Notes under the pieces: generated by a model
The model's input: the letters and a program-made list of their open reading frames with translations, nothing else
What the model was told of the DNA's origin: nothing
The model's database searches: none
Shown: positions 1 through 64,000 of the stretch, piece after piece
Position numbering within the stretch: the first letter of the stretch is position 1
How the letters are laid out: the number at the start of each line of letters is the position of its first letter
Position numbers and translations under genes: made by a program
Assembly: GCF_003046625.1 (NCBI RefSeq)
Contig: NZ_QAAD01000006.1
Location: 62,001 to 126,000 of the forward strand
Length of the DNA: 64,000 nucleotides
From: Mangrovibacterium marinum
GTDB taxonomy: Bacteria > Bacteroidota > Bacteroidia > Bacteroidales > Prolixibacteraceae
Reading direction: 5' to 3'

Positions 1-1196
1 TAACCTCCCAGACCAAAGGCCAGCAAATACGATATGAAAGAGTGCAGGTGCGAGAAGCCAAGATACAGGCCTTCTTCACCTTTGGGCGATTGAAGTGAAA
101 AATACTCCAGGTAACGCGGTGTGATGAAGCATTCAGCCAGCGCCTGAAAAGCGATACCAACAACCATCATAAAAGCTACCGGGTGCAGCCCCAGGATGCT
201 CTCATGCCCAATTAGTGTTCCGAAAGACATGATGAGCGCTGAAAACGGAATAATCAGCATACCGATGGTCATCGACCGTAGTGCTGTAAATCGTTTCATC
301 AGGCTTGTTACAAAGTTCACCAGCACAAACACCACCAGCGGGTTCACGTTGGCATACCAGCCTGGCGAAGCATCCTGTCCGATCATCCGGATCACATATT
401 TGGGCATGGTGGCATACATCTGGCTCTGGATCATCCAGAAGCCGCTAATAATCAGGATCAGGATGATCAGTCTGACGTTGCCGACAACTTTTAGAAGTCC
501 GACTCCCAGTTCGCGGAACGACTTGCCTTCGCCTTCGGTTTTCACCGATTTGTAGAGGAAGAAGACCGAGATGAGAGCCACTGCGGTCATGGCTGCCGAA
601 AAGAAGTTCAGGTAAACCAGCCCCTGGTCTCCCAGGCTCTTGCGCAGCGGGTCGACCACTGTTTTACCGATGAATGCTCCAATGTTGACCATCATGTAGA
701 AGATGGCATAGCCGCGTGCGCGCGTTTCGGAGCTTGTCTCGCGGGCTACAGTACCCGATATCACCGATTTGATGAACGATCCTCCGATAACAATGAGCAC
801 CATCACCGGCACGATTGTCCAGCGTAGCGGGCTTGTGTTTAGTCCGTTAAAGGTGGTTTCCATGTCGTAGCTGACCAGCCCGGCACTTTCGAGCAGGGTT
901 GGTAAAATGCCCAAGCCGGCGTAGCCCGCTGTAAGTAGGCTGAAGGCGATGATGATGGCCTTGCGGAAACCGATTTTATCGGCGTAGGCACCCACAAAAG
1001 TTGGCAGCAGGTAAAGCGTGGCCGAAAAAACACCACTAATCCATCCTGCTTCAACATCGGAGAATCCCCACACATTGGACAGGTAGATGGTGATGACGAT
1101 AAAAACGGCATAGTAGGCCAGTCGTTCAAGGAGTTCAACAGAGTTGGCAACCCAAAAGGGGCGGCTGAACCTGGTCGGTAAAGTTGTTTCTTGCAT
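1..1196 (-). CDS. MFS transporter, POT-like (3' end outside window)
   Basis: This is the N-terminal ~398 residues of an inner-membrane major facilitator transporter; the C-terminus lies beyond base 1. Translation from the ATG at 1194-1196 starts MQETTLPTRFSRPF and quickly enters a hydrophobic segment containing ERLAYYAVF, which resembles the helix-1 region of proton-coupled oligopeptide (POT) carriers. The loop GAYADKIGFRK matches the MFS loop between helices 2 and 3. At least nine hydrophobic segments follow, so ~400 residues already cover most of a 12-helix fold. The substrate cannot be read from sequence; a peptide or sugar is possible. It is transcribed away from the sigma-factor gene at 1320. 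A -7-like TATATTTG lies 23 bases upstream. The family assignment is firm, the POT subfamily is tentative. Confidence 0.8.
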   Translation of the reverse strand, partial: MQETTLPTRFSRPFWVANSVELLERLAYYAVFIVITIYLSNVWGFSDVEAGWISGVFSATLYLLPTFVGAYADKIGFRKAIIIAFSLLTAGYAGLGILPTLLESAGLVSYDMETTFNGLNTSPLRWTIVPVMVLIVIGGSFIKSVISGTVARETSSETRARGYAIFYMMVNIGAFIGKTVVDPLRKSLGDQGLVYLNFFSAAMTAVALISVFFLYKSVKTEGEGKSFRELGVGLLKVVGNVRLIILILIISGFWMIQSQMYATMPKYVIRMIGQDASPGWYANVNPLVVFVLVNFVTSLMKRFTALRSMTIGMLIIPFSALIMSFGTLIGHESILGLHPVAFMMVVGIAFQALAECFITPRYLEYFSLQSPKGEEGLYLGFSHLHSFISYLLAFGLGG

Positions 1197-1218
1197 AAAT
1201 TGTAATTTCAAAATGCTG

Positions 1219-1226
1219 CAAATATA
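1219..1226 (-). promoter_or_regulatory. candidate -7 promoter element of the MFS gene
   Basis: TATATTTG on the minus strand matches the Bacteroidota -7 consensus TAnnTTTG. It lies 23 bases upstream of the MFS start codon in the divergent intergenic region. No good -33 TTTG is visible at the usual spacing, so this is a suggestion only. Confidence 0.45.
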
Positions 1227-1319
1227 GAATCTTTACTTATGCTGAAAAATATACGAACATTGGCGTGGTTTTAAGGCTTTTCGCCCATCTTTGATACGGA
1301 ACCCCCGATTGGAGCGCCA

Positions 1320-1892
1320 ATGAACACACAAACCGACCTTGAATTGATGTCACGGATAGCCGGAAATGATGAAAATGCCTTCAGCATACTTTTTCATCGT
1401 TACTATTCGGCTTTGTGCTTGTTTGCGACTCATTTTTTGCAGGATGATGAACAAAGTCGCGAGTTGGTGCAGGAGCTCTTTGTTCAGCTTTGGGAAAAAC
1501 GCCGGCAAATTCGCGTTCATCGTTCTGTAAAAAGTTACTTGTTTCGAATGGTTAAAAACCAGCTGATTAACTTGGCAAACCACCGTAAGGTTGAACAGCG
1601 ATACGCGGAAATGATTCTATCGGAGAACATTGATGTTTCACCCAGTCAGTATTTTATGGAGGTAGATCTGCACCTGAAAATTGAAGCAAGCATTAACGCA
1701 TTGCCTGCCAGGCGGAGGGAAATTTTCAGACTTAGCCGGGAGCGGGGGCTTAGCTATCGCGAAATTGCCGGGCAGCTTCACATTTCGGTCAAAACCGTGG
1801 AAACACAGATGGGCTTGGCGCTCCGGCAACTCCGTTCCGATTTGAAAGAATACCGTCATCTGCTGATCGGAATCAGCATCTTCAAAAAATAA
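1320..1892 (+). CDS. ECF-type RNA polymerase sigma factor, FecI-like
   Basis: This 190-residue sigma-70 family protein of the extracytoplasmic-function class would direct RNA polymerase to a small set of target promoters. Region 2 runs from about residue 22 (FHRYYSALCLFATHFL then ELVQELFVQLWEKR). Region 4 is near 130-175 (LPARRREIFRLSRERGLSYREIAGQLHISVKTVE), a clear helix-turn-helix. The length is typical of Bacteroidota FecI homologues. A FecR-type anti-sigma gene starts 50 bases downstream, followed by two genes carrying STN domains. This is the order of cell-surface signalling systems, except that no TonB receptor is present. The ATG at 1320 is the natural start. What signal it answers is unknown. 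Confidence 0.92.
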   Translation: MNTQTDLELMSRIAGNDENAFSILFHRYYSALCLFATHFLQDDEQSRELVQELFVQLWEKRRQIRVHRSVKSYLFRMVKNQLINLANHRKVEQRYAEMILSENIDVSPSQYFMEVDLHLKIEASINALPARRREIFRLSRERGLSYREIAGQLHISVKTVETQMGLALRQLRSDLKEYRHLLIGISIFKK

Positions 1893-1942
1893 TTCCCGCT
1901 ACTTTTCAGGGTGTTTCCACCTGTTGCTTGTCATAGCTACAA

Positions 1943-2944
1943 ATGGGAACACCAAAAGACAATACAAACGAGAAATGGGCAGCATTGGCCAAACAGTTGT
2001 TTGATGAGCCGGCTCCCGATAAAGCTCAGCCGGGCGAGGATGCCTGGGACGAGCAGGAATTGCAGCAAATTTGCGAAACAGCCCGGCAGGTCGATCTTCA
2101 TCTGCACCAAAGGCGCTTTGCAGCCACCCGCGATTATCCGGCAGTGGAGGCTATCATTCGCAAGCAGAACAGGCCGGTCTTATGGCGACTAAATCGATTT
2201 TGGATGCGGATTGCCGCTCTTGTTGCGCTTGTTCTGTTGCTTGGATCGGTGCTGCTTTGGACTGCGCAAAGCAATTGGCAGACGGTAGCCCCTGAATCGG
2301 CCGTTACGGACAACTACGGGCGAACCCGAATTGAATTGGCTGATGGCTCCGTGGTTACCTTAAACCGGGGCAGTCGGTTGGATTATCCCGATCAGTTTAA
2401 GGGTGATATTCGCGAAGTGAGCCTGAACGGCGAAGCGTTTTTCGAAGTTCGCCCCAATGCCGCGAAAGCTTTTGTGATTCATGCGGGGCCTGCCAATATC
2501 CGGGTGGTGGGAACCAGTTTCAATGTGAATGCCCGACCGACTTCGGGCGAAGTAGCCGTGGTGGTTGAAAGCGGCAAAGTGGAGGTCAGTGCTGCCAATC
2601 GGACAGACAAGGCTGGCGCGCTTATGCTGAGTCCGGGGCAGCGGGGGCTGTTGGTTGGATCAGCCTCGGTTTTCGAAAAATCGACGAATATCGATCCCAA
2701 TTACCTGGCCTGGAAAACCCATTCTTTTCAATTTGAAAAGACCAGCCTTGAAGAGGTGATAAAACAGTTAAACAAGGTGTACAATGTGCATATTGTGACG
2801 GCTGATCCCGCGATGGATCAGCTGTTGCTGACGGCACACTTTGATGACCGGCCCATCCGGTTTATTTTGGAGGTAATTGCCATGACCCATAAGCTGACCA
2901 TTCAGCAGACGGATGCAGAGGCGTACCTGCTGAGCAAAAAGTAG
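1943..2944 (+). CDS. FecR-family anti-sigma factor / transmembrane sensor
   Basis: This 333-residue single-pass inner-membrane regulator is predicted to hold the adjacent ECF sigma factor inactive and to receive a signal in the periplasm. The first ~85 residues are cytoplasmic and charged. One membrane segment follows at about 88-106 (IAALVALVLLLGSVLLW). The periplasmic part has the FecR core near 120-215 (IELADGSVVTLNRGSRLDYP, GEAFFEVRPNAAKAFVIHA, VVGTSFNVNA). The C-terminal part (about 255-325, FQFEKTSLEEVIKQLNKVYN) matches the STN-like DUF4974 domain. It lies between the sigma gene and the STN-retropepsin gene with short gaps, so the four genes are probably one operon. In known systems the periplasmic part contacts the STN domain of a TonB receptor; here the likely partners are the two downstream proteins. 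Confidence 0.93.
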   Translation: MGTPKDNTNEKWAALAKQLFDEPAPDKAQPGEDAWDEQELQQICETARQVDLHLHQRRFAATRDYPAVEAIIRKQNRPVLWRLNRFWMRIAALVALVLLLGSVLLWTAQSNWQTVAPESAVTDNYGRTRIELADGSVVTLNRGSRLDYPDQFKGDIREVSLNGEAFFEVRPNAAKAFVIHAGPANIRVVGTSFNVNARPTSGEVAVVVESGKVEVSAANRTDKAGALMLSPGQRGLLVGSASVFEKSTNIDPNYLAWKTHSFQFEKTSLEEVIKQLNKVYNVHIVTADPAMDQLLLTAHFDDRPIRFILEVIAMTHKLTIQQTDAEAYLLSKK

Positions 2945-2965
2945 AACCCTAAAAACAAAAAGGCT

Positions 2966-4534
2966 ATGAAAACGAATAGATGGAGTGAGAAAATGGCTGC
3001 TATGCTGGCGACTGTCCTGTTGATGCTCGCTTCGTTTACAGCGGCAGCCCAGGTTGACCAGAGCGCGAAGTCAATTCTGGATCAAAATATCAGTATTGTG
3101 GCCGACGAAGAACCCCTGTCGGATGTGATTCAGCGCATTTGCGACTATTTCAATCTCGATTATTCGTACAATGCCAAGCTGATTGAGGATAAAAAGGTAA
3201 GCCTTAATATTTCGAATGTACCCATCCGGCAGGTGTTGCAACGGCTGATGAAAGACTATTATCTGATTTTTGAAATCGAAGATAACATCTTGGTTGTTCG
3301 CGACTATGTGCCCTTGCGCGAGACGCTCAATTATGAGCGAATGGAGAAGTTTTCGCCCGGGAAAAATCGCTTCGAGTTTCTGAATAAGCGATCCAAAAGC
3401 ATCACTATCGATTTTAAATCGGCCAGTAACCTGATTATTATTCCGGTTATCATCAACGACTCGGATACCTTGAATTTTATTCTCGACACGGGCGTGCGGT
3501 TTCCGATTATTACTGAGTTACCTTTTGTCGATAAGATCAATCTGAACTATATGCGGCCGGTGGAGATATCGGGTTTGGGCGAAGGCGAAAGCTTAACGGC
3601 GTATCGCTCGGGCAACAATACCATGAAAATCGGTACCGGACTGATTTCCTACAACCAGCAGGTGCAGATGATTATTGACGAGCATTTTCAGATTTCGCAG
3701 ATCCTGGGCTTGCCGGTGCACGGATTGATTGGTTTCGACCTGTTTAAAGATTTTGTGGTGGAGATTGATTACGACAATCAAAAATTAACCTTGATCAAGC
3801 CGGAGTATTACCGCGACCGGGTGATCAACCGCGACATTGTAATGCCCATTCACTTTGAGTATAACAAGCCCTATGTGCGCACCACCATTGTGACGGACCA
3901 GAACGAGTACGTGCCGGTGAAGTTGCTGGTGGATACCGGAGCCAGCGATGCGATCTGGCTGTCGACAAGTTCGGATGAGCGGATTGACGTGCCCGAAAAG
4001 CATATCGAAACGTTCCTGGGACGCGGTTTAAATGGTGATTTGTATGGCACCAAAGGGCGTATTGGCGGAATATGGGTTGGCCCGCTCATTCTGTCGGAGC
4101 CCATAGTTTCCTTCCCGGAGGCCGCGATGGTGGAGCAGCTCATTCGCGACGACCGGAACGGAACCCTGGGAGCTGAGATCTTACGCCGCTTTTATGTGAC
4201 GATCGATTATCCGAACAGCCAGATTAAACTGCGCCCCACCGGAAAAGTGAAAGACGACTTCAACTACAACATGAGCGGGCTCGAAATCTCGAATCCATTT
4301 CCCGGAATGCCGGTTTTCACCATCGACCAGGTGCGCCAGGGCTCGCCCGGCGACCGTGCCGGCTTGCAGGAAAATGACCAGATTTTATCATTAAACCGTT
4401 CAAATCACAAAAGTTTATCCTTAAATGATATAAATTTGATCCTCATGAGTAAGGAAGACCGGAAAATTGACATGACGGTGCTTCGCGACGGGCAGGAAAT
4501 TGAAACGACCTTTTATTTGGAGAAAGTCTTTTAA
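2966..4534 (+). CDS. exported STN - double retropepsin-like - PDZ protein
   Basis: A 522-residue exported protein with an unusual domain order. Residues 1-29 are a signal peptide (TVLLMLASFTAAAQ). Residues ~38-112 form an STN (secretin/TonB short N-terminal) domain, with ISIVADEEPLSDVIQRIC and VSLNISNVPIRQVLQRL. Two aspartyl-protease halves follow: FILDTG with the Asp at residue 174, and LLVDTGAS with the Asp at 323, so one chain could supply both catalytic aspartates. A PDZ domain closes the protein at about 425-515 (IDQVRQGSPGDRAGLQENDQILSLN). Asp_protease_2 plus PDZ proteins are common in Bacteroidota. The STN domain in front, directly behind a FecI/FecR pair, is what stands out. The next gene overlaps by one base (TAATG), so the two are translationally coupled. 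A role in periplasmic sensing or regulated proteolysis is inference. Confidence 0.85.
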   Translation: MKTNRWSEKMAAMLATVLLMLASFTAAAQVDQSAKSILDQNISIVADEEPLSDVIQRICDYFNLDYSYNAKLIEDKKVSLNISNVPIRQVLQRLMKDYYLIFEIEDNILVVRDYVPLRETLNYERMEKFSPGKNRFEFLNKRSKSITIDFKSASNLIIIPVIINDSDTLNFILDTGVRFPIITELPFVDKINLNYMRPVEISGLGEGESLTAYRSGNNTMKIGTGLISYNQQVQMIIDEHFQISQILGLPVHGLIGFDLFKDFVVEIDYDNQKLTLIKPEYYRDRVINRDIVMPIHFEYNKPYVRTTIVTDQNEYVPVKLLVDTGASDAIWLSTSSDERIDVPEKHIETFLGRGLNGDLYGTKGRIGGIWVGPLILSEPIVSFPEAAMVEQLIRDDRNGTLGAEILRRFYVTIDYPNSQIKLRPTGKVKDDFNYNMSGLEISNPFPGMPVFTIDQVRQGSPGDRAGLQENDQILSLNRSNHKSLSLNDINLILMSKEDRKIDMTVLRDGQEIETTFYLEKVF

Positions 4535-6060
4535 TGATAAAATACCAGCTACTTCTCAGCTTTTTGATGCTTTGTTGCGGGGCCTTTTCGGTTAGCGGCC
4601 AGGATCAGAAAGCTGTTTTTTTAAGTCGAAAAATTAGTCTCACGGTCTCCGATCAGCCGTTGGGGCAGGTTTTGGAGCAGATTTCGGAGCTGGCGGAGGT
4701 TAATTTTTCCTACGATCCCAGCCTGCTCAATACCGAGCAGCCGGTAACTGTTGGTTACAGCCGACAATCGCTCGAGTCGGTATTGCGCGATTTGCTTGCG
4801 CCCGAGTTTGAGGTGCAGGAGCTCGATAATCAGATCGTCATTCGCTTGCGGGAGGTAAAGACGGAGCTGGCCCGGCAGGACTATCAAATTGTGCAGGGCA
4901 AAGTGTTGGATGGCGAATTTGGCGAGCCGCTTGCCTACGCCAGTATTTCGGTCGTTCAGCAGCCCTTCGGAACCATTACGAACGACGATGGCCTCTTCGA
5001 GCTGAAGATACCCCCGAAATATCGTGGTCAGCAACTGGTGGTGTCGTGCATGGGGTACCGAAAGTTGCTGCTCATGCCCGATAGCCTGCCCGCACAGCCA
5101 CAGTCCATTATGCTCGATCCGGTGAATATCCGTTTGAAAGAAATCAAGGTGCGAGCCATCAACCCGACGTGGGTGATGGAGCAAATGGAGGATCGCATGG
5201 CAGAGAACTATCCTTCGGAAAACCGGCTGATGACTGCTTTCTACCGTGAAACGCTGACACAGGACAAGGTCTATATTAACATTTCCGAAGCGGTGATTCA
5301 ACTGCTGAAAGCATCGTATAGTCAGCCATTTCACGACGATAAAATCCGCTTTGTAAAAGGGCGAAAGAGTCCCGATGTGGAGGCTTTTAAATGGGTTGAT
5401 TTTAAAATGCAGGGCGGACCCTATTACACCAGCCGGCTGGATGTGGTGAAAACAAGGGATAGTTTTATGGATCGGGAGTACCGGTATGCGTACCGCTACG
5501 AAGCAGGGGCTATGATCGACTATTTGGGGCGCCCCACTTACGTGATTTATTTCAGTCCGATTGCGAAAACTGATTTCCTGACTTACCAGGGCCGGCTGTT
5601 GATCGATCAGGAGACTTTTGCACTGGTTTACGCCGAGTTTAGCTTGTCGCGCCATGGTATTCGCATTGCTCGCAATCAGCTTATCCGTAAGAAACCGAAA
5701 GGGTTCAATGTACGGGTGTTGAAACTCGATTATCAGGTGAGTTACCGTCAGAATAAAGGCCGTTGGTATCTGAATACCGCGCGTTCGTCGGCCGGTTTTC
5801 GGGTGCGTAGCCGGCACGATAGGGTGAACTCGGTTTTTCACAGCGTTTCCGATTTGCTGATTAACGAGCACAGTCCGACGCGTTTACGACGATTTCCGAA
5901 AGAGGAACAAATTGGTGCAGCCGATATATTTACCGAGATTATCGGCGATTACGATCCGGCATTCTGGGAGAATTACAACATCATTCAACCGACCGATGAC
6001 TTGCGCAAGGCGTTGAAATCGTTCGGCAATGAGGCTGCCGACAATAAAACCGATCGTTGA
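4534..6060 (+). CDS. exported STN - CarboxypepD_reg-like domain protein
   Basis: A 508-residue exported protein with no outer-membrane barrel. A signal peptide covers about residues 1-22 (LLSFLMLCCGAFSVSGQ). An STN domain spans ~30-105 (ISLTVSDQPLGQVLEQISELAEVNFSYD). A carboxypeptidase regulatory-like beta-sandwich spans ~120-200 (GKVLDGEFGEPLAYASISV, GTITNDDGLFELKIP, SCMGYRKLLL). The remaining ~300 residues begin with a segment typical of Bacteroidota CarboxypepD proteins (ENRLMTAFYRETLTQDKVY) and have no name I can give. STN plus CarboxypepD is normally the N-terminal part of a SusC-type TonB receptor. Here plug and barrel are missing although the ORF is intact, so this is not simply a truncated receptor. 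It overlaps the retropepsin gene by one base and probably acts with it and FecR at the cell envelope. Confidence 0.82.
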   Translation: MIKYQLLLSFLMLCCGAFSVSGQDQKAVFLSRKISLTVSDQPLGQVLEQISELAEVNFSYDPSLLNTEQPVTVGYSRQSLESVLRDLLAPEFEVQELDNQIVIRLREVKTELARQDYQIVQGKVLDGEFGEPLAYASISVVQQPFGTITNDDGLFELKIPPKYRGQQLVVSCMGYRKLLLMPDSLPAQPQSIMLDPVNIRLKEIKVRAINPTWVMEQMEDRMAENYPSENRLMTAFYRETLTQDKVYINISEAVIQLLKASYSQPFHDDKIRFVKGRKSPDVEAFKWVDFKMQGGPYYTSRLDVVKTRDSFMDREYRYAYRYEAGAMIDYLGRPTYVIYFSPIAKTDFLTYQGRLLIDQETFALVYAEFSLSRHGIRIARNQLIRKKPKGFNVRVLKLDYQVSYRQNKGRWYLNTARSSAGFRVRSRHDRVNSVFHSVSDLLINEHSPTRLRRFPKEEQIGAADIFTEIIGDYDPAFWENYNIIQPTDDLRKALKSFGNEAADNKTDR

Positions 6061-6075
6061 TAAGCCGTTTTACAT

Positions 6076-6285
6076 CCGGATCGAAGCGAAATGCCTCCGG
6101 ATCACACCGAAATGTCTGCGGATTGCACCGAAACGCCTGCGGATTGCACCGAAATATTGTCGGATCAGTCCGAAATGCCAGCGGATTATATGGAAACGCC
6201 TGCGGATTGGAGCGAAACACCTGCGGATTGAATCGAAATGCCTGCGGATCGGACCGAAATGCTTGCGGATTGCACCGAAATATGT
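6076..6285. repeat. tandem array of ten 21-bp units
   Basis: Ten imperfect units of exactly 21 bp begin 16 bases after the stop of the STN-CarboxypepD gene. The typical unit is GCGGAT-N5-CGAAATGCCT. The flanks GCGGAT and CGAAA are strongly conserved while the five central bases vary (TGCAC, CAGTC, TATAT, TGGAG, TGAAT, CGGAC). Because 21 is a multiple of three, all frames read as heptapeptide repeats, which creates spurious ORFs on both strands. The array sits between two convergent genes. There are no spacers, so it is not CRISPR. Function unknown. Confidence 0.9.
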
Positions 6286-6316
6286 GCGTAAAACGAAGCC
6301 GAAGAATCGGTTTATC

Positions 6317-7300
6317 TTACAGAAGTTGGTCGAGCAGCTCTTTTGCGCTGATGTCTTCCTGTTTCAACTGGGCTTCAAGCAGCGAGAAAACCGGCTCCAG
6401 TTCCTCGTAAGCATGGTTTTTGCCTTGCAAAAGTTCCTTTAGTTTGAAGGACAGTTTTTCGGAGATCGGGCCTTCCCAGTCCGACTGAACGATCTTTCCT
6501 TTAGCAATCTGTAACGCAACGTTTAGCTTTCCTTTTGCTGTGTCGATGGTGTTGCGGTAGGTGTATTTGGGCGAGTAGCCGTAAATCCATTCCCACTGGC
6601 TGTATTTCTCATCACGCAGAACCTGTATGGCTTGTTTATCGGCATCCGTAAGTTCCATAACCCGGTAATCCGCGAAGTTTTTCGCGATGGTTTCGAACAT
6701 GAAGTTGCTGAATTCGCGAACCGTCATCGGGGCGCGAAGATGATCGGCAATGTTGGTGACCTCGCTCCGGTTCGATTGCACAGCTTTATGCTCAAAGCGC
6801 GATAAATCAACCTTCAGGGCATTTTTCAACTTCTTCAGCTGGCTGTTGAATAGGAGGGTACCATGGTGTAAAACCCGCTTGCGGTAAACGTGTTGCGCAT
6901 TGCCCGAAATTTTTTTGCCATCCACAATCAGGTCGTCGCGTTTGCTGCTCGAAACCTCCAGACCGAGTTTCTCCAGGGCTTCTTTTACCGGTTGCAGGAA
7001 GATCCGGTAATTGATCTCTTCAATTTTTTCAACCTTGCGCATAAAGGTGAAGTTGAGGTTTCCCGGATCGTGAAAAACAGTACCGCCGCCCGACAAGCGC
7101 CGGGCAACCTTAATCCGGTTTTCCTTCACGTAGCGATGATTGATTTCGGCCAGGGCGTTCTGATGTTTTCCCACAACAATAGAGCTTTCGCTGCTCCAAA
7201 GCATGAAAATATCGTCTTCAAAATTTTTCAGTAAATATTCTTCCGTAGCCAGGTTGAAATACGGATCGGGATGATTCAGGTGGTAACAAAGTACAGTCAT
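6317..7300 (-). CDS. lplA: lipoate-protein ligase A
   Basis: A cytoplasmic enzyme that activates free lipoate with ATP and attaches it to lysines of E2 and GcvH domains. The 327-residue product starts MTVLCYHLNHPDPYFNLA. It contains the LplA fold signatures RRLSGGGTVFHDPGNLNFTF near 70-90 and DDLIVDGKKISGNAQ near 125-140, whose lysine corresponds to the adenylate-contacting residue of the family. The C-terminal accessory domain (KGKLNVALQIAKGKIVQ) is present, so this is a full-length ligase. I prefer the ATG at 7300 over an upstream ATG at 7327, which would add nine residues not expected in the family. It is transcribed in the same direction as the TonB receptor upstream but shows no functional link to it. 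Confidence 0.9.
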   Translation of the reverse strand: MTVLCYHLNHPDPYFNLATEEYLLKNFEDDIFMLWSSESSIVVGKHQNALAEINHRYVKENRIKVARRLSGGGTVFHDPGNLNFTFMRKVEKIEEINYRIFLQPVKEALEKLGLEVSSSKRDDLIVDGKKISGNAQHVYRKRVLHHGTLLFNSQLKKLKNALKVDLSRFEHKAVQSNRSEVTNIADHLRAPMTVREFSNFMFETIAKNFADYRVMELTDADKQAIQVLRDEKYSQWEWIYGYSPKYTYRNTIDTAKGKLNVALQIAKGKIVQSDWEGPISEKLSFKLKELLQGKNHAYEELEPVFSLLEAQLKQEDISAKELLDQLL

Positions 7301-7384
7301 TTGATGAAGCTTAATCGGTTTTCCCAAACAGCGGAAAACGAATTTTGTTGCAAATATAGCGCCTGTGGGATAAAATTATCCCGG

Positions 7385-9781
7385 CTAAAATTGCAGGATA
7401 ATGCCAACGGTTGGCAAAATGGTTCCCGAGTCGTCCTTCACCCGTTTCAGCAGGTAGCGGGTGCCGTTGTCGGTGGTTCGGTAATTGCCGGCTTCATCGG
7501 TTTGGCGCAGCAAAATATCCTGGTTTTCATTTTTGAAATTGTAAAAATTTTGAAAATCCAGGTAGAATTTGGCCGTCATCGTTTTCCAATAATAGGCTTT
7601 GTCGATACGCAGGTCGAGCTGATGAAATGCCTTAAATCGTTTGGTGTTCCAGCGGTCTGTATCCAGAAATGGGCCGTTATTGGCATCCCAGGCCGCAACC
7701 AGCGACGATCGGTCCATATCCCAGGGCGTATAGGGCAAGCCTCCAACCAGGCGCCAGCGCGCACCGATTTGCCAGCTGCGTTTCATCTTTTTTGTTGAAG
7801 TTAGCACCAGTACGTGGCGGCTGTCCCAGCTCGAGGGAATCATCGTTCCGTTTTTATCCGCGAACTCGCTGCGCACAAACGTGTACGACAGGTTGAAATT
7901 AAATTTTCCGGCTTCGGAATATCGGGCTTGCAGTTCGGCACCGTGGGCTTTACCTTCCGACTCGGAACTAACTTCTTCGTTCCCAACCACGCCAAAGTCG
8001 GCGCCCAGGTTGGCCAGCGAAATGGAGTCGTTCACCGAAAAAGGGTAGTCCGCATAGTTTTTGAGGAAGCCTTCGAGGCTGAGAAACAAATTGGCCTGGG
8101 GCTGGTACGAGATGCCGGCAATGAAATGATCGGCGCGGATGTATTTCAGCCCGTTTTGTTTGTTGATGTATTGATTGTTTTGGCGGTACCCCAGGGCTGT
8201 GTAGGGCGGCAACTGGTAATAACGGCCGGTATTGAAGTTGACAGCCCATGCCGGAGTTAGTTTCCACGAGGCTGAAAAACGAGGCGAAAACTGCTCGAAA
8301 GCATTGCGCATCCGGGACGAATAATTGTTGGCATCTACCCGAAGGCCAAGGCTTAAACTCAGCCGGTCGTTTACAAAGCTTTGGCTTGCCTGTGCAAACA
8401 GTCCCCACTTCACAAAGTTGAGTTCGGTCGTGTAGTCGACCCGTAGTGGCCCGTCGTTGTAATAGCGGGTTTGTTGGGTTGAATTGGTATAGCGCACAAA
8501 GTCGGCATTGGCGCCAAAGTTAAGCTTGGTTCCGCCCGTGCGGATGAGGTTTTCGTAGCGGAGCTTGTTTTCGGCTTCCTGCGAGCGGTAGTCGATGGTT
8601 TTATTGGCCTCGGAGCTGTCGTTGTTGTCGCGATATTTTTCGGCTTCGTTATTCAGATGGTTGCGGCTTACTACAAAGGTTTGATAACCATGCTCATTGT
8701 AACGTTTGTAAACGGCCCCAATGGTGTACGACCACTGTGTGTTTTCGGGCAATTGGGTGAGGATGTACTGCTGTTGCTCATCCGGATTTTCAATATCGGT
8801 ATTTAGCTTTGAAAAGTCATAAGCTCCCAGCCCGATAATGGATAGTTCGTTTTGAGCATCGATACGGGTTTTAAGTTTAAACTGCAAATCGTTAAAGGTT
8901 GGCAGAAAGGGCATGTCCAGCAAGCCAAAAAGAAATTGCAGGTACGAGCGCCGCACCGATGCAACGTAGCTTGTTTTGTTGCCTGCCGGGCCGCTAACCG
9001 TTGCGCTGATCTCGGCGGCGCCAACAGCGGCTTGCCCCCGAAATTGATCGCTGTTGCCGTCGACCAGCGAAAACTCGAAAATGCCGCTCAGCGCATTGGC
9101 CCGGTTCGCCGGAAAGGCCCCGGAATAGTATTGTACCTCGCGAAGCAAATCGGCATTGATGATGCCCACAGGGCCGCCCGAGGCGCCTTGGGTGGCAAAG
9201 TGATTGATGTTGGGCACTTCAACGCCATCCAGAAAAAAACGGCTCTCGGAAGGGCCGCCCCCGCGGATAATAATGTCGTTGCGGAATGAAGGGGTAGACT
9301 GCACCCCTGCAAAAGATTGAATGACCTTGGAAATGTCGCGGTTGGCTCCCGGGCTGCTCTCAATTTCGGATAGGCCAATTGTTTTCAGCGACAAGGGACT
9401 TTCTTCGCGCGTTCGGTAGGGCGAGGCAGCGACGCGGATTTCTTCGAGCTGTTGGTTTGTGCGTTCAAGACCGATCTCCAGTTGGGCCGTTTGGGCATTG
9501 CTGATCTCAATTTCGCTCGACAGCGTGTTTTGGTAGCCGAGCAGCGAAACTTCAACCCGAACAAAGCCTGGTTTCAGCCCGCTAAAGCTAAAGGTTCCGT
9601 TTTCGTCGGTTATGGTGCCATTGGTGGTCCCCGAAATGATCACATTGGCAAAAGCGATGTTGTTGTTTGTGTTGAGGTCGAATACGCGACCCCGTAGCTT
9701 TCCTTGCTGCGCGTGCGCCGGCAGAAAGCCCAACAGGAAAAGCAGGGAAAGGATGATCTGGCGATTTTTATGGCGGTTCAT
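7385..9781 (-). CDS. TonB-dependent outer-membrane receptor with CarboxypepD domain
   Basis: A 798-residue outer-membrane receptor. The signal peptide is MNRHKNRQIILSLLFLL plus GFLPAHA. A CarboxypepD_reg domain follows at ~26-110 (LRGRVFDLNTNNNIAFANV, GTITDENGTFSFSGL). The plug spans ~125-240 (DISKVIQSFAGVQSTPSFRN, IIIRGGGPSESRFFLDGVEV). The rest is the beta-barrel, ending in an aromatic residue (TVGIILQF) as barrel proteins do. The start is set at the ATG at 9781, because an upstream in-frame start at 9826 adds 15 polar residues before the signal peptide. There is no SusD neighbour, no STN domain and no sigma partner, so the substrate (siderophore, cobalamin or other) cannot be named. It is an isolated gene divergent from dtd. 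Confidence 0.9.
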   Translation of the reverse strand: MNRHKNRQIILSLLFLLGFLPAHAQQGKLRGRVFDLNTNNNIAFANVIISGTTNGTITDENGTFSFSGLKPGFVRVEVSLLGYQNTLSSEIEISNAQTAQLEIGLERTNQQLEEIRVAASPYRTREESPLSLKTIGLSEIESSPGANRDISKVIQSFAGVQSTPSFRNDIIIRGGGPSESRFFLDGVEVPNINHFATQGASGGPVGIINADLLREVQYYSGAFPANRANALSGIFEFSLVDGNSDQFRGQAAVGAAEISATVSGPAGNKTSYVASVRRSYLQFLFGLLDMPFLPTFNDLQFKLKTRIDAQNELSIIGLGAYDFSKLNTDIENPDEQQQYILTQLPENTQWSYTIGAVYKRYNEHGYQTFVVSRNHLNNEAEKYRDNNDSSEANKTIDYRSQEAENKLRYENLIRTGGTKLNFGANADFVRYTNSTQQTRYYNDGPLRVDYTTELNFVKWGLFAQASQSFVNDRLSLSLGLRVDANNYSSRMRNAFEQFSPRFSASWKLTPAWAVNFNTGRYYQLPPYTALGYRQNNQYINKQNGLKYIRADHFIAGISYQPQANLFLSLEGFLKNYADYPFSVNDSISLANLGADFGVVGNEEVSSESEGKAHGAELQARYSEAGKFNFNLSYTFVRSEFADKNGTMIPSSWDSRHVLVLTSTKKMKRSWQIGARWRLVGGLPYTPWDMDRSSLVAAWDANNGPFLDTDRWNTKRFKAFHQLDLRIDKAYYWKTMTAKFYLDFQNFYNFKNENQDILLRQTDEAGNYRTTDNGTRYLLKRVKDDSGTILPTVGIILQF

Positions 9782-9968
9782 GTTGCTTCTGTTCTGGTTT
9801 GCTGTTTCTACGATTTGTCCGATCAAATCCGCTGTGTTTTCAATTCGTGCTTATCTTTGGGTGTTCGCCCGAAGATGGCAATTTGTTTATTGCAACTTTA
9901 GGAATTATTAAACAATGATTTGAAGCCGCTTGTTCGGGATCAGGCTTTTAAAAAACGAAAAAGAACGT

Positions 9969-10424
9969 ATGCGCGTAGTAATTCAACGAGTTTCGTCGGC
10001 ATCGGTAACCATTGCCGGTGATGTGAAATCGGCTATTGAAAAAGGTTTATTGGTTTTGCTGGGCATTGAAGATGCCGATACCGATGAAGATATTGACTGG
10101 TTGGTCAAGAAGATTTGCCAACTTCGGATTTTTGATGACGATAACGGGGTGATGAACAAGTCGGTTGAAGAGATCGATGGTGACATGATTGTCGTGAGCC
10201 AGTTTACCTTGCATGCCAGCACCAAAAAGGGAAATCGTCCGTCGTATATCCGGGCGGCCAAGCCCGATTTTGCCATTCCGATGTACGAAAAGTTTTTACA
10301 GGCTATGCACGAACGCCTGCACAAGCAAATAGGCTCGGGCGAGTTTGGTGCCGATATGCAGGTGCAGCTGGTGAACGACGGGCCGGTAACCATCCTAATA
10401 GACTCTCAAAATAAAGATTTTTAG
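9969..10424 (+). CDS. dtd: D-aminoacyl-tRNA deacylase
   Basis: Hydrolyses D-amino acids (and glycine mis-attached to tRNA-Ala) from tRNA, a cytoplasmic translation quality-control step. The 151-residue product has the family length. It begins MRVVIQRVSSASVTI and carries both active-site motifs: SQFTLHAS (the SQFTL motif) and NDGPVT near the C-terminus (the Gly/cisPro-type NxxPxT motif). The ATG at 9969 is chosen because the upstream TTG at 9930 would add a 13-residue tail foreign to the family. It heads a run with the MazG-like gene (51 bases later) and deoC. Together they look like a house-cleaning and nucleotide-salvage group. Confidence 0.95.
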   Translation: MRVVIQRVSSASVTIAGDVKSAIEKGLLVLLGIEDADTDEDIDWLVKKICQLRIFDDDNGVMNKSVEEIDGDMIVVSQFTLHASTKKGNRPSYIRAAKPDFAIPMYEKFLQAMHERLHKQIGSGEFGADMQVQLVNDGPVTILIDSQNKDF

Positions 10425-10475
10425 GCCTGTTAAACATGGATTCCTTAACTTCGTATAACTAAAACAATTGGGTTG

Positions 10476-10832
10476 ATGGACAAAATTGAAGCGAACAAGG
10501 CTCCGGTAAGCATTCCGGAAGCACAGCAAATGGTCGATTATTGGATTCGCACGGTTGGCGTGCGGTATTTCAGCGAGCTAACCAATATGGCCATTTTAAC
10601 CGAGGAGGTGGGCGAGTTAGCGCGCCTGATGGCCCGGACCTATGGCGATCAGTCGTTCAAGAAAGCAGATCTGGGGAAAGATCTGGGAGAGGAGATGGCC
10701 GATGTACTTTGGGTGTTGATTTGTTTAGCCAATCAAACCGGAATCGACCTGAATGAAGCTTTTTTGAAAAGTATCGAGAAGAAAACGAAGCGGGATAAAG
10801 ACCGCCATCAGAATAATTCAAAACTAAAATAA
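10476..10832 (+). CDS. MazG-like nucleotide pyrophosphohydrolase
   Basis: A 118-residue all-alpha NTP pyrophosphatase that probably removes non-canonical nucleoside triphosphates. The metal-binding motif is visible as EEVGELARLMART near residues 37-50, followed by GEEMADVLWVLICLANQTG near 70-90, giving the EExxE ... ExxD pattern of the MazG superfamily. The size fits the single-domain MazG-like group rather than the two-domain E. coli MazG. The start is the ATG at 10476; a TTG lies directly before it. It precedes deoC by 6 bases and is almost certainly co-transcribed with it. The exact substrate is unknown. Confidence 0.88.
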   Translation: MDKIEANKAPVSIPEAQQMVDYWIRTVGVRYFSELTNMAILTEEVGELARLMARTYGDQSFKKADLGKDLGEEMADVLWVLICLANQTGIDLNEAFLKSIEKKTKRDKDRHQNNSKLK

Positions 10833-10838
10833 GCAACG

Positions 10839-11666
10839 ATGACAATTCAGGCTGAACTCGCTGCGATCAACGAAAAAGCAGCATCAAACAATAACCACGA
10901 AATGCAACAATTGGCATTTTCGTGTATCGATCTCACGACCCTCAATCCAACCGATACGGTGAGCCGTGTGAAAGCATTTGCCGCGCGGGTGAACGATTTT
11001 TACAACGATTACCCCACCTTGGTGAATGTGGCCGCAATTTGTGTGTACCCCAATATGGTGCGCAGTGTGAAAGAGGTGCTGGCCGTTGAGCCTGTCAAAA
11101 TTGCCGCAGTTGCCGGAGGCTTTCCTTCGAGCATGACCTTTATCGAAATGAAGGTGCAGGAAGCGAAAAGAGCGGTGGAGCTCGGTGCCGATGAAATTGA
11201 CATTGTTCTCCCTCTGTGGGCCTTTCTGGATGGAAATAAGTTGATTTGTAAGGAAGAGATTGTGACCATCAAAGAAGCTATTGGCGAAGCCCACCTGAAG
11301 GTTATTCTGGAGACCGGAGCCCTGGCCGAGCCTGAAAAGATTCACCATGCCTCGATGTTGGCGATGGAGGCCGGTGCTGATTTCATCAAAACATCAACCG
11401 GAAAAATGAGTCCTGCCGCAACGCCCGAAGCAGCCATCGTGATGTGCCGCGCAATTAAGGATTTTTGGATGAAAACCGGCAAACAAATCGGTTTTAAACC
11501 CGCCGGCGGCATCGCTACAACAGAGGACGCCATTCTTTACCTGACGATTGTGAAGGAAATTTTGGGTGAAGAGTGGATGAACCCGCAGTTGTTCCGCATC
11601 GGGGCAAGCCGCTTGGCCAACAACCTGCTCAGCGATTTGCTGGGTGAAGAAATCACCTATTTTTAA
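10839..11666 (+). CDS. deoC: deoxyribose-phosphate aldolase
   Basis: Cleaves 2-deoxyribose-5-phosphate to acetaldehyde and glyceraldehyde-3-phosphate in deoxynucleoside catabolism. The 275-residue TIM-barrel product shows the class I aldolase signatures. These are AAVAGGFPSS near 87, VILETGAL near 150, the Schiff-base lysine K184 in DFIKTSTGKM, and KPAGGIATTEDA near 215. The length is slightly above the ~220-260 of most DeoC proteins, with the extra residues at the N-terminus (MTIQAELAAINEKAASNNN), which carries a plausible family-like lead-in. It is the last gene of the dtd-mazG-deoC run. The next gene, murQ, converges on it with only 53 bases between. Confidence 0.95.
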   Translation: MTIQAELAAINEKAASNNNHEMQQLAFSCIDLTTLNPTDTVSRVKAFAARVNDFYNDYPTLVNVAAICVYPNMVRSVKEVLAVEPVKIAAVAGGFPSSMTFIEMKVQEAKRAVELGADEIDIVLPLWAFLDGNKLICKEEIVTIKEAIGEAHLKVILETGALAEPEKIHHASMLAMEAGADFIKTSTGKMSPAATPEAAIVMCRAIKDFWMKTGKQIGFKPAGGIATTEDAILYLTIVKEILGEEWMNPQLFRIGASRLANNLLSDLLGEEITYF

Positions 11667-11719
11667 TGCGGGCGGGCGCGCCTGTTTGGCCCCTTGGGGG
11701 ATGTAACACACGAGCTATG

Positions 11720-12529
11720 CTAGCGGTGCAGTTTCAGCACCCGATCAACCGAGCCGTGCTGTAAGAGCAGTTGGCGTGCTTTGGCTTCGTCAATGCCGAG
11801 TTCGGCCATAATCATGCGGGTGCCTCGTTCAATTAGTTTTTGGTTGGTGAGTTGCATATTGACCATGCGGTTTCCTTTTACGCGTCCCAGCTTTATCATC
11901 AGCGTGGTTGTAATCATATTCAGAATCAGCTTTTGCGATGTTCCCGATTTCATGCGGGTGCTTCCCGATACAAACTCGGGCCCCACAATGGCCTCAATGG
12001 GCAGATCGGCGCTTTGGGCTAAGGGGCTTTCCGGGTTGTTGGTAATGCAGCCCGTTAGAATGCCATTTTCACTCGCTTTGGTAATGGCTCCAACCACGTA
12101 GGGGGTTCGTCCGGAGGCTGCAATCCCGATCACCGTATCCAGCTGGTTGACCTTGCAGGCTTGCAAATCCCGCCAACCCAACTCCGGGTTGTCCTCGGCC
12201 GATTCAACAGCTTTTCGTATTGCCTGATCGCCACCGGCAATTAGCCCGATAACTAAGTTGTCGTTCACGCCGTAGGTTGGCGGAATTTCCGAAGCATCCA
12301 AAATCCCGAGTCGACCGCTGGTGCCGGCACCAATATAAAACAAGCGGCCACCTTTTTTTACCCGCTCAACGATTTGTTCCACCAGCCTTTCAATTTGAGG
12401 AATTGCCCGTTGAACGGCCGGTAAAACTTTTTTGTCTTCTTCATGAATGTTTTCCAACAGCTGCCTGACTGTCATTTCTTCCAGCCTGTCGTACAGCGAT
12501 TCGGACTCGGTGACGCTTTGCTTGCTCAT
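11720..12529 (-). CDS. murQ: N-acetylmuramic acid 6-phosphate etherase
   Basis: Splits the lactyl ether of MurNAc-6-phosphate to give GlcNAc-6-phosphate and D-lactate in peptidoglycan recycling. The 269-residue product has an SIS sugar-isomerase domain with GAGTSGRLGILDASE near 65-80, which is highly diagnostic. Also visible are the conserved ESAEDNPELG segment and GPEFVSGSTRMKSGTSQK near 180. It is slightly shorter than the ~300 residues of E. coli MurQ, with the C-terminal helical part reduced. It is divergent from the sodium:solute symporter at 12649, separated by ~120 bases. That invites a link to uptake of an amino sugar or muropeptide-derived sugar, which is inference. Confidence 0.94.
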   Translation of the reverse strand: MSKQSVTESESLYDRLEEMTVRQLLENIHEEDKKVLPAVQRAIPQIERLVEQIVERVKKGGRLFYIGAGTSGRLGILDASEIPPTYGVNDNLVIGLIAGGDQAIRKAVESAEDNPELGWRDLQACKVNQLDTVIGIAASGRTPYVVGAITKASENGILTGCITNNPESPLAQSADLPIEAIVGPEFVSGSTRMKSGTSQKLILNMITTTLMIKLGRVKGNRMVNMQLTNQKLIERGTRMIMAELGIDEAKARQLLLQHGSVDRVLKLHR

Positions 12530-12648
12530 GTTTTTCGGTAAAGAATGAATTTTGAGTTAAAAATAAGTCATCTGCACGTGTCGGCAAGTTTTTTAGGTTT
12601 GTATAAACCGCAGTTTATTCCAATTTTTAAAGATTGAAACGTAATTTG

Positions 12649-14103
12649 ATGGGAACCTTAGCAATTGCACTGATTATTCTAACATTTTTTGCGGTATTGA
12701 TGGGCGTGTCGTGGCTGAGCTCGCGCAATGCCGATGGAGAAACATTTTTTACCGGAAACCGCCGTTCGCCCTGGTATTTGGTGGCCTTCGGCATGATCGG
12801 CTCCACCATCTCGGGGGTGACCTTTATCTCGGTGCCCGGCGAAGTGGGTAACACCGCCTGGACTTATCTTCAGTTTTTGCTGGGTAATTTTATCGGATAC
12901 TGGCTGATTGCCCTGGTGTTGATTCCGCTTTATTATCGCTTGCAGCTGGTTTCAATTTACAGTTATCTCGATCAGCGGTTTGGATTTCGCTCATACAAGA
13001 CCGGGGCTTTTTTCTTTCTGGTTTCGCAAACCATTGGCGCATCGTTCCGCCTTTATCTGGCGGCAGGCGTTTTGCAACTGGCTTTTTTTAACGACCTGCA
13101 TATTCCCTTTTGGCTGACGGTGTTGCTCACGCTGTTTCTGATTTGGCTGTATACCCATCGGGCGGGGATTAAAACCGTTGTTTGGACCGATTCGCTGCAA
13201 ACGCTCTTCATCCTGGGGGCTGTTGGCCTCACCATCTGGGTCATCCTGAAACAGCTGAACCTGAATGCGGAAGAAATGGTTGCTGTTGTCGATCATCATC
13301 CGTTTAGCCGCATCTTTGACTGGGACTGGCGCTCGAAAACCAATTTCTTCAAACAGTTTTTTGCTGGCTTGGGCATTGTCATCGTTATGAATGGGCTGGA
13401 TCAGAATATGATGCAGAAAAACCTGACGTGCCGAAGCCGGCGCGATGCCCAAAAAAATATCTTCTGGTTTAGCTTCGCCTTCCTTATTGCCAATATTTTC
13501 TTTTTGTCGCTCGGGGTTCTTCTGTACTATTATGCCGCTCAAAAGGGCATCGATTTACCGGCACGAACGGATGATCTTTTTCCCTTGCTGGCCATCAAAT
13601 ACTTTGGACCACTGGCGGGCGCTTTGTTTTTGCTCGGGATCTTATCAGCTGCCTATTCAAGTGCCGACTCGGCCTTAACAGCGCTGACGACCTCTTTTTG
13701 CATCGACTTTTTAAATCTCGATCCGGCAGCCGCAAAAAGCAAGCGAACGCGGATGTTGGTGCATGTTGGCTTTTCGCTGCTGATGTTTTTGGTGATTGTG
13801 ATCTTTCGGGTGATCAACAATGAGAGTGTTGTGTCGGCGGTATTCCGGGTAGCCGGCTATACCTACGGGCCTTTGCTGGGCTTGTTTGCGTTTGGTATTC
13901 TGAGTCAACGAAAAGTGATCGATCGCTATGTGCCGGTTATTGGTTTGTTGTCGCCTGCGTTAACTTACCTCATCAATGTTAATTCCGAGCGCTGGCTGGG
14001 CGGTTATAAATTTGGATTCGAGCTGTTGTTGCTCAACGGTTTGATTATGGTTGGCGGCCTGTTTTTGTTCTCAAAGCGTTCGGGAACAACGGCTGAAGCG
14101 TAA
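12649..14103 (+). CDS. sodium:solute symporter (SSS family)
   Basis: A 484-residue inner-membrane carrier of the sodium:solute symporter family. About 13 hydrophobic helices can be followed. The conserved SSS parts are FFTGNRRSPWYLVAFGMIGSTISG near 25-50, where the family has its first core helix, and LFLLGILSAAYSSADSALTAL near 330-350, which includes the serine-rich sodium-site helix. The ATG at 12649 is taken as start; the only upstream option is a TTG five codons before. The substrate is unknown; divergence from murQ suggests N-acetylmuramic acid or another sugar. The 108 bases between this gene and the convergent polyprenyl synthase hold nothing I recognise. Confidence 0.88.
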   Translation: MGTLAIALIILTFFAVLMGVSWLSSRNADGETFFTGNRRSPWYLVAFGMIGSTISGVTFISVPGEVGNTAWTYLQFLLGNFIGYWLIALVLIPLYYRLQLVSIYSYLDQRFGFRSYKTGAFFFLVSQTIGASFRLYLAAGVLQLAFFNDLHIPFWLTVLLTLFLIWLYTHRAGIKTVVWTDSLQTLFILGAVGLTIWVILKQLNLNAEEMVAVVDHHPFSRIFDWDWRSKTNFFKQFFAGLGIVIVMNGLDQNMMQKNLTCRSRRDAQKNIFWFSFAFLIANIFFLSLGVLLYYYAAQKGIDLPARTDDLFPLLAIKYFGPLAGALFLLGILSAAYSSADSALTALTTSFCIDFLNLDPAAAKSKRTRMLVHVGFSLLMFLVIVIFRVINNESVVSAVFRVAGYTYGPLLGLFAFGILSQRKVIDRYVPVIGLLSPALTYLINVNSERWLGGYKFGFELLLLNGLIMVGGLFLFSKRSGTTAEA

Positions 14104-14211
14104 ATATGCCCTTGTGAGAACATTGGAATTACACCAATTTTCAGGTTAAGTTACACGCTGAAGCTCATCTTTGGTCATCGGGAATGCTTCATTTTCGGGA
14201 GCTGTGGTGCC

Positions 14212-15186
14212 TTATTTCTTTCGGGTGGTCACATAGTTGACCAATTCAATCAGGGAGGCTCTGGCGTCGGTTTCGGGGAATTCCAGAATGCGCTGAATGG
14301 CCCGGTCGCGATATACATTCATCTGTTCGGTCGCATAATCCAAGCCTCCACGGTCAACAACCAGTTTCACCAGTTCCTGCACTTTGGCGGTGTTTTTGTG
14401 CTTTTTCTTCACCTCGTTCAAGATGCGGCGACGCTCTTTTTCGTCCGAATTGCTGAGCACATACAGCAGGGGCATGGTGATTTTCTTTTCTTTGATATCG
14501 TTGCCGGTTGGCTTGCCCAGGGCACCTTTAGCCTGGTAGTCGAAAATGTCATCTTTAATTTGAAATGCGATTCCAACATCGATTCCAATCCGGAACATGC
14601 GCTCAATCACCTCGTTGTCGTCGGTAACCGATGCTGCACCAATGGCCAGACTGGTTGCAATGAGCGATGCTGTTTTCTTTTCGATGATCTCAAAATAGCT
14701 GTCGTAATCGAGATCCAGCTTCCGGCTTTTGCGCATTTGCAGAATTTCGCCTTCACTCATATCTTTTACCGAACGGCTGATCAACTTCAGAAAACGGTAA
14801 TTATCGTTGTCGATGTTCAGCAATAAACCCTTGGCCAAAATGAAATCGCCAACCAAAACGGCGAGCTTGTTTTTCCACAAGGCATTGATCGAAAAGCTGC
14901 CCCGACGTTCGTACGATTCATCAACCACATCGTCGTGCACCAGGGTGGCGGTATGTAAAAGCTCGATGGACGAAGCCGCCATGTGTGTCGTCTCGTTGAA
15001 TCCGCCATTCATCTTGGCTGCCAGAAAAACAAACATCGGACGCATCTGCTTGCCTTTTTTTCGCAAAATGTATTGGATGATGAGCGACAAGAGTGGAATA
15101 TCACTTTTGATCGTCGATTTAAAATAATCCTCAAATTCGTCCAGTTCGTGTGTTATTGGTTTTCTGATGATATCCAATGATCCCAT
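14212..15186 (-). CDS. trans-polyprenyl diphosphate synthase (IspB-like)
   Basis: A soluble or membrane-associated prenyltransferase extending FPP with isopentenyl diphosphate, probably making the side chain of menaquinone. The 324-residue all-alpha protein contains both aspartate-rich motifs: the first as LVHDDVVDES near 80 and the second as FQIKDDIFDYQ near 205. KGKQMRPMFVFLAAK near 42 matches the substrate-binding lead-in. Chain length is set near the first motif, and small residues before it would fit a long product, but I cannot state the length. The ATG at 15186 (MGSLDIIRKP) is preferred over an upstream ATG at 15219. Confidence 0.92.
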   Translation of the reverse strand: MGSLDIIRKPITHELDEFEDYFKSTIKSDIPLLSLIIQYILRKKGKQMRPMFVFLAAKMNGGFNETTHMAASSIELLHTATLVHDDVVDESYERRGSFSINALWKNKLAVLVGDFILAKGLLLNIDNDNYRFLKLISRSVKDMSEGEILQMRKSRKLDLDYDSYFEIIEKKTASLIATSLAIGAASVTDDNEVIERMFRIGIDVGIAFQIKDDIFDYQAKGALGKPTGNDIKEKKITMPLLYVLSNSDEKERRRILNEVKKKHKNTAKVQELVKLVVDRGGLDYATEQMNVYRDRAIQRILEFPETDARASLIELVNYVTTRKK

Positions 15187-15390
15187 GTGCCTCGTTTTTC
15201 CTTCGGTCAAAAATAGCAAATTAAACGGTTTTTAGTTTGCTATGCTTTTGTTGGAGGCAATTTTATACGTATTGATCAAAAAAACTTCATTTCGACATGC
15301 CGACAGCTCATTTTCTTAAATATTCCTAAAATTCGATCTAAAAATCGTGTGGATTGCGAACGAACTCTTTTAGAAGAAATAGTATATTTA

Positions 15391-15398
15391 TATATTTG
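15391..15398 (+). promoter_or_regulatory. -7 promoter element of the arsR gene
   Basis: TATATTTG fits the Bacteroidota -7 consensus TAnnTTTG. It lies 48 bases before the arsR start codon. Transcription would begin about 6 bases downstream, inside the palindrome at 15404-15424. Confidence 0.6.
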
Positions 15399-15403
15399 CA
15401 TTC

Positions 15404-15424
15404 GTCTAACGGTGATTGTTAGAC
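15404..15424. promoter_or_regulatory. candidate ArsR operator (7-7-7 inverted repeat)
   Basis: GTCTAAC and GTTAGAC form perfect 7-bp arms around a 7-base centre (GGTGATT). The site starts 5 bases after the -7 element and ends 22 bases before the arsR start codon, where a bound repressor would block transcription. Autoregulation through this site is inferred from position and symmetry. Confidence 0.55.
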
Positions 15425-15446
15425 ATTGGATTGAAAATATATAGAC

Positions 15447-15749
15447 ATGAAAATTCAGGAATTGGATGCAGACCGTTTGGATATGGCTGCAAATATGTTG
15501 AAAGCAATGGCGCATCCGATGCGCATCGCCATTTTGAAGCATCTGGAAGCCGGCAAAAAATTGACGGTTACCGAAATTCACGAATTGCTGGGGATTGAGC
15601 AATCAACAACCTCGCATCATTTAGGAATTTTGAAGGATAAAGGCGTGCTTTGCTCTCGTCGCGAAGGGAAAAATACGTTTTACTACCTGAAGCATGACAT
15701 TTTGAGTCAGGTGATTAACTGCCTGCAGCGCTGTACATGTGGTGAGTAA
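15447..15749 (+). CDS. ArsR/SmtB-family transcriptional regulator
   Basis: A 100-residue winged-helix repressor. The core is AMAHPMRIAILKHLEAGKKLTVTEIHELLGIEQSTTSHHLGILKDKGVL cut as usual: helix 1 near 22-35, the recognition helix QSTTSHHLGILKDKG near 55-68, then a wing with SRREGKNTFYYL. The C-terminus has two close cysteines (CLQRCTCGE), a possible metal- or thiol-sensing site, although no CxC is present in the recognition helix. A palindrome overlies its predicted start of transcription. The next gene is polA, an unlikely target. The RND efflux operon at 19-25 kb, ~9 kb away, is a more natural target for this family. Confidence 0.9.
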   Translation: MKIQELDADRLDMAANMLKAMAHPMRIAILKHLEAGKKLTVTEIHELLGIEQSTTSHHLGILKDKGVLCSRREGKNTFYYLKHDILSQVINCLQRCTCGE

Positions 15750-15771
15750 ATCAAAAACTACAACGAATACG

Positions 15772-15799
15772 AAAGCTGTCGATTTAGACGGCTTTTTTT
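15772..15799 (+). terminator. rho-independent terminator of arsR
   Basis: AAAGCTGTC and GACGGCTTT pair (one T-G wobble) around a 6-base loop and are followed by a run of T. This isolates arsR from polA. Confidence 0.8.
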
Positions 15800-15924
15800 A
15801 TTTATTGACGCGAAGTTTCTAATTTCGGTCTTTATTCATTCAGAAGCGATCGGTTTTCGGAAACTTCAATCTATTATTGATGTTCCTGTTTGCTGACTTC
15901 GATCAACTTTAAAAAAAATCAACG

Positions 15925-18714
15925 ATGTCTGATAATTCATCTCCCGATAAACGTTTATTTCTGCTCGATGCTTACGCGCTTATTTATCGCTCGTATTTTG
16001 CCTTCATCCGTAGTCCGCGATTCAATTCCAAAGGACTGAATACCTCGGCCATGCTGGGTTTCACCAACACGCTGGAAATGTTGCTGAGCAAGGAAAAACC
16101 AACGCACGTGGCTGTGGTATTCGATGTGCACGCGCCGACCTTCCGCCACGAGATGTATGAGCCCTACAAAGCAACCCGTGACGAGATGCCTGAAGATCTT
16201 CGGAAATCCATCCCCTGGGTTCGTAAGATCATTGAAGCCTATAATATTCCGATTATTGAGAAGGCTGGTTTTGAGGCCGACGATGTGATTGGCACACTCG
16301 CCAAAAAGGCAGGCGAGAACGGCTACACTACTTACATGATGACGCCCGATAAGGATTATGCGCAGTTGGTGACTCAGAATACCTTTATGTACAAACCGGG
16401 TCGTGGTGGCAACGATGTTGAAATCTGGGGTGTTGACGAGGTGAAGCAAAACTTTGAAGTGGAACGTCCCGAGCAGGTCATCGACATTCTGGGGCTGATG
16501 GGAGATACGGCCGACAACATTCCGGGCTGTCCGGGCATTGGCCCGAAAACAGCTATGAAACTGATCGGTAAATATGGCTCAATCGATAACATGTATGCCA
16601 ATATTAACGATCTGAAAGGCAAGCAAAAGGAAAAGTTGCAGGAAAATGAGGAGCAGGTTCGCCTTTCGCGTCAGTTGGTGGTCATTATTCAGGATGTGCC
16701 TGTTGCCTTTGATGAGGAAAGTCTGACCATGGCTGATCCGGATTGGGCAAAGTTGAAGGAAATTTTTACGGAGTTGGAATTCCGCTCAATGGTGCAAAAA
16801 ATAGAGAGCCTGAAGCCAGCCCAACCCGCCTTTGCACAGGGAACTTTATTTGGTGCTCCCGAAGCGCCGGCCGCAGCGAATGCTGTTGTTGAGACGAACT
16901 TTGCGACCATTAGTGATACGCCGCACGATTACTATCTGGTTGAAAATGCCATGCAGCGTGCCAGCCTGAAAGCCGAACTTTCGGTGCAGGATGAATTTTG
17001 CTTCGACACGGAGACAACCGGCTTGGACACCAGAAACGCCGAACTGGTGTGTTTGTCGTTTGCTTTCCGCAAAGGCGAAGCGTTTTGTGTGACTTTGCCG
17101 GAAGATCGGGCAGAGGCAACGAAGGTGCTCGAAGAGTTCCGCTTGATTTTTGAAGATGAAAATATTCGCAAAATCGGGCAGAACCTCAAGTATGATATTT
17201 CCATGCTGAAGCAATATGGGATGGATGTAAAAGGGCCGTTGTACGATACCATGATTGCTCATTACCTCATTCAACCCGAGTTGAAGCATAACCTGGATTA
17301 TTTGTGCGAAACTTACCTGAACTACCGGAAGGTTGAAACACAGGAGTTGATTGGCAAGAAAGGGAAAAACCAGAAAACCATGCGCGATGTGCCGGTGGAT
17401 CAGCTGCGCGACTATGCCTGCGAGGATGCCGACCTCACCCTTCAACTGAAACAGACGATTGATGGTAAGCTGGATGAAACAGGTGTTCGTTCGGTTTTCG
17501 AGGAAATTGAAATGCCGCTGATTGCTGTGCTCGCCGATATGGAAATGGCCGGCGTAACGCTGAACACCAAAGCGCTGGATGACTACGCCGGGGTGTTGCG
17601 TAAACAGATTGTCGATCTGGAAGCGGAGGTGAAAGAGCTGGCCGGCGAGGATTTCAACCTGTCATCGCCCAAGCAGTTGGGGCCGATTTTGTTCGAAAAG
17701 TTGAAAATTGATACGAATGCCAAAAGGACGAAAACCAAGCAATATTCGACTTCGGAGGAAGTGCTGATCAAGTTAGTGGACAAGCACCCAATCGTGTCCA
17801 AAATCCTCGATTTTCGGGGGTTGAAAAAGTTGTTGTCAACCTATGTTGAGGCTCTGCCCCAACTGGTTGATGCCAAGACCGGAAAGATCCATACGACCTT
17901 CAACCAAACGATTGCTGCTACCGGCCGTTTGAGCTCGACAAACCCGAACCTTCAGAATATCCCGATCCGCGATGAGAACGGCCGCGAAATCCGCCGGGCG
18001 TTTACTGCTTCGGATGACGAGCATCTGTTCCTGTCGGCCGACTACTCGCAAATCGAGTTGCGTATCATGGCAGCCTTGAGTAAGGACGAGCATCTGCTGG
18101 AGGCTTTCCGCAACGGACAGGATATTCACGCCGCCACGGCCGCCAAAATTTATAAAGTGCCTTTGGAAGAGGTGACGTCGGACATGCGGCGAAAAGCAAA
18201 AACAGCCAACTTCGGGATCATTTACGGAATTTCTGCTTTCGGTTTGTCGGAGCGACTGAACATTTCCCGCTCGGAAGCCAAAGGATTGATCGACGGCTAT
18301 TTCGAGAACTTTTCGCGGGTGAAGGAATACATGGATGAGTGTATTCAACTGGCACGCGAAAAAGGTTATGTGGAGACCATTAAAGGGCGTCGCCGTTACC
18401 TGAACGATATCAACTCGGCCAATGCGGTGGTGCGTGGCGTGGCTGAGCGAAACGCCATCAACGCGCCTATCCAGGGATCGGCTGCCGACATCATTAAGCT
18501 CGCCATGATCAACATCTGGAACGAGTTGAAAAAGCAAAAGCTGGAGGCCAAAATGTTGCTGCAGGTGCACGATGAATTGAACTTCGATGTTCCGAAAAGT
18601 GAGTTGGAACAAGTGAAGCAAATCGTAAAGGAGCAAATGGAAAAGGCCGTTGATGTTGGTTTGCCACTCGAAGTTGAAATGAATGCCGCACAAAACTGGC
18701 TGGAAGCACATTGA
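15925..18714 (+). CDS. polA: DNA polymerase I
   Basis: A 929-residue replicative-repair polymerase that fills gaps and removes RNA primers. The 5' nuclease domain (about 1-300) contains EADDVIGTLAKKA and DKDYAQLV. The 3'-5' exonuclease domain (about 340-510) keeps its metal ligands, with FDTETTGLD near 361 and EDADLTLQL near 490, so proofreading is probably active, as in E. coli. The polymerase domain shows DYSQIELRI near 706, the O-helix segment RRKAKTANFGIIYGIS near 750, and VHDELNFDV near 882. It is a stand-alone gene with terminators before and after it. The ATG at 15925 gives a normal N-terminus. Confidence 0.98.
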   Translation: MSDNSSPDKRLFLLDAYALIYRSYFAFIRSPRFNSKGLNTSAMLGFTNTLEMLLSKEKPTHVAVVFDVHAPTFRHEMYEPYKATRDEMPEDLRKSIPWVRKIIEAYNIPIIEKAGFEADDVIGTLAKKAGENGYTTYMMTPDKDYAQLVTQNTFMYKPGRGGNDVEIWGVDEVKQNFEVERPEQVIDILGLMGDTADNIPGCPGIGPKTAMKLIGKYGSIDNMYANINDLKGKQKEKLQENEEQVRLSRQLVVIIQDVPVAFDEESLTMADPDWAKLKEIFTELEFRSMVQKIESLKPAQPAFAQGTLFGAPEAPAAANAVVETNFATISDTPHDYYLVENAMQRASLKAELSVQDEFCFDTETTGLDTRNAELVCLSFAFRKGEAFCVTLPEDRAEATKVLEEFRLIFEDENIRKIGQNLKYDISMLKQYGMDVKGPLYDTMIAHYLIQPELKHNLDYLCETYLNYRKVETQELIGKKGKNQKTMRDVPVDQLRDYACEDADLTLQLKQTIDGKLDETGVRSVFEEIEMPLIAVLADMEMAGVTLNTKALDDYAGVLRKQIVDLEAEVKELAGEDFNLSSPKQLGPILFEKLKIDTNAKRTKTKQYSTSEEVLIKLVDKHPIVSKILDFRGLKKLLSTYVEALPQLVDAKTGKIHTTFNQTIAATGRLSSTNPNLQNIPIRDENGREIRRAFTASDDEHLFLSADYSQIELRIMAALSKDEHLLEAFRNGQDIHAATAAKIYKVPLEEVTSDMRRKAKTANFGIIYGISAFGLSERLNISRSEAKGLIDGYFENFSRVKEYMDECIQLAREKGYVETIKGRRRYLNDINSANAVVRGVAERNAINAPIQGSAADIIKLAMINIWNELKKQKLEAKMLLQVHDELNFDVPKSELEQVKQIVKEQMEKAVDVGLPLEVEMNAAQNWLEAH

Positions 18715-18725
18715 TGGAGAACACA

Positions 18726-18766
18726 ATTGAGGGTTTGACTTTGGAGTCAACCCCTCAATTTTTTTC
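18726..18766 (+). terminator. rho-independent terminator of polA
   Basis: ATTGAGGGTTTGACT pairs with AGTCAACCCCTCAAT (one T-G wobble) and is followed directly by a run of T. It starts 12 bases after the polA stop. Confidence 0.88.
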
Positions 18767-18773
18767 ACCCAAG

Positions 18774-18807
18774 AAAAAAGCAGAACCCAAATCTGGATCC
18801 TGCTTTT
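18774..18807 (-). terminator. terminator of the RND efflux operon
   Basis: On the minus strand AAAAGCAG pairs with CTGCTTTT, with further pairing inside (TCC with GGG), ending in a T run. It lies 26 bases beyond the DUF2892 stop and next to the polA terminator, so the convergent transcripts are separated. Confidence 0.75.
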
Positions 18808-18832
18808 CAGAATAAAACAACAAACCGGTGAT

Positions 18833-19015
18833 CTACTTCACCCCCGACTTCTTCAAAATATACTCCAGCGGGCAAAATTTAGTGAATGCCGATTGCAACA
18901 GGTTTAACCCCACAAAACCTGTAAAAAACAACCAGTTGATATTCACATAAACCGCCAGTAAAATGCTGACCAGCACAAATGTGCCTGCCACAGCGCGAAT
19001 AATTCTTTCAATCAT
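18833..19015 (-). CDS. DUF2892 (YgaP-like) small membrane protein
   Basis: A 60-residue inner-membrane protein: [20 protein letters not shown] then a second hydrophobic stretch ([19 protein letters not shown]) and the ending [13 protein letters not shown]. The RIIR start, two helices and the FCPLEYIL tail are the signature of DUF2892, the membrane part of YgaP-type proteins. Such small proteins often sit beside rhodanese or metal-efflux genes. Here it is the last gene of the TolC-HlyD-RND-PII-like run, 130 bases after the PII-like gene. The cysteine in the tail could take part in thiol chemistry, but nothing in the sequence proves a role. Confidence 0.82.
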
Positions 19016-19075
19016 ATTTTTCTTTTTTGATGTATAAATTTCTTCAATCGATTTCCCGGGTTTTGAATGACCAGG

Positions 19076-19131
19076 AGTCGTGAGACATGAGTAATTCGTT
19101 TCTTTCTCACGACTCGTTACTCACATCTCAC
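19076..19131. repeat. overlapping inverted repeats between the PII-like and DUF2892 genes
   Basis: AGTCGTGAG at 19076-19084 pairs perfectly with CTCACGACT at 19106-19114. The overlapping GTGAGACATGAGTAA at 19080-19094 pairs with TTACTCACATCTCAC at 19117-19131 with two mismatches. The two hairpins share the 5' arm and cannot form together. It may be a repetitive intergenic element or an mRNA processing signal. Confidence 0.6.
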
Positions 19132-19145
19132 AACGTAAATTTTGT

Positions 19146-19457
19146 TTATACTGATTTTTCGACCCCAACGATGTAGGCATTCATCGGGCTCATGCCTTGG
19201 ATCGTATTGTTGAAATCATCCACACGTTTCAGCAATTCTTCTGCTTTGTCGGCAGCCAGGAAGCTAAACGAAACCATGTAGTTGTATGGATTTTTGGTCG
19301 ATCCAAACCAGTTCGAGTAATCAGATGTGCCATCAGCGTTTTTCATAAAGCCTTCAACATCCATCTCGCTGTAAGCATTGATGTGGATGGACTTGAAGAT
19401 CTGCTTGAGCTCATCCTGGTAAGCCTTCACACATTGGATAATGACAAACTTCATCAT
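19146..19457 (-). CDS. PII-like small protein of an efflux operon
   Basis: A 103-residue soluble protein (102 from the second Met) with the size and pattern of the PII/CutA ferredoxin-like superfamily. It has an initial beta strand (MKFVIIQCV), a helix (YQDELKQIFKSIHI), and a loop region with aromatic residues (SDYSNWFGSTKNPYNY). A second half follows with VSFSFLAADKAEELLKRVDDFN and the closing strand AYIVGVEKS. Its start codon overlaps the RND pump stop (ATGA), so its amount is tied to the pump. PII-like proteins next to metal RND pumps are known as a genomic pattern. A role as a sensor or modulator of the pump is inference, and the fold assignment needs a structure prediction. Confidence 0.55.
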   Translation of the reverse strand: MMKFVIIQCVKAYQDELKQIFKSIHINAYSEMDVEGFMKNADGTSDYSNWFGSTKNPYNYMVSFSFLAADKAEELLKRVDDFNNTIQGMSPMNAYIVGVEKSV

Positions 19458-22400
19458 AATTCTTCGGTTTTTTCAGGTTGAATGATGTCTTCCGTTTCCG
19501 GGTATTTTTTCTTTTCAGTCATGTAGTAGATCAAGGGCACAATGACCAGCGTCAGGAAGGTTGAAGCGATACTACCGCCCATCAGCGAGATGGCCAATCC
19601 CTGGAAGATCGGGTCGAAAAGGATGACCACGGCACCGATGACCACTGTTCCCGCAGTCAGCAGGATTGGCGTTGTACGCACAGCCCCGGCTTCAATTACA
19701 GCGTCCTTCAATGGCGTGCCATCGGCCAGCCGGAGGTTGATAAAGTCGATCAGCAAGATGGCATTTCGGACCATGATCCCCGCCAGCGCGATCAACCCGA
19801 TCATGGATGTGGCGGTGAAGAAGGCACCCATCAGCCAGTGCCCGATGAGGATACCAACCAGCGACAGCGGGATGGAAATCATCATCACAAACGGCACTTT
19901 GAAGTTCTGGAACCAACCGATGATCAGCATGTAGATGACCAGCAGCACAACAGCGAAAGCGGTACCGAGGTCGCGGAATACTTCGTAGGTGATCTGCCAC
20001 TCGCCGTCCCATTTCACACTGTAGTTATCTTGCGTGAAAGGTTGTTCGGTGTACTCTTCGCTCAGTGAATAACCTTCCGGCAGTTGGATGCCCTTCAGTT
20101 TTTCCGACATGTCGAGAATGGCATACACCGGGCTTTCCAGGTTTCCGGCAACATCGGCCGTAACGTAAACCACACGACGTTGATTTTTCCGGTAGATGCT
20201 TTTGTCCTGAATGCCTTTGTCAACTTCAACAACATCGCCCAGAGCCACCATTTGACCGGTTTTGCTTAGGATGTTGATGTTCTTCAGTTCATTCAGTCCC
20301 GAGCGGTCTTTCTCGCCCAGGCGAAGTTTAATGCCCGTTTGTTCGTATTCTTTTTCCTGGTACAGTTGCGATACTTCCTGTCCGCCCAGAGCCATGGCCA
20401 AACTTTGAGTGACCTGTTGTGTGGTCAGTCCCAGCAAGGCGGCTTTTTCCTTCAGTACATTGAATTTGTATTCAATCTGGTCGTCTTCCGGGTACCAGTC
20501 AATGTCTACCACGTCAGCTGTTTCCGAGAAGATCTTTTTCACATCGTGGGCGATCTTCGTCTGCGTATCCAAGTCCGGTCCGTAAACTTCGGCCACCAGT
20601 GTTGACAAGACCGGCGGGCCCGGAGGAACTTCCACAACTTTCACATTGGCCTTGTATTTTTTCCCGATTGCCTGTAATCCGGGGCGAAGGGCTTTGGCAA
20701 TGTCGTGCGACTGTTCCTTGCGATCGCCTTTGTCGGTCAGGTTCACCTGGATGTCGGCAAGATTGGCTCCCTGGCGCAGGTCGTAATGACGTACCAAACC
20801 ATTGAAGTTCATCGGCGAAGCCGTTCCAACGTAAGTCTGGTAATTCAGCACGTTGTCCTGCAAGGCGATGTAAGCAGCCAGCTCTTTGGTAACAGCGGCT
20901 GTGCGTTCTAGTGTCGTACCTTCGGGCATATCAACCACCACCTGGAATTCGTTTTTATTATCGAACGGCAACATTTTCACAGCCACCATTTTGAAATAAA
21001 TCAAAGTCATGGAAGCCAGCAACAAAACGGTTACGCCAATAATGAATCCCCAGCGCTTGAACGGCGATTCCAGCATCGGGCTGATGGTCTTCTTGTACAG
21101 TTTGTAGATCATCGAATCTTCCATGCGGAACTCCTTCTCTTCACCTTTGTCGTGTTTCAACAGGCGGTAAGCCAGGTACGGTGTGATGGTCAAAGCCACC
21201 AGCAGGGAGAAGATCATGGCGATAGAGGCACCGATTGGCATTGGGCTCATGTAGGGGCCCATCAAACCACTTACGAAGACCATTGGCAGCACGGCTGCAA
21301 TTACGGTGAAGGTGGCCAGAATGGTTGGGTTCCCCACCTCGTCGATGGAGCGCAGGGCTGCCTGGATGAAGGGCAGCTTCTTCATTTTGAAGTGCCTGTG
21401 CATGTTCTCGGCAATGATGATGGAGTCGTCGACCACGATACCGGTCACGAAAACCAACGCGAACAGGGTAATCCGGTTCAGGGTGTAATCGAGGAAATAG
21501 TAGCTGAACATGGTCAGGGCGAAGGTGATAGGAACCGAGAGGAACACCACCAGGCCACCGCGCCATCCCATGGCCAGCATTACCACAAAGGTCACCGAAA
21601 TGATGGCACCGGCTAAGTGCATCAACAGTTCGGATACTTTGTGCGAAGCTGTTTCCCCGTAGTTGCGGGTCACGGTTACGTTGACGTCTTCAGGTATGAG
21701 GTCTTTTTTCAGGATATCTAATTTTTGCAGAATCTCGTCGGATACACGCATGGCATCGGCGCCGCGGCGTTTCGCGATGGAGATGGTCACGGCAGGGTAC
21801 TCACCCGGATAGTCCGATTTATTTTCGTCGATATGCGCGTAACCAAACTCGACGTATTGCACCGGCTCTTGCGGTCCATCGATGATATCGGCCACTTGTT
21901 TCAGGTAAACCGGGTGATCGTTGTAAACACCGACAACCAGGTTCTCCACGTCGTCCGACGATTTCAGGAACTCGCCGGCTTCAACCAGGTATTCCGTATC
22001 GTTTTTGCTGAATGAACCGGCCTGGAATTGACCGTTAGCCAGCTGAATTTGCTGGGCAATCATCAAGGCATCAACATGAGCAGCGGCCATTTTTTCGTTG
22101 TTCAATACCACGCGAATTTCGCGGGAACGGCCACCGATCACTTTGGTCTCCGAGACGTCGGTTACCTGCTCAATCTCGTTGTTCAGTTCCTGCGCCATGC
22201 GCTTCAGTTGATAGTCGTCGTAGTTTTCGCTCCACAAGGTCAACCCCAGTACGGGAACGTCATCGATGGAACGCGTTTTTACGAGTGGTAGTGAAGTTCC
22301 GGCGGGCATTTGGTCCATGTGCTTCATGATCTCGTTGTACATTTTCACCAGCGAGCGTTCAATATCTTCGCCTACATAGAATTGTACAATCAACATGGCC

Positions 22401-22678
22401 TGGCCCGGCATCGAGGTTGAATACACGTATTCAACACCCGGAATATTGGCAACAACTTTCTCCAGCGGCTGCATCACACGCGACTCAATTTCCTTGGGGC
22501 TTGCACCCGGATAGCGGAAAAAGATGTCGGCAATTGGTACGTCAATCTGAGGTTCTTCCTCCCTCGGAGTAAGGTACGAGCTGTACATCCCGATGATCAG
22601 AAAAGCGACCATCAAGAGGGGCGTCAGCTTCGAGTTTATAAATAGTTTGGCGATTCCGCCTGCAAATCCTGTCTTCAT
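19454..22678 (-). CDS. RND efflux transporter permease (AcrB family)
   Basis: A 1074-residue inner-membrane pump driven by protons. It has the two-fold RND layout: helix 1 near 12-32, a large periplasmic loop with porter signatures (FFRYPGASPKEIESRV, MPGQAMLIVQF), then helices 2-6, a second large loop, and helices 8-12. The helix-4 proton relay is visible as VTGIVVDDSIIIAENMHRH near 400-418, including the aspartate pair. AGIMVRNAILLIDFINLR near 965 is the matching helix-10 segment. The operon order is TolC, HlyD, RND, PII-like, DUF2892. The sequence alone does not separate a drug pump from a metal pump; the PII-like and ArsR context slightly favours metals or thiol-reactive compounds. Confidence 0.94.
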   Translation of the reverse strand: MKTGFAGGIAKLFINSKLTPLLMVAFLIIGMYSSYLTPREEEPQIDVPIADIFFRYPGASPKEIESRVMQPLEKVVANIPGVEYVYSTSMPGQAMLIVQFYVGEDIERSLVKMYNEIMKHMDQMPAGTSLPLVKTRSIDDVPVLGLTLWSENYDDYQLKRMAQELNNEIEQVTDVSETKVIGGRSREIRVVLNNEKMAAAHVDALMIAQQIQLANGQFQAGSFSKNDTEYLVEAGEFLKSSDDVENLVVGVYNDHPVYLKQVADIIDGPQEPVQYVEFGYAHIDENKSDYPGEYPAVTISIAKRRGADAMRVSDEILQKLDILKKDLIPEDVNVTVTRNYGETASHKVSELLMHLAGAIISVTFVVMLAMGWRGGLVVFLSVPITFALTMFSYYFLDYTLNRITLFALVFVTGIVVDDSIIIAENMHRHFKMKKLPFIQAALRSIDEVGNPTILATFTVIAAVLPMVFVSGLMGPYMSPMPIGASIAMIFSLLVALTITPYLAYRLLKHDKGEEKEFRMEDSMIYKLYKKTISPMLESPFKRWGFIIGVTVLLLASMTLIYFKMVAVKMLPFDNKNEFQVVVDMPEGTTLERTAAVTKELAAYIALQDNVLNYQTYVGTASPMNFNGLVRHYDLRQGANLADIQVNLTDKGDRKEQSHDIAKALRPGLQAIGKKYKANVKVVEVPPGPPVLSTLVAEVYGPDLDTQTKIAHDVKKIFSETADVVDIDWYPEDDQIEYKFNVLKEKAALLGLTTQQVTQSLAMALGGQEVSQLYQEKEYEQTGIKLRLGEKDRSGLNELKNINILSKTGQMVALGDVVEVDKGIQDKSIYRKNQRRVVYVTADVAGNLESPVYAILDMSEKLKGIQLPEGYSLSEEYTEQPFTQDNYSVKWDGEWQITYEVFRDLGTAFAVVLLVIYMLIIGWFQNFKVPFVMMISIPLSLVGILIGHWLMGAFFTATSMIGLIALAGIMVRNAILLIDFINLRLADGTPLKDAVIEAGAVRTTPILLTAGTVVIGAVVILFDPIFQGLAISLMGGSIASTFLTLVIVPLIYYMTEKKKYPETEDIIQPEKTEEL

Positions 22679-22688
22679 ACTGTTCTGC

Positions 22689-23783
22689 TTATTTGTTTAC
22701 AACCAGTGCTCCGTCGAACAATTTTCCTTCGCTCGACAAAATGTATTTCTCACCATCGCTTAATCCCGAAAGGATTTCAATAGAATCGCCGTAGCTTTTA
22801 CCCGTGCGGACCCAGCGCAGCAGCGATGTTCCGGCCTGGCTCACGGTGTATAAGCCAACCAGCTGACCGCGGGTTACCAAACTGCTTTGGGGGATTAAAA
22901 TCATTGGTTGGGTGCCTTCTTCGTAGTTCACCGTTGCAAACATGCCACTGTATAGTTGTTTGGCGTCGGCGCCGGATGTGTTTAGCAGAACTTTGGCTTC
23001 GAACTGGCTGCCGGTGTTGGTCGACGACGGGTTGATTTCAGAAACGGTACCACCAATTTCCAATCCAGGAACAGAGGTGAATTGCACGTTGACGGGTGAA
23101 TTCAGTTCCAGGCGAGAAATGTCGCTTTCCGGAATGCGGGCGTAAACTTTCCATTGGCTTGGACTTTCTATGCTTAGCAAGGGCATACCCGGGTTGGCCA
23201 TATCGCCTTCCTGCACAAACTTACCGGTGATGACACCGCTGTACGGAGCGCGAATGGCCGTGTAACGCAGCGATTCTTCTACTTCCTGTTCCATTTGGTT
23301 AACCGCATCCAGGCGCGCTTTCGACATTTGGTAGCGGGTACGCATGTCGTCCATTTCTTTGTCCGAAGCGCTTTTGTTTTTGTAGAGCGCTTCGTAACGT
23401 TTCAGATCTTTCTCGGCGCTTTCGTAAGCGGTGCTTGCTTCCACTTTGCTGGCTTCAACCTGTGCTTTTTTAGCCAAAATATCCTGGTTGCGAATTTGAA
23501 TCAGCAGGTCACCCGCATTCACTTTTTGACCGGGTTTTACATAAACCTTTTGCACTTGCCCCATCACACGGGTGCTGAGGTTCGATTGTTTGTCGGCCTG
23601 CAGCTTTCCGGAGAAACTGTATTGTACCGGGTAGTTGGTCTCCTGGGCCGTTGCTACTTTGGCGGTGATGCTGTGTTCAGGGGTTCTTTCTTGCTTGTCC
23701 TTGCTTCCGCAAGAAGTCAGCGACAGCGTTGCTGTTGTTACAGCAAGCAGCATAAGTTTGGTTTTATTCATACGAGTTTTCAT
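22689..23783 (-). CDS. RND efflux periplasmic adaptor (HlyD/MFP family) lipoprotein
   Basis: A 364-residue membrane-fusion protein linking the RND pump to the TolC channel. The lipobox LSLTSC lies near residue 24 of the chosen start (MKTRMNKTKL), so the protein is lipid-anchored. The biotinyl-lipoyl half motifs are present (GQVQKVYVKPGQKVNAGDLL and IRAPYSGVITGKFVQEGD), flanking a helical hairpin at about 90-165 (AKKAQVEASKVEASTAYESA). A beta-barrel and a membrane-proximal domain follow. The ATG at 23783 is chosen because the further-upstream start at 23831 would run into the tolC coding region. It sits 10 bases before the RND gene and is certainly co-transcribed. Confidence 0.92.
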   Translation of the reverse strand: MKTRMNKTKLMLLAVTTATLSLTSCGSKDKQERTPEHSITAKVATAQETNYPVQYSFSGKLQADKQSNLSTRVMGQVQKVYVKPGQKVNAGDLLIQIRNQDILAKKAQVEASKVEASTAYESAEKDLKRYEALYKNKSASDKEMDDMRTRYQMSKARLDAVNQMEQEVEESLRYTAIRAPYSGVITGKFVQEGDMANPGMPLLSIESPSQWKVYARIPESDISRLELNSPVNVQFTSVPGLEIGGTVSEINPSSTNTGSQFEAKVLLNTSGADAKQLYSGMFATVNYEEGTQPMILIPQSSLVTRGQLVGLYTVSQAGTSLLRWVRTGKSYGDSIEILSGLSDGEKYILSSEGKLFDGALVVNK

Positions 23784-23796
23784 TGTTATCGTGGCG

Positions 23797-25131
23797 TTAT
23801 TCGTTAATATCTTTTTCGAGTAATAATTCAAGTTGAAAGACGGCTTCCTTGTAGTTGTAAATGGCCTGGATGAATTCGAGGTTTTTTTGTGATGACAGCG
23901 CTTCGGCCATCAGTAGTTCGGTTGTTTTTTCCAGGCCTTGTGCAAAGCGGTCGTTGCGAATGCGGAACGATTCAGCAGCTTGCTCCCTGGCCAATTTGCC
24001 CGATTGCACCTGTTGGTATTTCAGTTCCACATTTCGTTTGGCCTGGTTCAATTGAATTTGGCTTTGCGACAGATAGTCTTCGTAATTGTACTGTGCTTCC
24101 TGTAATTGCGCTTTGGCATGCTGCGCGCTGCCCACGTTTTTGTAGCCACCAAACAGGTTCCAGCTCAGGCTTGCTCCAACCAGGTAGTTGTTGGCCGAAG
24201 TTCCCAGCAATTTACTGTCGTTCCACTCGTAGGCTCCAAAAGCGTTGAGGCGGGGTACAAACTTCATCTTTTCAGATTTCAGCATGTTCTCGGCTCCCTG
24301 AATTTGCTTTTGGATGGCCTGAACATCGGAGCGGCTTTCGATGGTTGTTTCCGATGCTTGCCAGACCGCCAGTGTCGGCGATTGGATCATCGGGTCGGTT
24401 GTTTCAATAGGCGTATTTAAATCAACACCCAGTAAATGGGCAAGGAATTCGTTGGCCGATTGCATGTTGTTTTGGGCTTCCAACAACTGGTTTTTGCGCT
24501 CGTCAACCCGAACCATGGCCTCCAAAACGTCGGCATGTTTGACAAAGCCCTGGGCTTCGTTGTCTTTGGTGAGTTTCAGGGCATCCTCGGCAACCTTTAC
24601 CGAAGTTTCCAATACGCCAACGGCGTTTTGAGCAAGTTCCAGCATAAAATAGGCCTTCTTCACCTGGTAGCGAATATTAGCTTTTACGCGCTGGGTTTGC
24701 AGGCTCATGGCCTCGTACTGGTTTTTGGCAGCCTTGCGGGCATAAATACCATCGAGGTTGAGAAGCGGTTGCTGCACTTCCAGCTTGGTGTTGAAGTTGT
24801 CAATCCGGCCCGGATCATTCAAAGTCGCCGGGTCGAAATCGGCTTGAGTGACAATTTCCTGTTTCAGTTTAAAACCGAAAGACGAAAGCGGATCGTTGGT
24901 GGCGACACCGGTGGTGCTCACCGTTAGTCCGGGCAGAAAGACGGAATTGGTCATTCGGTACTGACCGCGGGCTGCCAACTCACGTGCTTCGGCACTTTTG
25001 CTTGCCAGGTTGTTCTCCTCGGCCAATTGAAGAGCTTCCTGTAAGCTCAATTGCCGTTTGCTTTGGCTACTGGCTAAAATGGGTAAAGCCAGCATCGCTA
25101 AAAGGAGTAAGAGGTGATCAATTTTACGCAT
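23797..25131 (-). CDS. TolC-family outer-membrane efflux protein
   Basis: A 444-residue outer-membrane channel. A signal peptide covers ~1-22 (LLLLLAMLALPILASSQ). Two OEP repeats follow: LSLQEALQLAEENNLASKSAEAREL near 27-50, and the second with AWQASETTIESRSDVQAIQKQIQGAE near 260-285. Long heptad-rich helices lie between, as expected for the trimeric tunnel. It is the first gene of the efflux operon and lies 13 bases before the adaptor gene. A TATATTTG -7 element is 30 bases upstream of the start. Confidence 0.92.
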   Translation of the reverse strand: MRKIDHLLLLLAMLALPILASSQSKRQLSLQEALQLAEENNLASKSAEARELAARGQYRMTNSVFLPGLTVSTTGVATNDPLSSFGFKLKQEIVTQADFDPATLNDPGRIDNFNTKLEVQQPLLNLDGIYARKAAKNQYEAMSLQTQRVKANIRYQVKKAYFMLELAQNAVGVLETSVKVAEDALKLTKDNEAQGFVKHADVLEAMVRVDERKNQLLEAQNNMQSANEFLAHLLGVDLNTPIETTDPMIQSPTLAVWQASETTIESRSDVQAIQKQIQGAENMLKSEKMKFVPRLNAFGAYEWNDSKLLGTSANNYLVGASLSWNLFGGYKNVGSAQHAKAQLQEAQYNYEDYLSQSQIQLNQAKRNVELKYQQVQSGKLAREQAAESFRIRNDRFAQGLEKTTELLMAEALSSQKNLEFIQAIYNYKEAVFQLELLLEKDINE

Positions 25132-25160
25132 ATCTGATTTTGTGTTTTAAATTCCTGCGA

Positions 25161-25168
25161 CAAATATA
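25161..25168 (-). promoter_or_regulatory. -7 promoter element of the RND efflux operon
   Basis: TATATTTG on the minus strand, identical to the arsR -7 element and followed by TCG rather than CAT. The -33 region is poor and AT-rich, which would fit a regulated promoter. No copy of the GTCTAAC palindrome is found here. Confidence 0.55.
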
Positions 25169-25350
25169 TTGAAATATGCAGAAATCTATATGTGTGGATG
25201 TGATTGGTTTTTTCTATTGCAGAATCGATTTTTTTGATCAATATACTAAGAATTTGATTTTAAGTCAAGTAGTGAGCGTGGGATGGATGTGAATAGGAGT
25301 TGTATTTCGGTGTGGTAAATGTAAAGGGCAGGAATGAAGCGAGTTAAAGT

Positions 25351-26298
25351 TCAATAAAGGCGAAAGGTCTCAGGGTAACTGGCTTTGAATTTTGTCAGCG
25401 AAGAAGCTTTTTTTACGATCTTAAATGCTTTATGTGGGTTGGAAAATGAATTTGCAAAGTAGGACCAAAAGGACTTCATCTTCATTAAAACCTGACCATT
25501 GTCGGAGAAATGTCGTTGGTATTCTTCGAACACCAGCTCATGGAATGTTCTTTTCATTTCCGTTTGGGTGGTAGGATCCGGTAGTTGTTTGTTAATTCGT
25601 GCAATCAGAAAGGGGTCGGACAGAATTCCCCGGCCAATCATCCATTCGTGTTGTGTCGGCACCAGTTGTTGTAGTTGGGCGATGTCGGAAGCAGTGCTGA
25701 TGTCGCCGTTATAGACGACAGGCTGGCCGAAGGCTTCAACGAAACGGGCATACAGATCGCGGTTTGCCTGGCCTTTATAAAGCTGCTTGGCGGTTCGGGG
25801 ATGGAAGATGTGTTGGCTGAACGGATAGGCCCGGAGCAAGGGAATCAGCTTGAAAATCGGCTCTTCATCCGTGATTCCCGCCCGGAATTTGACCGATACT
25901 TCGAAGTTGAATTTCGAAAACAACAGATCGAACATCTGTTGCAGCTCGTCCGGTTTTTCGAGTAAAGCCGATCCGCGGCCGCGGTTGGTAGCCATGGGGT
26001 AGGGGCAGCCCATATTCAGGTTTAATTTTGAGTAGCCAAAGTCGCGGATGATTGGCGCCAGTTCACGCAGTTCGCTTAGGTTGGAGCATAATACCTGCGG
26101 AACGACCGGTACTTCCTGGTTGTTTTCCGGTAGCAGGTCGCGTAGCTGACTGTTTCGAATTTTGGCTCCGGGGCCCAGGCTGATGTATGGAATGTAGTAA
26201 GCATTGATGTTTCCAAATAGTTGATGGTAGCACTTGCGGTACACAAAATCGGTGAATCCCTGGAGTGGCGCTAAATGGAAAATAGGCGGTTTGTCCAT
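25351..26298 (-). CDS. dus: tRNA-dihydrouridine synthase
   Basis: An FMN-dependent enzyme reducing uridines in the tRNA D-loop. The 315-residue product begins MDKPPIFHLAPLQGFTDFVYR, the Dus start signature. It contains the catalytic cysteine in KLNLNMGCPYPMATNRGRGSA cut at NMGCPYP near residue 98, KFRAGITDEEP near 140, and the FMN-phosphate-binding region VYNGDISTASD then MIGRGILSDPFL near 215-240. I place the start at the ATG at 26298 because the in-frame ATG at 26337 adds 13 hydrophobic residues not expected in this soluble family. It is divergent from the DUF4271 gene with ~95 bases between. Confidence 0.93.
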   Translation of the reverse strand: MDKPPIFHLAPLQGFTDFVYRKCYHQLFGNINAYYIPYISLGPGAKIRNSQLRDLLPENNQEVPVVPQVLCSNLSELRELAPIIRDFGYSKLNLNMGCPYPMATNRGRGSALLEKPDELQQMFDLLFSKFNFEVSVKFRAGITDEEPIFKLIPLLRAYPFSQHIFHPRTAKQLYKGQANRDLYARFVEAFGQPVVYNGDISTASDIAQLQQLVPTQHEWMIGRGILSDPFLIARINKQLPDPTTQTEMKRTFHELVFEEYQRHFSDNGQVLMKMKSFWSYFANSFSNPHKAFKIVKKASSLTKFKASYPETFRLY

Positions 26299-26320
26299 GT
26301 TGAAAAAAATAATTTTTGCA

Positions 26321-26367
26321 CAAAGGTACAGTTTCAAACGATTTGAGTCTCGAAATCATTAATTTTG
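26321..26367. promoter_or_regulatory. divergent -7 elements for dus and the DUF4271 gene
   Basis: TACCTTTG on the minus strand (26321-26328) faces dus. TAATTTTG on the plus strand (26360-26367) faces the DUF4271 gene. Both fit TAnnTTTG. The -33 boxes are not obvious for either. Confidence 0.45.
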
Positions 26368-26393
26368 CAGAAAAATCAAACACGGTGCTGGCC

Positions 26394-27347
26394 ATGACAG
26401 AAATATTACAGCCTGATGATAGTTTGAAAACCTCACTTTCAACCCCTGCTTTCAAGGTTCTCTCGAACCCTACGGGGAAGATTGACTCTGCACCGCTGTC
26501 GTCTTCGGGGCAGGCAGCAGCCTCTGTCGTCAGCTCCGCGAGCACTGGCCAGCAGCACCTGCAAACGCATAATACGTCAAAAAGTGAGCAGCTCCGGAGT
26601 GGGGCGATTAGCCTAATTCCGATGCGCCATCCCCTGGAATCGCTGCGGGTTGAGACTGTTGCGGAACCGGCAATAATCGGTTTGGCACTTCCCGAGCATA
26701 AGCTCCCCGGGCGTTCAGCCGACTGGACGATCGGTGTTTTGATTGCGGCATTGGTGTTGTTTACATCCGTTCGGCTGTTTTTTGGGAAATATCTCAAGCA
26801 AATGTTTCACGCTGCGGTGAACTACGCAACGGCTTCGCGCCTGTATCGGGAGCGGTCGGTCAGTTTAACGCATGCCGCATTCCGCCTTGATCTGCTGTTT
26901 GCGCTGATTCTGAGTTTGTTCCTGTTTCAGATTTTCGGGAGCCAGCTAAGCCTCGGATTAAGCAGCAGCATCCTGAAATATCTGGTGATTTTTGGAGGCG
27001 TTGTTGTTTATTTCGGCTTCAAGCAGGTTGTTTATTCCGCCCAGGGAAAGCTTACGGAAACCAACGCTGAAACACAAGAAGTTCTGTATAATATGAATCT
27101 ATATAACCGGATTTTAGGCTTAGGCCTGGTGCCGGTGACACTGATATTGGCCTTTTCGAGGTTGCAAAACCCTGAAATTATTGTTGGAATAGGAGGCATT
27201 ATGGCGCTTGTATGCTATATTTTGCTGGTATTACGAGGGCTTAAAATTTTACTAAGGAAAGATTTTCCGTTATTTTATTTGATTTTGTACCTTTGTACCC
27301 TTGAAATTTTACCACTATTCTTCATCTACAAATTGGTGTTAGTTTAA
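26394..27347 (+). CDS. DUF4271 inner-membrane protein
   Basis: A 317-residue membrane protein. The first ~110 residues are soluble and low in complexity (SSSGQAAASVVSSASTGQQH). Membrane segments start near 118 (WTIGVLIAALVLFTSVRLFF), with several more near 165-320 (LDLLFALILSLFLFQIF; YLVIFGGVVVYFGF; ILGLGLVPVTLILAF; ILPLFFIYKLVLV). The placement directly before hemD and rnpA is the usual Bacteroidota arrangement of DUF4271 proteins, which supports the family call. The function is unknown; the linkage suggests something in haem synthesis or envelope assembly. The start is the ATG at 26394. An upstream TTG at 26316 would read through the predicted promoter. Confidence 0.8.
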   Translation: MTEILQPDDSLKTSLSTPAFKVLSNPTGKIDSAPLSSSGQAAASVVSSASTGQQHLQTHNTSKSEQLRSGAISLIPMRHPLESLRVETVAEPAIIGLALPEHKLPGRSADWTIGVLIAALVLFTSVRLFFGKYLKQMFHAAVNYATASRLYRERSVSLTHAAFRLDLLFALILSLFLFQIFGSQLSLGLSSSILKYLVIFGGVVVYFGFKQVVYSAQGKLTETNAETQEVLYNMNLYNRILGLGLVPVTLILAFSRLQNPEIIVGIGGIMALVCYILLVLRGLKILLRKDFPLFYLILYLCTLEILPLFFIYKLVLV

Positions 27348-27377
27348 GCTGGTGTGTAATTTTTAAATTGAGAAATC

Positions 27378-28127
27378 TTGAAAATCAAGAAAATTTTAGT
27401 ATCGCAACCCAAACCTGCAACTGCAAAATCCCCTTATTTTGATTTAGCCGAAAAAATGGGTGTTCAGGTGGATTTCAGACCTTTCATTCAGGTTGAAGGC
27501 GTCTCTGCGAAAGAATTTCGGCAGACGCGAATCCAGATTTTGGACCATACGGCAGTTATTTTTACCAGCCGTACAGCAATTGACCACTTTTTCAGAATTT
27601 GTCAGGACCAACGGATAACCGTTCCTGATACCATGAAATATTTCTGTATCTCGGAAGCTACTGCTTTCTATTTGCAGAAGTATATCGTTTATCGTAAACG
27701 TAAAATTTTCTATGGTACCGGTGTGTTCTCCAGTGTGACTGACTTGATGAAAAAGCACAAGGATGACAAATACCTTGTTCCTCTCTCGCACATTCATAAG
27801 CAAGAAATTCCGCAATTACTGGATAAAGGAGGCTTTAAATACACCAAAGCAATTCTTTATCGGACGGTTAGCAGTGATTTGTCGGATTTGAAAGATGTGA
27901 ACTACGATATTTTAGTGTTCTTCAGCCCTTCGGGGATCAAGTCGCTGAAAACAAATTTCCCGGAATTCGAGCAAAACAACACCAAAATCGCTTGTTTTGG
28001 TCCAACAACAGCCAGTGCCGTGCGCGACGCCGGTTTGCGGTTGGATATCGAAGCGCCGACGCCTCAGGCACCGTCAATGACCATGGCTCTGGAGCAGTTT
28101 ATTAAAAAATACAACAAAGCGAAGTAA
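27378..28127 (+). CDS. hemD: uroporphyrinogen-III synthase
   Basis: Closes the linear tetrapyrrole hydroxymethylbilane into uroporphyrinogen III in haem and corrin synthesis. The 249-residue product shows the two-lobed HemD pattern: KKILVSQPKPATAKSPYFDLAE at the start, AVIFTSRTAIDHFFRIC near 60, YDILVFFSPSGIKSLKTNFPE near 175, and IACFGPTTASAVRDAGL near 205. The start codon is TTG at 27378. No ATG exists before residue 26, and the strand beginning KIKKILVSQPKP is needed for the fold, so TTG is well supported. It follows the DUF4271 gene by 30 bases and is followed by a terminator, so these two form a unit apart from rnpA. Confidence 0.88.
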   Translation: MKIKKILVSQPKPATAKSPYFDLAEKMGVQVDFRPFIQVEGVSAKEFRQTRIQILDHTAVIFTSRTAIDHFFRICQDQRITVPDTMKYFCISEATAFYLQKYIVYRKRKIFYGTGVFSSVTDLMKKHKDDKYLVPLSHIHKQEIPQLLDKGGFKYTKAILYRTVSSDLSDLKDVNYDILVFFSPSGIKSLKTNFPEFEQNNTKIACFGPTTASAVRDAGLRLDIEAPTPQAPSMTMALEQFIKKYNKAK

Positions 28128-28153
28128 TTATTCCAATCGATACAGGTATAATG

Positions 28154-28178
28154 AGGGGAAGTTAATTCCCCTTTTTTA
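28154..28178 (+). terminator. rho-independent terminator after hemD
   Basis: AGGGGAA and TTCCCCT pair around GTTAA and are followed by a T run. It separates hemD from rnpA, though read-through could still supply rnpA. Confidence 0.85.
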
Positions 28179-28196
28179 TTGTATTTTCGTTGAGCT

Positions 28197-28589
28197 ATGG
28201 GTGAATTTTGTCTTTCGAAAAGTGACCGGCTTCACAGCAAAAAGCTGATCGGCGAATTGTTTGAGCAAGGGGAGTCGTTTTTTGTTTTTCCGCTTAAGGT
28301 CGTGTTTTTGAAAGCCAGCTTTGACGATGGCAAAGCCGTAAAGGCCGCCTTTTCGGTCTCAAAGCGTAACTTCAAACGCGCCGTAAAGCGCAATTACCTG
28401 AAACGATTGATGCGCGAAGCCTATCGGCTCAATCGTCCTGCCTTAAGCTCGTTTCTGGATGAACGGGGAGAGCAGCTTAGCGTCATGTTTATTTATGCGG
28501 CTAAAGAGCTACGTGATTATCAAACGGTTGAAAAGGGAATGCTAAAAGCTCTTGACAAACTGAAATTGATGCTTGGCGATCCGGAATAA
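28197..28589 (+). CDS. rnpA: ribonuclease P protein component
   Basis: The protein subunit of RNase P, which helps the RNA subunit bind and cut pre-tRNA 5' leaders. The 130-residue basic product has the RNR signature as KRNFKRAVKRNYLKRLMREA near 58-78. It also shows the substrate-cleft strand AFSVSKR and the opening SKSDRLHSKKLIGELFEQG. The length is at the upper end of the family. It is not next to rpmH or yidC here, which is usual in Bacteroidota. Downstream lie two intergenic repeats and no gene for 456 bases. Confidence 0.93.
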   Translation: MGEFCLSKSDRLHSKKLIGELFEQGESFFVFPLKVVFLKASFDDGKAVKAAFSVSKRNFKRAVKRNYLKRLMREAYRLNRPALSSFLDERGEQLSVMFIYAAKELRDYQTVEKGMLKALDKLKLMLGDPE

Positions 28590-28604
28590 AAAGAAACGAA
28601 TTTC

Positions 28605-28680
28605 AATAGATCGTTAGATTTTCAGGTTTTAGACGATCAGACATTTGTAATGCCTTAGTTTAGCGTGTTTTGTCAATCAG
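28605..28680 (+). repeat. dispersed intergenic repeat R1, copy A
   Basis: A ~75-bp element starting 16 bases after the rnpA stop. Conserved blocks are TCGTTAGATTTTCAG and ATTTGTAATGCC followed by TTTAGCGTG. Similar copies lie at 35571-35645 (minus) and 55682-55748 (plus). Copies A and B share the first 15 bases exactly. Nothing in it codes for protein. Confidence 0.75.
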
Positions 28681-28822
28681 TAGGCCATCTTGTAAGACAG
28701 GGGAGCCCAAGTGGTTATAGGAGTTTAATGAACTATTCTTAAAACTTATCGACTTCTCGGGAAACCAGCCTTCTGGTGGCGAATGTTGTCGCGACTCGAG
28801 GACTTTGTTCTGATCGGTATTC

Positions 28823-28960
28823 ACAAAAAACATTCATGATTCCCGGGAATCACCAACAGGAATGAAAGTTTAGGATTCTTTCAACTATACTGTTGTCGTT
28901 GTTTTCACAAGTTGCCGGGTTGTCGTTCCTCGTCTAGTCAAAAACAGTTATTGGCATTGC
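28823..28960 (+). repeat. dispersed intergenic repeat R2, copy 1
   Basis: A ~138-bp stretch that reappears at 53463-53600 in the same order with scattered substitutions. It contains a perfect 14-bp palindrome GATTCCCGGGAATC (28838-28851), then CACCAACAGG, TGTTGTCGTTGTTTTC, CGGGTTGTC and CAGTTATTGGCATTGC. No ORF is conserved between copies. The rest of 28681-28992 shows nothing recognisable. Confidence 0.75.
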
Positions 28961-28992
28961 AACTTAGCGCCTCTGCGGAGTGAGACTTTCAC

Positions 28993-29021
28993 AAAAAAGG
29001 ACCACCTTTTCGGTAGTCCTT
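28993..29021 (-). terminator. rho-independent terminator of the tyrA-aroF operon
   Basis: On the minus strand AAGGACTACC pairs with GGTGGTCCTT (one U-G wobble) around GAAAA and ends in a T run. It lies 25 bases after the aroF stop. Confidence 0.85.
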
Positions 29022-29045
29022 CTTCATAAATTTATGATCCTCAAA

Positions 29046-30137
29046 TTATTCGGCATCCATGATTTCGGTTTGCATACGCACCGAGTCTTCGTGGATTAAC
29101 TGGAAGAGAATTTTCACGAAAACAGGATCCAGCTCCATTTTTTCGCCGGTTGCAACACGTTTGTTCATCAGTTCAGTCCAACGGCTGATTTGCAATGCCG
29201 TAACGTTGTTTTCCTTTTTGTACTGACCAATTTCGCGAACAATATTCATGCGCGACGACAAAATCTCCAACAGCTCGGTGTCCAGCGAATCGATGCGGTT
29301 ACGCAGTACTTCCAGCTGGTTTTCAAATTGTTTATTATCAACCGACACGTTGCGGATTACCAGTTTGTCCAACATTTTGAACAGGTCGGCCGGGGTTAGT
29401 TGTTGTCCGGCATCGCTCAGTGCACATGAGGGATCGCGGTGCGATTCAACCATCAGTCCGTCCATACCCATATCGAATGCTTTTTGAGCAACCTCGAACA
29501 GGTATTCCCGTTTTCCGGCAATGTGGCTGGGGTCGCAGATAACCGGTAAGTTCGGCATTAAACGACGCAGCTCGATGAAGGTTTTCCAGTTGGGGTAGTT
29601 GCGGTATTTGGTTTCGCGGAAAGGAGTGAAACCACGGTGAATACCAACCATGTTTTTAATGCCTGAGCGACTCAAACGCTCGAAAGCTCCCATCCACAGT
29701 TGGACGTCCGGGTTTACCGGGTTTTTAACCATTACGGTAGCGTCGGTTCCTTTCAAAACGTCAGCAATCTCCTGCACCACGAAAGGGCTTGCTGTTGAAC
29801 GCGCACCAATCCAAAGGATGTCTAATCCGGCTTTTAATGCTTCTTCGGTATGTTGAGCGTTTGCGACTTCAGTACCAACGCGTAAGCCGGTTTCCTGTTT
29901 AACCATTTTCAACCACTCCAGGCCAATCGAACCGATTCCTTCGAAGCTACCCGGGCGGGTGCGAGGTTTCCAAACACCACCGCGGTAGCCAAATACGCGG
30001 GGATCTTTAGCCAGCTGACGGGCTGTGTCCATCGCTTGTTCTTCAGTCTCCAGGCTGCAAGGCCCTGCAATTAAGAGCGGGTTGTTTAACTCGGGTAACC
30101 ACTCTTTTATCGGTCTAATGTCTAATTCTGTTGCCAT
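29046..30137 (-). CDS. aroF: bifunctional DAHP synthase / chorismate mutase type II
   Basis: A 363-residue fusion catalysing the first shikimate step (PEP plus erythrose-4-phosphate to DAHP) and the chorismate-to-prephenate branch step. The N-terminal ~255 residues are a type I-beta DAHP synthase: LLIAGPCSLETEEQ near 20, GGVWKPRTRPGSFEG near 53, NMVGIHRGF near 145, and the metal ligand region VICDPSHIAGKR near 180. The C-terminal ~90 residues are an AroQ chorismate mutase (LEVLRNRIDSLDTELLEIL, SRMNIVREIGQYKKEN). In this fusion type the mutase domain commonly also provides feedback control. The gene begins 4 bases after tyrA, so flow from chorismate to prephenate to tyrosine is encoded in one operon under the attenuator upstream. 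Confidence 0.95.
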   Translation of the reverse strand: MATELDIRPIKEWLPELNNPLLIAGPCSLETEEQAMDTARQLAKDPRVFGYRGGVWKPRTRPGSFEGIGSIGLEWLKMVKQETGLRVGTEVANAQHTEEALKAGLDILWIGARSTASPFVVQEIADVLKGTDATVMVKNPVNPDVQLWMGAFERLSRSGIKNMVGIHRGFTPFRETKYRNYPNWKTFIELRRLMPNLPVICDPSHIAGKREYLFEVAQKAFDMGMDGLMVESHRDPSCALSDAGQQLTPADLFKMLDKLVIRNVSVDNKQFENQLEVLRNRIDSLDTELLEILSSRMNIVREIGQYKKENNVTALQISRWTELMNKRVATGEKMELDPVFVKILFQLIHEDSVRMQTEIMDAE

Positions 30138-30141
30138 CTTT

Positions 30142-31035
30142 TTATTTGGTATAAAGTTTAATAATTTTTTCTTCGTTTTTAATTAGTGATGGGTTTGAGC
30201 CATTCAGCACTTCGCGAATTTTTGTCGCATTTTCCATCAGTTCGTACATCTTTTCTTCGTTGTTCAGGATGCTGTCCTTAAACTCGATCAGATGCTTGAT
30301 ATACATATCAAGTGATTCAACAATGTATTGTTTGTTGTCCTGGAAAATAGGTCCCCACATCGAAGGGGTACTTTTGGCCAGGCGAACGGTTGAGTTAAAA
30401 CCACCGCTTGCCAGGTCGAAGATGATGTGGCGGTTTTCTTTGGCCATGGCCGCGTTGGCCAGTGCGTACGCTACAACGTGCGGCAGGTGCGAGATGTAGG
30501 CCGTGCTGTGGTCTTGCTCGTCGGACGACATGTAGGCAATGTTCATGCCCATACACTGGAACATTTTTTCGACCAAAGCCAGGTGTTGCGGCCCGCTTTT
30601 TTCCTGATCGCAGATGATCGTTATTTTTCCTTCGAACAGTCCTTCCAAAGCTGCTGAAGGACCTGAGTTTTCGGTTCCCGACATGGGGTGGGCGGCAATG
30701 TAGTTGCGGCGGTTGGGGTGGTTTTCAATGGCTTCGCAAATGCGCAGCTTGGTTGAGCCCAGGTCGGTAACCGTTGTGCCCGGTTGAATCATATCCAGAA
30801 TTTGGGGCAGCAGCCGGCGGATTTTGTCGACCGGAATGGCAACCACCACCAGGTCGGCTTGCGCAACGGCCTGTTGTAGAGGAAGAACTTCATCGACCAA
30901 ATTGATTTCAAGGGCTTCGGCTGCGTGCTTCTCACTGGCATCAACGCCAATCAGGTGGGTGGCAAAGTGAGCCTTGCGCAAGTCCCTGGCAACCGATCCG
31001 CCGATGAGTCCTAATCCGATAATCGTTACATTCAT
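30142..31035 (-). CDS. tyrA: prephenate dehydrogenase
   Basis: Oxidatively decarboxylates prephenate to 4-hydroxyphenylpyruvate for tyrosine synthesis. The 297-residue product starts with the NAD-binding fold MNVTIIGLGLIGGSVAR. It contains the catalytic-region signatures AAHPMSGTENSGPSAA near 115 and DQDHSTAYISHLPHVVAYAL near 180, with the conserved histidine, and GFNSTVRLAKSTPSMW near 225. There is no ACT domain and no fused chorismate mutase; the mutase is on the next gene. It is the first structural gene after the aromatic leader peptide and terminator, so it is the direct target of that attenuation. Confidence 0.94.
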   Translation of the reverse strand: MNVTIIGLGLIGGSVARDLRKAHFATHLIGVDASEKHAAEALEINLVDEVLPLQQAVAQADLVVVAIPVDKIRRLLPQILDMIQPGTTVTDLGSTKLRICEAIENHPNRRNYIAAHPMSGTENSGPSAALEGLFEGKITIICDQEKSGPQHLALVEKMFQCMGMNIAYMSSDEQDHSTAYISHLPHVVAYALANAAMAKENRHIIFDLASGGFNSTVRLAKSTPSMWGPIFQDNKQYIVESLDMYIKHLIEFKDSILNNEEKMYELMENATKIREVLNGSNPSLIKNEEKIIKLYTK

Positions 31036-31049
31036 GTTTGGTTTATTTC

Positions 31050-31082
31050 AAAAAAAAAGGTCCCGAAAAAATTCGGGACCTT
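31050..31082 (-). terminator. attenuator terminator in the tyrA-aroF leader
   Basis: On the minus strand AAGGTCCCGAA and TTCGGGACCTT form a perfect 11-bp stem with a 4-base loop, followed by nine T. It lies after the leader peptide and 15 bases before the tyrA start codon, so termination here would shut off both genes. Its 5' arm (GGTCCCG, plus-strand 31074-31080) can instead pair with CGGGGTC inside the leader peptide gene (31123-31129), giving a 7-bp antiterminator with two G-U pairs. Confidence 0.88.
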
Positions 31083-31113
31083 CTAGTATTTTTATTTGCT
31101 TTTGACAATACAA

Positions 31114-31182
31114 TTACTGTTCGACCCCGTTTGCTGAAGTGAAGTAATAAAACCAGTAATAAAATGTATTGTTTGAAAGCAT
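31114..31182 (-). CDS. aromatic leader peptide of the tyrA-aroF operon
   Basis: A 22-codon ORF in the transcribed leader: ATG at 31182, TAA at 31114-31116. It starts MLSNNT, then has eight aromatic codons in a row (FYYWFYYF), then TSANGVEQ and stop. A run of Phe, Tyr and Trp codons directly before a terminator and aromatic biosynthesis genes is the hallmark of ribosome-mediated attenuation, as in the E. coli pheA and trp leaders. Its last codons (AAC GGG GTC) contain the proposed antiterminator strand. When aromatic tRNAs are charged, the ribosome reaches the stop codon and covers that strand, so the terminator forms. When the ribosome stalls in the aromatic run, the strand is free. Translation of the peptide is not shown, but the fit is unlikely to be chance. 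Confidence 0.85.
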   Translation of the reverse strand: MLSNNTFYYWFYYFTSANGVEQ

Positions 31183-31204
31183 TTGTTTCTGTCTAATTTG
31201 TTGA

Positions 31205-31233
31205 CAAAGATAGAGATTTATTTTAAAATCAAA
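31205..31233 (-). promoter_or_regulatory. promoter of the leader-tyrA-aroF transcript
   Basis: On the minus strand TTTG (31230-31233) and TATCTTTG (31205-31212) match -33 and -7 of the Bacteroidota consensus with 17 bases between, at the short end of the accepted range. Transcription would start near 31198, about 16 bases before the leader peptide start. Confidence 0.65.
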
Positions 31234-31317
31234 ATTAATCCTTGTTTTTGTTGTTAATTTTTAATTCCGGCAAGTCGAAAAACGGAAAATCAATAGCCGT
31301 TTTGCTCTGGCGCCTGG

Positions 31318-33756
31318 TTATTGCCGGATAATTTTTTGACTGAAGCGCTCGCCGTTTTCGAAATCCAGCACCAGAAAATAAAAGCCCGGTGTTAGCATGG
31401 ACAGATCAAGTTTCTCGGTCAGCTGTTGGCTTTGCCCGTCAAATATCCCCGATTGAATTTGCTGGCCCGAAGTGGTTTGAAGCTGATAGCGGATTTTTCC
31501 GGGAGCTGTTGCCAGGTTGGCCTCGATGAAAAGCTTACTTTTTACCGGGTTTGGGTAGAAGCTGAAGGTCCCGGATGAGGCGAGCATTGTTTCCGAGGCT
31601 GTTTTGGGATCCTGGATCACTAAATCGTCGATCACCCAGCCCCAGCCGTTTACAAAGGGATCGGAATAGAGTCGGAACCGAATATAGACAGTTTGTCCGG
31701 CGCTGAAGTTGCCGTTTTCAGTGAGGTTGATCTCGTGGGGGAGCAGCAAATCGGATCGCCCAACGGTGGAACTCTCGTAAGCTGAAAGCCATGGGCTGTT
31801 CTGGCCCGCATCATAACCATCAGTCAGCGGCAGCCAGTTTGTCGTTCCATCCAGCGAGCCTTCCACGATCACATAATCCCAAAAATTGTCGCTGCCATAA
31901 ACGGCGCCGTCATCGCCCGGTTCAACCAAAACCACTTCATTAAAATTCATTTTGCCATTTTCTTCTAAAATGATGGGGTGTTTCAGCGTGCAGCTGAGGT
32001 TATAAGACTCATCGTTGGCGTTGGGGCTTGGGTAGGGGTGCGGACTATTCAGGCTTCCGTTTTCGAAGCCTAACTCGGTCCCGATATAAAAATCAGTCGA
32101 GATGAAATCGCGGCTTGTGTTGTTAAAATCATTGCTATAGGTTGTCAGCGGAGCGTAATATCCTTCCACCGAAATGGTATAATATCCGTCGGCGGGAGAG
32201 CTGGTTGTGTTCGACTGCGATGAACTATCGGTTGCGATCAATCGGTAGCGGATTGAATCGCCATCAACCAGGTCCGAAAAGCTCAAATTGGTTTCATAGC
32301 TATCGCCGTCGGAATTGAGCGACAGGGTTTGGAAGGCCTCCTTATTTGCCGCATATTCCAGTTCGACATCCGACACAGCAATGTTGTCGCTCACCACAGC
32401 TGTTATGGCTGCCGTTTGGTTGTTTTCGAGCATGATTTTCACCGGATCGTGAGCGATAACCGGGGCCTGCTGGTCGGGACCCACATGGACATCGAAGTAG
32501 CTCTGCGGCGCATCTGCGGGAAGCCTGAACCTGCGGCCTTCGATATTTTGTGCTGTAAGGTAGTACTGAAATGTGGCGGCTTCGGTGACTGGTATTTCTG
32601 CTGAAAACAAATCGTTTGCCTGGAGCCAGGTCATGCTCAGGCTGTCAGCCGTCGAAAAATCAGCATCGGTATAAATCAGTTGCACCGAAGTGGAATCCAG
32701 CCCCTTGTCACTTACAATTGCGGCAGTTACCTCCAGCGGTGCTGAAAGCTCTTCGGTATCAGTCAGCTCCTGGTGGCTGATGGTGGTGTTAATCCAGCCT
32801 GTTTCCTCGAGCATCGTCAGTGCAATGCCGGGATCGTGTATGGCTTCCCCCTTGCCAATTGCCGGTGTCATCAAGGCATTTTCGTTATTGTAGCTCAACT
32901 CATTCAGATGATATAAACTCGATCCTTCGTCGTACGAAAGCGGCGCATACAGGCGGGGGTATGAACCGTTGAGCTTGGTTTTTGACCATTCGCCAGCGAA
33001 GTCGAGGTAGCCGGATTCGAACTCGGCCATCAACTCGGCAGAATAATTGGCAAAGATATTTTCGTCGGTAAGTTTTTGGCCATCCAGATTGATCATGAAA
33101 TCGTCGAAAATGGCGGGGTGGTCAGTAGTCCAACTGTAAGCGCCGATGCCGTCGGAGGGTTCGTAGCACATTCCGTTGAATCCCAGCCCATGGGCGATCT
33201 CGTGCATCACAGTAGTCACAAAATCGTATTTGTCGTCCGGGGTTTGGCCATCGGTACCGAAATACCAGTTGGCATTGTTGCTGTTGAACTGAGCGATAAT
33301 GTCGGGATCGTCGCTGCTGTTCAGCTCTTTGCCGGCTATTTTTTCTGCCAGGGCGATGGGGTAGAAGTGGTTGGCCAAGGCGGCGCTGTCGAAATTTTCC
33401 AGGTGATCGGAGGCCGTGCAGCTGCCCAGCACGTTCGATGCCAGGGGGCTCCAGTTGGCATGGATATGGATGGTAATCGGAGAACTAATCAACTGCTCCC
33501 AAAGGCTTACGGCATAGGCAAAAGCAGCTTGTGCTTCTTCCGAAAAACCCGAATAACTTACCTCGATGGTTGCAGTTTGTATGGCCGCTGATTTTAACCG
33601 GCTTTTCACCCGCGAGGGAACGTACACCCGGTTTACTTTGGCCGATGCGTAACAAAGAGGAATATGCTTGTGTTTGCTGCGGTGCTTGTTTTCAGCATGT
33701 CCTTGTTGCGGAGCCAAAAGAAACAGGATGATGATGAATGAAAAGATCAGTTTCAT
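31318..33756 (-). CDS. T9SS-exported HExxH protein, probable metallopeptidase
   Basis: An 812-residue secreted protein. The signal peptide covers ~1-21 (LIFSFIIILFLLAPQQGHA). The N-terminal ~330 residues carry the zinc-protease motif in TTVMHEIAHGLGFNG near residue 190. The two histidines and the glutamate are there, but position 11 of the motif is Gly, not the His/Asp of classical metzincins, so the third zinc ligand must come from elsewhere. Central beta-sandwich parts include SDNIAVSDVELEYAANKE, Ig-like. A domain with WGWVIDDLVIQDPK follows. The last ~75 residues are a type A T9SS sorting domain (FSFYPNPVKSKLFIEA, LSMLTPGFYFLVLDFENG), so the protein passes the outer membrane and is surface-attached or released. 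The substrate is unknown. It is divergent from the GH32-like gene. Confidence 0.85.
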   Translation of the reverse strand: MKLIFSFIIILFLLAPQQGHAENKHRSKHKHIPLCYASAKVNRVYVPSRVKSRLKSAAIQTATIEVSYSGFSEEAQAAFAYAVSLWEQLISSPITIHIHANWSPLASNVLGSCTASDHLENFDSAALANHFYPIALAEKIAGKELNSSDDPDIIAQFNSNNANWYFGTDGQTPDDKYDFVTTVMHEIAHGLGFNGMCYEPSDGIGAYSWTTDHPAIFDDFMINLDGQKLTDENIFANYSAELMAEFESGYLDFAGEWSKTKLNGSYPRLYAPLSYDEGSSLYHLNELSYNNENALMTPAIGKGEAIHDPGIALTMLEETGWINTTISHQELTDTEELSAPLEVTAAIVSDKGLDSTSVQLIYTDADFSTADSLSMTWLQANDLFSAEIPVTEAATFQYYLTAQNIEGRRFRLPADAPQSYFDVHVGPDQQAPVIAHDPVKIMLENNQTAAITAVVSDNIAVSDVELEYAANKEAFQTLSLNSDGDSYETNLSFSDLVDGDSIRYRLIATDSSSQSNTTSSPADGYYTISVEGYYAPLTTYSNDFNNTSRDFISTDFYIGTELGFENGSLNSPHPYPSPNANDESYNLSCTLKHPIILEENGKMNFNEVVLVEPGDDGAVYGSDNFWDYVIVEGSLDGTTNWLPLTDGYDAGQNSPWLSAYESSTVGRSDLLLPHEINLTENGNFSAGQTVYIRFRLYSDPFVNGWGWVIDDLVIQDPKTASETMLASSGTFSFYPNPVKSKLFIEANLATAPGKIRYQLQTTSGQQIQSGIFDGQSQQLTEKLDLSMLTPGFYFLVLDFENGERFSQKIIRQ

Positions 33757-33842
33757 ATCGGAACGGATGTCTTGATGATTGTGATTTACAAATTATGTAA
33801 CAAATTTTTGTTTATTTTGCTCATAAAACTGAAAAATCAGTC

Positions 33843-35306
33843 ATGATAAAAACAATTACTACTATTGTGCTTTGTTGTTTCCTTGCCGGTTTTGTTTTTG
33901 GGCAAGATGAAGAAACGAATTTTTCACAAGTTTATCGACCTCAATATCATTTTACTTCACCACAAAATTGGATTGGAAGTCCTTCGGGGGTGATTTATTC
34001 GGAAAAGGATAGTTTGTATCATCTTTTTTATGAGCAGAGCACGGTTGACGTTACGCCTGTTTATTTGAATATGGGACATGCCGTGAGCCCCGATTTGGTG
34101 CACTGGAACTGTCTGCCCGTAGCCCTTGAGCCGGACGACAATACCCGTGATTTGTACAAATGTACCATTCGCGCCGGAAGTGTTCTGGTTGATCACCAAA
34201 ACAGACTGGGTAAGCAATTGGGTGATCAGCCAAGTTGGTTGATGTTTTACACTAGCGTTGAATGTGGTATTCGGCTGGCTTACAGTACCGATGCCGGCAA
34301 GAACTGGGTTAAATATGGTGGCAACCCGCTGATTCCGTTTAAAGCCGATGAAAACGCCCGGTCGCCCAAAGTTTTCTGGTACGATGCCGGCCAATGCTAT
34401 GTGATGGTGCTGGCCCGTAATCCGGAGAGTTCGGATATTCCGGAAGGAATTTCATTTTATACTTCCGGGAATTTAATCGACTGGACTTACCAGAGCCACT
34501 ATATTGGCCCCAAAGGAAGTCCGGATATGTTCCAATTGCCGGTCAATAATCATCTTGATGAAACCTATTGGGTTGTAACCGACTCGCTTGGCTCGTATAT
34601 GGTCGGGCAGTTCGATGGAAAGCGTTTTAAGCCGGAAACAGAGCTGTTGTCGGGTGTTTCCGGGACTTTCAGGGGAGCAAAAACGTTTGCCGTAGCAGAC
34701 GAGAAGGGCACATCCAGGGTGTTGCAACTGGCTTCGATTGGTGATGCACAACAACCCGATATGCCTTTTGCCGGTCAATTGTCGATTCCGGTAGAGTTGA
34801 AGCTGCGCACTTATCCCGAGGGCATACGCCTGGTGAAACAACCTATTGAAGCACTGGAGCAACTACAGCGCAAAGTAATTTCGATAACGGATAAGAATAT
34901 CATCCCCGGCTTGAATAAAAACCCCATTAAACGGATTAAAGGAGATTGCTTTAGATTGAAAGGAACCTTTGGGTTGAAGTCGGTTAGCAGTTTCGGCTTT
35001 GTAATCCGGGTTGGAAAAACCGGCGAAGGAACCGAAATTCGCTACGATGCCACCCGTCAGCAATTGTTCTGTTTGGGAGCGACTGCTTCGTTGCCTCCCG
35101 AAGATGGTAAAATTAAGCTCGATATTTGGGTGGATCGTTCGTCGGTTGAAATATTTGCCAATGATGGTAAGGTGGTGATGTCGAGTGTTTTCACTCCGGT
35201 TATCGATGCCGAAGACTGTGTCCTTTACAATACCGGAGGTGAACTCTATATCGAGAATCTCGAGATCTATCCGCTCGAGTCGGTTTATGGGGAAGGGAAA
35301 AAGTAG
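33843..35306 (+). CDS. GH32-family protein with degenerate active site (probable pseudoenzyme)
   Basis: A 487-residue exported protein with full GH32 architecture: signal peptide ~1-20, a five-bladed propeller, and a C-terminal beta-sandwich (about 340-480, KLDIWVDRSSVEIFANDGK). Family landmarks are plain: YRPQYHFTSPQNW, MGHAVSPDLVHW, LAYSTDAGKNWVKYGGNPLI, FYTSGNLIDWTY. Yet all three catalytic carboxylates are replaced. The nucleophile motif WMNDPNG reads WIGSPSG (Ser46), the RDP motif reads RSP (Ser174), and the ECPD motif reads GSPD (Gly225, the acid/base position). The reading frame is intact and the rest is conserved, so loss of hydrolysis with retained binding is more likely than decay. 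It might bind fructan or sucrose-like sugars or have a changed mechanism. No transporter or SusCD pair is next to it. Confidence 0.85.
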   Translation: MIKTITTIVLCCFLAGFVFGQDEETNFSQVYRPQYHFTSPQNWIGSPSGVIYSEKDSLYHLFYEQSTVDVTPVYLNMGHAVSPDLVHWNCLPVALEPDDNTRDLYKCTIRAGSVLVDHQNRLGKQLGDQPSWLMFYTSVECGIRLAYSTDAGKNWVKYGGNPLIPFKADENARSPKVFWYDAGQCYVMVLARNPESSDIPEGISFYTSGNLIDWTYQSHYIGPKGSPDMFQLPVNNHLDETYWVVTDSLGSYMVGQFDGKRFKPETELLSGVSGTFRGAKTFAVADEKGTSRVLQLASIGDAQQPDMPFAGQLSIPVELKLRTYPEGIRLVKQPIEALEQLQRKVISITDKNIIPGLNKNPIKRIKGDCFRLKGTFGLKSVSSFGFVIRVGKTGEGTEIRYDATRQQLFCLGATASLPPEDGKIKLDIWVDRSSVEIFANDGKVVMSSVFTPVIDAEDCVLYNTGGELYIENLEIYPLESVYGEGKK

Positions 35307-35570
35307 ATCTGGGGCAACAGCATTCTTCATATCCGGCTTGTGTGCACAAACATGAATGTTGCAGGCCATCGGGAGATGTCGGTGCTCAGCTTGTAGCAAG
35401 CAATCGGAGGGGGCTATTTTGCCGTGGCACTGCCCGGAATGGCCAACATTTTGCGTTCTGCTGTTGTTGCAGTTAAGAACTACGCCGTAAACATGCGGCC
35501 GTATATTTTAGAATAGTTCGTTTGGTACTTATAAGTGACTGGTGTTCAGTGTTTTGCTTGTTTGTTGCGC

Positions 35571-35645
35571 GATTCGTCAAAGCACTCTAAATTAAGGTAT
35601 TACAAAAGTCTGATAATCGGGCATCTGAAAATCTAACGACCTCTT
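35571..35645 (-). repeat. dispersed intergenic repeat R1, copy B
   Basis: Read on the minus strand it contains TCGTTAGATTTTCAG, then TTTTGTAATACC and TTTAGAGTG, matching copies A and C. It lies in the 427-base gap between the GH32-like gene and rnr, immediately before a terminator. The first ~260 bases of that gap show nothing I recognise. Confidence 0.75.
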
Positions 35646-35653
35646 GTTTTAGG

Positions 35654-35683
35654 GAGGAGGCAAATATTTGCGCTCCTCTTTTT
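35654..35683 (+). terminator. terminator upstream of rnr
   Basis: GAGGAG pairs with CTCCTC, with an inner palindrome CAAATATTTG, followed by TTTTTAT. It is the first strong hairpin after the GH32-like gene, ~350 bases from its stop. It lies ~50 bases before the rnr start, so it could also act as a leader element. Confidence 0.6.
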
Positions 35684-35733
35684 ATCCCATCCAAAAAGTT
35701 TTAACTTCAATCTCGAATATTCAACTTCACATT

Positions 35734-37878
35734 ATGAAGAAAAAAAAGAAAAAACGATCAGGATCACAGACGTTTAACAAGCGAAATTTGAAAAATGCAA
35801 TCCTGACGATTTTTTACGATAATCCTCAAAAATCCTATAATTACAAGCAGCTGGCGGGCGAACTGGGCGTGAAAGATCCCGAGATCAGGCGCCTGGTCAG
35901 TGTGGTGCTCGACGAGCTGGCCGAGGATAACACCGTTGAACAAGTGTTCCGTGGCAAATACAAGGTAAAATCCCGTGGCGGCCAGGTTTGCGGGCATGTT
36001 GAGCTTCAGCCTCAAGGCTTCGGCCTGATTATCTCGGATGAGATAGATCAACCGGTGTTGGTTTCGCAGCGTAACCTGAACCATGCAATGGAAGGCGACA
36101 AAGTGCGTGTAATGGTGTATGCGCGTCGCAAAAAGCACCAGCTCGAGGGTGAGGTGGTCGAAATTATTGAGCGAGCCAAAACCACCTTTGTTGGTACCAT
36201 CGAACGGTCGCGCAACTTTGCATTTTTGATCCCGGTCGGGAAAGTTGGCTTCGACCTGTTTATCCCGAACGAAAAGCTAAACGGCGCTGTTGGCGGACAG
36301 AAAGCAGTAGCACGGATTACAGAGTGGCCGGCACGGGCCAAAAACCCCTTTGGCGAAGTGATTGAGGTGCTTGGTAACGCGGGTGAGAACGAAACCGAGA
36401 TGCACGCTATTTTGGCCGAGTACGATTTGCCATTGCGCTTCCCGGAAAATGTACTGAAAGCAGCCGAGCGTATTCCGATGGAGATTCCGCAGGACGAAAT
36501 TGATAAACGCCGCGATATGCGCGATGTTACGACTTTCACCATTGACCCGGCCGATGCGAAAGATTTTGATGATGCACTTTCAATTCGGCAGTTGAAGGAC
36601 GGTGTTTGGGAAGTTGGTGTTCATATTGCCGATGTGAGCCATTATGTGAAACCCAACACCATTATCGATGAGGAAGCTTATTCGCGGGCAACTTCGGTTT
36701 ATTTGGTCGACCGGGTGGTACCTATGTTGCCCGAGAAGTTGTCGAACGGGGTTTGCTCATTGCGACCTGAAGAAGATAAGCTGTGTTTTTCGGCTGTATT
36801 TAAGTTGAACGAAGAGGGCGAAGTGCTGAAAGAGTGGTTTGGCCGAACCGTGATTCACTCGAACCGGCGGTTTACCTACGAAGAGGCACAGGAGATTATT
36901 GAAACCGGCGAGGGAGAGCTGAAAGAAGAAGTATTACGGCTGAATAGCCTGGCGGTTAAGCTTCGCAATAAACGGTTTAAAGAAGGTTCACTGGCCTTCG
37001 ACCGCATCGAAGTGAAGTTTGAAATTGATGAGGACGGCAAACCGCTCTCCGTATTTTTTAAGGAATCGAAGGATAGTAATAAGCTGATTGAAGAGTTTAT
37101 GCTGCTGGCTAACAAACGAGTGGCCGAGTCGATCGGGAAAACAAAGGGAGGAAAACAAGCCAAGACTTTTGTGTACCGTATTCACGATAAACCCGATCCG
37201 GAGAAACTGGAAAACTTCAACCATTTTATCAAGAAATTTGGTTACGATATTCAAACGACCTCGGCCAAGACTATTTCAAATTCGATGAACTCGTTGATGG
37301 AGCAGGTGAAGGGCCGAAGCGAACAGAATGTGGTGGAGACGCTGGCAATCCGGTCGATGGCCAAAGCCGAATATTCGACCCGTAACATTGGGCACTACGG
37401 ACTTGGTTTTGAATACTACAGTCACTTTACATCGCCAATTCGCCGTTATCCCGATGTGATGGTGCATCGCCTGCTGGAGCGCTATCTGGATGGCGGACGT
37501 TCGGCCAATGCACAGAAATTTGAAGATTATTGCAAGCACTCGTCCGAGATGGAAAGTCGGGCTGCCAATGCCGAACGCAGCTCGATCAAATACAAGCAGG
37601 TTGAGTTTATGAAGGACAAGATCGGTGAGGTTTTCCCCGGGGTTATTTCGGGAGTTACCGATTGGGGCCTCTATGTGGAGCTGGAGAACAAATGCGAAGG
37701 AATGGTGCCGATGCGCGAATTGGACGACGATTTTTACGTTTTTGATGAGAAGAACTATTGTTTGGTTGGCAACCACAGTAAGCGGACCTACCAGCTGGGC
37801 GAGTCGGTGAGGGTCGAAATTATGCGCGCCGACTTGACGAAAAAACAACTTGATTTTAAGTTGGTTGCCGATAGTTGA
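35734..37878 (+). CDS. rnr: ribonuclease R
   Basis: A 714-residue 3'-5' exoribonuclease of the RNB family that degrades structured RNA. It opens with a lysine-rich tail (MKKKKKKRSGSQTF) and a winged-helix region (SYNYKQLAGELGVKDPEIRRL). Cold-shock domains cover ~65-225. The catalytic RNB domain begins near 250 with the metal-binding aspartates in TFTIDPADAKDFDDALSIR. A C-terminal S1 domain follows (GVISGVTDWGLYVELENKCEGMV). The ATG at 35734 is chosen; an upstream TTG at 35668 lies inside the terminator hairpin. All domains of the E. coli enzyme are present except its longer lysine-rich C-terminal tail. Confidence 0.95.
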   Translation: MKKKKKKRSGSQTFNKRNLKNAILTIFYDNPQKSYNYKQLAGELGVKDPEIRRLVSVVLDELAEDNTVEQVFRGKYKVKSRGGQVCGHVELQPQGFGLIISDEIDQPVLVSQRNLNHAMEGDKVRVMVYARRKKHQLEGEVVEIIERAKTTFVGTIERSRNFAFLIPVGKVGFDLFIPNEKLNGAVGGQKAVARITEWPARAKNPFGEVIEVLGNAGENETEMHAILAEYDLPLRFPENVLKAAERIPMEIPQDEIDKRRDMRDVTTFTIDPADAKDFDDALSIRQLKDGVWEVGVHIADVSHYVKPNTIIDEEAYSRATSVYLVDRVVPMLPEKLSNGVCSLRPEEDKLCFSAVFKLNEEGEVLKEWFGRTVIHSNRRFTYEEAQEIIETGEGELKEEVLRLNSLAVKLRNKRFKEGSLAFDRIEVKFEIDEDGKPLSVFFKESKDSNKLIEEFMLLANKRVAESIGKTKGGKQAKTFVYRIHDKPDPEKLENFNHFIKKFGYDIQTTSAKTISNSMNSLMEQVKGRSEQNVVETLAIRSMAKAEYSTRNIGHYGLGFEYYSHFTSPIRRYPDVMVHRLLERYLDGGRSANAQKFEDYCKHSSEMESRAANAERSSIKYKQVEFMKDKIGEVFPGVISGVTDWGLYVELENKCEGMVPMRELDDDFYVFDEKNYCLVGNHSKRTYQLGESVRVEIMRADLTKKQLDFKLVADS

Positions 37879-37965
37879 TTTTTGTCAATTGATTTTTGGT
37901 ATAATTTATTCGAAAAAATCAGCTATCTTTATCCGCCTTAAAATCAAATTAATTAATACCTCTTT

Positions 37966-38574
37966 ATGGTTATGAGTTCCGACACTGGTGTGAATAAAAA
38001 GGATGCCAATCGCGAGAATATTCTGAAGATTGCACAGGAAATCTTCAGTAAATACGGTTATAAGAAAACAACTTTAGACGATATTGCCAATGCCGTGCGG
38101 AAGGGCAAAAGCTCGCTGTATTATTATTTCAGCAGTAAGGAAGATTTGTTTCAGGCCGTGATTCTGAAGGAAGTTGAAATTCTGAAACGTGAGCTCGAGA
38201 AAGTAATTCTGCGCAATACGGATCCTGTTGAAAAATTGCGCGATTATATTTTAACCAAGCTAAACACCTATCGGGGATTGGCCAATTTTTACCATGCGCT
38301 CGAGAACGATGTTACCGCTATCGAGTTTATCGATAATATCAAGAATAAGTACAATCAGGAAGAAATTCGGATGATTAAACGCATTTTGATTGAAGGGGTG
38401 CGTAAGAACGCTTTTGACGTTAAAGATTTCACCTTGGTAGCTATTGGGATTACTACGGCCATTAAAGGGCTCGAGATGCCGCTGTCGGCAGGCGACTATG
38501 GCACGGTAAACCTGGAAACCGGCGTGGATAACATCCTGAAGATCCTTTGCTACGGCATTATGAAGCGCAATTAG
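37966..38574 (+). CDS. TetR/AcrR-family transcriptional regulator
   Basis: A 202-residue helical repressor. The DNA-binding part is near 14-60: NRENILKIAQEIFSKYGYKKTTLDDIANAVRKGKSSLYYYF, cut by family rules into three helices ending in the diagnostic YYYFSSKEDLF. The rest is a ligand-binding helical bundle with a hydrophobic pocket segment (LANFYHALENDVTAIEFID). It stands alone, 88 bases after rnr, and the next gene converges on it, so its target is not evident. The ligand cannot be predicted; members of this family in Bacteroidota often control fatty-acid or efflux genes. Confidence 0.92.
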   Translation: MVMSSDTGVNKKDANRENILKIAQEIFSKYGYKKTTLDDIANAVRKGKSSLYYYFSSKEDLFQAVILKEVEILKRELEKVILRNTDPVEKLRDYILTKLNTYRGLANFYHALENDVTAIEFIDNIKNKYNQEEIRMIKRILIEGVRKNAFDVKDFTLVAIGITTAIKGLEMPLSAGDYGTVNLETGVDNILKILCYGIMKRN

Positions 38575-38625
38575 TTTCGTGGAAAAAATGACAGTTTAGC
38601 CCGCGAGGGGCGGCTCACAAAATAG

Positions 38626-38656
38626 AAAAGAGGAACATTGCTGCTCCTCTTTTTTC
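38626..38656. terminator. bidirectional terminator between the tetR-type gene and the MORN-repeat gene
   Basis: AAAAGAGGA pairs with TCCTCTTTT. T runs follow on the plus strand and a shorter run on the minus strand, serving both convergent genes. Confidence 0.8.
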
Positions 38657-38677
38657 GTTTTCAAACCAGCGTGCTGG

Positions 38678-39136
38678 TTAGAATGTTCGTTCGCTAAGAA
38701 TTTCGCCGTTGGGCTTGTACTTTTTCCAGTTCCCCGATTTTTGCCCGTCAACATAGTTCATCTCGTAGATCAGGTTGCCGGCATCGTCCCAAATTTTCCA
38801 TTCGCCGTCTTTTTTGCCATTCTTGTAATTCGCCAGTCCCACCTGTACCTTGTTTTTATTGTAAGTGATCCAGGTACCGTCCATTTCATTTTTGCTGTAA
38901 TGGCGAATTTCATTTAGCTCGCCGTTTTCGAAATAGGTGCGCATTTCGCCGTCTTTTTTGCCGTTTTTCAGGTACAGGCTGAACTGCGTATGACCGTTTT
39001 CGTAAGTGCCAATATAGCTGCCCGTATAGGGTTTCGAATCGAAATAATAGATGCCTTCTTTTTCAACAATTTCCTGCGCGTTGGCTCCCAGCGCAACGAA
39101 GAAAATGAACCCCATCAATAAGAATATCTTTTTCAT
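38678..39136 (-). CDS. exported MORN-repeat (YwqK-like) protein
   Basis: A 152-residue exported protein. A signal peptide covers ~1-20 (IFLLMGFIFFVALGANAQ). Five to six MORN_2-type repeats follow, each of the form YENGxxxxxxxYKNGKKDGEW: examples are YLKNGKKDGEMRTYFENGEL and YKNGKKDGEWKIWDDAGN. Such YwqK-like beta-hairpin proteins are abundant in Bacteroidota. They are of unknown biochemical role and are often periplasmic or surface-exposed. The gene stands alone between the tetR-type gene and the small CarboxypepD protein. The repeat assignment is clear, the function is not. Confidence 0.85.
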   Translation of the reverse strand: MKKIFLLMGFIFFVALGANAQEIVEKEGIYYFDSKPYTGSYIGTYENGHTQFSLYLKNGKKDGEMRTYFENGELNEIRHYSKNEMDGTWITYNKNKVQVGLANYKNGKKDGEWKIWDDAGNLIYEMNYVDGQKSGNWKKYKPNGEILSERTF

Positions 39137-39281
39137 AGCTGTATCCTCCTGTTAATTGGTTTGTATTTCAATGTTAAGCCAAAGTTAAGTGGCGTATAAA
39201 ATATTAAAGAACAATTACGATTAAATTTCATAAGCTGCCGGAAAATTTAATCCCTTATGTAAAGTCGTATTGAGGCGACAT

Positions 39282-39312
39282 AAAAAAGCCGCCTCTGCTC
39301 TCAGAAGCGGCT
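39282..39312 (-). terminator. terminator of the small CarboxypepD gene
   Basis: On the minus strand AGCCGCTTCTG pairs with CAGAGGCGGCT (one wobble) around AGAG and is followed by six T. It lies 35 bases after the stop at 39347. Confidence 0.87.
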
Positions 39313-39346
39313 GCAATCTTAAGTATATATATAAACCGTACAAAAA

Positions 39347-39700
39347 CTAGTTTGTAGATTTCAAGCTAATCTCAATTTGTTTGTTCGAAGGGCTAACCGT
39401 AATGTTTTGCAGGCTTTTGTTTTGGTATGAAACATAGCTTGCAGAAACGTTGTAGGTTCCCGGTTTCACGTTTTCGAATGTATAGTTACCGTCAAAATCG
39501 GTGTAGGCTACCTGTGTGGTGCCTTCCAGCTTCACTTTTACACCGACTAATGCTTCGTTGGTGTTTTGGTCGATTACTGAACCGCTGAGCATGATCGTTG
39601 CGTTCACATTTACTTCAGCAGTTTGCTTGTCGTTTTTTTCCGAGGCCATTGCAAAACTAACTGCAAAAACCATCATTAGGCTTAAAACTAAATTCTTCAT
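39347..39700 (-). CDS. small exported CarboxypepD_reg-like single-domain protein
   Basis: A 117-residue exported protein made of a signal peptide (~1-19, LVLSLMMVFAVSFAMA) and one carboxypeptidase regulatory-like beta-sandwich: MLSGSVIDQNTNEALVGVKV, AYTDFDGNYTFENVKPGTY, SASYVSYQNKSL, ITVSPSNKQIEISL. This domain normally sits at the N-terminus of SusC-type receptors; here it stands alone with its own terminator. The ATG at 39700 is preferred to one at 39739 because the signal peptide starts there. It may be a secreted adhesin-like or scaffold domain. No partner is evident, although the TonB receptor at 39900 lies next to it in the same direction. Confidence 0.85.
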   Translation of the reverse strand: MKNLVLSLMMVFAVSFAMASEKNDKQTAEVNVNATIMLSGSVIDQNTNEALVGVKVKLEGTTQVAYTDFDGNYTFENVKPGTYNVSASYVSYQNKSLQNITVSPSNKQIEISLKSTN

Positions 39701-39814
39701 CTTCTTTAACTTTAGGTAGTTCAAATGTAGTTGCCGCACATTACCGGCCCGTTACAGCTGAATTAAAAATAGATTAAACGTGAGATTGCTCGGCGGAGGC
39801 TTAGGAATACAAGA

Positions 39815-39848
39815 AACCCCGGAATCTGCGAGGAGATTACCGGGGCTT
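39815..39848 (-). terminator. terminator after the TonB receptor gene
   Basis: CCCCGG and CCGGGG, with inner AATCT/AGATT pairing and one bulged base, form a strong hairpin 52 bases after the receptor stop. The T run on the minus strand is short (TTTC). Confidence 0.65.
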
Positions 39849-39899
39849 GGGCTACATGCGAGTAACTTCTGTTACTAAAAAAGCCTTTATACTAAAGTG

Positions 39900-42791
39900 T
39901 TAGAAGAATGCATAGCTTACTTTCAGCTGGAATGTTGTTCCCGGGCTTAGTTTGGAGTAAAATTGCTCTTTGGCGCCGAAGTTTTTGTAGATCGCCTCTT
40001 TGTTCGAGTTTAACAGGTTGTCGATCTTCAAACCAAGCTTCCATTTTTGATCTTCACCAAATGCTTTCGAAGCGTTCAGGTTTAAGCTGTGGAAGGGAAC
40101 GTTGTACACATCCGGGCGGTCGGTAATTCCCACAATCATCAGACTTTCGCCTTGGACGTTATAGTATAATCCGGCGTTTAGGCCTTTGCCAAAACCTTCG
40201 TCACTGCCATCAAACGAGATTCCGGCGTTGACGATATAAGGCGCTTGTCCGGCCATGTCGCGGTAGCGCGAAATGCTTTGTCCTGTCCGGGCATATTCCA
40301 GGCGCGATTCGTACTCGGTATCGCTCAGTTTTATTTGCGAGTGCGTGTAGGTGAAATTAACCTGGAAACTCATGTTCTTCAGTTTCTCGCTAATCGGCTT
40401 TAAGTTTTGCCGTAATTCAACTTCAGCTCCTATAACTTGTCCGTCGCCAACATTTCGAGGCTGGAACGATCCGGGTTGAATAGAGTACTGAACAAGCTCG
40501 ATGGGCTTTTTAAAGCTTTTGTAGAAGGCGCCTATTGAAACGGTTTGTCCGCTGGGTTTAAACAGTTCCCAGCGTAAGTCGATATTTTGGATGTCCGTTT
40601 TTGTCAGATTACCATCCCAGTAAACAATTCCTTTGGTTTCGTTGTAATCGCGAAACATACCTCCAAAGAAGTTTCTACCGCTAATCGGGTCGAAGATTTG
40701 AGCGAAGGACAACTCCTTAAATGAAGGGCGCGCAATCGTTTTGGCATACGAGAAACGTAGGTTTTGCGCTTCGTTTAAGCTGAAAATCAGGTTTGCGGTA
40801 GGGAAGAAGTCCAGGTTGTCCAGAACTTTCTCATCATTAAACTCAATGGCATCCTGCTGTGTCTTTCCGGTATAATGTTGCAGGTATTGTTCGGCGCGCA
40901 CACCTACAATTGCTTTTAGCTTCTCAAGCGGGTTGAACTCGAGCGAAGTATATCCGCCGATATTGCTCACATTGGCGTCGTAACTATTGTAGTTTACCGG
41001 GACAAACGGTGCTTCGTAAGTGGTTCCGGCACTTACTTTTCCGTTGTAAGGCCAGAGGTTTTCAGGGGCAAACAGCTCATTCGGATCACCGGTTAAAGGT
41101 ACATCGCCCCGGATGTTGATGTTAAAGTCGCGGATGGCGAACGAGCGGTCTTTGTAGGTGTAGGCTCCACCGAATTTCCACTTGGCATCTTCGTTATTAA
41201 TTTTGAGGCTTTTGGTAAAGTGCAAAACGCCTGCATAGCTTTTTTCTTCCAGCTCCCGCCAGATACGCTCCGGAAAGCCGGATTCGGTTCCGATGATATA
41301 GTTCCCGTCTTCAACCAAATAGCGGGTAAAACGGATATCCGGTTCGTCGATCTTTGATAAGGTTGGCGAAAGCTTCCACTCGATCTCCCAGCCCTTATCG
41401 TGGTAATTGTATTTACCCGACAGGAAAATGTTGGTCAACGCGCGTTGGCTGTATTCGATGTTGTGTTGAATACCGGAAATCGTTGTTCCGTAGTTGTTTT
41501 TATAGTAGTCGAAAATTGCCGCTTTTGATTCCCCATTTTGCAGGTGCAGGAAGTTCAAGCGGTATTTGGCCTTTTGCGATTTTAATGACAGACCGCCAAG
41601 TGCACTCCAAAGCACGTTGTTTACGCCATAATCTCCCTGTGTCAATTCGCGGGTTTCCATTTCGTTCAGGTTGACATCGGCTGATAAGCCGTAGCGGCCG
41701 TATTCAGCTCCTTCGTAATAGTCTGTATTGTTTTTGTACGAAGCTGAAACGAGGTATCCCAAATCATACTTGCCAACTTTTATTTGATTGCCTAAGGAAG
41801 CACTAAGGCCGAAATCCATGAGGCTGCGTTCGCGTGTTGCCGCCATTGTAGGATTGAACGAAGAGAGAATTTCTTTGTAGCGTGTTGCTGAACTCTCGCT
41901 GCTGATAGCATCGGTAAGGAATGGAATGTTGGTGGTTGCGGGAATATCGCGTGTGCCATCGTCAATTCCAAGCCAGTCGGTTTTACCACCCGCTGCACTC
42001 ACAAAATTATTATTGAGGTGAGAGCCCGGGTTATAACCGGCACTCACGGAAAGATTACCGGTTTTGCGTACCGGGAAATCTTTAATGTTAATATCGATCA
42101 CACCGCCGGTGAAGTCGGCCGGCAAGTCGGCACTGAAGGTTTTGTTCACAACCAGGTTTTCAACGATGCTGGTTGGGAAAATGTCCATTTGGATGGTGTT
42201 TCGGTCGGGATCCAGTCCGGGGATGTCCAAGCCGTTGAGAAGCGTCTTGGTGTAACGGTCGCCAAGACCCCGGACAAAGACGTATTTACCGCCTTCAACA
42301 GAGACTCCGGTAACGCGTTTCATGGAGGCTGCTGCGTCCGAGTCTCCGATTTTTTGAAGTGCTGAAGCTGAAATACCATCCAGCAGGTTGGCCGATTTCT
42401 TCTTCATGCTAAGCATGGCTGCTTCGGTGTTGCGGATGGCTTTTGCTGTAACAACAGCTTCGCCAATTTGAACGGTAGCCTCGTTCAGTTGAATATTATC
42501 CAGAACCGTTGCATCTCCTTCATTAATAATAACATCGTTGATACTTCGTGTTTGGTAAGAAATAAATGATACCCTGATTTGATAGGTTCCCGCAGGGAGG
42601 GGCAGGTTGAATTTACCGTCCAGGTCGGTAATTGTTCCTTTTGTTGTTCCTTCAGCAAAGATGGTTACACCCGGAAGGAACTCACCTGTTTTACCATCAT
42701 AAACCGTTCCCCGAAAGTAGCCGTTTTGTCCGAAAAGAAGGGTTGTTAGAAAAAGAAAGACGGTAGTAACAGACAATTTTAATACTCGCAT
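39900..42791 (-). CDS. TonB-dependent receptor linked to the Pho region
   Basis: A 963-residue outer-membrane receptor. A signal peptide covers ~1-22 (LSVTTVFLFLTTLLFG). A CarboxypepD domain spans ~24-105 (FRGTVYDGKTGEFLPGVTIF, GTITDLDGKFNLPL). A plug spans ~125-250 (KIGDSDAAASMKRVTGVSVEGGK cut at KRVTGV; VFVRGLGDRYTKTLLNG). A barrel ends in the expected terminal phenylalanine (VSYAFF). It follows a beta-helix lipoprotein gene by 108 bases with a hairpin between, and phoR lies upstream of that lipoprotein. The lipoprotein could act in place of SusD as a surface lid or binding partner. Given its neighbours and the repeats upstream of the lipoprotein, import of phosphate esters or another phosphorus source during starvation is my inference. 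The start is the ATG at 42791. Confidence 0.88.
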   Translation of the reverse strand: MRVLKLSVTTVFLFLTTLLFGQNGYFRGTVYDGKTGEFLPGVTIFAEGTTKGTITDLDGKFNLPLPAGTYQIRVSFISYQTRSINDVIINEGDATVLDNIQLNEATVQIGEAVVTAKAIRNTEAAMLSMKKKSANLLDGISASALQKIGDSDAAASMKRVTGVSVEGGKYVFVRGLGDRYTKTLLNGLDIPGLDPDRNTIQMDIFPTSIVENLVVNKTFSADLPADFTGGVIDINIKDFPVRKTGNLSVSAGYNPGSHLNNNFVSAAGGKTDWLGIDDGTRDIPATTNIPFLTDAISSESSATRYKEILSSFNPTMAATRERSLMDFGLSASLGNQIKVGKYDLGYLVSASYKNNTDYYEGAEYGRYGLSADVNLNEMETRELTQGDYGVNNVLWSALGGLSLKSQKAKYRLNFLHLQNGESKAAIFDYYKNNYGTTISGIQHNIEYSQRALTNIFLSGKYNYHDKGWEIEWKLSPTLSKIDEPDIRFTRYLVEDGNYIIGTESGFPERIWRELEEKSYAGVLHFTKSLKINNEDAKWKFGGAYTYKDRSFAIRDFNINIRGDVPLTGDPNELFAPENLWPYNGKVSAGTTYEAPFVPVNYNSYDANVSNIGGYTSLEFNPLEKLKAIVGVRAEQYLQHYTGKTQQDAIEFNDEKVLDNLDFFPTANLIFSLNEAQNLRFSYAKTIARPSFKELSFAQIFDPISGRNFFGGMFRDYNETKGIVYWDGNLTKTDIQNIDLRWELFKPSGQTVSIGAFYKSFKKPIELVQYSIQPGSFQPRNVGDGQVIGAEVELRQNLKPISEKLKNMSFQVNFTYTHSQIKLSDTEYESRLEYARTGQSISRYRDMAGQAPYIVNAGISFDGSDEGFGKGLNAGLYYNVQGESLMIVGITDRPDVYNVPFHSLNLNASKAFGEDQKWKLGLKIDNLLNSNKEAIYKNFGAKEQFYSKLSPGTTFQLKVSYAFF

Positions 42792-42827
42792 GATTGTATT
42801 TGTTCTTCGATAAATAAGTGAAAAGTG

Positions 42828-42860
42828 AAAACTCACAAGCCGCGGAGGCCTGTGAGTTTT
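42828..42860 (-). terminator. hairpin between the surface lipoprotein and the TonB receptor genes
   Basis: AAAACTCACA pairs with TGTGAGTTTT, extended by GCC/GGC with one mismatch. With only four T after it on the minus strand it probably acts as a partial terminator or mRNA-stabilising element that lowers receptor expression relative to the lipoprotein. Confidence 0.6.
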
Positions 42861-42899
42861 ATTGGATATAAAGTAATTCGGATGATTTTTCTCCTTGAG

Positions 42900-44354
42900 T
42901 TAGAATGCGCTTGCAGCAGAAGCCCAGGTCCAGTTGGCAAATACGGTTAAGTCAGCACCTACGGTGTTTGCACCTTCAGCAACTTCAGTAACAATAGCTT
43001 CAGCTCCCGCGAAGGCATCGGCAACACTCACTCCGGTTGGCAATGTAACTTGGAAGTTTGAGCTTGCAAATCCTAATGTGTTTGCAGCATATTTGGTATA
43101 CTCTTCAACATCTTGACCGGCAGCTAAGTCGTAGAAGTAGATGTTGCTCATATTCACGTCGGTTGTTGCATCGAAGTCGATCAACCCTTGAGCGTCTTCA
43201 GCTTTACAAGTAACATTGGTGATTGTGTGGCCAGCGCCTTGGTAGGTTCCTTCCGGTCCGTCCAGCTCGAAACATTCATCGCCGGGGTTGATAACCAGTG
43301 CGTTGTTGATAACACCCGAGAATGATTGGTCCGTGTCCAATGCATCGTCACCTACGTTCCAGCAGACTACGTTTTTAACCGTTGGTTTACCACCGAAAAA
43401 CTCGATACCATCGTCCTGGTTCGAAACGATTTCGATGTTTTCGATAGTTGTCGCAGAACCTACACCGCCAAGCGTCAAACCGTTGATTTCGTTTCCTTCG
43501 CCGATGTTCGCGCCACCGTGACGGATCGAAACATATTTGATGATACCTGAGTTGTCGTCGTCGTTGTCGCCACCATACAGGCCGTTAGTGTCTGTTGCAG
43601 GGATCCCTTCAATTTGTGCTTCAGTACCTGTGCTTACCGATACTTTGGCGCTACCAAGTACGATCAAACCACCCCATAAACCGTTCAGGTCAGGATCCAG
43701 ATTCGGGCTGGCAATTTCTCCGGGCATGATGTTGTCGGCAACTGATGTGAAGATAATCGGAGCTTCAGCGGTACCTTCAGCATCGATCATAGAACCGCGT
43801 GCAATGATCAGGGCAGTAGCGTTAGAGCCCGTACCGGCAGCACCTTTAATTACGACACCCGGTTCGATGGTTAAGGTAGCTCCGCTGGTTACTGCTACAC
43901 GTGTTTTCAATACGTATACATTACCCGTTGACCAGGTTGTGTCTTCGGTAATATTTCCGGTAATTTCAAATTCAGTTTGAACCGCTTCAACGGTCAACAC
44001 AGCGGTTACTTCGTCGCTGTTTCCCTGGGCATCAACCACTGTAAGCACGACAGAGGCTGCACCTTCGGCAGTACCCACAAAGCTGACAACGATAGTTCCC
44101 GATGTCGCCGAAGAGCTGCCGTTTGTTGTAATGGTTGCGGTACCGTTTGTGGCAACAACCGATGCTGAAGCAAAACCGGCTTCAGAGGTATAGTTAAATT
44201 CCATAGCGGTTGTTTCGCCGGCAATAACCGAGCTGCTGGCAGGAACCACTACGGCCGGAGCGTCGAAGGTAGGATCATCGCTTTCGCTACATGACGTAAA
44301 TAATGTAACACCTAAGAAAAGGGACATCACAAATAATAAATTCAACTTTTTCAT
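42900..44354 (-). CDS. surface lipoprotein with right-handed beta-helix
   Basis: A 484-residue lipoprotein. The lipobox is TLFTSC at residues ~17-22, followed by SESDD, an acidic stretch like the lipoprotein export signal that sends Bacteroidota lipoproteins to the cell surface. An Ig-like region follows (about 30-130, SASVVATNGTATITTNG, VVLTVVDAQGNSDEVTAVL). From ~150 there is a right-handed beta-helix with repeated short strands (VTSGATLTIEPGVVIKG, IKYVSIRHGGANIGEG, IENIEIVSNQDDGIEFF, VKNVVCWNVGDDALDTDQ). The aspartate-rich turns could bind calcium or ligand. It lies upstream of the TonB receptor and downstream of phoR. Its promoter carries four 11-bp repeats like those before the porin-pst operon, so phosphate control is likely. 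The ligand is unknown. Confidence 0.85.
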   Translation of the reverse strand: MKKLNLLFVMSLFLGVTLFTSCSESDDPTFDAPAVVVPASSSVIAGETTAMEFNYTSEAGFASASVVATNGTATITTNGSSSATSGTIVVSFVGTAEGAASVVLTVVDAQGNSDEVTAVLTVEAVQTEFEITGNITEDTTWSTGNVYVLKTRVAVTSGATLTIEPGVVIKGAAGTGSNATALIIARGSMIDAEGTAEAPIIFTSVADNIMPGEIASPNLDPDLNGLWGGLIVLGSAKVSVSTGTEAQIEGIPATDTNGLYGGDNDDDNSGIIKYVSIRHGGANIGEGNEINGLTLGGVGSATTIENIEIVSNQDDGIEFFGGKPTVKNVVCWNVGDDALDTDQSFSGVINNALVINPGDECFELDGPEGTYQGAGHTITNVTCKAEDAQGLIDFDATTDVNMSNIYFYDLAAGQDVEEYTKYAANTLGFASSNFQVTLPTGVSVADAFAGAEAIVTEVAEGANTVGADLTVFANWTWASAASAF

Positions 44355-44518
44355 TTTGCTAGAATAAAATTTGGTATTAAATAACTTGTACTTTTTAGCT
44401 TTTAATTATCAGCTTGTTGCTGTAATGTTTTCTTAATCTTGCTCAATTCAGCGACACTCTCCGAATGGTGGTTGTATGTGCCATTGTTTGCCTCTGAAAT
44501 CTGTTGCTAAATACGAGC

Positions 44519-44562
44519 CTTTATGTTGCATGATGATTACAAATTATTTACTCTTGAATTAC
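44519..44562 (-). promoter_or_regulatory. candidate Pho box: four 11-bp direct repeats upstream of the lipoprotein gene
   Basis: Read on the minus strand, four contiguous 11-base units start GTAATT (44552-44562), GTAAAT (44541-44551), GTAATC (44530-44540) and GCAACA (44519-44529). The 11-bp period is that of PhoB/PhoP-family tandem binding. The same arrangement occurs at 52627-52670 before the porin-pst operon. Confidence 0.6.
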
Positions 44563-44626
44563 ATTGGTTTTTGTAAATGATTGAAATCCAATTCTATTAA
44601 GAAGGTGTTGCAAAATGGTGAAACAG

Positions 44627-44658
44627 AAAATCCCGATGAACGAGTCCATCGGGATTTT
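44627..44658 (-). terminator. terminator of the pst-pho operon
   Basis: Perfect 12-bp arms AAAATCCCGATG / CATCGGGATTTT with an 8-base loop, 27 bases after the phoR stop; four T follow on the minus strand. It ends the long porin-pst-pho transcript. Confidence 0.8.
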
Positions 44659-44685
44659 GAGCGTTGTGTTATTTGGTGTGAATTA

Positions 44686-46452
44686 TTATTTCGCTAGTGA
44701 GAACAGGAATTCCAATCCTCCTTCGGGGCGGTTGCGAACCGATATCTCTCCTTTGTGCAGGCTGACTGCATTTTTCACGATGGCAAGTCCCAGGCCGGTT
44801 CCTCCGGTATCGCGGGTGCGTCCTTCGTCAACCCGGTAGAAACGCTCGAAAATGCGGCTCAGGTGCTCTTCGGGGATTCCCTTGCCGGTGTCGGAGTAGC
44901 TGAAGTAATAGTACTTTTCATCTTCCAGATATTGCTTTATGCGCAGTGTTACCTTAGGGCCGGCATAATTGATGCTGTTTTCGATAAAATTCTGGAAGAT
45001 GGATGACAGCAGGCTGTCGTTTCCGTAAACCGAAATCTGCTCGGCAATGTCAATCTCCAGTTTAATTTCTTGGGCCGCAATTCGCGATTCCAGGTTCTCG
45101 ACCACATCGTTGATGAGCGGACGCAGTTTCACCTGCTTAAACTCGAACAGGTCGCCGGCATCCTCAATATTATTGAGCAGTGAAATGTCGTTCAGCAATT
45201 CATTCAGGCGTTCGCTTTGCAGGTGAGCCCGCTCAATGAAATAGTGCATTTTCTCCTGGGGCACGTTTTTGTTGGAAAGCAGCGTTTCCAAATAGCCCTT
45301 AATCGATGCCAAAGGAGTTTTCAGCTCGTGCGCAATGTTGGAGGTCAGTTGTTGTTTCAGCAAACGGCGCTTCTCGGGACGGGTAACATCTTCAATCAGG
45401 ATTTCGAAGCTGCGGTCGGCAAACACAATGCCCTGCACGCGGAAAAACATTTCATTCTTGGCCACGGTAATCTGCACCTGTGGCGGATTTTTGGGGTTGA
45501 TGGTGTTGCCCGGTTGCAGATGCTCCTCGATTTTTTCAATCAGGGGTTTTAGTTCGGGAACATCGAACAGCGACTCGGCCGAAATGGTGGAATGCTCCGA
45601 TATTAAATTGATGTATTGAATGAAGTGGCTGTTGGCCAGTATTTTCTCTTTGTCGGTGGTGAAAAAGGCAATCCCTTCGTTCAGCGCATACAAATGGTTG
45701 AACAGGCGTTCTTTTTCGGCACTTAAATCATCCTTCGCCCTTTTTAAGCGATTGTAAATACGCACAATTTGCAGTTGTATGTCGCCAAACTCCGAGTCGG
45801 GAAACTTGTAGTTGGGGTCGATGTCCTCTTCTTTTCCGGCACGCATGGCAAAGTCGCGCAGCTTGGTGATGAACTCTCCCAGGCGTTTGGTGACAATATA
45901 CAGCAGGATCCACATCAACAGAAACAGGGCAATCATAAAGAAGATGAAAACCCGGGAAGTCTTCAGAAAGTGTTGAATCTTGATGTTGTACACGGCGGCA
46001 CATCGAATGAAATATTCATCGTAATTGCGGGCGTAGTAATAGAAGTCGAGGCCGGTGGTAGCCGAGTTGCGGATGTTGGCACCGCGTTCGTTGTACAAGG
46101 CTTTTTGCACCTCGGGGCGCTTAAAGTGGTTTTCCATGTCCGAATAGTCGTCCACGAAACTGTCGAAAAGCACCCGCCCTTTGGGGTCGATTACCGTTAC
46201 GCGGATTTCCGGATCGGGAATTAGGTAAACGATCGAATCCAACTGTCGGTAATCTTTGTTTTTGTCGAGCTGCTTGTGCTGAATGAACAAGTTGGTCATC
46301 TGGGCCACATTGTCCAGGGTATTCTCCAGCTGATTGGTGCGATAGGCTTTTTCGCGGCTGTATTGAAAGGCCAGAATGGACAGTGTGAACACTGTAAAGG
46401 CACTGAAAAAGTAAATAAAGATTCGTTGTTGGTATGTTCGTTGTTTAAGCAC
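44686..46452 (-). CDS. phoR: phosphate sensor histidine kinase
   Basis: A 588-residue membrane histidine kinase. Helix 1 is near 11-29 (FIYFFSAFTVFTLSILAF). A periplasmic sensor of ~135 residues follows, then helix 2 near 168-188 (FIFFMIALFLLMWILLYIV), a HAMP-like region, and a PAS-like segment (LNEGIAFFTTDKEKILANS). The H box is NIAHELKTPLASIKGY, with the phospho-accepting His near 372. The ATPase domain has NSINYAG, DTGKGIPEEHL and GGTGLGLAIVKN. It follows phoB by 32 bases at the end of the pst operon, the reason for naming it PhoR rather than a generic kinase. The periplasmic domain is larger than in E. coli PhoR, as is common in Bacteroidota. Confidence 0.9.
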   Translation of the reverse strand: MLKQRTYQQRIFIYFFSAFTVFTLSILAFQYSREKAYRTNQLENTLDNVAQMTNLFIQHKQLDKNKDYRQLDSIVYLIPDPEIRVTVIDPKGRVLFDSFVDDYSDMENHFKRPEVQKALYNERGANIRNSATTGLDFYYYARNYDEYFIRCAAVYNIKIQHFLKTSRVFIFFMIALFLLMWILLYIVTKRLGEFITKLRDFAMRAGKEEDIDPNYKFPDSEFGDIQLQIVRIYNRLKRAKDDLSAEKERLFNHLYALNEGIAFFTTDKEKILANSHFIQYINLISEHSTISAESLFDVPELKPLIEKIEEHLQPGNTINPKNPPQVQITVAKNEMFFRVQGIVFADRSFEILIEDVTRPEKRRLLKQQLTSNIAHELKTPLASIKGYLETLLSNKNVPQEKMHYFIERAHLQSERLNELLNDISLLNNIEDAGDLFEFKQVKLRPLINDVVENLESRIAAQEIKLEIDIAEQISVYGNDSLLSSIFQNFIENSINYAGPKVTLRIKQYLEDEKYYYFSYSDTGKGIPEEHLSRIFERFYRVDEGRTRDTGGTGLGLAIVKNAVSLHKGEISVRNRPEGGLEFLFSLAK

Positions 46453-46484
46453 GTCGTTTACTTTTAAGTGTTAGTATTCGCAAA

Positions 46485-47165
46485 TTACATTTCGAAGCAG
46501 TAGCCATAGCCCGAACGTCCGACAATCAGGCTTCCGTAGTTGCCTATTTTTTTCCGCAGCCGGGCGATATTCACATCTACATTTCGTTCGGTAACAATAA
46601 CATCGTTGCTCCAGATACGGTCCAGTATATCCTGGCGGCTGATAAATTTGCCTTTGTTACGGAGCAGCAGTGCCAGTATTTCAAACTCTTTGCGGGTCAG
46701 GTTTATGGCTTCCTCCTTAATGCTTACCGTCTTGCGGTCAACATCAACAAGCATATCCTCGTGTTGCAGGCTTGTTGTGGCCTGTCCGCTTGCGCTGCCG
46801 CGTTTCAGTACGGCCTTAATGCGAACAATGACCTCCTTGATGGAGAAGGGTTTTACGATATAGTCGTCGCCGCCCACATTAAATCCGGTCAGCAGGTCAT
46901 TTTCCGATGTTTTGGCGGTGAGGAAGATGATTGGGGTATCCAGGTGATGTTCTTTCCGCACCATATCGGCCATTTTATAGCCCGACATGCCACCCATCAT
47001 CACATCGAGCAAAATCAGATGGTAGCTTTGCAGTTCTTTGGTCAGGGCTTCTTCGGCCGAGGCTGCTGTATCCACTTCAAAGCCTTCGCTCGACAGGTTA
47101 AACTGAAGGATTTCGCGTAAATCCTGTTCGTCGTCAACAATTAATATTTTGGGTGTAACGTCCAT
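46485..47165 (-). CDS. phoB: phosphate response regulator, OmpR family
   Basis: A 226-residue two-domain regulator. The receiver domain has the acidic pair in ILIVDDEQD, the phospho-accepting Asp54 in LILLDVMMGG, and the conserved Thr and Lys (IIFLTAKTS, DDYIVKPFS). The C-terminal winged-helix domain has the recognition region NLTRKEFEILALLLRNKGKFISRQDIL then DVIVTERNVDVNIARLRKKIG, cut as in the OmpR/PhoB family. It lies one base after phoU and before phoR. The predicted target sites are the 11-bp repeat clusters at 44519-44562 and 52627-52670. Confidence 0.92.
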   Translation of the reverse strand: MDVTPKILIVDDEQDLREILQFNLSSEGFEVDTAASAEEALTKELQSYHLILLDVMMGGMSGYKMADMVRKEHHLDTPIIFLTAKTSENDLLTGFNVGGDDYIVKPFSIKEVIVRIKAVLKRGSASGQATTSLQHEDMLVDVDRKTVSIKEEAINLTRKEFEILALLLRNKGKFISRQDILDRIWSNDVIVTERNVDVNIARLRKKIGNYGSLIVGRSGYGYCFEM

Positions 47166-47166
47166 G

Positions 47167-47853
47167 TTAGTCTTCTAATTTGTGGTGTCTTACATCTTTT
47201 CCTTCAATGGAGTAGATGGCTGCTTCGGCAATATTGGTTGCATAGTCGCCGATGCGTTCCAGGTTACTCATCATTTCCTTCATGGTGATGGTGCTCACCA
47301 GTAAGCTTTTGTTGGCTTCTTCGGTGGTTGCTTTTTTGACCAGTTTCTTCATCAACTTACTGTTGATTTCGTCCATGATATCGTCGTTCTTAATGGTCCA
47401 GATGGCCAGGTCCAGATCGTCGTTCGAAAAGGCCAGCAAGGCTTTGCGAACCATCTTCACACTCAGAATTGCCGTATTGGAAAATACTTCGTGAAAAGCT
47501 TCGTACAGCTCCTTTGTTTTAATCTTCTTCATGAAGGCTGAAACATTGATGACCCGGTCGCCAATACGTTCCAGGTTAATCAGGATGCGGTAGCAGGACA
47601 TCAGCTTGCGGAGCTCCGAAGCGACTGGTTTTTGCAAAACGATGGTGTTCACGATTTTGTCGCTTAGCTTGACTTCCATTTTGTCAATGGTTTCCTCGTT
47701 TTTAGCAATAAAGCCAAGCACCTCGTCCGAAACAGTTAACTCACCCGATGTGATAAAGTGTTCCATAAAGTCGAGTTGTTCGAGAACCGTATTGGCCAAT
47801 TTTTCAAAGTCATCTAATATCGATTGAATAGCCTCATCTTTTTTGATGGTCAT
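47167..47853 (-). CDS. phoU: phosphate signalling protein
   Basis: A 228-residue soluble helical protein that connects the Pst transporter to PhoR and prevents uncontrolled phosphate uptake. The two PhoU three-helix repeats are visible. The first runs around FEKLANTVLEQLDFMEHFI and NEETIDKMEVKLSDKIVN. The second contains ALLAFSNDDLDLAIWTIKNDDIMDEI and ISTITMKEMMSNLERIGDYATNIAEA cut at NLERIGDYATNIAE, the metal-binding family motif, matching NLERIGDRVINV in the first half. It is located between pstB and phoB with a one-base gap to phoB. Confidence 0.94.
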   Translation of the reverse strand: MTIKKDEAIQSILDDFEKLANTVLEQLDFMEHFITSGELTVSDEVLGFIAKNEETIDKMEVKLSDKIVNTIVLQKPVASELRKLMSCYRILINLERIGDRVINVSAFMKKIKTKELYEAFHEVFSNTAILSVKMVRKALLAFSNDDLDLAIWTIKNDDIMDEINSKLMKKLVKKATTEEANKSLLVSTITMKEMMSNLERIGDYATNIAEAAIYSIEGKDVRHHKLED

Positions 47854-47888
47854 ATCTTTTACTTTTTAAGTGAAGTGTGTCGTGTTAA

Positions 47889-48671
47889 TTATCCGAATTT
47901 TCCGGTTAGGTACTGCTCTGTTCTCGGATCGATGGGGTTGGTAAACATGTTTTTTGTTTTGCCGTACTCCACCAACTCACCAAGATACATAAATAGCGAA
48001 TAATCCGAAATACGGGCCGCCTGGGTCATGTTGTGGGTAACCAAAATGATGGTGTAGTTTTCCTTCAGTTTCACCAGCAGGTCTTCAACTTTCGAGGTTG
48101 CAATGGGGTCGAGTGCCGAGGTGGGCTCGTCCATCAGGATGATTTCCGGACCGAAAGCCAGGGCACGGGCAATGCACAGGCGCTGTTGCTGTCCACCCGA
48201 GAGGAAAGTTCCTTTTTTATGCAGGGTATCCTTCACCTCGTCCCAGAGGGCCACATCGCGCAGTGAACGCTCAACAACCTCGTCTTTTTCGCCCTTTTTC
48301 AGGCGGATGCCATTCAGCTTATAACCGGCAATCACATTTTCGTAGATGCTCATGGTTGGAAAGGGGTTGGGGCGTTGGAAGACCATGCCCATCTGGCGGC
48401 GCAGTTTAATGGCCGGAACGTCGTAAATGTTCTGATCGTGAATCAATACTTTGCCTTCGGTGCGGATGTTGTCGTACAGCTCGTGCATCCGGTTTAGTGC
48501 ACGCAGCAAGGTACTTTTTCCGCAGCCCGAGGGGCCCATGATGGCTGTCACTGTATTCTTTTTAATATCGACCGAAACGTTTTTTACGGCTTTGTTTTGG
48601 TCGTAGTAAACGCAAAGGTCCTGAATGCTCAGCGCGGGATTTTTTATTTCAGCAATTGTATCTTGTATCAT
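47889..48671 (-). CDS. pstB: phosphate ABC transporter ATP-binding protein
   Basis: The 260-residue ATPase of the PstSCAB importer. Walker A is GPSGCGKST near 42-50, the Q-loop [16 protein letters not shown] near 92-107 (PNPFP is typical of PstB), the signature [15 protein letters not shown] near 150, and Walker [16 protein letters not shown] near 172. The ATG at 48671 ([10 protein letters not shown]) is chosen because the further start at 48707 would overlap pstA and add a basic tail not seen in PstB. It lies 16 bases after pstA and is followed by phoU. Confidence 0.96.
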
Positions 48672-48687
48672 GTCTCTAAAGTTCTGT

Positions 48688-49575
48688 TTATTTTGTCTTC
48701 TTCGCAATTTGTTTTGAAATCAAATTCAGGATCAAAACGATGGCCATCAACATGAGTGAGGAGCTCCAGATCAGGTCAATCATGTTCGGATCATTATAAA
48801 ATTCCCAGATGAGCAGTGGCACTGCACTGGTGGGTTTGCTAATGTCCAGGTTGATCATGGAAGAGCCCAGGGCCGTTAACATCAGCGGAGCGGTTTCACC
48901 CAAAACGCGGGATATGCCCAGCAGGATGCCGGTGAACATGCCGCTGAATCCGGTAGGGATCAATACCCGAAGGATGACTTTATGGTAGGGCGTTCCTAAG
49001 GCTAAGGCCGCTTCTTTTAATGTGTTCGGAATCATCTTTAGGGTTTCCTCCGTTGAGCGTACAATCATGGGAAGCATCATGATGGCCAGCGAAACAGCAC
49101 CGGCCAGAGCTGAGTAACCGTTGGTAACATGCTTGACCACCCAAAGGTAGCTAATCAAACCCAGGACGATTGACGGCACTCCCTGCAAAACGTCGGACAG
49201 GCTGCGGGTGAAGTTGGCCAGTCGCTTACCGGGATTTTCGTACAGGAAAATGCCAACGATGATGCCCACAGGGATGGCGATAGCCGAGGCCAGGACAACC
49301 ATAATCAGGGTGCCGACAATACCGTTGGCAATACCGCCCGGAATGCGTTCGCCATTGGCCAAAGCCGTCATGGCGGTATAGGTATCGGGTGTATTTTTAA
49401 TCAGGAACTCGAGGCTGATTTGCCGGTAGCCTTTCGCGACCAGCTTGCCAATAATTAGGACAATTGGCGAAATGGTGATTAGCGAGAGTAAAATGACCAG
49501 TCCAAGAATGAGTTTATCTTTGAGCTGACGGCCTTTTGAAGTATCCTGAAGTCGTATGTTTTCTGTAGTGTTCAC
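48688..49575 (-). CDS. pstA: phosphate ABC transporter permease PstA
   Basis: A 295-residue inner-membrane permease with six predicted helices, the first near 24-46 ([21 protein letters not shown]). The cytoplasmic EAA-type loop that docks on PstB is visible as [24 protein letters not shown] near 180-205. The sequence [20 protein letters not shown] near 130 is conserved in Pst permeases. It lies 11 bases after pstC, in the standard pstS-C-A-B order. Confidence 0.95.
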
Positions 49576-49586
49576 GTTCCTGACTT

Positions 49587-50438
49587 TTATTGCATCTTTT
49601 TAATGATCAGTTTTCCGAGTGCGTTGACCAGTGCTGTGATGACAAACAGCAGCAGCCCGATGGCGATTAGTGCGCTTAGCTTAAGCCCGTCGGCTTCGCC
49701 AAACTGGTTGGCGATGACACTGGCCATGGAGTTTCCGGTGCCGAAGAGGCTGTCGGGAACCTTGTTTGAGTTTCCAATGAGCATGGTCACCGCCATGGTT
49801 TCGCCCAATGCGCGGCCAAACGATAAAATGTAGCCGGCAATAATTCCCGAGTGTGCATTGGGGATGGTTACCGTTTGGATGACTTCCAGGCGGGTAGCTC
49901 CCAGCGAGTAGGCGGCTTCTTTCAGATCGTTGGGAACCATGCTAATAATTTCGTTGCTCAGCGATGTGGCGTAAGGAATAATCATGATGGCCAGAATGAC
50001 GCTGGCTGTGAATACGCCAAATCCCTGGCTGCCGATTCCCAGTTCGATCATCAGGGGGCGCAACACATAGAAGCCCCAAAGACCATAAACAATCGACGGA
50101 ATACCGGCTAACAGGTCAACCAGCGTGCTTAAGATGCGGGCAACGCGGGTTCCTTTAAAGTATTCGCCCAAAAACAGCGAGGTGGAGAAGGAGAGGGGTA
50201 GACTAATCAGCAGTGCCAGAATGGATGAAATCAGCGTTCCGGCGATGAAGGGCAGGGCACCGTAGTTTTCCTTCCCGGATGTGGGATCCCAGTTGTTGGA
50301 AAAGATAAACTGGAAGCCAAAGGTTTTGAATGCCGGAATTGAGCCCACTACCAGTGAGTAAACCATTCCTGCAGCCACTATAATGAGGATAAATGAGCCA
50401 AGGGATAAAACGAGTTTTGTTATTTTATCACTATTCAT
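49587..50438 (-). CDS. pstC: phosphate ABC transporter permease PstC
   Basis: A 283-residue inner-membrane permease pairing with PstA. Six helices are predicted, the first near 9-34 (VLSLGSFILIIVAAGMVYSLVVG). Landmarks are NNWDPTSGKENYGALPFIAGTL near 50, VDLLAGIPSIVYGLWGFYVLRP near 107, and the EAA loop NDLKEAAYSLGATRLEVIQTVTIP near 175. The ATG at 50438 is used; the longer form needs a TTG at 50459. It lies ~100 bases after pstS with a strong hairpin between, which probably keeps permease levels below those of the binding protein. Confidence 0.95.
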   Translation of the reverse strand: MNSDKITKLVLSLGSFILIIVAAGMVYSLVVGSIPAFKTFGFQFIFSNNWDPTSGKENYGALPFIAGTLISSILALLISLPLSFSTSLFLGEYFKGTRVARILSTLVDLLAGIPSIVYGLWGFYVLRPLMIELGIGSQGFGVFTASVILAIMIIPYATSLSNEIISMVPNDLKEAAYSLGATRLEVIQTVTIPNAHSGIIAGYILSFGRALGETMAVTMLIGNSNKVPDSLFGTGNSMASVIANQFGEADGLKLSALIAIGLLLFVITALVNALGKLIIKKMQ

Positions 50439-50476
50439 AAAGCGTGTATCAAATTTCAAATTGCATGTTCTGAGCA

Positions 50477-50508
50477 GAAAACCGGGAAGGGCTAACTTCC
50501 CGGTTTTC
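50477..50508 (-). terminator. hairpin between pstS and pstC
   Basis: Perfect 13-bp arms GAAAACCGGGAAG / CTTCCCGGTTTTC with a 6-base loop. It lies 34 bases after the pstS stop, with only four T on the minus strand. This is the place where pst operons commonly carry a processing or partial-termination element that raises PstS over the permease. Confidence 0.7.
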
Positions 50509-50541
50509 CTCCTTGCTCACTTCGTCCGAAAGAGCTTAATG

Positions 50542-51597
50542 TTATTGCAGCGCCTTGCCGTTGTAGGTTACGGTGCTCAAAATAGCTTTTGCTTTTTCGA
50601 CAGCAGCAGCTGGCAGCGGAGCATAGTGTACTTTGGGAGCTTCGCTCTGTGCTTTCTCGCTCACCATCCATTTCAGCAAGTCAACGGTTTGTTTAGCCTG
50701 CGCCTCGCTGCGGTTGTTGTAAGCCTGGTCTTTGTAGAAAATCAACCAGGTGAAACCGCTGATGGGGTAGGCTGCCGGATCGGCTGAGTTGGTCAACATG
50801 ATGCGTGTGTCGGCCGGAATTTCGCCTTGAGCAGCAGCACTGATGGTTTCGATGGTTGGCAGCACATAGTTGCCGGCAGCATTTTGCACTTCGGCCATAG
50901 CGATTTTCTGTGCAAAGGCAAATTCGGAACCGATGTAACCGATGGAGCCTTCGGTTTGGCTGATGGTTCCGGCAACTCCCGGGTTCCCTTTGGCACCCAT
51001 GCCTACCGGCCAGTTCAACGATTTGCCAACACCAATCTGGTTTGCCCATTTCTCGCTGATCTTGGTCATGAAGTCGGAGAAAATTTGGGTGGTTCCGCTA
51101 CCGTCCGAACGGTGAACAACGGTAATGTCCATATCGGGCAGATTGGCGCCTTCGTTATTGGCCTTAATGGCAGCGTCATTCCATTTGGTGATGTCGCCCA
51201 TGAATATTTTTTCCAGCAACTCGTTGGTTAATTTCAGCGACTCAACACCCGGGATGTTGTATGCAATAACAACAGCCCCGATACAAGTGGGGATGTGCAA
51301 AACTTCGCCCGGCATATCCTTCAGTTTGTCATCGCTCAGGTAACCATCGGTAGCACCGAAGTCAACAACCTGGTCGCTCAGCGAGCGGATACCACCGCCC
51401 GAACCAATGCCACCGTAAGTAACGGTTGATCCGTTTTCTTCACCATATTTTTTGAAAACCATGTTGTAGAAGGGCAGCGGGAAGGTTGCTCCGGCAGCTG
51501 TCAGGTCTACACTTTTGCTTTCAGTTGATTTCTTCGATGAGTTTGAACAACTACTCAAAAGAGCAACTGCTAAAACCAAGGTCAATAACTTTTTCAT
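50542..51597 (-). CDS. pstS: periplasmic phosphate-binding lipoprotein
   Basis: A 351-residue binding protein delivering phosphate to PstCA. The lipobox is ALLSSC at residues ~12-17. Phosphate-binding loops are TAAGATFPLPFYNMVF near 33, GGIGSGGGIRSL near 62 and DFGATDGYLSDD near 80. HRSDGSGTTQIFSDFM near 160 contains the RSDGSGT motif, and GAKGNPGVAGTI is near 200. The protein is thus complete. It lies 11 bases after the porin gene and before pstC. Confidence 0.95.
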   Translation of the reverse strand: MKKLLTLVLAVALLSSCSNSSKKSTESKSVDLTAAGATFPLPFYNMVFKKYGEENGSTVTYGGIGSGGGIRSLSDQVVDFGATDGYLSDDKLKDMPGEVLHIPTCIGAVVIAYNIPGVESLKLTNELLEKIFMGDITKWNDAAIKANNEGANLPDMDITVVHRSDGSGTTQIFSDFMTKISEKWANQIGVGKSLNWPVGMGAKGNPGVAGTISQTEGSIGYIGSEFAFAQKIAMAEVQNAAGNYVLPTIETISAAAQGEIPADTRIMLTNSADPAAYPISGFTWLIFYKDQAYNNRSEAQAKQTVDLLKWMVSEKAQSEAPKVHYAPLPAAAVEKAKAILSTVTYNGKALQ

Positions 51598-51608
51598 GTT
51601 TAATTTTA

Positions 51609-52568
51609 TTAGAATTTAATTTCGCAATTCACGAATAGAGTTGATGCGAATGGCTTACTGTCGTCGGCAGGTTTCCAGCCACTGAAGTTGGGAGCAATTT
51701 TAATTCCTTTTACAGGAGCGTACTCAAGACCTGCAATGTAGAGTTCGCCATTGTTCGACGATTTATAGTCGTTGTTTGACTTGTCGTAGCGAGCGAAAAG
51801 TTTTACTTTTTTCGATGCTTTGAAGGCAGCATAAGCTGAGTAACCATCCAGGTCTTGTCCGTCAACATAGCCATTGTTATACTGTTTGTTGTATTCGGCA
51901 CCGATGCTGAAATTGTCGGCTTTGTAACCGGCGAAGAAGGCCAGTGTTGATTGGGTTACATCTTTGCTGATGAAGTCGTAATAAGCACGGGCTGTTAATT
52001 TTTTGACCGGGTTGATTGTTGCTCCGAAACCCATGCGCATTGCACTGTCGGCTTGAAGTTTTTTGTAACCTTCGCCGTTTACCAGGATGATGTCGGCGCT
52101 GAAGGCGTCGCAGAATTTGTAAGCGGCACTTACTCCTAAATCGGCACTTGAGTTGTACCCGAATTTATCTTGAAACGACTTTTCGACGTAACGGTTACCC
52201 CAGGCTTTTTCTTGTGTTTTAAAGGCGGTGGTACCGATTAAACCGAAGTTTACCGTCAAGCCGTTGTTCTTGTAGGCAACGTAAGCGTTTTTCACGTAGG
52301 CGGTCATCTGTAATTTGCCAACACCTGGGTCACCGATGTCGAGGTTTGCTTTAGCCGAGAAGTTGGGGCTGAAGGCGTATTCGTATCCAAGATACAGGCG
52401 TGACAGCTCGAAAGCTGTTGCGGTTTCGCCGTCGGCGATTGTAGAATGAACGTTACTGAAAATGGTAACGAACGGTTTCCCACTCGGTTTAAACTCTTCG
52501 GGTGTCTGTGACATGCCAATTAAAGCTACGCCTAGCATAGCAAGTGTTAAGATTACTTTGCGGTTCAT
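51609..52568 (-). CDS. outer-membrane porin of the phosphate operon
   Basis: A 319-residue outer-membrane protein. The signal peptide covers ~1-20 (VILTLAMLGVALIGMSQ). Alternating beta strands with aromatic girdles run to a C-terminal phenylalanine (STLFVNCEIKF). Strands such as FELSRLYLGYEYAFSPNFSA and VKKLTARAYYDFISKDV and lysine-rich turns resemble phosphate-selective porins of the OprO/OprP superfamily. It is the first gene of the porin-pst-pho operon, 11 bases before pstS. A role in bringing phosphate across the outer membrane is therefore likely. The four 11-bp repeats upstream are probably its PhoB site. Confidence 0.82.
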   Translation of the reverse strand: MNRKVILTLAMLGVALIGMSQTPEEFKPSGKPFVTIFSNVHSTIADGETATAFELSRLYLGYEYAFSPNFSAKANLDIGDPGVGKLQMTAYVKNAYVAYKNNGLTVNFGLIGTTAFKTQEKAWGNRYVEKSFQDKFGYNSSADLGVSAAYKFCDAFSADIILVNGEGYKKLQADSAMRMGFGATINPVKKLTARAYYDFISKDVTQSTLAFFAGYKADNFSIGAEYNKQYNNGYVDGQDLDGYSAYAAFKASKKVKLFARYDKSNNDYKSSNNGELYIAGLEYAPVKGIKIAPNFSGWKPADDSKPFASTLFVNCEIKF

Positions 52569-52614
52569 ATATACTTAAGATTCGTAATTAAATTCCTTTG
52601 CCAGAATTCGAAAG

Positions 52615-52670
52615 CAAATCAAGATCTATTTAGTTACAGGTGGATTAATGAAAGATTACAAAACGATTAA
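52615..52670 (-). promoter_or_regulatory. candidate Pho box and -7 element of the porin-pst-pho operon
   Basis: Read on the minus strand, four contiguous 11-base units start TTAATC (52660-52670), GTAATC (52649-52659), TTAATC (52638-52648) and GTAACT (52627-52637). After 4 bases comes TTGATTTG (52615-52622), a 7/8 match to the -7 consensus. This is activator-overlapping geometry as in known Pho promoters. A further pair with the same period (GTAACA, GCAACA) lies at 52737-52758. Confidence 0.62.
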
Positions 52671-52758
52671 TTGTGTGAATAATGGACCATTTTGGCGTTT
52701 TTTTAGTCTGTCTACGTGCAGAAAAACAGGGGGTTGTAGGGTGTTGCAAAAATGTTAC

Positions 52759-53006
52759 AGCCGGTGGTTGTTGCCTGGTGTTTTTTTTGAATTGTGCTAA
52801 GCTGCGGGTAGTTCCGGTTTCCGGGCCTTTGCTGTTCAGCAATTGGCTGCCCATGTCATGAGCACGAAAAAGGCTTTCAATAATTGTTTGCCTATGCTGT
52901 GAGCAGACCGAAGAAAGGGGCAGTCTTTAGTCGGAGTGAATGGTGGCGCGGGGACGGATTGAAAACAAGAGGCTCATTCCTGGTTTTCCTTGTTGTCGAA
53001 TTTTTC
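52759..53006. other. gene-free stretch upstream of the pst operon
   Basis: I see no convincing gene, RNA or regulatory signal between the last 11-bp unit and the partial R2 repeat. Short ORFs here lack a family match and a plausible start. Confidence 0.5.
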
Positions 53007-53040
53007 TGTTGTCGTGGTTGTCTCAAGTTATCGGGTTGTT
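53007..53040 (+). repeat. dispersed intergenic repeat R2, partial copy 3
   Basis: TGTTGTCGTGGTTGTC, CAAGTT and CGGGTTGTT match the central part of R2 (28891-28925) with six substitutions. The rest of the element is absent. Confidence 0.55.
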
Positions 53041-53198
53041 ATTTAAAAAAGCGTTAACTAGTAAGAAGTCCTTTTGAACAATGCCAAAATGTTGGGAGGC
53101 GGTTGGCCTATTTTTATGAAGGCCGGAATCAAACGAAAAGCTTCCTGCAATCCCGGAGGGATGACATTTGGGTAGCTGAACGACGACAGGGGGAAATT

Positions 53199-53216
53199 CC
53201 GTCCCGTACGGGACGG
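53199..53216. repeat. perfect 18-bp palindrome in a gene-free region
   Basis: CCGTCCCGTACGGGACGG is a perfect self-complementary sequence. It sits in a stretch (about 53100-53240) with other motif-like runs such as CCCGGAGGGATGACAT, and looks like a degraded repetitive element rather than coding sequence. Both ORFs across it are low quality. Confidence 0.65.
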
Positions 53217-53462
53217 GAGAATCTTCTTATCATCTTTTATACGACCCAAGTTGAATGGCTAAAGCCAGTACTGAAAAATGAAAACCCGTCTGGTAGGACA
53301 AAAGATCCGAATTGCGCAAAAGTAGGAGTGAAAAACACCAAAGGTTGGGAAACGCTCACTAACAGGTTTGCTACAAAGTGAGTAGTGGCTCCTGATTCAA
53401 GCTCAATCGTAATTCAAGGCATCCCCGATGCGGTTGGAAACCACATCACCCAAAGTGACTCT

Positions 53463-53600
53463 CAAAAAAAACACTCATGATTCCGGGGAATCACCAACAG
53501 GGATGAAAGTTTCGGATTTTTCCGATGATGCTGTTGTCGTTGTTTTCAACAGTTGTCGGGTTGTCATCCCACATCTAATTAAAACCAGTTATTGACATTG
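53463..53600 (+). repeat. dispersed intergenic repeat R2, copy 2
   Basis: Collinear with 28823-28960: TCATGATTCCGGGGAATC, CACCAACAGGGATGAAAG, TGTTGTCGTTGTTTTC, CGGGTTGTC and CAGTTATTGACATTGC. The palindrome of copy 1 is changed by one base here (CCGGGG). Position is just before the metK terminator. Confidence 0.75.
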
Positions 53601-53630
53601 CGCCTTGGTGGGTTTGCGTGGTAGATTTTC

Positions 53631-53662
53631 AAAAAAAAGCCCGACCAAAATGGGTCGGGCTT
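53631..53662 (-). terminator. rho-independent terminator of metK
   Basis: On the minus strand AAGCCCGACC pairs with GGTCGGGCTT and ends in eight T, 25 bases after the metK stop. Confidence 0.9.
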
Positions 53663-53687
53663 GCTATGTTTGTTTATGGTAAGCGGA

Positions 53688-54941
53688 TTAAAGGCCGAAT
53701 ACTTTCTTGATTTCGATGACGTAGTCGAGTTTTTCCCAGGTGAACAACTCCACTTCTTTTTCAATTTTCCCCCAGTAAGGCGATTCGAAAACTTTGGTTA
53801 CCGTTTTGGGTGTACGTCCCATGTGCCCGTAGGCTGCTGTTTCGCGGTAGATGGGGTTCCGCAATTTCAGGCGTTCTTCAATGGCTGCCGGGCGCAGGTC
53901 GAACAGGTTTTCAACCTCGCGGGCAATAGCGCCGTCGTCCATTTTCACCTTTGCTGTTCCGTAGGTGTTCACATAAACGCCTACCGGTTTGGCAACGCCA
54001 ATGGCATAAGCCAGCTGCACCAGTACTTCGTCGGCAACGCCGGCAGCGACCAGGTTTTTGGCAATATGGCGCGATGCGTAAGCGGCCGAGCGGTCTACCT
54101 TCGAGGGGTCTTTACCCGAGAAGGCACCACCACCGTGAGCACCTTTACCACCATAAGTATCAACAATGATTTTACGACCGGTTAAGCCGGTGTCGCCGTG
54201 AGGTCCGCCAATAACGAATTTACCGGTTGGGTTCACGTGGTATTTAATAGCATCGCCAAACAAAGCCTGAACACGTTCGGGTAATTGGGCGATAACACGG
54301 GGCATCAGAATGTTGATGACATCTTCTTTAATTTTTGCCAGCATGGGCTCATCGTCGTCAAACTCGTCGTGCTGAGTTGAAACAACGATTGCTTCAACAC
54401 GCTTGGGAGTATTATCGTCGTTGTACTCGATGGTTACCTGCGACTTGGAGTCGGGACGAAGGTAAGTCATCTCTTTTTCTTCGCGGCGAATGACGGCCAG
54501 CTCTTTCAAAATGCGGTGCGACAATTCGAGCGGCAAGGGCATATAGTCTTCGGTGTCTTTGCAGGCATAGCCAAACATCATTCCCTGGTCGCCGGCACCT
54601 TGCTCCATTCTGTCTTCCCGGTCAACACCCCGGTTAATGTCGTCGCTCTGCTCGTGAATAGCAGTTAGTACGCCACACGAGTCCCCGTCGAAACGGTAAG
54701 CGGCCTTGGTGTAGCCGATTTGGTTAATCACTTTACGTGCAGTTTCCTGCACATCCACATAGGTTTTCGATTTTACTTCGCCGGCCAAAACAACCTGACC
54801 GGTTGTTACCAACGTTTCAATGGCTACTTTAGAGTTCGGGTCAAATGCCAGAAATTCATCCAGCAGGGCATCAGAAATTTGGTCGGAAACTTTGTCCGGG
54901 TGTCCTTCCGATACCGATTCGCTTGTAAATAGATAGCTCAT
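53688..54941 (-). CDS. metK: S-adenosylmethionine synthetase
   Basis: Makes S-adenosylmethionine from methionine and ATP. The 417-residue product starts [20 protein letters not shown] with the ATP-binding HPDK. It carries the signature [16 protein letters not shown] near 113, [41 protein letters not shown] cut at GGGAFSGKD near 265, and ends with a normal C-terminal domain. It is somewhat longer than the 384-residue E. coli enzyme, with extra loops in the middle. It is a single-gene transcript with its own promoter and terminator. A SAM-II-like element lies in its 5' leader, which would make the gene responsive to its own product. Confidence 0.97.
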
Positions 54942-55051
54942 CTTGTTTAAATACGGTTAAAATCGGCCTGCTTTGTAAGCGGGTCAATGATTAAATGTTT
55001 AATTATTTGTTGTGGATGAGTGGATTGAAAGGAAAGCCAAAAGGTTAAAGC

Positions 55052-55104
55052 GATTGCTTTAGCATTTTTTTCTGTGGTTGCAATCAATCTCAAATTTGTC
55101 CACA
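55052..55104 (-). ncRNA. candidate SAM-II-type riboswitch upstream of metK
   Basis: On the minus strand the leader can form an H-type pseudoknot. P1 is TGTGG (55100-55104) with CCACA (55073-55077). P2 is GATTGC (55080-55085) with GCAATC (55052-55057). The A-rich joining loop ends in TGCTAAA (55058-55064), the most conserved SAM-II stretch, and TTGCAA stands before the P1 3' strand as in SAM-II. It lies at the very 5' end of the predicted transcript, 110 bases before the metK start. No terminator follows it, so control would be translational or by another route. Confidence 0.62.
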
Positions 55105-55114
55105 ATTACGGCTG

Positions 55115-55144
55115 CAAATGTAATACCTTTTTTTGATTTGCAAA
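55115..55144 (-). promoter_or_regulatory. promoter of metK
   Basis: On the minus strand TTTG (55141-55144) and TACATTTG (55115-55122) are separated by 18 bases, a good match to the Bacteroidota consensus. The start of transcription would be near 55108, directly before the pseudoknot. Confidence 0.7.
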
Positions 55145-55284
55145 ATTGCGGATGGATATGAATGTAAGTTTGTATTTGAGTGTAAGCTCGTTGGAAAACC
55201 ATTGCGACTGCCGGAGTGCGATGCCGTGGGTTTGCGCTTTCATCCTTTTTTTAACTAAAGCGGCAGGCAAACGTAAATATAGTC

Positions 55285-55686
55285 GTGAAGAGCAAATCGC
55301 TTCAAATATTGTATTGGCTGCCTCGTGTTGCAGGTATTGCTGCTATTTTGTTTGTCAGCTTATTTGCGCTGGATGCATTCGATCCGGCCCTAAGCCTGTG
55401 GCAGCAGTGGTTGGCCTTTATGGTGCATCTTACGCCCACTTATGTTTGGGTGGCTTTGTTGGTTTTAGCCTGGAAACGCGAATTGGTGGGAGGTGTTCTG
55501 TTTGTGGTTGTTGGTCTGGCTTTCAGTCCGGTCATCTTTCTGTATCAATATCAATTGAATCATTCGCTATGGATCAGTTTGCGATTCGTAGCAACACTCA
55601 GCTTGCCATTTGTGGTGGTGGGCGGCTTCTTCTTGTGGCATCATTTCAAAAAGAAGTTTAGCAAGAAAAAGTACCAAGCACAATAG
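55285..55686 (+). CDS. small four-helix membrane protein of unknown function
   Basis: A 133-residue inner-membrane protein with four hydrophobic segments near 12-30 (LPRVAGIAAILFVSLFAL), 42-60 (LAFMVHLTPTYVWVALLVL), 68-86 (LVGGVLFVVVGLAFSPVIF) and 100-118 (FVATLSLPFVVVGGFFLW), and a lysine-rich tail (HHFKKKFSKKKYQAQ). I do not recognise a named family, although similar hypothetical proteins are frequent in Bacteroidota. The start is GTG at 55285. The ORF in another frame starting at 55146 covers the same DNA and is rejected because its translation is cysteine-rich and shows no membrane pattern. Its stop codon lies inside repeat R1 copy C. Confidence 0.7.
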   Translation: MKSKSLQILYWLPRVAGIAAILFVSLFALDAFDPALSLWQQWLAFMVHLTPTYVWVALLVLAWKRELVGGVLFVVVGLAFSPVIFLYQYQLNHSLWISLRFVATLSLPFVVVGGFFLWHHFKKKFSKKKYQAQ

Positions 55687-55748
55687 ATCGTCAGATTTTC
55701 AGATTTCAGTCATTTGTAATGCCGCAATTTAGCGTGTTTGGCTAAATC
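55682..55748 (+). repeat. dispersed intergenic repeat R1, copy C
   Basis: Begins AATAGATCGTCAGATTTTCAG, then after a shortened middle ATTTGTAATGCC and TTTAGCGTG, as in copy A. It overlaps the stop codon of the membrane protein gene. The inner ~10 bases present in copies A and B are missing. Confidence 0.72.
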
Positions 55749-55800
55749 ACTCACAGATGTACAAAGCGTGAAAAAAAACAGGCCGTTGTAAAAACGATAC

Positions 55801-55835
55801 AAAAAAAATCCAACCGCAACAAGGTGGTTGGATTT
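55801..55835 (-). terminator. rho-independent terminator of the TPR gene
   Basis: On the minus strand AAATCCAACC pairs with GGTTGGATT and ends in a run of T, 26 bases after the TPR gene stop. Confidence 0.87.
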
Positions 55836-55861
55836 GTAACAGATGATATTCAGTGGCTGTT

Positions 55862-57028
55862 TTAGTCCAGCTTGACGTAGATCTCCTGGTCGTAATTATC
55901 CCAGTCGATGTCTTCCTTTTCAGTTGTTGGCCAGGTTTGGGTGAGGGTGTCTCCCTTTAACTCCATAATCATATTGACCTGTGAGCCAACGATCTCGGGC
56001 GAAACATGGTAGATGATTGTTTCTTGGTAGTGGTTTCCTTCAAATTCGTAGCTGCCGCAGGAGTAGTTGTCCAGCTCTTTGCCGTTGATCTCAAATTTTC
56101 CGGTTGCCGAGAAGTACTCATCCGACCAGATTTTTACCTGGCTTCCGGTAACGTTGCCCGGGATTTCAAATTCAACGTCACCAGCTGTTACCCGTTTTAT
56201 TTTAACCAGTAACCAGGCGCCTTTTAAGTCGGGGGTTGCCAGCTCAGCCGGTCCTTTTGCCCAATCGGCACGTTTTTGGGCTTTCATGGCTTTTTTATAG
56301 CTCCAGTTGTTATCCATCTGGTAGGCTTTCATGTAGCTGTGGTAGGCGTTGGCATACTGGTTTCTGTGCATGTAATAATCACCTTTCGAGTCGTACGGAT
56401 TCGGGTGATCGGGCACCAGCTCAATGTATTTGTCAAAAGCATCGCGGGCAGCATCGTAGTCATTCAGGCCCAGACAGGCATAGCCTTTCATGTTCCAGGC
56501 CGAGCCGGGTGTGTCCGTAAATGTCAGAATTTGATCACAAAGGCTGGCCGCTTCTTCGTATTTATCGTCCATCATGCAATGGATTAGTTTAAAATAGTAG
56601 GGGATTTTGGCCTTTGGAAAGCGGGCGATCAGTTGATCGGCAATGTCGTAAACGGGAGCTTCGGGGTTTTCCTGCATGCGCAATAAGGCATCTTTCAGGA
56701 GCTGCTCGCCCTCGGTAAGTTCAGCTTTCGAGTCGATGGCTTTCTTCAGGTATGTTGCAAATTCGTCGGGTTGGTTGGTATACTTGTAAATCATTGCTAA
56801 CTGGTAGTTTGGCATAAAAAAGTCGGGATCAGTTGCAATGGCTTTTTTCATTAGCTCGGTGGCCCGAGCAATGTCGGCATTGTCCAGGCTTGCGCTGGCT
56901 TGTTGCCACATTTCGAGTGCTTGGGGGCTCTTACCGCTCATCGGCATAGGCTGCAATTGAGCGAAACCCAGCAGGCAAAGACTTACAAAGGTGAGAAGAA
57001 TTGGTAAGGATTTGTAGTACTTTTTCAT
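55862..57028 (-). CDS. exported TPR-repeat protein
   Basis: A 388-residue exported protein. The signal peptide covers ~1-23 (LPILLTFVSLCLLGFAQ). About five to six tetratricopeptide repeats follow at ~30-265: examples are IARATELMKKAIATDPDFFMPNY, YEEAASLCDQILTFTDTPGSAWN and YDAARDAFDKYIELVPDHPNPYD. The last ~125 residues form a separate beta-rich domain (GAWLLVKIKRVTAGDVEFEIPG, YHVSPEIVGSQVNMIMELKGDT) of no name I know. TPR proteins of this type act as scaffolds. The C-terminal domain resembles lipocalin-like DUFs seen in Bacteroidota, which is only an impression. The ATG at 57028 is chosen to start at the signal peptide. The 299 bases upstream, to gldA, show nothing I recognise. Confidence 0.8.
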   Translation of the reverse strand: MKKYYKSLPILLTFVSLCLLGFAQLQPMPMSGKSPQALEMWQQASASLDNADIARATELMKKAIATDPDFFMPNYQLAMIYKYTNQPDEFATYLKKAIDSKAELTEGEQLLKDALLRMQENPEAPVYDIADQLIARFPKAKIPYYFKLIHCMMDDKYEEAASLCDQILTFTDTPGSAWNMKGYACLGLNDYDAARDAFDKYIELVPDHPNPYDSKGDYYMHRNQYANAYHSYMKAYQMDNNWSYKKAMKAQKRADWAKGPAELATPDLKGAWLLVKIKRVTAGDVEFEIPGNVTGSQVKIWSDEYFSATGKFEINGKELDNYSCGSYEFEGNHYQETIIYHVSPEIVGSQVNMIMELKGDTLTQTWPTTEKEDIDWDNYDQEIYVKLD

Positions 57029-57327
57029 TTTGATTTCGGGATTAGGTGGGTTTGTGTATCGGGTTATCAAAACAGAAGCAATCCCATTGAGCTACGGCTA
57101 CAAAACCTTCCGCAAAACAGAAGGAGTATCCGAAGCGGGGGTGCTGCAAAGCTGATCGATCTGGTTTTACGGTGGAAGATCGAGCTCGTCGAACTGTTTA
57201 TAAAGTATATGATTTTGCATATTTTGCTTGTGTCAGCTGATGTCGGTTGACACTCATGAAGTTTGTACGCAAATATGCAGGGCATGTTAGCCCTTTGTGG
57301 GAACGGCGCTTTTAGCCCTCGGTGGTG

Positions 57328-58239
57328 TTAGTTGCCGGTAAGCTTCCGGAAGATGCTTTCGAGGCTGGTTTGTTGCTCGTGCATGGTGAGCATGGTGAGG
57401 TTGTTTTCAACGGCAAAACGAAAGAGTGCAGGGCGCACATCTCCGGTGCCGGCGGCGTGAATCAGAAAACTGTTGGCAGCGAGTTGTTCGATCGTGTTGG
57501 GAGCCAACGTTGAGCTTAGTTTTTCGACAGCTACCGGTTCTGCAAATTCAATCAATACCTGTTGGGTTGAGAATAGCTTGCCACTCTTGAGGTCGTTAAC
57601 CGGCTTGTCGGCAATCAATTTCCCTTTGTTGATGATGATCACCCGGTTGCAGATTGCTTCCACCTCCTGCATGATGTGGGTCGAAAACAGAACTGTCTTT
57701 TCGCGGCTGATGGTTTTTATTAAGCTGCGGATTTCGTCCAGCTGGTTGGGATCGAGTCCGGTGGTGGGCTCGTCTAAAATAAGAACCGAGGGATCGTGAA
57801 TTAAGGCTTGAGCCAAGCCAACACGCTGTCGGTATCCTTTGGACAGGGCCCCGATTTTTTTATGCTGCTCAGCTCCGAGGCCGGTCATCTCAATTACGCG
57901 ATCGGCCTGCTGCTTTTTGTTGGGCAGGCCATACATGCCGGCGGTGAGTTGTAAATATTCCTTGATATATAAATCAGTGTACAGCGGGTTGTGCTCGGGG
58001 AGGTAGCCAATTTGCCGGCGGATGTGTTTGTTGGCCGGTGCTACTTCCTGACCGTTTATGAGCACACGACCTTCGTCGGGCGCCAGGAAGCCGGTGATAA
58101 TTTTCATTAAAGTGGACTTGCCGGCACCGTTGGGACCCAGGAAACCGATTAATTCCCCGCTATTGAGCTCAATATGAAGGCTGTCAACTGCTTTTTGTTT
58201 TCCGTAGTACTTCGAAATGTTTTCAATCTGAATTGTCAT
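57328..58239 (-). CDS. gldA: ABC transporter ATP-binding protein GldA
   Basis: A 303-residue ATPase of the gliding-motility-associated ABC type. Walker A is GPNGAGKST near 36-44, the Q-loop region IGYLPEHNPLYTDLYIKEYL near 85, the signature LSKGYRQRVGLAQAL near 135, Walker B LILDEPTTGLDPNQ near 155, and the switch His in LFSTHIMQEVEAICNRV. The ~75-residue C-terminal extension (LIEFAEPVAVEKLSSTL ... LESIFRKLTGN) is typical of GldA/NodI-like exporters. The YLPEHNPLYTD segment and the length point to GldA. The partner permeases GldF and GldG are not in the window. In gliding species GldA supports motility; in others its role is less clear. Confidence 0.85.
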   Translation of the reverse strand: MTIQIENISKYYGKQKAVDSLHIELNSGELIGFLGPNGAGKSTLMKIITGFLAPDEGRVLINGQEVAPANKHIRRQIGYLPEHNPLYTDLYIKEYLQLTAGMYGLPNKKQQADRVIEMTGLGAEQHKKIGALSKGYRQRVGLAQALIHDPSVLILDEPTTGLDPNQLDEIRSLIKTISREKTVLFSTHIMQEVEAICNRVIIINKGKLIADKPVNDLKSGKLFSTQQVLIEFAEPVAVEKLSSTLAPNTIEQLAANSFLIHAAGTGDVRPALFRFAVENNLTMLTMHEQQTSLESIFRKLTGN

Positions 58240-58483
58240 CGCCTGCTGTTTGTCTCCAAAAATAAGGAAATCGGGCAGATCAGCTTACGAATAGATGTTT
58301 CAAATTTAATTTTCAGGTAATCTGCGATCCTTTATTTTGCGTTTCTTTTGTGTTCGAAAATTAGGGAGCTGCATATCAATCGGGCCTTTCGCGGCAGCTG
58401 CGGCTTGTTCGTGGGCAAGCGGGAAAGGTCGATTCGCAGGGGCGCGAAGACCTGCTAATTTCTAATAATTTAGGCTTTTCGAT

Positions 58484-58513
58484 TTTGTATTTATTAACTT
58501 TAATTTAACTTTG
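58484..58513 (+). promoter_or_regulatory. promoter of ispG
   Basis: TTTG (58484-58487) and TAACTTTG (58506-58513) with 18 bases between, an excellent match to the Bacteroidota -33/-7 consensus. The start codon of ispG lies 26 bases after the -7 element. The rest of 58240-58483 holds nothing I recognise. Confidence 0.75.
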
Positions 58514-58539
58514 TGGCTCTCAAAAATGCGTGACTGAAC

Positions 58540-60405
58540 ATGGAAGATCGGAATTTTAATTACATCAAGGATTTAACGAAGTATCAACGCCAGCAAACCT
58601 CTGTGGTTCACGTTGGTAAGATACCAGTGGGGGGAGATTATCCGGTCCGTATTCAATCAATGACTGATACAGATTCCAAGGATACAGATGCAACGGTAGA
58701 CCAGATTATTCGCATCATTAAGGCCGGAGCCGATTATGTTCGTGTTACTGTAAAGGGAATGAGCGATGCGGAAAACCTGAAAAATATTAAAAGTGAGTTG
58801 GTTGCCCGGGGCTACGAAAACTCGCTGATTGCGGATGTGCATTTCAACCCGAAGCTGGCCGAAATTGCGGCCAAGTACATCTCGAAAGTTCGAATTAATC
58901 CCGGAAATTTTTACGACAAACGAGCCCGTTTTGAGCGGCATATCTATACCGATGAGGAATATAAGGAGGAATTGCAACGAATTGAAGAACAGTTTGTTCC
59001 TTTTCTTGAGGTTTTGCGCGATACCAACACGGCTTTGCGGATTGGCGCCAACCAGGGATCGCTGTCGGATCGGATCATGAGCCGTTACGGTGACACTCCG
59101 GCGGGAATCAGCGAATCGGTGATGGAGTATTTGCGCATTTGTAAGAAAGTTAATTTCAACAATGTGGTCATCTCCATCAAATCGAGCAATACCCGGATGA
59201 TGGTGTATACCGTTCGTTTGCTGAATAAGCGTATGCGTCTGGAGGATATGGAATATCCGTTGCACCTGGGAGTTACCGAGGCTGGCGAAGGCGAAGACGG
59301 TCGTATAAAATCGGCTGTCGGTATCGGTGCCCTGCTGGTTGACGGTATTGGCGACACCATCCGCGTATCGTTGACCGAAGCGCCGGAACGCGAAATACCG
59401 GTGGCCCGGAAAATGGTCAACCACATTAAATCGTACCAAAATCATCAGAAGATTACAGCGCCTTTGTTTGCGCAGGTGAATCCGTTCGAGTATGAGCATC
59501 GCTCGACCCGCCCGGTGATGAATATGGGAGGCAAGCAGGTGCCTGTGGTGATTGCTGATCTGCGCGATCGCAATTTGTCGGAGATTTTGCCCTTGCGGGG
59601 CAAGCAAATTCCGGATTATTTTCTGAATCGCGATCAGATTCTGGATCTGGAAGGAAACGTGTATCCGATCCTGGACCTGGAAGAGTACCTGTTTGGGGGT
59701 AGCCACTGGGGACAGATGAAATTCATCCGGACCAACAAAATGGAGTTTGACCGTTTTATGGCGGAAAACCCCGAAATTATCATGAAGCTGAAGCAAACAC
59801 GCAAGACCGTGTTGATTTTGGAAAGCTTTAATAAAAACCCGTTTGCCGAGTTACGCGCCTTCTTCATGGCGTTGGAATCGCATATTTGGAAGGTTCCGGT
59901 AATCCTGATGCGCTCCTACAAGGAGAGTAGCCTGGAGGATCTTCAAATTAAGGCCTCTATCGACCTGGGCGGCCTGTTTATCGATGGCTACGGCGATGGT
60001 ATTTGCCTTACCAACGAAGGCGACAATATTACTTTCACGGATCTGAAAGATCTGAGTTTTTCAATTCTGCAGGCCAGCCGCATGCGGGTGTCGAAAACCG
60101 AGTTTGTAAGCTGCCCCGGATGTGGCCGTACGCAATTCGATTTGCACGAAACAACGCGCAACGTGAAGGCACACTTTAAACATCTGAATCATTTGAAAAT
60201 TGGGGTGATGGGTTGTGTGGTAAACGGCCCCGGCGAAATGGGTGATGTGGATTACGGTTTTGTTGGTGCGGGCAGCGGTAAGGTGAACCTGTACAAGGGG
60301 CAATCGCTGAAAAAACGGCATATTCCTTATGAGAATGCGGTTTATGAGCTGGAAAACCTGATCCGTGAAAACGGCGACTGGACCGATCCGGAAGAACAAA
60401 ATTAA
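58540..60405 (+). CDS. ispG: 4-hydroxy-3-methylbut-2-enyl diphosphate synthase, long three-domain form
   Basis: Converts MEcPP to HMBPP, the sixth step of the MEP isoprenoid pathway. The 621-residue product is the long GcpE form found in Bacteroidota, Chlamydiae and plants. It has a TIM barrel at ~20-290 (GDYPVRIQSMTDTDSKDTDAT, LIADVHFNPKLAEIAAKYISKVRINPGN), an inserted domain of ~230 residues at ~300-510, and the C-terminal [4Fe-4S] domain. The cluster cysteines are in CPGCGRT near 524 and GCVVNGPGE near 558, with ELENLIRENG at the end. E. coli IspG has ~370 residues and lacks the insert. It has its own strong promoter. The HAD phosphatase gene converges on it 4 bases after the stop. Confidence 0.96.
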   Translation: MEDRNFNYIKDLTKYQRQQTSVVHVGKIPVGGDYPVRIQSMTDTDSKDTDATVDQIIRIIKAGADYVRVTVKGMSDAENLKNIKSELVARGYENSLIADVHFNPKLAEIAAKYISKVRINPGNFYDKRARFERHIYTDEEYKEELQRIEEQFVPFLEVLRDTNTALRIGANQGSLSDRIMSRYGDTPAGISESVMEYLRICKKVNFNNVVISIKSSNTRMMVYTVRLLNKRMRLEDMEYPLHLGVTEAGEGEDGRIKSAVGIGALLVDGIGDTIRVSLTEAPEREIPVARKMVNHIKSYQNHQKITAPLFAQVNPFEYEHRSTRPVMNMGGKQVPVVIADLRDRNLSEILPLRGKQIPDYFLNRDQILDLEGNVYPILDLEEYLFGGSHWGQMKFIRTNKMEFDRFMAENPEIIMKLKQTRKTVLILESFNKNPFAELRAFFMALESHIWKVPVILMRSYKESSLEDLQIKASIDLGGLFIDGYGDGICLTNEGDNITFTDLKDLSFSILQASRMRVSKTEFVSCPGCGRTQFDLHETTRNVKAHFKHLNHLKIGVMGCVVNGPGEMGDVDYGFVGAGSGKVNLYKGQSLKKRHIPYENAVYELENLIRENGDWTDPEEQN

Positions 60406-60409
60406 GCGT

Positions 60410-61021
60410 TTAAAAGAAAGACAATAAATCAGAATCGGGTGTGAGCCAAATGGTGCTCATCCCCGTTTTTTTTGCGCTTTCCACATTCTCGTTCGAGTCG
60501 TCCACAAAGAGGGTTTCTTCGCCTTTCAAGCCGGCATCATTCAGGACATATTCGAAGGATTCGACGGCTGGTTTGCGAATGCCCATCTCATTCGAATAGT
60601 AATCCTTTACAAACAAATCGGAGAGGGAATGGGCAAATGTTTTTTGGAATAGTTGATGAAAGTGCCGAACATGGATGGCGTTGGTGTTTGAAAACAGATA
60701 CACCCGGTGCGTTAGGGCTAATTTGCGGACCAGCTCAATTCGTTCCGGAAAATAGTCCAGAATCATGGCACACCAGGCTTGGTCAATATCCTGGTCGCTG
60801 GCAGCCCGGGGCAGTAGCCGGCGAATACCGTCCCGAAATTCATGCTCGCTAAGCTTACCGGCTTCCATATCCAGAAAAACGGGATGATTGTATCCCCAGC
60901 CACCGGGTTTAATCAGCTCGGGTAGCCCCAACTCCCCGAATGCGCGGATTGTTCGCTGTGCATCAATTTTTAAAAGAACACCCCCCAAATCGAAGATGAT
61001 ATTTTTAATTGCTTTTGTCAT
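60410..61021 (-). CDS. HAD-superfamily hydrolase (phosphatase)
   Basis: A 203-residue haloacid-dehalogenase-like phosphatase. Motif I is NIIFDLGGVLL (the second Asp of the usual DxD is Gly here, so the pattern is DLGGVL, normal for the YihX/epoxide-hydrolase-like group). Motif II is YLFSNTNAIH, motif III the lysine in GIRKPAVESFEYVL, and motif IV LFVDDSNENVESAKKTG. The closest known groups are YihX-like glucose-1-phosphate phosphatases; the substrate cannot be fixed. The start is the ATG at 61021 (MTKAIKN), within a row of possible starts. It ends 4 bases from the ispG stop on the other strand. Confidence 0.88.
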   Translation of the reverse strand: MTKAIKNIIFDLGGVLLKIDAQRTIRAFGELGLPELIKPGGWGYNHPVFLDMEAGKLSEHEFRDGIRRLLPRAASDQDIDQAWCAMILDYFPERIELVRKLALTHRVYLFSNTNAIHVRHFHQLFQKTFAHSLSDLFVKDYYSNEMGIRKPAVESFEYVLNDAGLKGEETLFVDDSNENVESAKKTGMSTIWLTPDSDLLSFF

Positions 61022-61191
61022 GACCATTGTATTTCGGAAATTGAGCTGCAAAGCTAATAAACCAAGCAGAAAATTGGAGAATCAAGCCCCAAAACGATGG
61101 ATAAACAGATCTGTTTCTGATCGAGCGGAAGGTGGTTGGCAGCGAAGGATCGCAGAAGCGTGTTTATGTCAATTTTTGAATATTCGCAGTA

Positions 61192-61223
61192 TAAACCGGG
61201 TTAGCCCGTACTAACCCGGTTTA
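61192..61223 (-). terminator. hairpin terminator of the GH3 gene
   Basis: Perfect 13-bp arms TAAACCGGGTTAG / CTAACCCGGTTTA around a 6-base loop, 13 bases after the GH3 stop. The T run after it is short (three T in the stem end), so termination may be partial. Confidence 0.7.
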
Positions 61224-61235
61224 CTGCCTGCCGGT

Positions 61236-63527
61236 TTAGTGGATGGAAAATTCAGTGTGCAAGCCTTCTGCTGAGTTTGGACCGACCCAAAGATCAAAGT
61301 CTCCTGCTTCAACCAAAAACTGTCCCTTGCCATTGTAAAAACCGAGTTCTTTGGCCGTTAGCTTAAATTTGATTGTAACAGTTTCTCCGGCTTTGATCAT
61401 CCGTTTTTCGAACCCTTTCAGTTCCTTTACGGGCCGAACGATGCTGGCTACACGGTCTCTGATATAAAGCTGAATGACTTCTTCTCCATTTGTTGAACTG
61501 GTGTTGCTAACCTGAACACTCACCTCAAATTGCTGCGGACCTGTTTGCTGCACAGATAAGCCAGAGTACTCAAAGGTTGAGTAGCTTAGTCCATAGCCAA
61601 AAGGAAACAAGGGTTGGTGGGTTTGATCCATGTAGTGAGGCCAAAAGACCTCGGTCTTCGGTCCCGGTCGGCCAGTGCTGAAAGCGTTGTAATAAACAGG
61701 GATGTGTGCTACACTACGTGGAAAGGTCATCGGTAATTTGCCGGAAGGGTTATAGTCGCCAAAAAGCACTTGTACAATGGCGTTGCCTGCTTGTATTCCC
61801 GGTTGCCAGGCTTCCACGATGGCTGGAACATGCTCCTCGGCCCAGCAAACAGTTAGCGGGCGACCATTCATCAGTACCAGAACGATGTTGGGATTAACTT
61901 GGTATACCGCTTCCAGCAGCTCTTGCTGTAATCCGGGCAGGCCAAGGTCAGCACGGGATCTGGCTTCGCCGCTATGCAGTCCGTGTTCTCCCAAGACCAT
62001 GATCACGACTTCCGATTGTTTGGCCAGTTTCAGCGCTTCGGCAAAACCACTTCGGTCGGTGGTGTTGATTTCAAGTTCGGTGGCAAATGCTTCGGGACCG
62101 GTAACAAGCCTGGCACCTTCGGCATAGCTTGCGTCCGGGCAGTAGCTGGTCAGTCCTTCGAGCACGGAAACGGCCGTATTGTCGTCGCCGGCCATGCGCC
62201 AGTTGCCCAGCGGGCTGTTTTTGTCGTTTGCCAAGGCGCCGATGACGGCTATTTTCTTCTGTGTTTTCTTTAGTGGCAACAGGCTGTTTTGGTTTTTTAG
62301 CAGAACAATCGATTTTCGGGCCATATCCAGCGCAGCGGCAATATGATCGGGGTGGAAGAGTAGCTCTTTTTCTCTGTTCTCATCACAGTATCGGTATGGA
62401 TCGTCGAACAGACCGAGTTCAAATTTTACGCGGAGAATGCGCCGTACGGCATCGTCAATAACTTTTTCGCGTACTTTGCCGTTTTTCACAGCATCAACCA
62501 AATTCGCGACATTGGCATAGCTTTCCATATCCATGTCGGAACCGGCGTTGGTGGCTTTTATGGCCACATCTTCCAGGTCTTTGGCGTATCCGTGGGCGAT
62601 CATCTCGGCGCCGCTGCTCCAGTCGCTCACGACAAAGCCGCTGAATTCCCAGTTGCCTTTCAGCACATCGCGCAGCAAAAACTCATTGGCCGTCGCCGGA
62701 ATTCCGTTGATGATATTGAATGAGTTCATAATCGTCTTCACATCAGCTTCCTCAATGGCTGCTTTGAAGGGGGGGAAGATGACGTTGTACAGCGTGCTGG
62801 TGCTGACATCGACCGTATTGTAATCGCGTCCGCCTTCGGCAAATCCGTAGCCGGCCCAGTGTTTGGCACAGGCCGCAATAGTATTGTTGGCACTTAAATC
62901 GTCGCCCTGAAATCCTTTAATGCGGGCAACGCCAATTTTACTTCCCAGGTAGGGATCTTCGCCTGCCCCTTCCATTACCCGTCCCCATCGGGGATCGCGC
63001 GAAATGTCGACCATGGGTGCAAAGGTCCAGTTGAGGCCTTCGGCTGAAGCTTCAACTGCGGCAACTCGGGCTGACTTTTCAATCGCTTCCAGGTCCCAGC
63101 TGGCGGACTCGGCCAAAGGGATGGGGAAGATTGTTTTATGACCGTGAATCACATCGAAGCCAAAGATCATGGGAATTCCCAGCCGGGAGCTGTCAACGGC
63201 TAACTGTTGCATTTTGCGCACGTTTTCGGCCCCTTTTACATTGAGCATCGATCCAACAAGGCCGTGTTTGATATGCTCGTACTTGTTTTTGGCATTTCCC
63301 TCGGAAGGGGCGGGCCCGGTCATGTCGTAAAAGCCGTTGTATTGATTCATCTGGCCCACTTTTTCTTCCAGTGTCATTTGGGCAATCAGATCGTCTATCT
63401 GCTGCTCGATGCTCTTTTCTGCTTGTTCTTTTGGTGAAGAGCAGGCTGATGAAAGTGCCAGTAAAAGTGTACAAAGCCAATAGACTGGTTGGTGAAGCTG
63501 ATGGTGTATTTGTTTCTTGTGTATCAT
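61236..63527 (-). CDS. bglX: beta-glucosidase, glycoside hydrolase family 3
   Basis: A 763-residue exo-acting beta-glucosidase. It has a lipoprotein signal with lipobox LALSSAC near 25-31. The GH3 N-terminal barrel spans ~45-370 (IDDLIAQMTLEEKVGQMNQ, GFDVIHGHKTIFPIPLAESASWD, RDPRWGRVMEGAGEDPYL). The nucleophile is the Asp in FVVSDWSSGAEM near 301. The GH3 C-terminal domain (ENQNSLLPLKK for the KN motif as VLLKNQNSLLPL; LGEHGLHSGEARSRADLGLPG) and a fibronectin-III-like end (EVIQLYIRDRVASIVRPVKELKGFEK) complete the BglX layout. It is anchored in the envelope, facing the periplasm or surface. The neighbouring GH16 beta-glucanase suggests it finishes digestion of beta-1,3/1,4-glucan oligomers such as laminarin. 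Confidence 0.94.
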   Translation of the reverse strand: MIHKKQIHHQLHQPVYWLCTLLLALSSACSSPKEQAEKSIEQQIDDLIAQMTLEEKVGQMNQYNGFYDMTGPAPSEGNAKNKYEHIKHGLVGSMLNVKGAENVRKMQQLAVDSSRLGIPMIFGFDVIHGHKTIFPIPLAESASWDLEAIEKSARVAAVEASAEGLNWTFAPMVDISRDPRWGRVMEGAGEDPYLGSKIGVARIKGFQGDDLSANNTIAACAKHWAGYGFAEGGRDYNTVDVSTSTLYNVIFPPFKAAIEEADVKTIMNSFNIINGIPATANEFLLRDVLKGNWEFSGFVVSDWSSGAEMIAHGYAKDLEDVAIKATNAGSDMDMESYANVANLVDAVKNGKVREKVIDDAVRRILRVKFELGLFDDPYRYCDENREKELLFHPDHIAAALDMARKSIVLLKNQNSLLPLKKTQKKIAVIGALANDKNSPLGNWRMAGDDNTAVSVLEGLTSYCPDASYAEGARLVTGPEAFATELEINTTDRSGFAEALKLAKQSEVVIMVLGEHGLHSGEARSRADLGLPGLQQELLEAVYQVNPNIVLVLMNGRPLTVCWAEEHVPAIVEAWQPGIQAGNAIVQVLFGDYNPSGKLPMTFPRSVAHIPVYYNAFSTGRPGPKTEVFWPHYMDQTHQPLFPFGYGLSYSTFEYSGLSVQQTGPQQFEVSVQVSNTSSTNGEEVIQLYIRDRVASIVRPVKELKGFEKRMIKAGETVTIKFKLTAKELGFYNGKGQFLVEAGDFDLWVGPNSAEGLHTEFSIH

Positions 63528-63689
63528 ATTTTAGCGATGAGTTTTTTATCCTTTTTTCAGCCTTGTCGTGTTTGCACGATTTCAACTAAAAAATAGGATC
63601 TTAAATGTTGGTATTGCGGAATTGGCCGGCGTGTATGTTCGCCCGGCTGATATGCGGCCAACCTCTGCAGCGGGAGCGTTGCGAAGGTT

Positions 63690-63715
63690 CCGGAGGAGCA
63701 CACAGGCTCCTCCGG
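63690..63715 (-). terminator. hairpin after the GH16 gene
   Basis: Perfect 10-bp arms CCGGAGGAGC / GCTCCTCCGG with a 6-base loop, 24 bases after the GH16 stop. No T run follows on the minus strand, so it may be an mRNA-stabilising or partial terminator between the GH16 and GH3 genes. Confidence 0.55.
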
Positions 63716-63739
63716 GATTGCCTGGAATACAGAAATCGG

Positions 63740-64000
63740 TTAATCGGTATTTTGATAAACCCGCACATAGTCGATCTCCATGGTGGCTTGCGTGAACGAG
63801 GGGTCAATGGTGCCCCCCAGCGTACCTCCCATGGCTACATTAAGAATCAGAAACTGGTCGGCATCGAAGGGCCAGTGGGCAGCATCTTTAGTTTGCGGAA
63901 CATAGGTGTAGTAGATTTCGCCGTCAATCAGAAAAGAGATCTCATTAGGCGACCAGTTGACCGAGTAAATATGGAAGGCTTCGGAGGCGTCGGCAACAAC
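63740..64000 (-). CDS. glycoside hydrolase family 16 beta-glucanase, C-terminal part (5' end outside window)
   Basis: The last 86 residues of an exported endo-beta-glucanase; the N-terminus with the catalytic ExDxxE lies beyond base 64000. The visible translation has FHIYSVNWSPNEISFLIDG, then FDADQFLILNVAMGG and the end MEIDYVRVYQNTD before a TAA at 63740-63742. The pattern of FHxYxxxWxPxxIxFxxDG, then FxLILNxAxGG, then MxIDYVRVYQ is diagnostic of GH16 laminarinase-like enzymes (beta-1,3 or mixed-linkage glucan). It lies upstream of the GH3 gene in the same direction, with 212 bases and a hairpin between. Together they look like the end of a beta-glucan utilisation cluster. Confidence 0.9.
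   Translation of the reverse strand, partial: VVADASEAFHIYSVNWSPNEISFLIDGEIYYTYVPQTKDAAHWPFDADQFLILNVAMGGTLGGTIDPSFTQATMEIDYVRVYQNTD

Follow-up and report, generated by a model that had tools for sequence, protein, structure and literature searches.

Does a leader peptide control the transcription of tyrA in Bacteroidota, and which amino acids would it sense? The question is raised by a locus of Mangrovibacterium marinum (Prolixibacteraceae) that lies in a stretch of 64,000 nucleotides of its 4.6 Mb genome (hereafter the window). On the minus strand of the window, promoter-like boxes are followed by a leader ORF, a terminator, tyrA and a DAHP synthase-chorismate mutase gene (Table 1). A first-pass annotation, made from the letters alone, had read this arrangement as ribosome-mediated attenuation, and the elements that it named (a promoter, a 22-codon ORF with FYYWFYYF, an 11-bp terminator with nine T and a CGGGGTC arm) are present as described. 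The short ORF thus carries a cluster of codons for the product amino acids, an intrinsic terminator stands between this ORF and the first gene, and the downstream genes make the amino acids that would be sensed. From the analyses below we conclude that tyrA and the DAHP synthase-chorismate mutase gene are very probably controlled by a ribosome-mediated transcription attenuator of the leader-peptide type.

Table 1. Features of the tyrA leader and its target genes in the window (positions of the window).
Feature	Position	Strand	Basis
-33 element TTTG of a putative promoter	31230..31233	-	sequence match to the Bacteroidota consensus
-7 element TATCTTTG	31205..31212	-	TAnnTTTG in 115/122 relatives
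Leader ORF MLSNNTFYYWFYYFTSANGVEQ, 22 aa + stop	31114..31182	-	read from sequence; family comparison
Eight control codons FYYWFYYF (codons 7-14)	31141..31164	-	codon counts; ribosome-mask folding
Protector helix, 5' strand ACAATACA, over Asn-Asn-Thr codons	31165..31172	-	covariation; fold
Protector helix, 3' strand TGTATTGT, right behind stop codon	31105..31112	-	covariation; fold
Antiterminator 5' arm CGGGGTC, inside ORF	31123..31129	-	covariation; fold
Antiterminator 3' arm GGTCCCG, also terminator 5' arm	31074..31080	-	covariation
Antiterminator hairpin, inner part (AGTA with TACT in the window; the helix is extended in many relatives)	31085..31118	-	fold; covariation
Intrinsic terminator hairpin	31056..31083	-	sequence; fold; covariation
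Run of nine T	31050..31058	-	sequence; last two stem pairs use its T
tyrA, prephenate dehydrogenase	30142..31035	-	homology
DAHP synthase-chorismate mutase fusion (aroF/aroG-like)	29046..30137	-	4 nt after tyrA

Conservation of the leader in Prolixibacteraceae

We compared the 5' regions of tyrA across the family. A tyrA match was found in 125 of 140 Prolixibacteraceae genomes, and 124 of the 5' regions were used. G085, with a C-terminal piece only, was left out, as were five weak second hits; G119 and G055 are represented by their N-terminal pieces and not by their C-terminal ones. In the test suggested by the first-pass annotation, an aromatic leader ORF (at least 5 of 8 residues aromatic) together with a terminator was present in 123 of the 124 regions, which come from 23 genera, and the terminator mostly lay about 30 nt past the leader stop codon. 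The remaining locus, G013, begins inside the leader at a contig end; by eye, the rest is present there, namely the aromatic run, CGGGATC and the terminator. At a level of at least 6 aromatic residues in 8 plus a terminator, 117 of 124 real 450-nt upstream stretches scored, versus 1 of 992 dinucleotide shuffles. For the counts on 122 leaders given below, G013 (cut) and G134, whose aromatic run is broken up (MKPFFYRSSYYYVPYSGAA), were set aside.

The two promoter-like boxes of the window are separated by 17 nt, and TTTG-N17-TATCTTTG fits the Bacteroidota promoter consensus. In 115 of 122 family members TAnnTTTG stood at most 70 nt ahead of the leader ATG, versus 104 of 2440 mononucleotide shuffles, and it occurred between the terminator and tyrA in 0 of 123; a TTG/TTTC-like -33 element accompanied the -7 box in only 64 of those 115 leaders. 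Judged from the position of these boxes, the transcript would start near 31198-31201, which leaves some 16-19 nt ahead of the leader ORF.

A metalloprotease-like gene on the same strand (its metalloprotease match is under the curated cut-off) ends 135 nt upstream of the leader, so that the terminator might belong to that gene and the leader ORF be incidental. However, a relative of the metalloprotease-like gene was found in 70 of the 124 upstream stretches (these were of at most 1500 nt, some of them short), whereas leader and terminator were found in 123. The promoter box, moreover, precedes the leader and never follows the terminator, and covariation links the terminator arm to the ORF (see below). 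We therefore consider it extremely unlikely that the terminator serves the upstream gene, and treat it as part of a leader that belongs to tyrA.

Translation of the aromatic run

Of the 934 run codons in the 122 leaders, 915 encode Phe, Tyr or Trp (377 TTY, 454 TAY and 84 TGG, with 19 others), and TTA, TTG, TAA and TAG are all absent. Since U-rich RNA free of coding constraint would be expected to use TTR and TAR, the codon counts point to coding selection, and on their evidence the run is maintained by selection on translation.

The first-pass annotation had suggested that the run senses all three aromatic amino acids at once; the leaders of the family agree with this for Phe and Tyr, and only in part for Trp. 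Every one of the 122 leaders has Phe as well as Tyr; Phe appears by the third codon of the run in 121, and so does Tyr in 121. There is no Trp in 38 of the 122, mostly in genus g6 (where 6 of 34 leaders have it) and also in g4, g5, g15, g19 and g22. Within the window's genus, three of four leaders have Trp and the fourth carries Cys in its place. Because Phe and Tyr are in every leader and Trp is not, we take Phe and Tyr as the residues that would be sensed and Trp as something added in many lineages.

The peptide is otherwise variable. The run is 6 to 9 codons long, with the order and number of Phe and Tyr interchanging among leaders, and the ORF spans 15 to 24 amino acids, counted from the nearest ATG, with variable ends. 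In one leader (L071 of G056) the run contains an additional base, and what follows is read in another frame; the run is aromatic nonetheless and the antiterminator strand is kept.

Selection on the run might also be expected if the ORF encoded a functional small protein, with the RNA structures being secondary. Such a protein would, however, have neither a fixed length nor fixed ends, and the conserved residues near its C terminus follow the antiterminator strand, which genus g9 retains past an earlier stop codon; this explanation has hardly any probability. A further alternative comes from TnaC, where a nascent peptide senses a free metabolite: the run is strongly conserved and hydrophobic, and an aromatic nascent peptide could arrest the ribosome on a free metabolite rather than through codon starvation. 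Yet Phe and Tyr swap in order and number and the length of the run changes, the residues behind it vary or, in g9 (early stop) and G056 (frameshift), are lost, and the lasting features are the Phe and Tyr codons as such and the RNA helices. Peptide-mediated arrest is thus very improbable, and we favour a leader in which the supply of charged tRNA is read through the aromatic codons.

Competing helices and the position of the ribosome

The terminator stem of the window comprises 11 bp (AAGGTCCCGAA/TTCGGGACCTT) closed by a TTTT loop, and CGGGGTC in the ORF can form seven pairs, two of them G.U, with GGTCCCG in its 5' arm. We analysed covariation in an alignment of 78 of the 123 leaders, from which near-identical ones and G134 had been removed. 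In the outer helix of the antiterminator (CGGGRTC with GGTCYCG) 97.1% of cells were paired, with two-sided changes in 5 of 7 pairs; the inner helix was paired in only 80.1%. A protector helix, formed by AACAATA before the run and TATTGTT after the stop codon, was paired in 89.3% of cells, again with two-sided changes in 5 of 7 pairs, and the terminator in 86.2%, with such changes in 8 of 11 pairs. Sliding the partner strand by 1 to 3 columns lowered the percentage paired and the covariation score of all three helices. For each helix, the cells paired, the cells with two-sided changes and the covariation score exceeded all 500 column shuffles, a control that can be inflated by the relatedness of the leaders. 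The number of pairs with two-sided changes (reached by 161, 82 and 82 of 500 shuffles for antiterminator, protector and terminator, respectively) and that of further pair types (68, 12 and 101 of 500) were not clearly above column shuffles.

The family alignment thus shows covariation in all three helices, which, as their sequences have strands in common, are mutually exclusive; in particular, the antiterminator excludes the terminator through the arm that they share and that covaries with both partners. RNAalifold on the whole alignment predicted the terminator alone, a result that is expected if the three helices exclude each other.

To relate these structures to translation, leaders were folded to the end of the terminator 5' arm and the nucleotides under the ribosome were masked, on the assumption that a ribosome whose A site holds codon k covers 3k-18 to 3k+10. 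With the ribosome at any of the eight positions that begin with the first codon of the run, between 109 and 121 of 121 leaders were allowed the antiterminator; the number was 63 at position +8 (the ninth), 3 at +9 (the tenth) and zero beyond. The fold of one leader (G101) contained no antiterminator. With the ribosome at the stop codon the antiterminator was present in 0 of 121 leaders when pairing with the antiterminator arm only was counted, and in a looser count, which accepts any partner of the terminator arm, at least 5 pairs were present there in 71 of 122. In the window, the antiterminator was allowed wherever the ribosome stood between codon 2 and codon 14, with which the run ends, and was no longer allowed with the ribosome at codon 15 or later. 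The sharpness of this loss is in part a product of the footprint that was assumed; what carries information is the distance from the run to the arm, which in 111 of 121 leaders measures 10 to 14 nt. The first-pass annotation's expectation of two alternative structures was thus borne out: the alternatives covary, and the antiterminator is allowed on or before the run and lost beyond it.

In full-length equilibrium folds of the window's leader, the terminator was favoured over the antiterminator at every ribosome position tried, and the switch must therefore act during transcription, with the antiterminator as a kinetic trap. Terminator and antiterminator have similar energies across the 122 leaders (medians -16.7 and -15.6 kcal/mol). 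In the folding model, before the terminator 3' arm is made, the structure depends on the position of the ribosome.

These results are consistent with the following mechanism. When charged tRNA-Phe or tRNA-Tyr is short, the ribosome would stall within the eight-codon aromatic run, where it would cover the protector strand ahead of the run and leave CGGGGTC free. The free strand would pair with GGTCCCG as it emerges from a polymerase that is coupled to the ribosome, the terminator would be blocked and tyrA would be transcribed in the cell. Under good supply the ribosome would pass the run and cover CGGGGTC, so that the terminator could form. If no ribosome were present, the protector helix (ACAATACA with TGTATTGT) would be expected to favour termination. 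This protector step is less certain, because a ribosome just short of the run (positions -4 to -1) likewise left the antiterminator allowed in 104 to 112 of 121 leaders, and because 47 of 121 leaders folded with no ribosome still formed it.

We subjected known leaders to the same computation. For pheL and trpL of E. coli K-12 a ribosome on the control codons permitted the antiterminator and one at the end of the ORF did not, which is the behaviour expected of them and, for pheL, the same as that of the tyrA leader; for hisL, which our simple method handled poorly, the expected behaviour was not clear. In pheL and trpL, however, the whole antiterminator 5' arm lies downstream of the ORF, which contains 0 of 9 and 0 of 5 of its pairs, respectively, whereas in the window all 7 of 7 pairs are inside. 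The position of this arm within the coding region, already pointed out in the first-pass annotation, is a family trait: the arm is wholly inside the ORF in 115 of 121 leaders, partly inside in 3 and outside in 3. The last three make up genus g9, in which the stop codon comes earlier and the arm is retained behind it. We propose that, with the arm inside the ORF, the structure would be switched by the ribosome itself as soon as it leaves the run, while the stop codon is still ahead of it.

Relation to other leaders and distribution in Bacteroidia

Searches of the tyrA leader against Rfam gave no family at threshold. A T-box or another riboswitch was rejected as the identity of the leader on this ground, the T-box model not being among the matches. 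Elsewhere in the window, a SAM-II riboswitch (SAM-II long loop) was matched on the minus strand at 55049-55109, with 60.1 bits. The Phe_leader family (RF01859) gave the window 29 bits (E 0.0077), under its gathering score of 55; conversely, our covariance model of the tyrA leader, R1, scored E. coli pheL at 30.3 bits (E 0.0097), and of 54 sources (the window and 53 controls) it matched only the window and pheL. The locus indeed resembles E. coli pheL-pheA in its run of aromatic codons, terminator, alternative antiterminator and downstream gene of the aromatic pathway. It differs in that Phe is the sole aromatic residue of pheL, and in its target, tyrA with the DAHP synthase-chorismate mutase gene. 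Bacteroid-trp (RF01692), a predicted cis-regulatory Trp leader of the same phylum with a gathering score of 49, did not match the tyrA leader even at E values up to 10.

Other amino acid operons of these genomes also have leaders. In the window's genome, a His leader (MTFNNGHHGHHHFFLLQGRP) with a terminator precedes hisG (L223, G000:C2), and a Trp leader (MTTIWWWRNYFSQYRGEA) with a 15-bp terminator precedes trpE (L235, G000:C9). His leaders were found in 8 of 11 hisG rows (shuffles 0 of 330) and Trp leaders in 9 of 11 trpE rows (shuffles 1 of 330). The Trp leader of the window's genome scored 29.6 bits with Bacteroid-trp, under the gathering score, and the simple folding method gave no sensible antiterminator for it. 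In three cases (L232, L234 and L239) a tandem pair of Trp-rich leader ORFs stands before trpE, with a terminator after each.

R1 matched 52 of 393 genomes of the order, 47 of them outside the family. All of the best 25 of 49 R1 matches outside the family had an aromatic-rich leader ORF (25 of 25), five of these ORFs (L144, L147, L151, L154 and L162) being found only in an all-frame look with 60 nt more. The next ORF was readable in 24 of these best 25 matches, and was pheA in 21, an aminotransferase gene in 2 and a DAHP synthase gene in 1. R1 has low sensitivity beyond the family, where it matches 47 of 388 genomes from the other families of the order, and a direct look before pheA finds leaders far more often. 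Such leaders preceded pheA in 6 of 7 rows of the order outside the family, the miss having 9 nt of upstream sequence, and in 18 of 22 of the other orders of Bacteroidia (22 of 24 same-class pheA genomes were examined; G634 and G638 were left out). Of 600 shuffles made from 20 other-order pheA regions, 8 passed the threshold applied here and 1 passed a level of 5 aromatic residues in 8, which all 17 class-level leaders looked at reached. Among Prolixibacteraceae, a leader was found before pheA in 2 of 19 rows (G124 clear, G034 weak), and in the window's genus in 0 of 4, one with only 82 nt upstream; pheA of this genus seems not to be under an aromatic leader. Outside the class, no leader was found at 28 pheA loci, which come from the 30 best-scoring pheA matches and are not a random draw.

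An antiterminator could be drawn in 17 of 17 class-level leaders, and only 6 of the 17 beat 95% of shuffles, which makes this structure suggestive only. By eye, the antiterminator strand of several class-level pheA leaders (L242-L261) reads Arg-Asp or Arg-Gly, versus Gly-Val or Gly-Ile in tyrA leaders; this difference in frame is a sign of selection on the RNA.

Leader-peptide attenuation is a classical mechanism, and the mechanism proposed here is a known one; the leader family itself is apparently undescribed. In the searchable literature, covered by titles and the beginnings of abstracts, we found no description of a tyrA leader in Bacteroidota; older comparative work may list some, and a comparative study of attenuation by Lopatovskaya et al. 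from 2010 may contain earlier predictions. What varies from the classical scheme is the mixed Phe/Tyr run, the target gene pair and, as a modest anatomical twist, the antiterminator arm inside the ORF. The phylum makes little use of Shine-Dalgarno initiation, and attenuation by leader peptides is thinly documented in it: the searchable literature offers a single Rfam family and passing remarks in two papers on transcriptomes. One of these papers reports strong clues to leader-peptide attenuation before amino acid operons of Flavobacterium psychrophilum, and describes a structured element 5' of pheA that is kept in other genera of Flavobacteriaceae and has no Rfam hits (PMC9723704). As far as that description allows a comparison, this element differs from the tyrA leader in order and first gene, and it possibly belongs to the same class as the class-level pheA leaders. 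The other notes ORFs in 5' UTRs of B. thetaiotaomicron that are reminiscent of leader peptides (PMC7366714).

We think it somewhat more probable than its converse that leaders sharing a common plan, with a Phe and Tyr run, an antiterminator arm within the final leader codons and a terminator, are an ancestral regulator of pheA, tyrA and DAHP synthase genes throughout Bacteroidia and that, together with the his and trp leaders found in the same genomes, they reveal coupling of ribosome and polymerase at leaders in this phylum. The covarying, family-wide tyrA leader offers a clean model for genome annotation and for a new RNA family, and a way to test translational control of transcription elongation in Bacteroidota.
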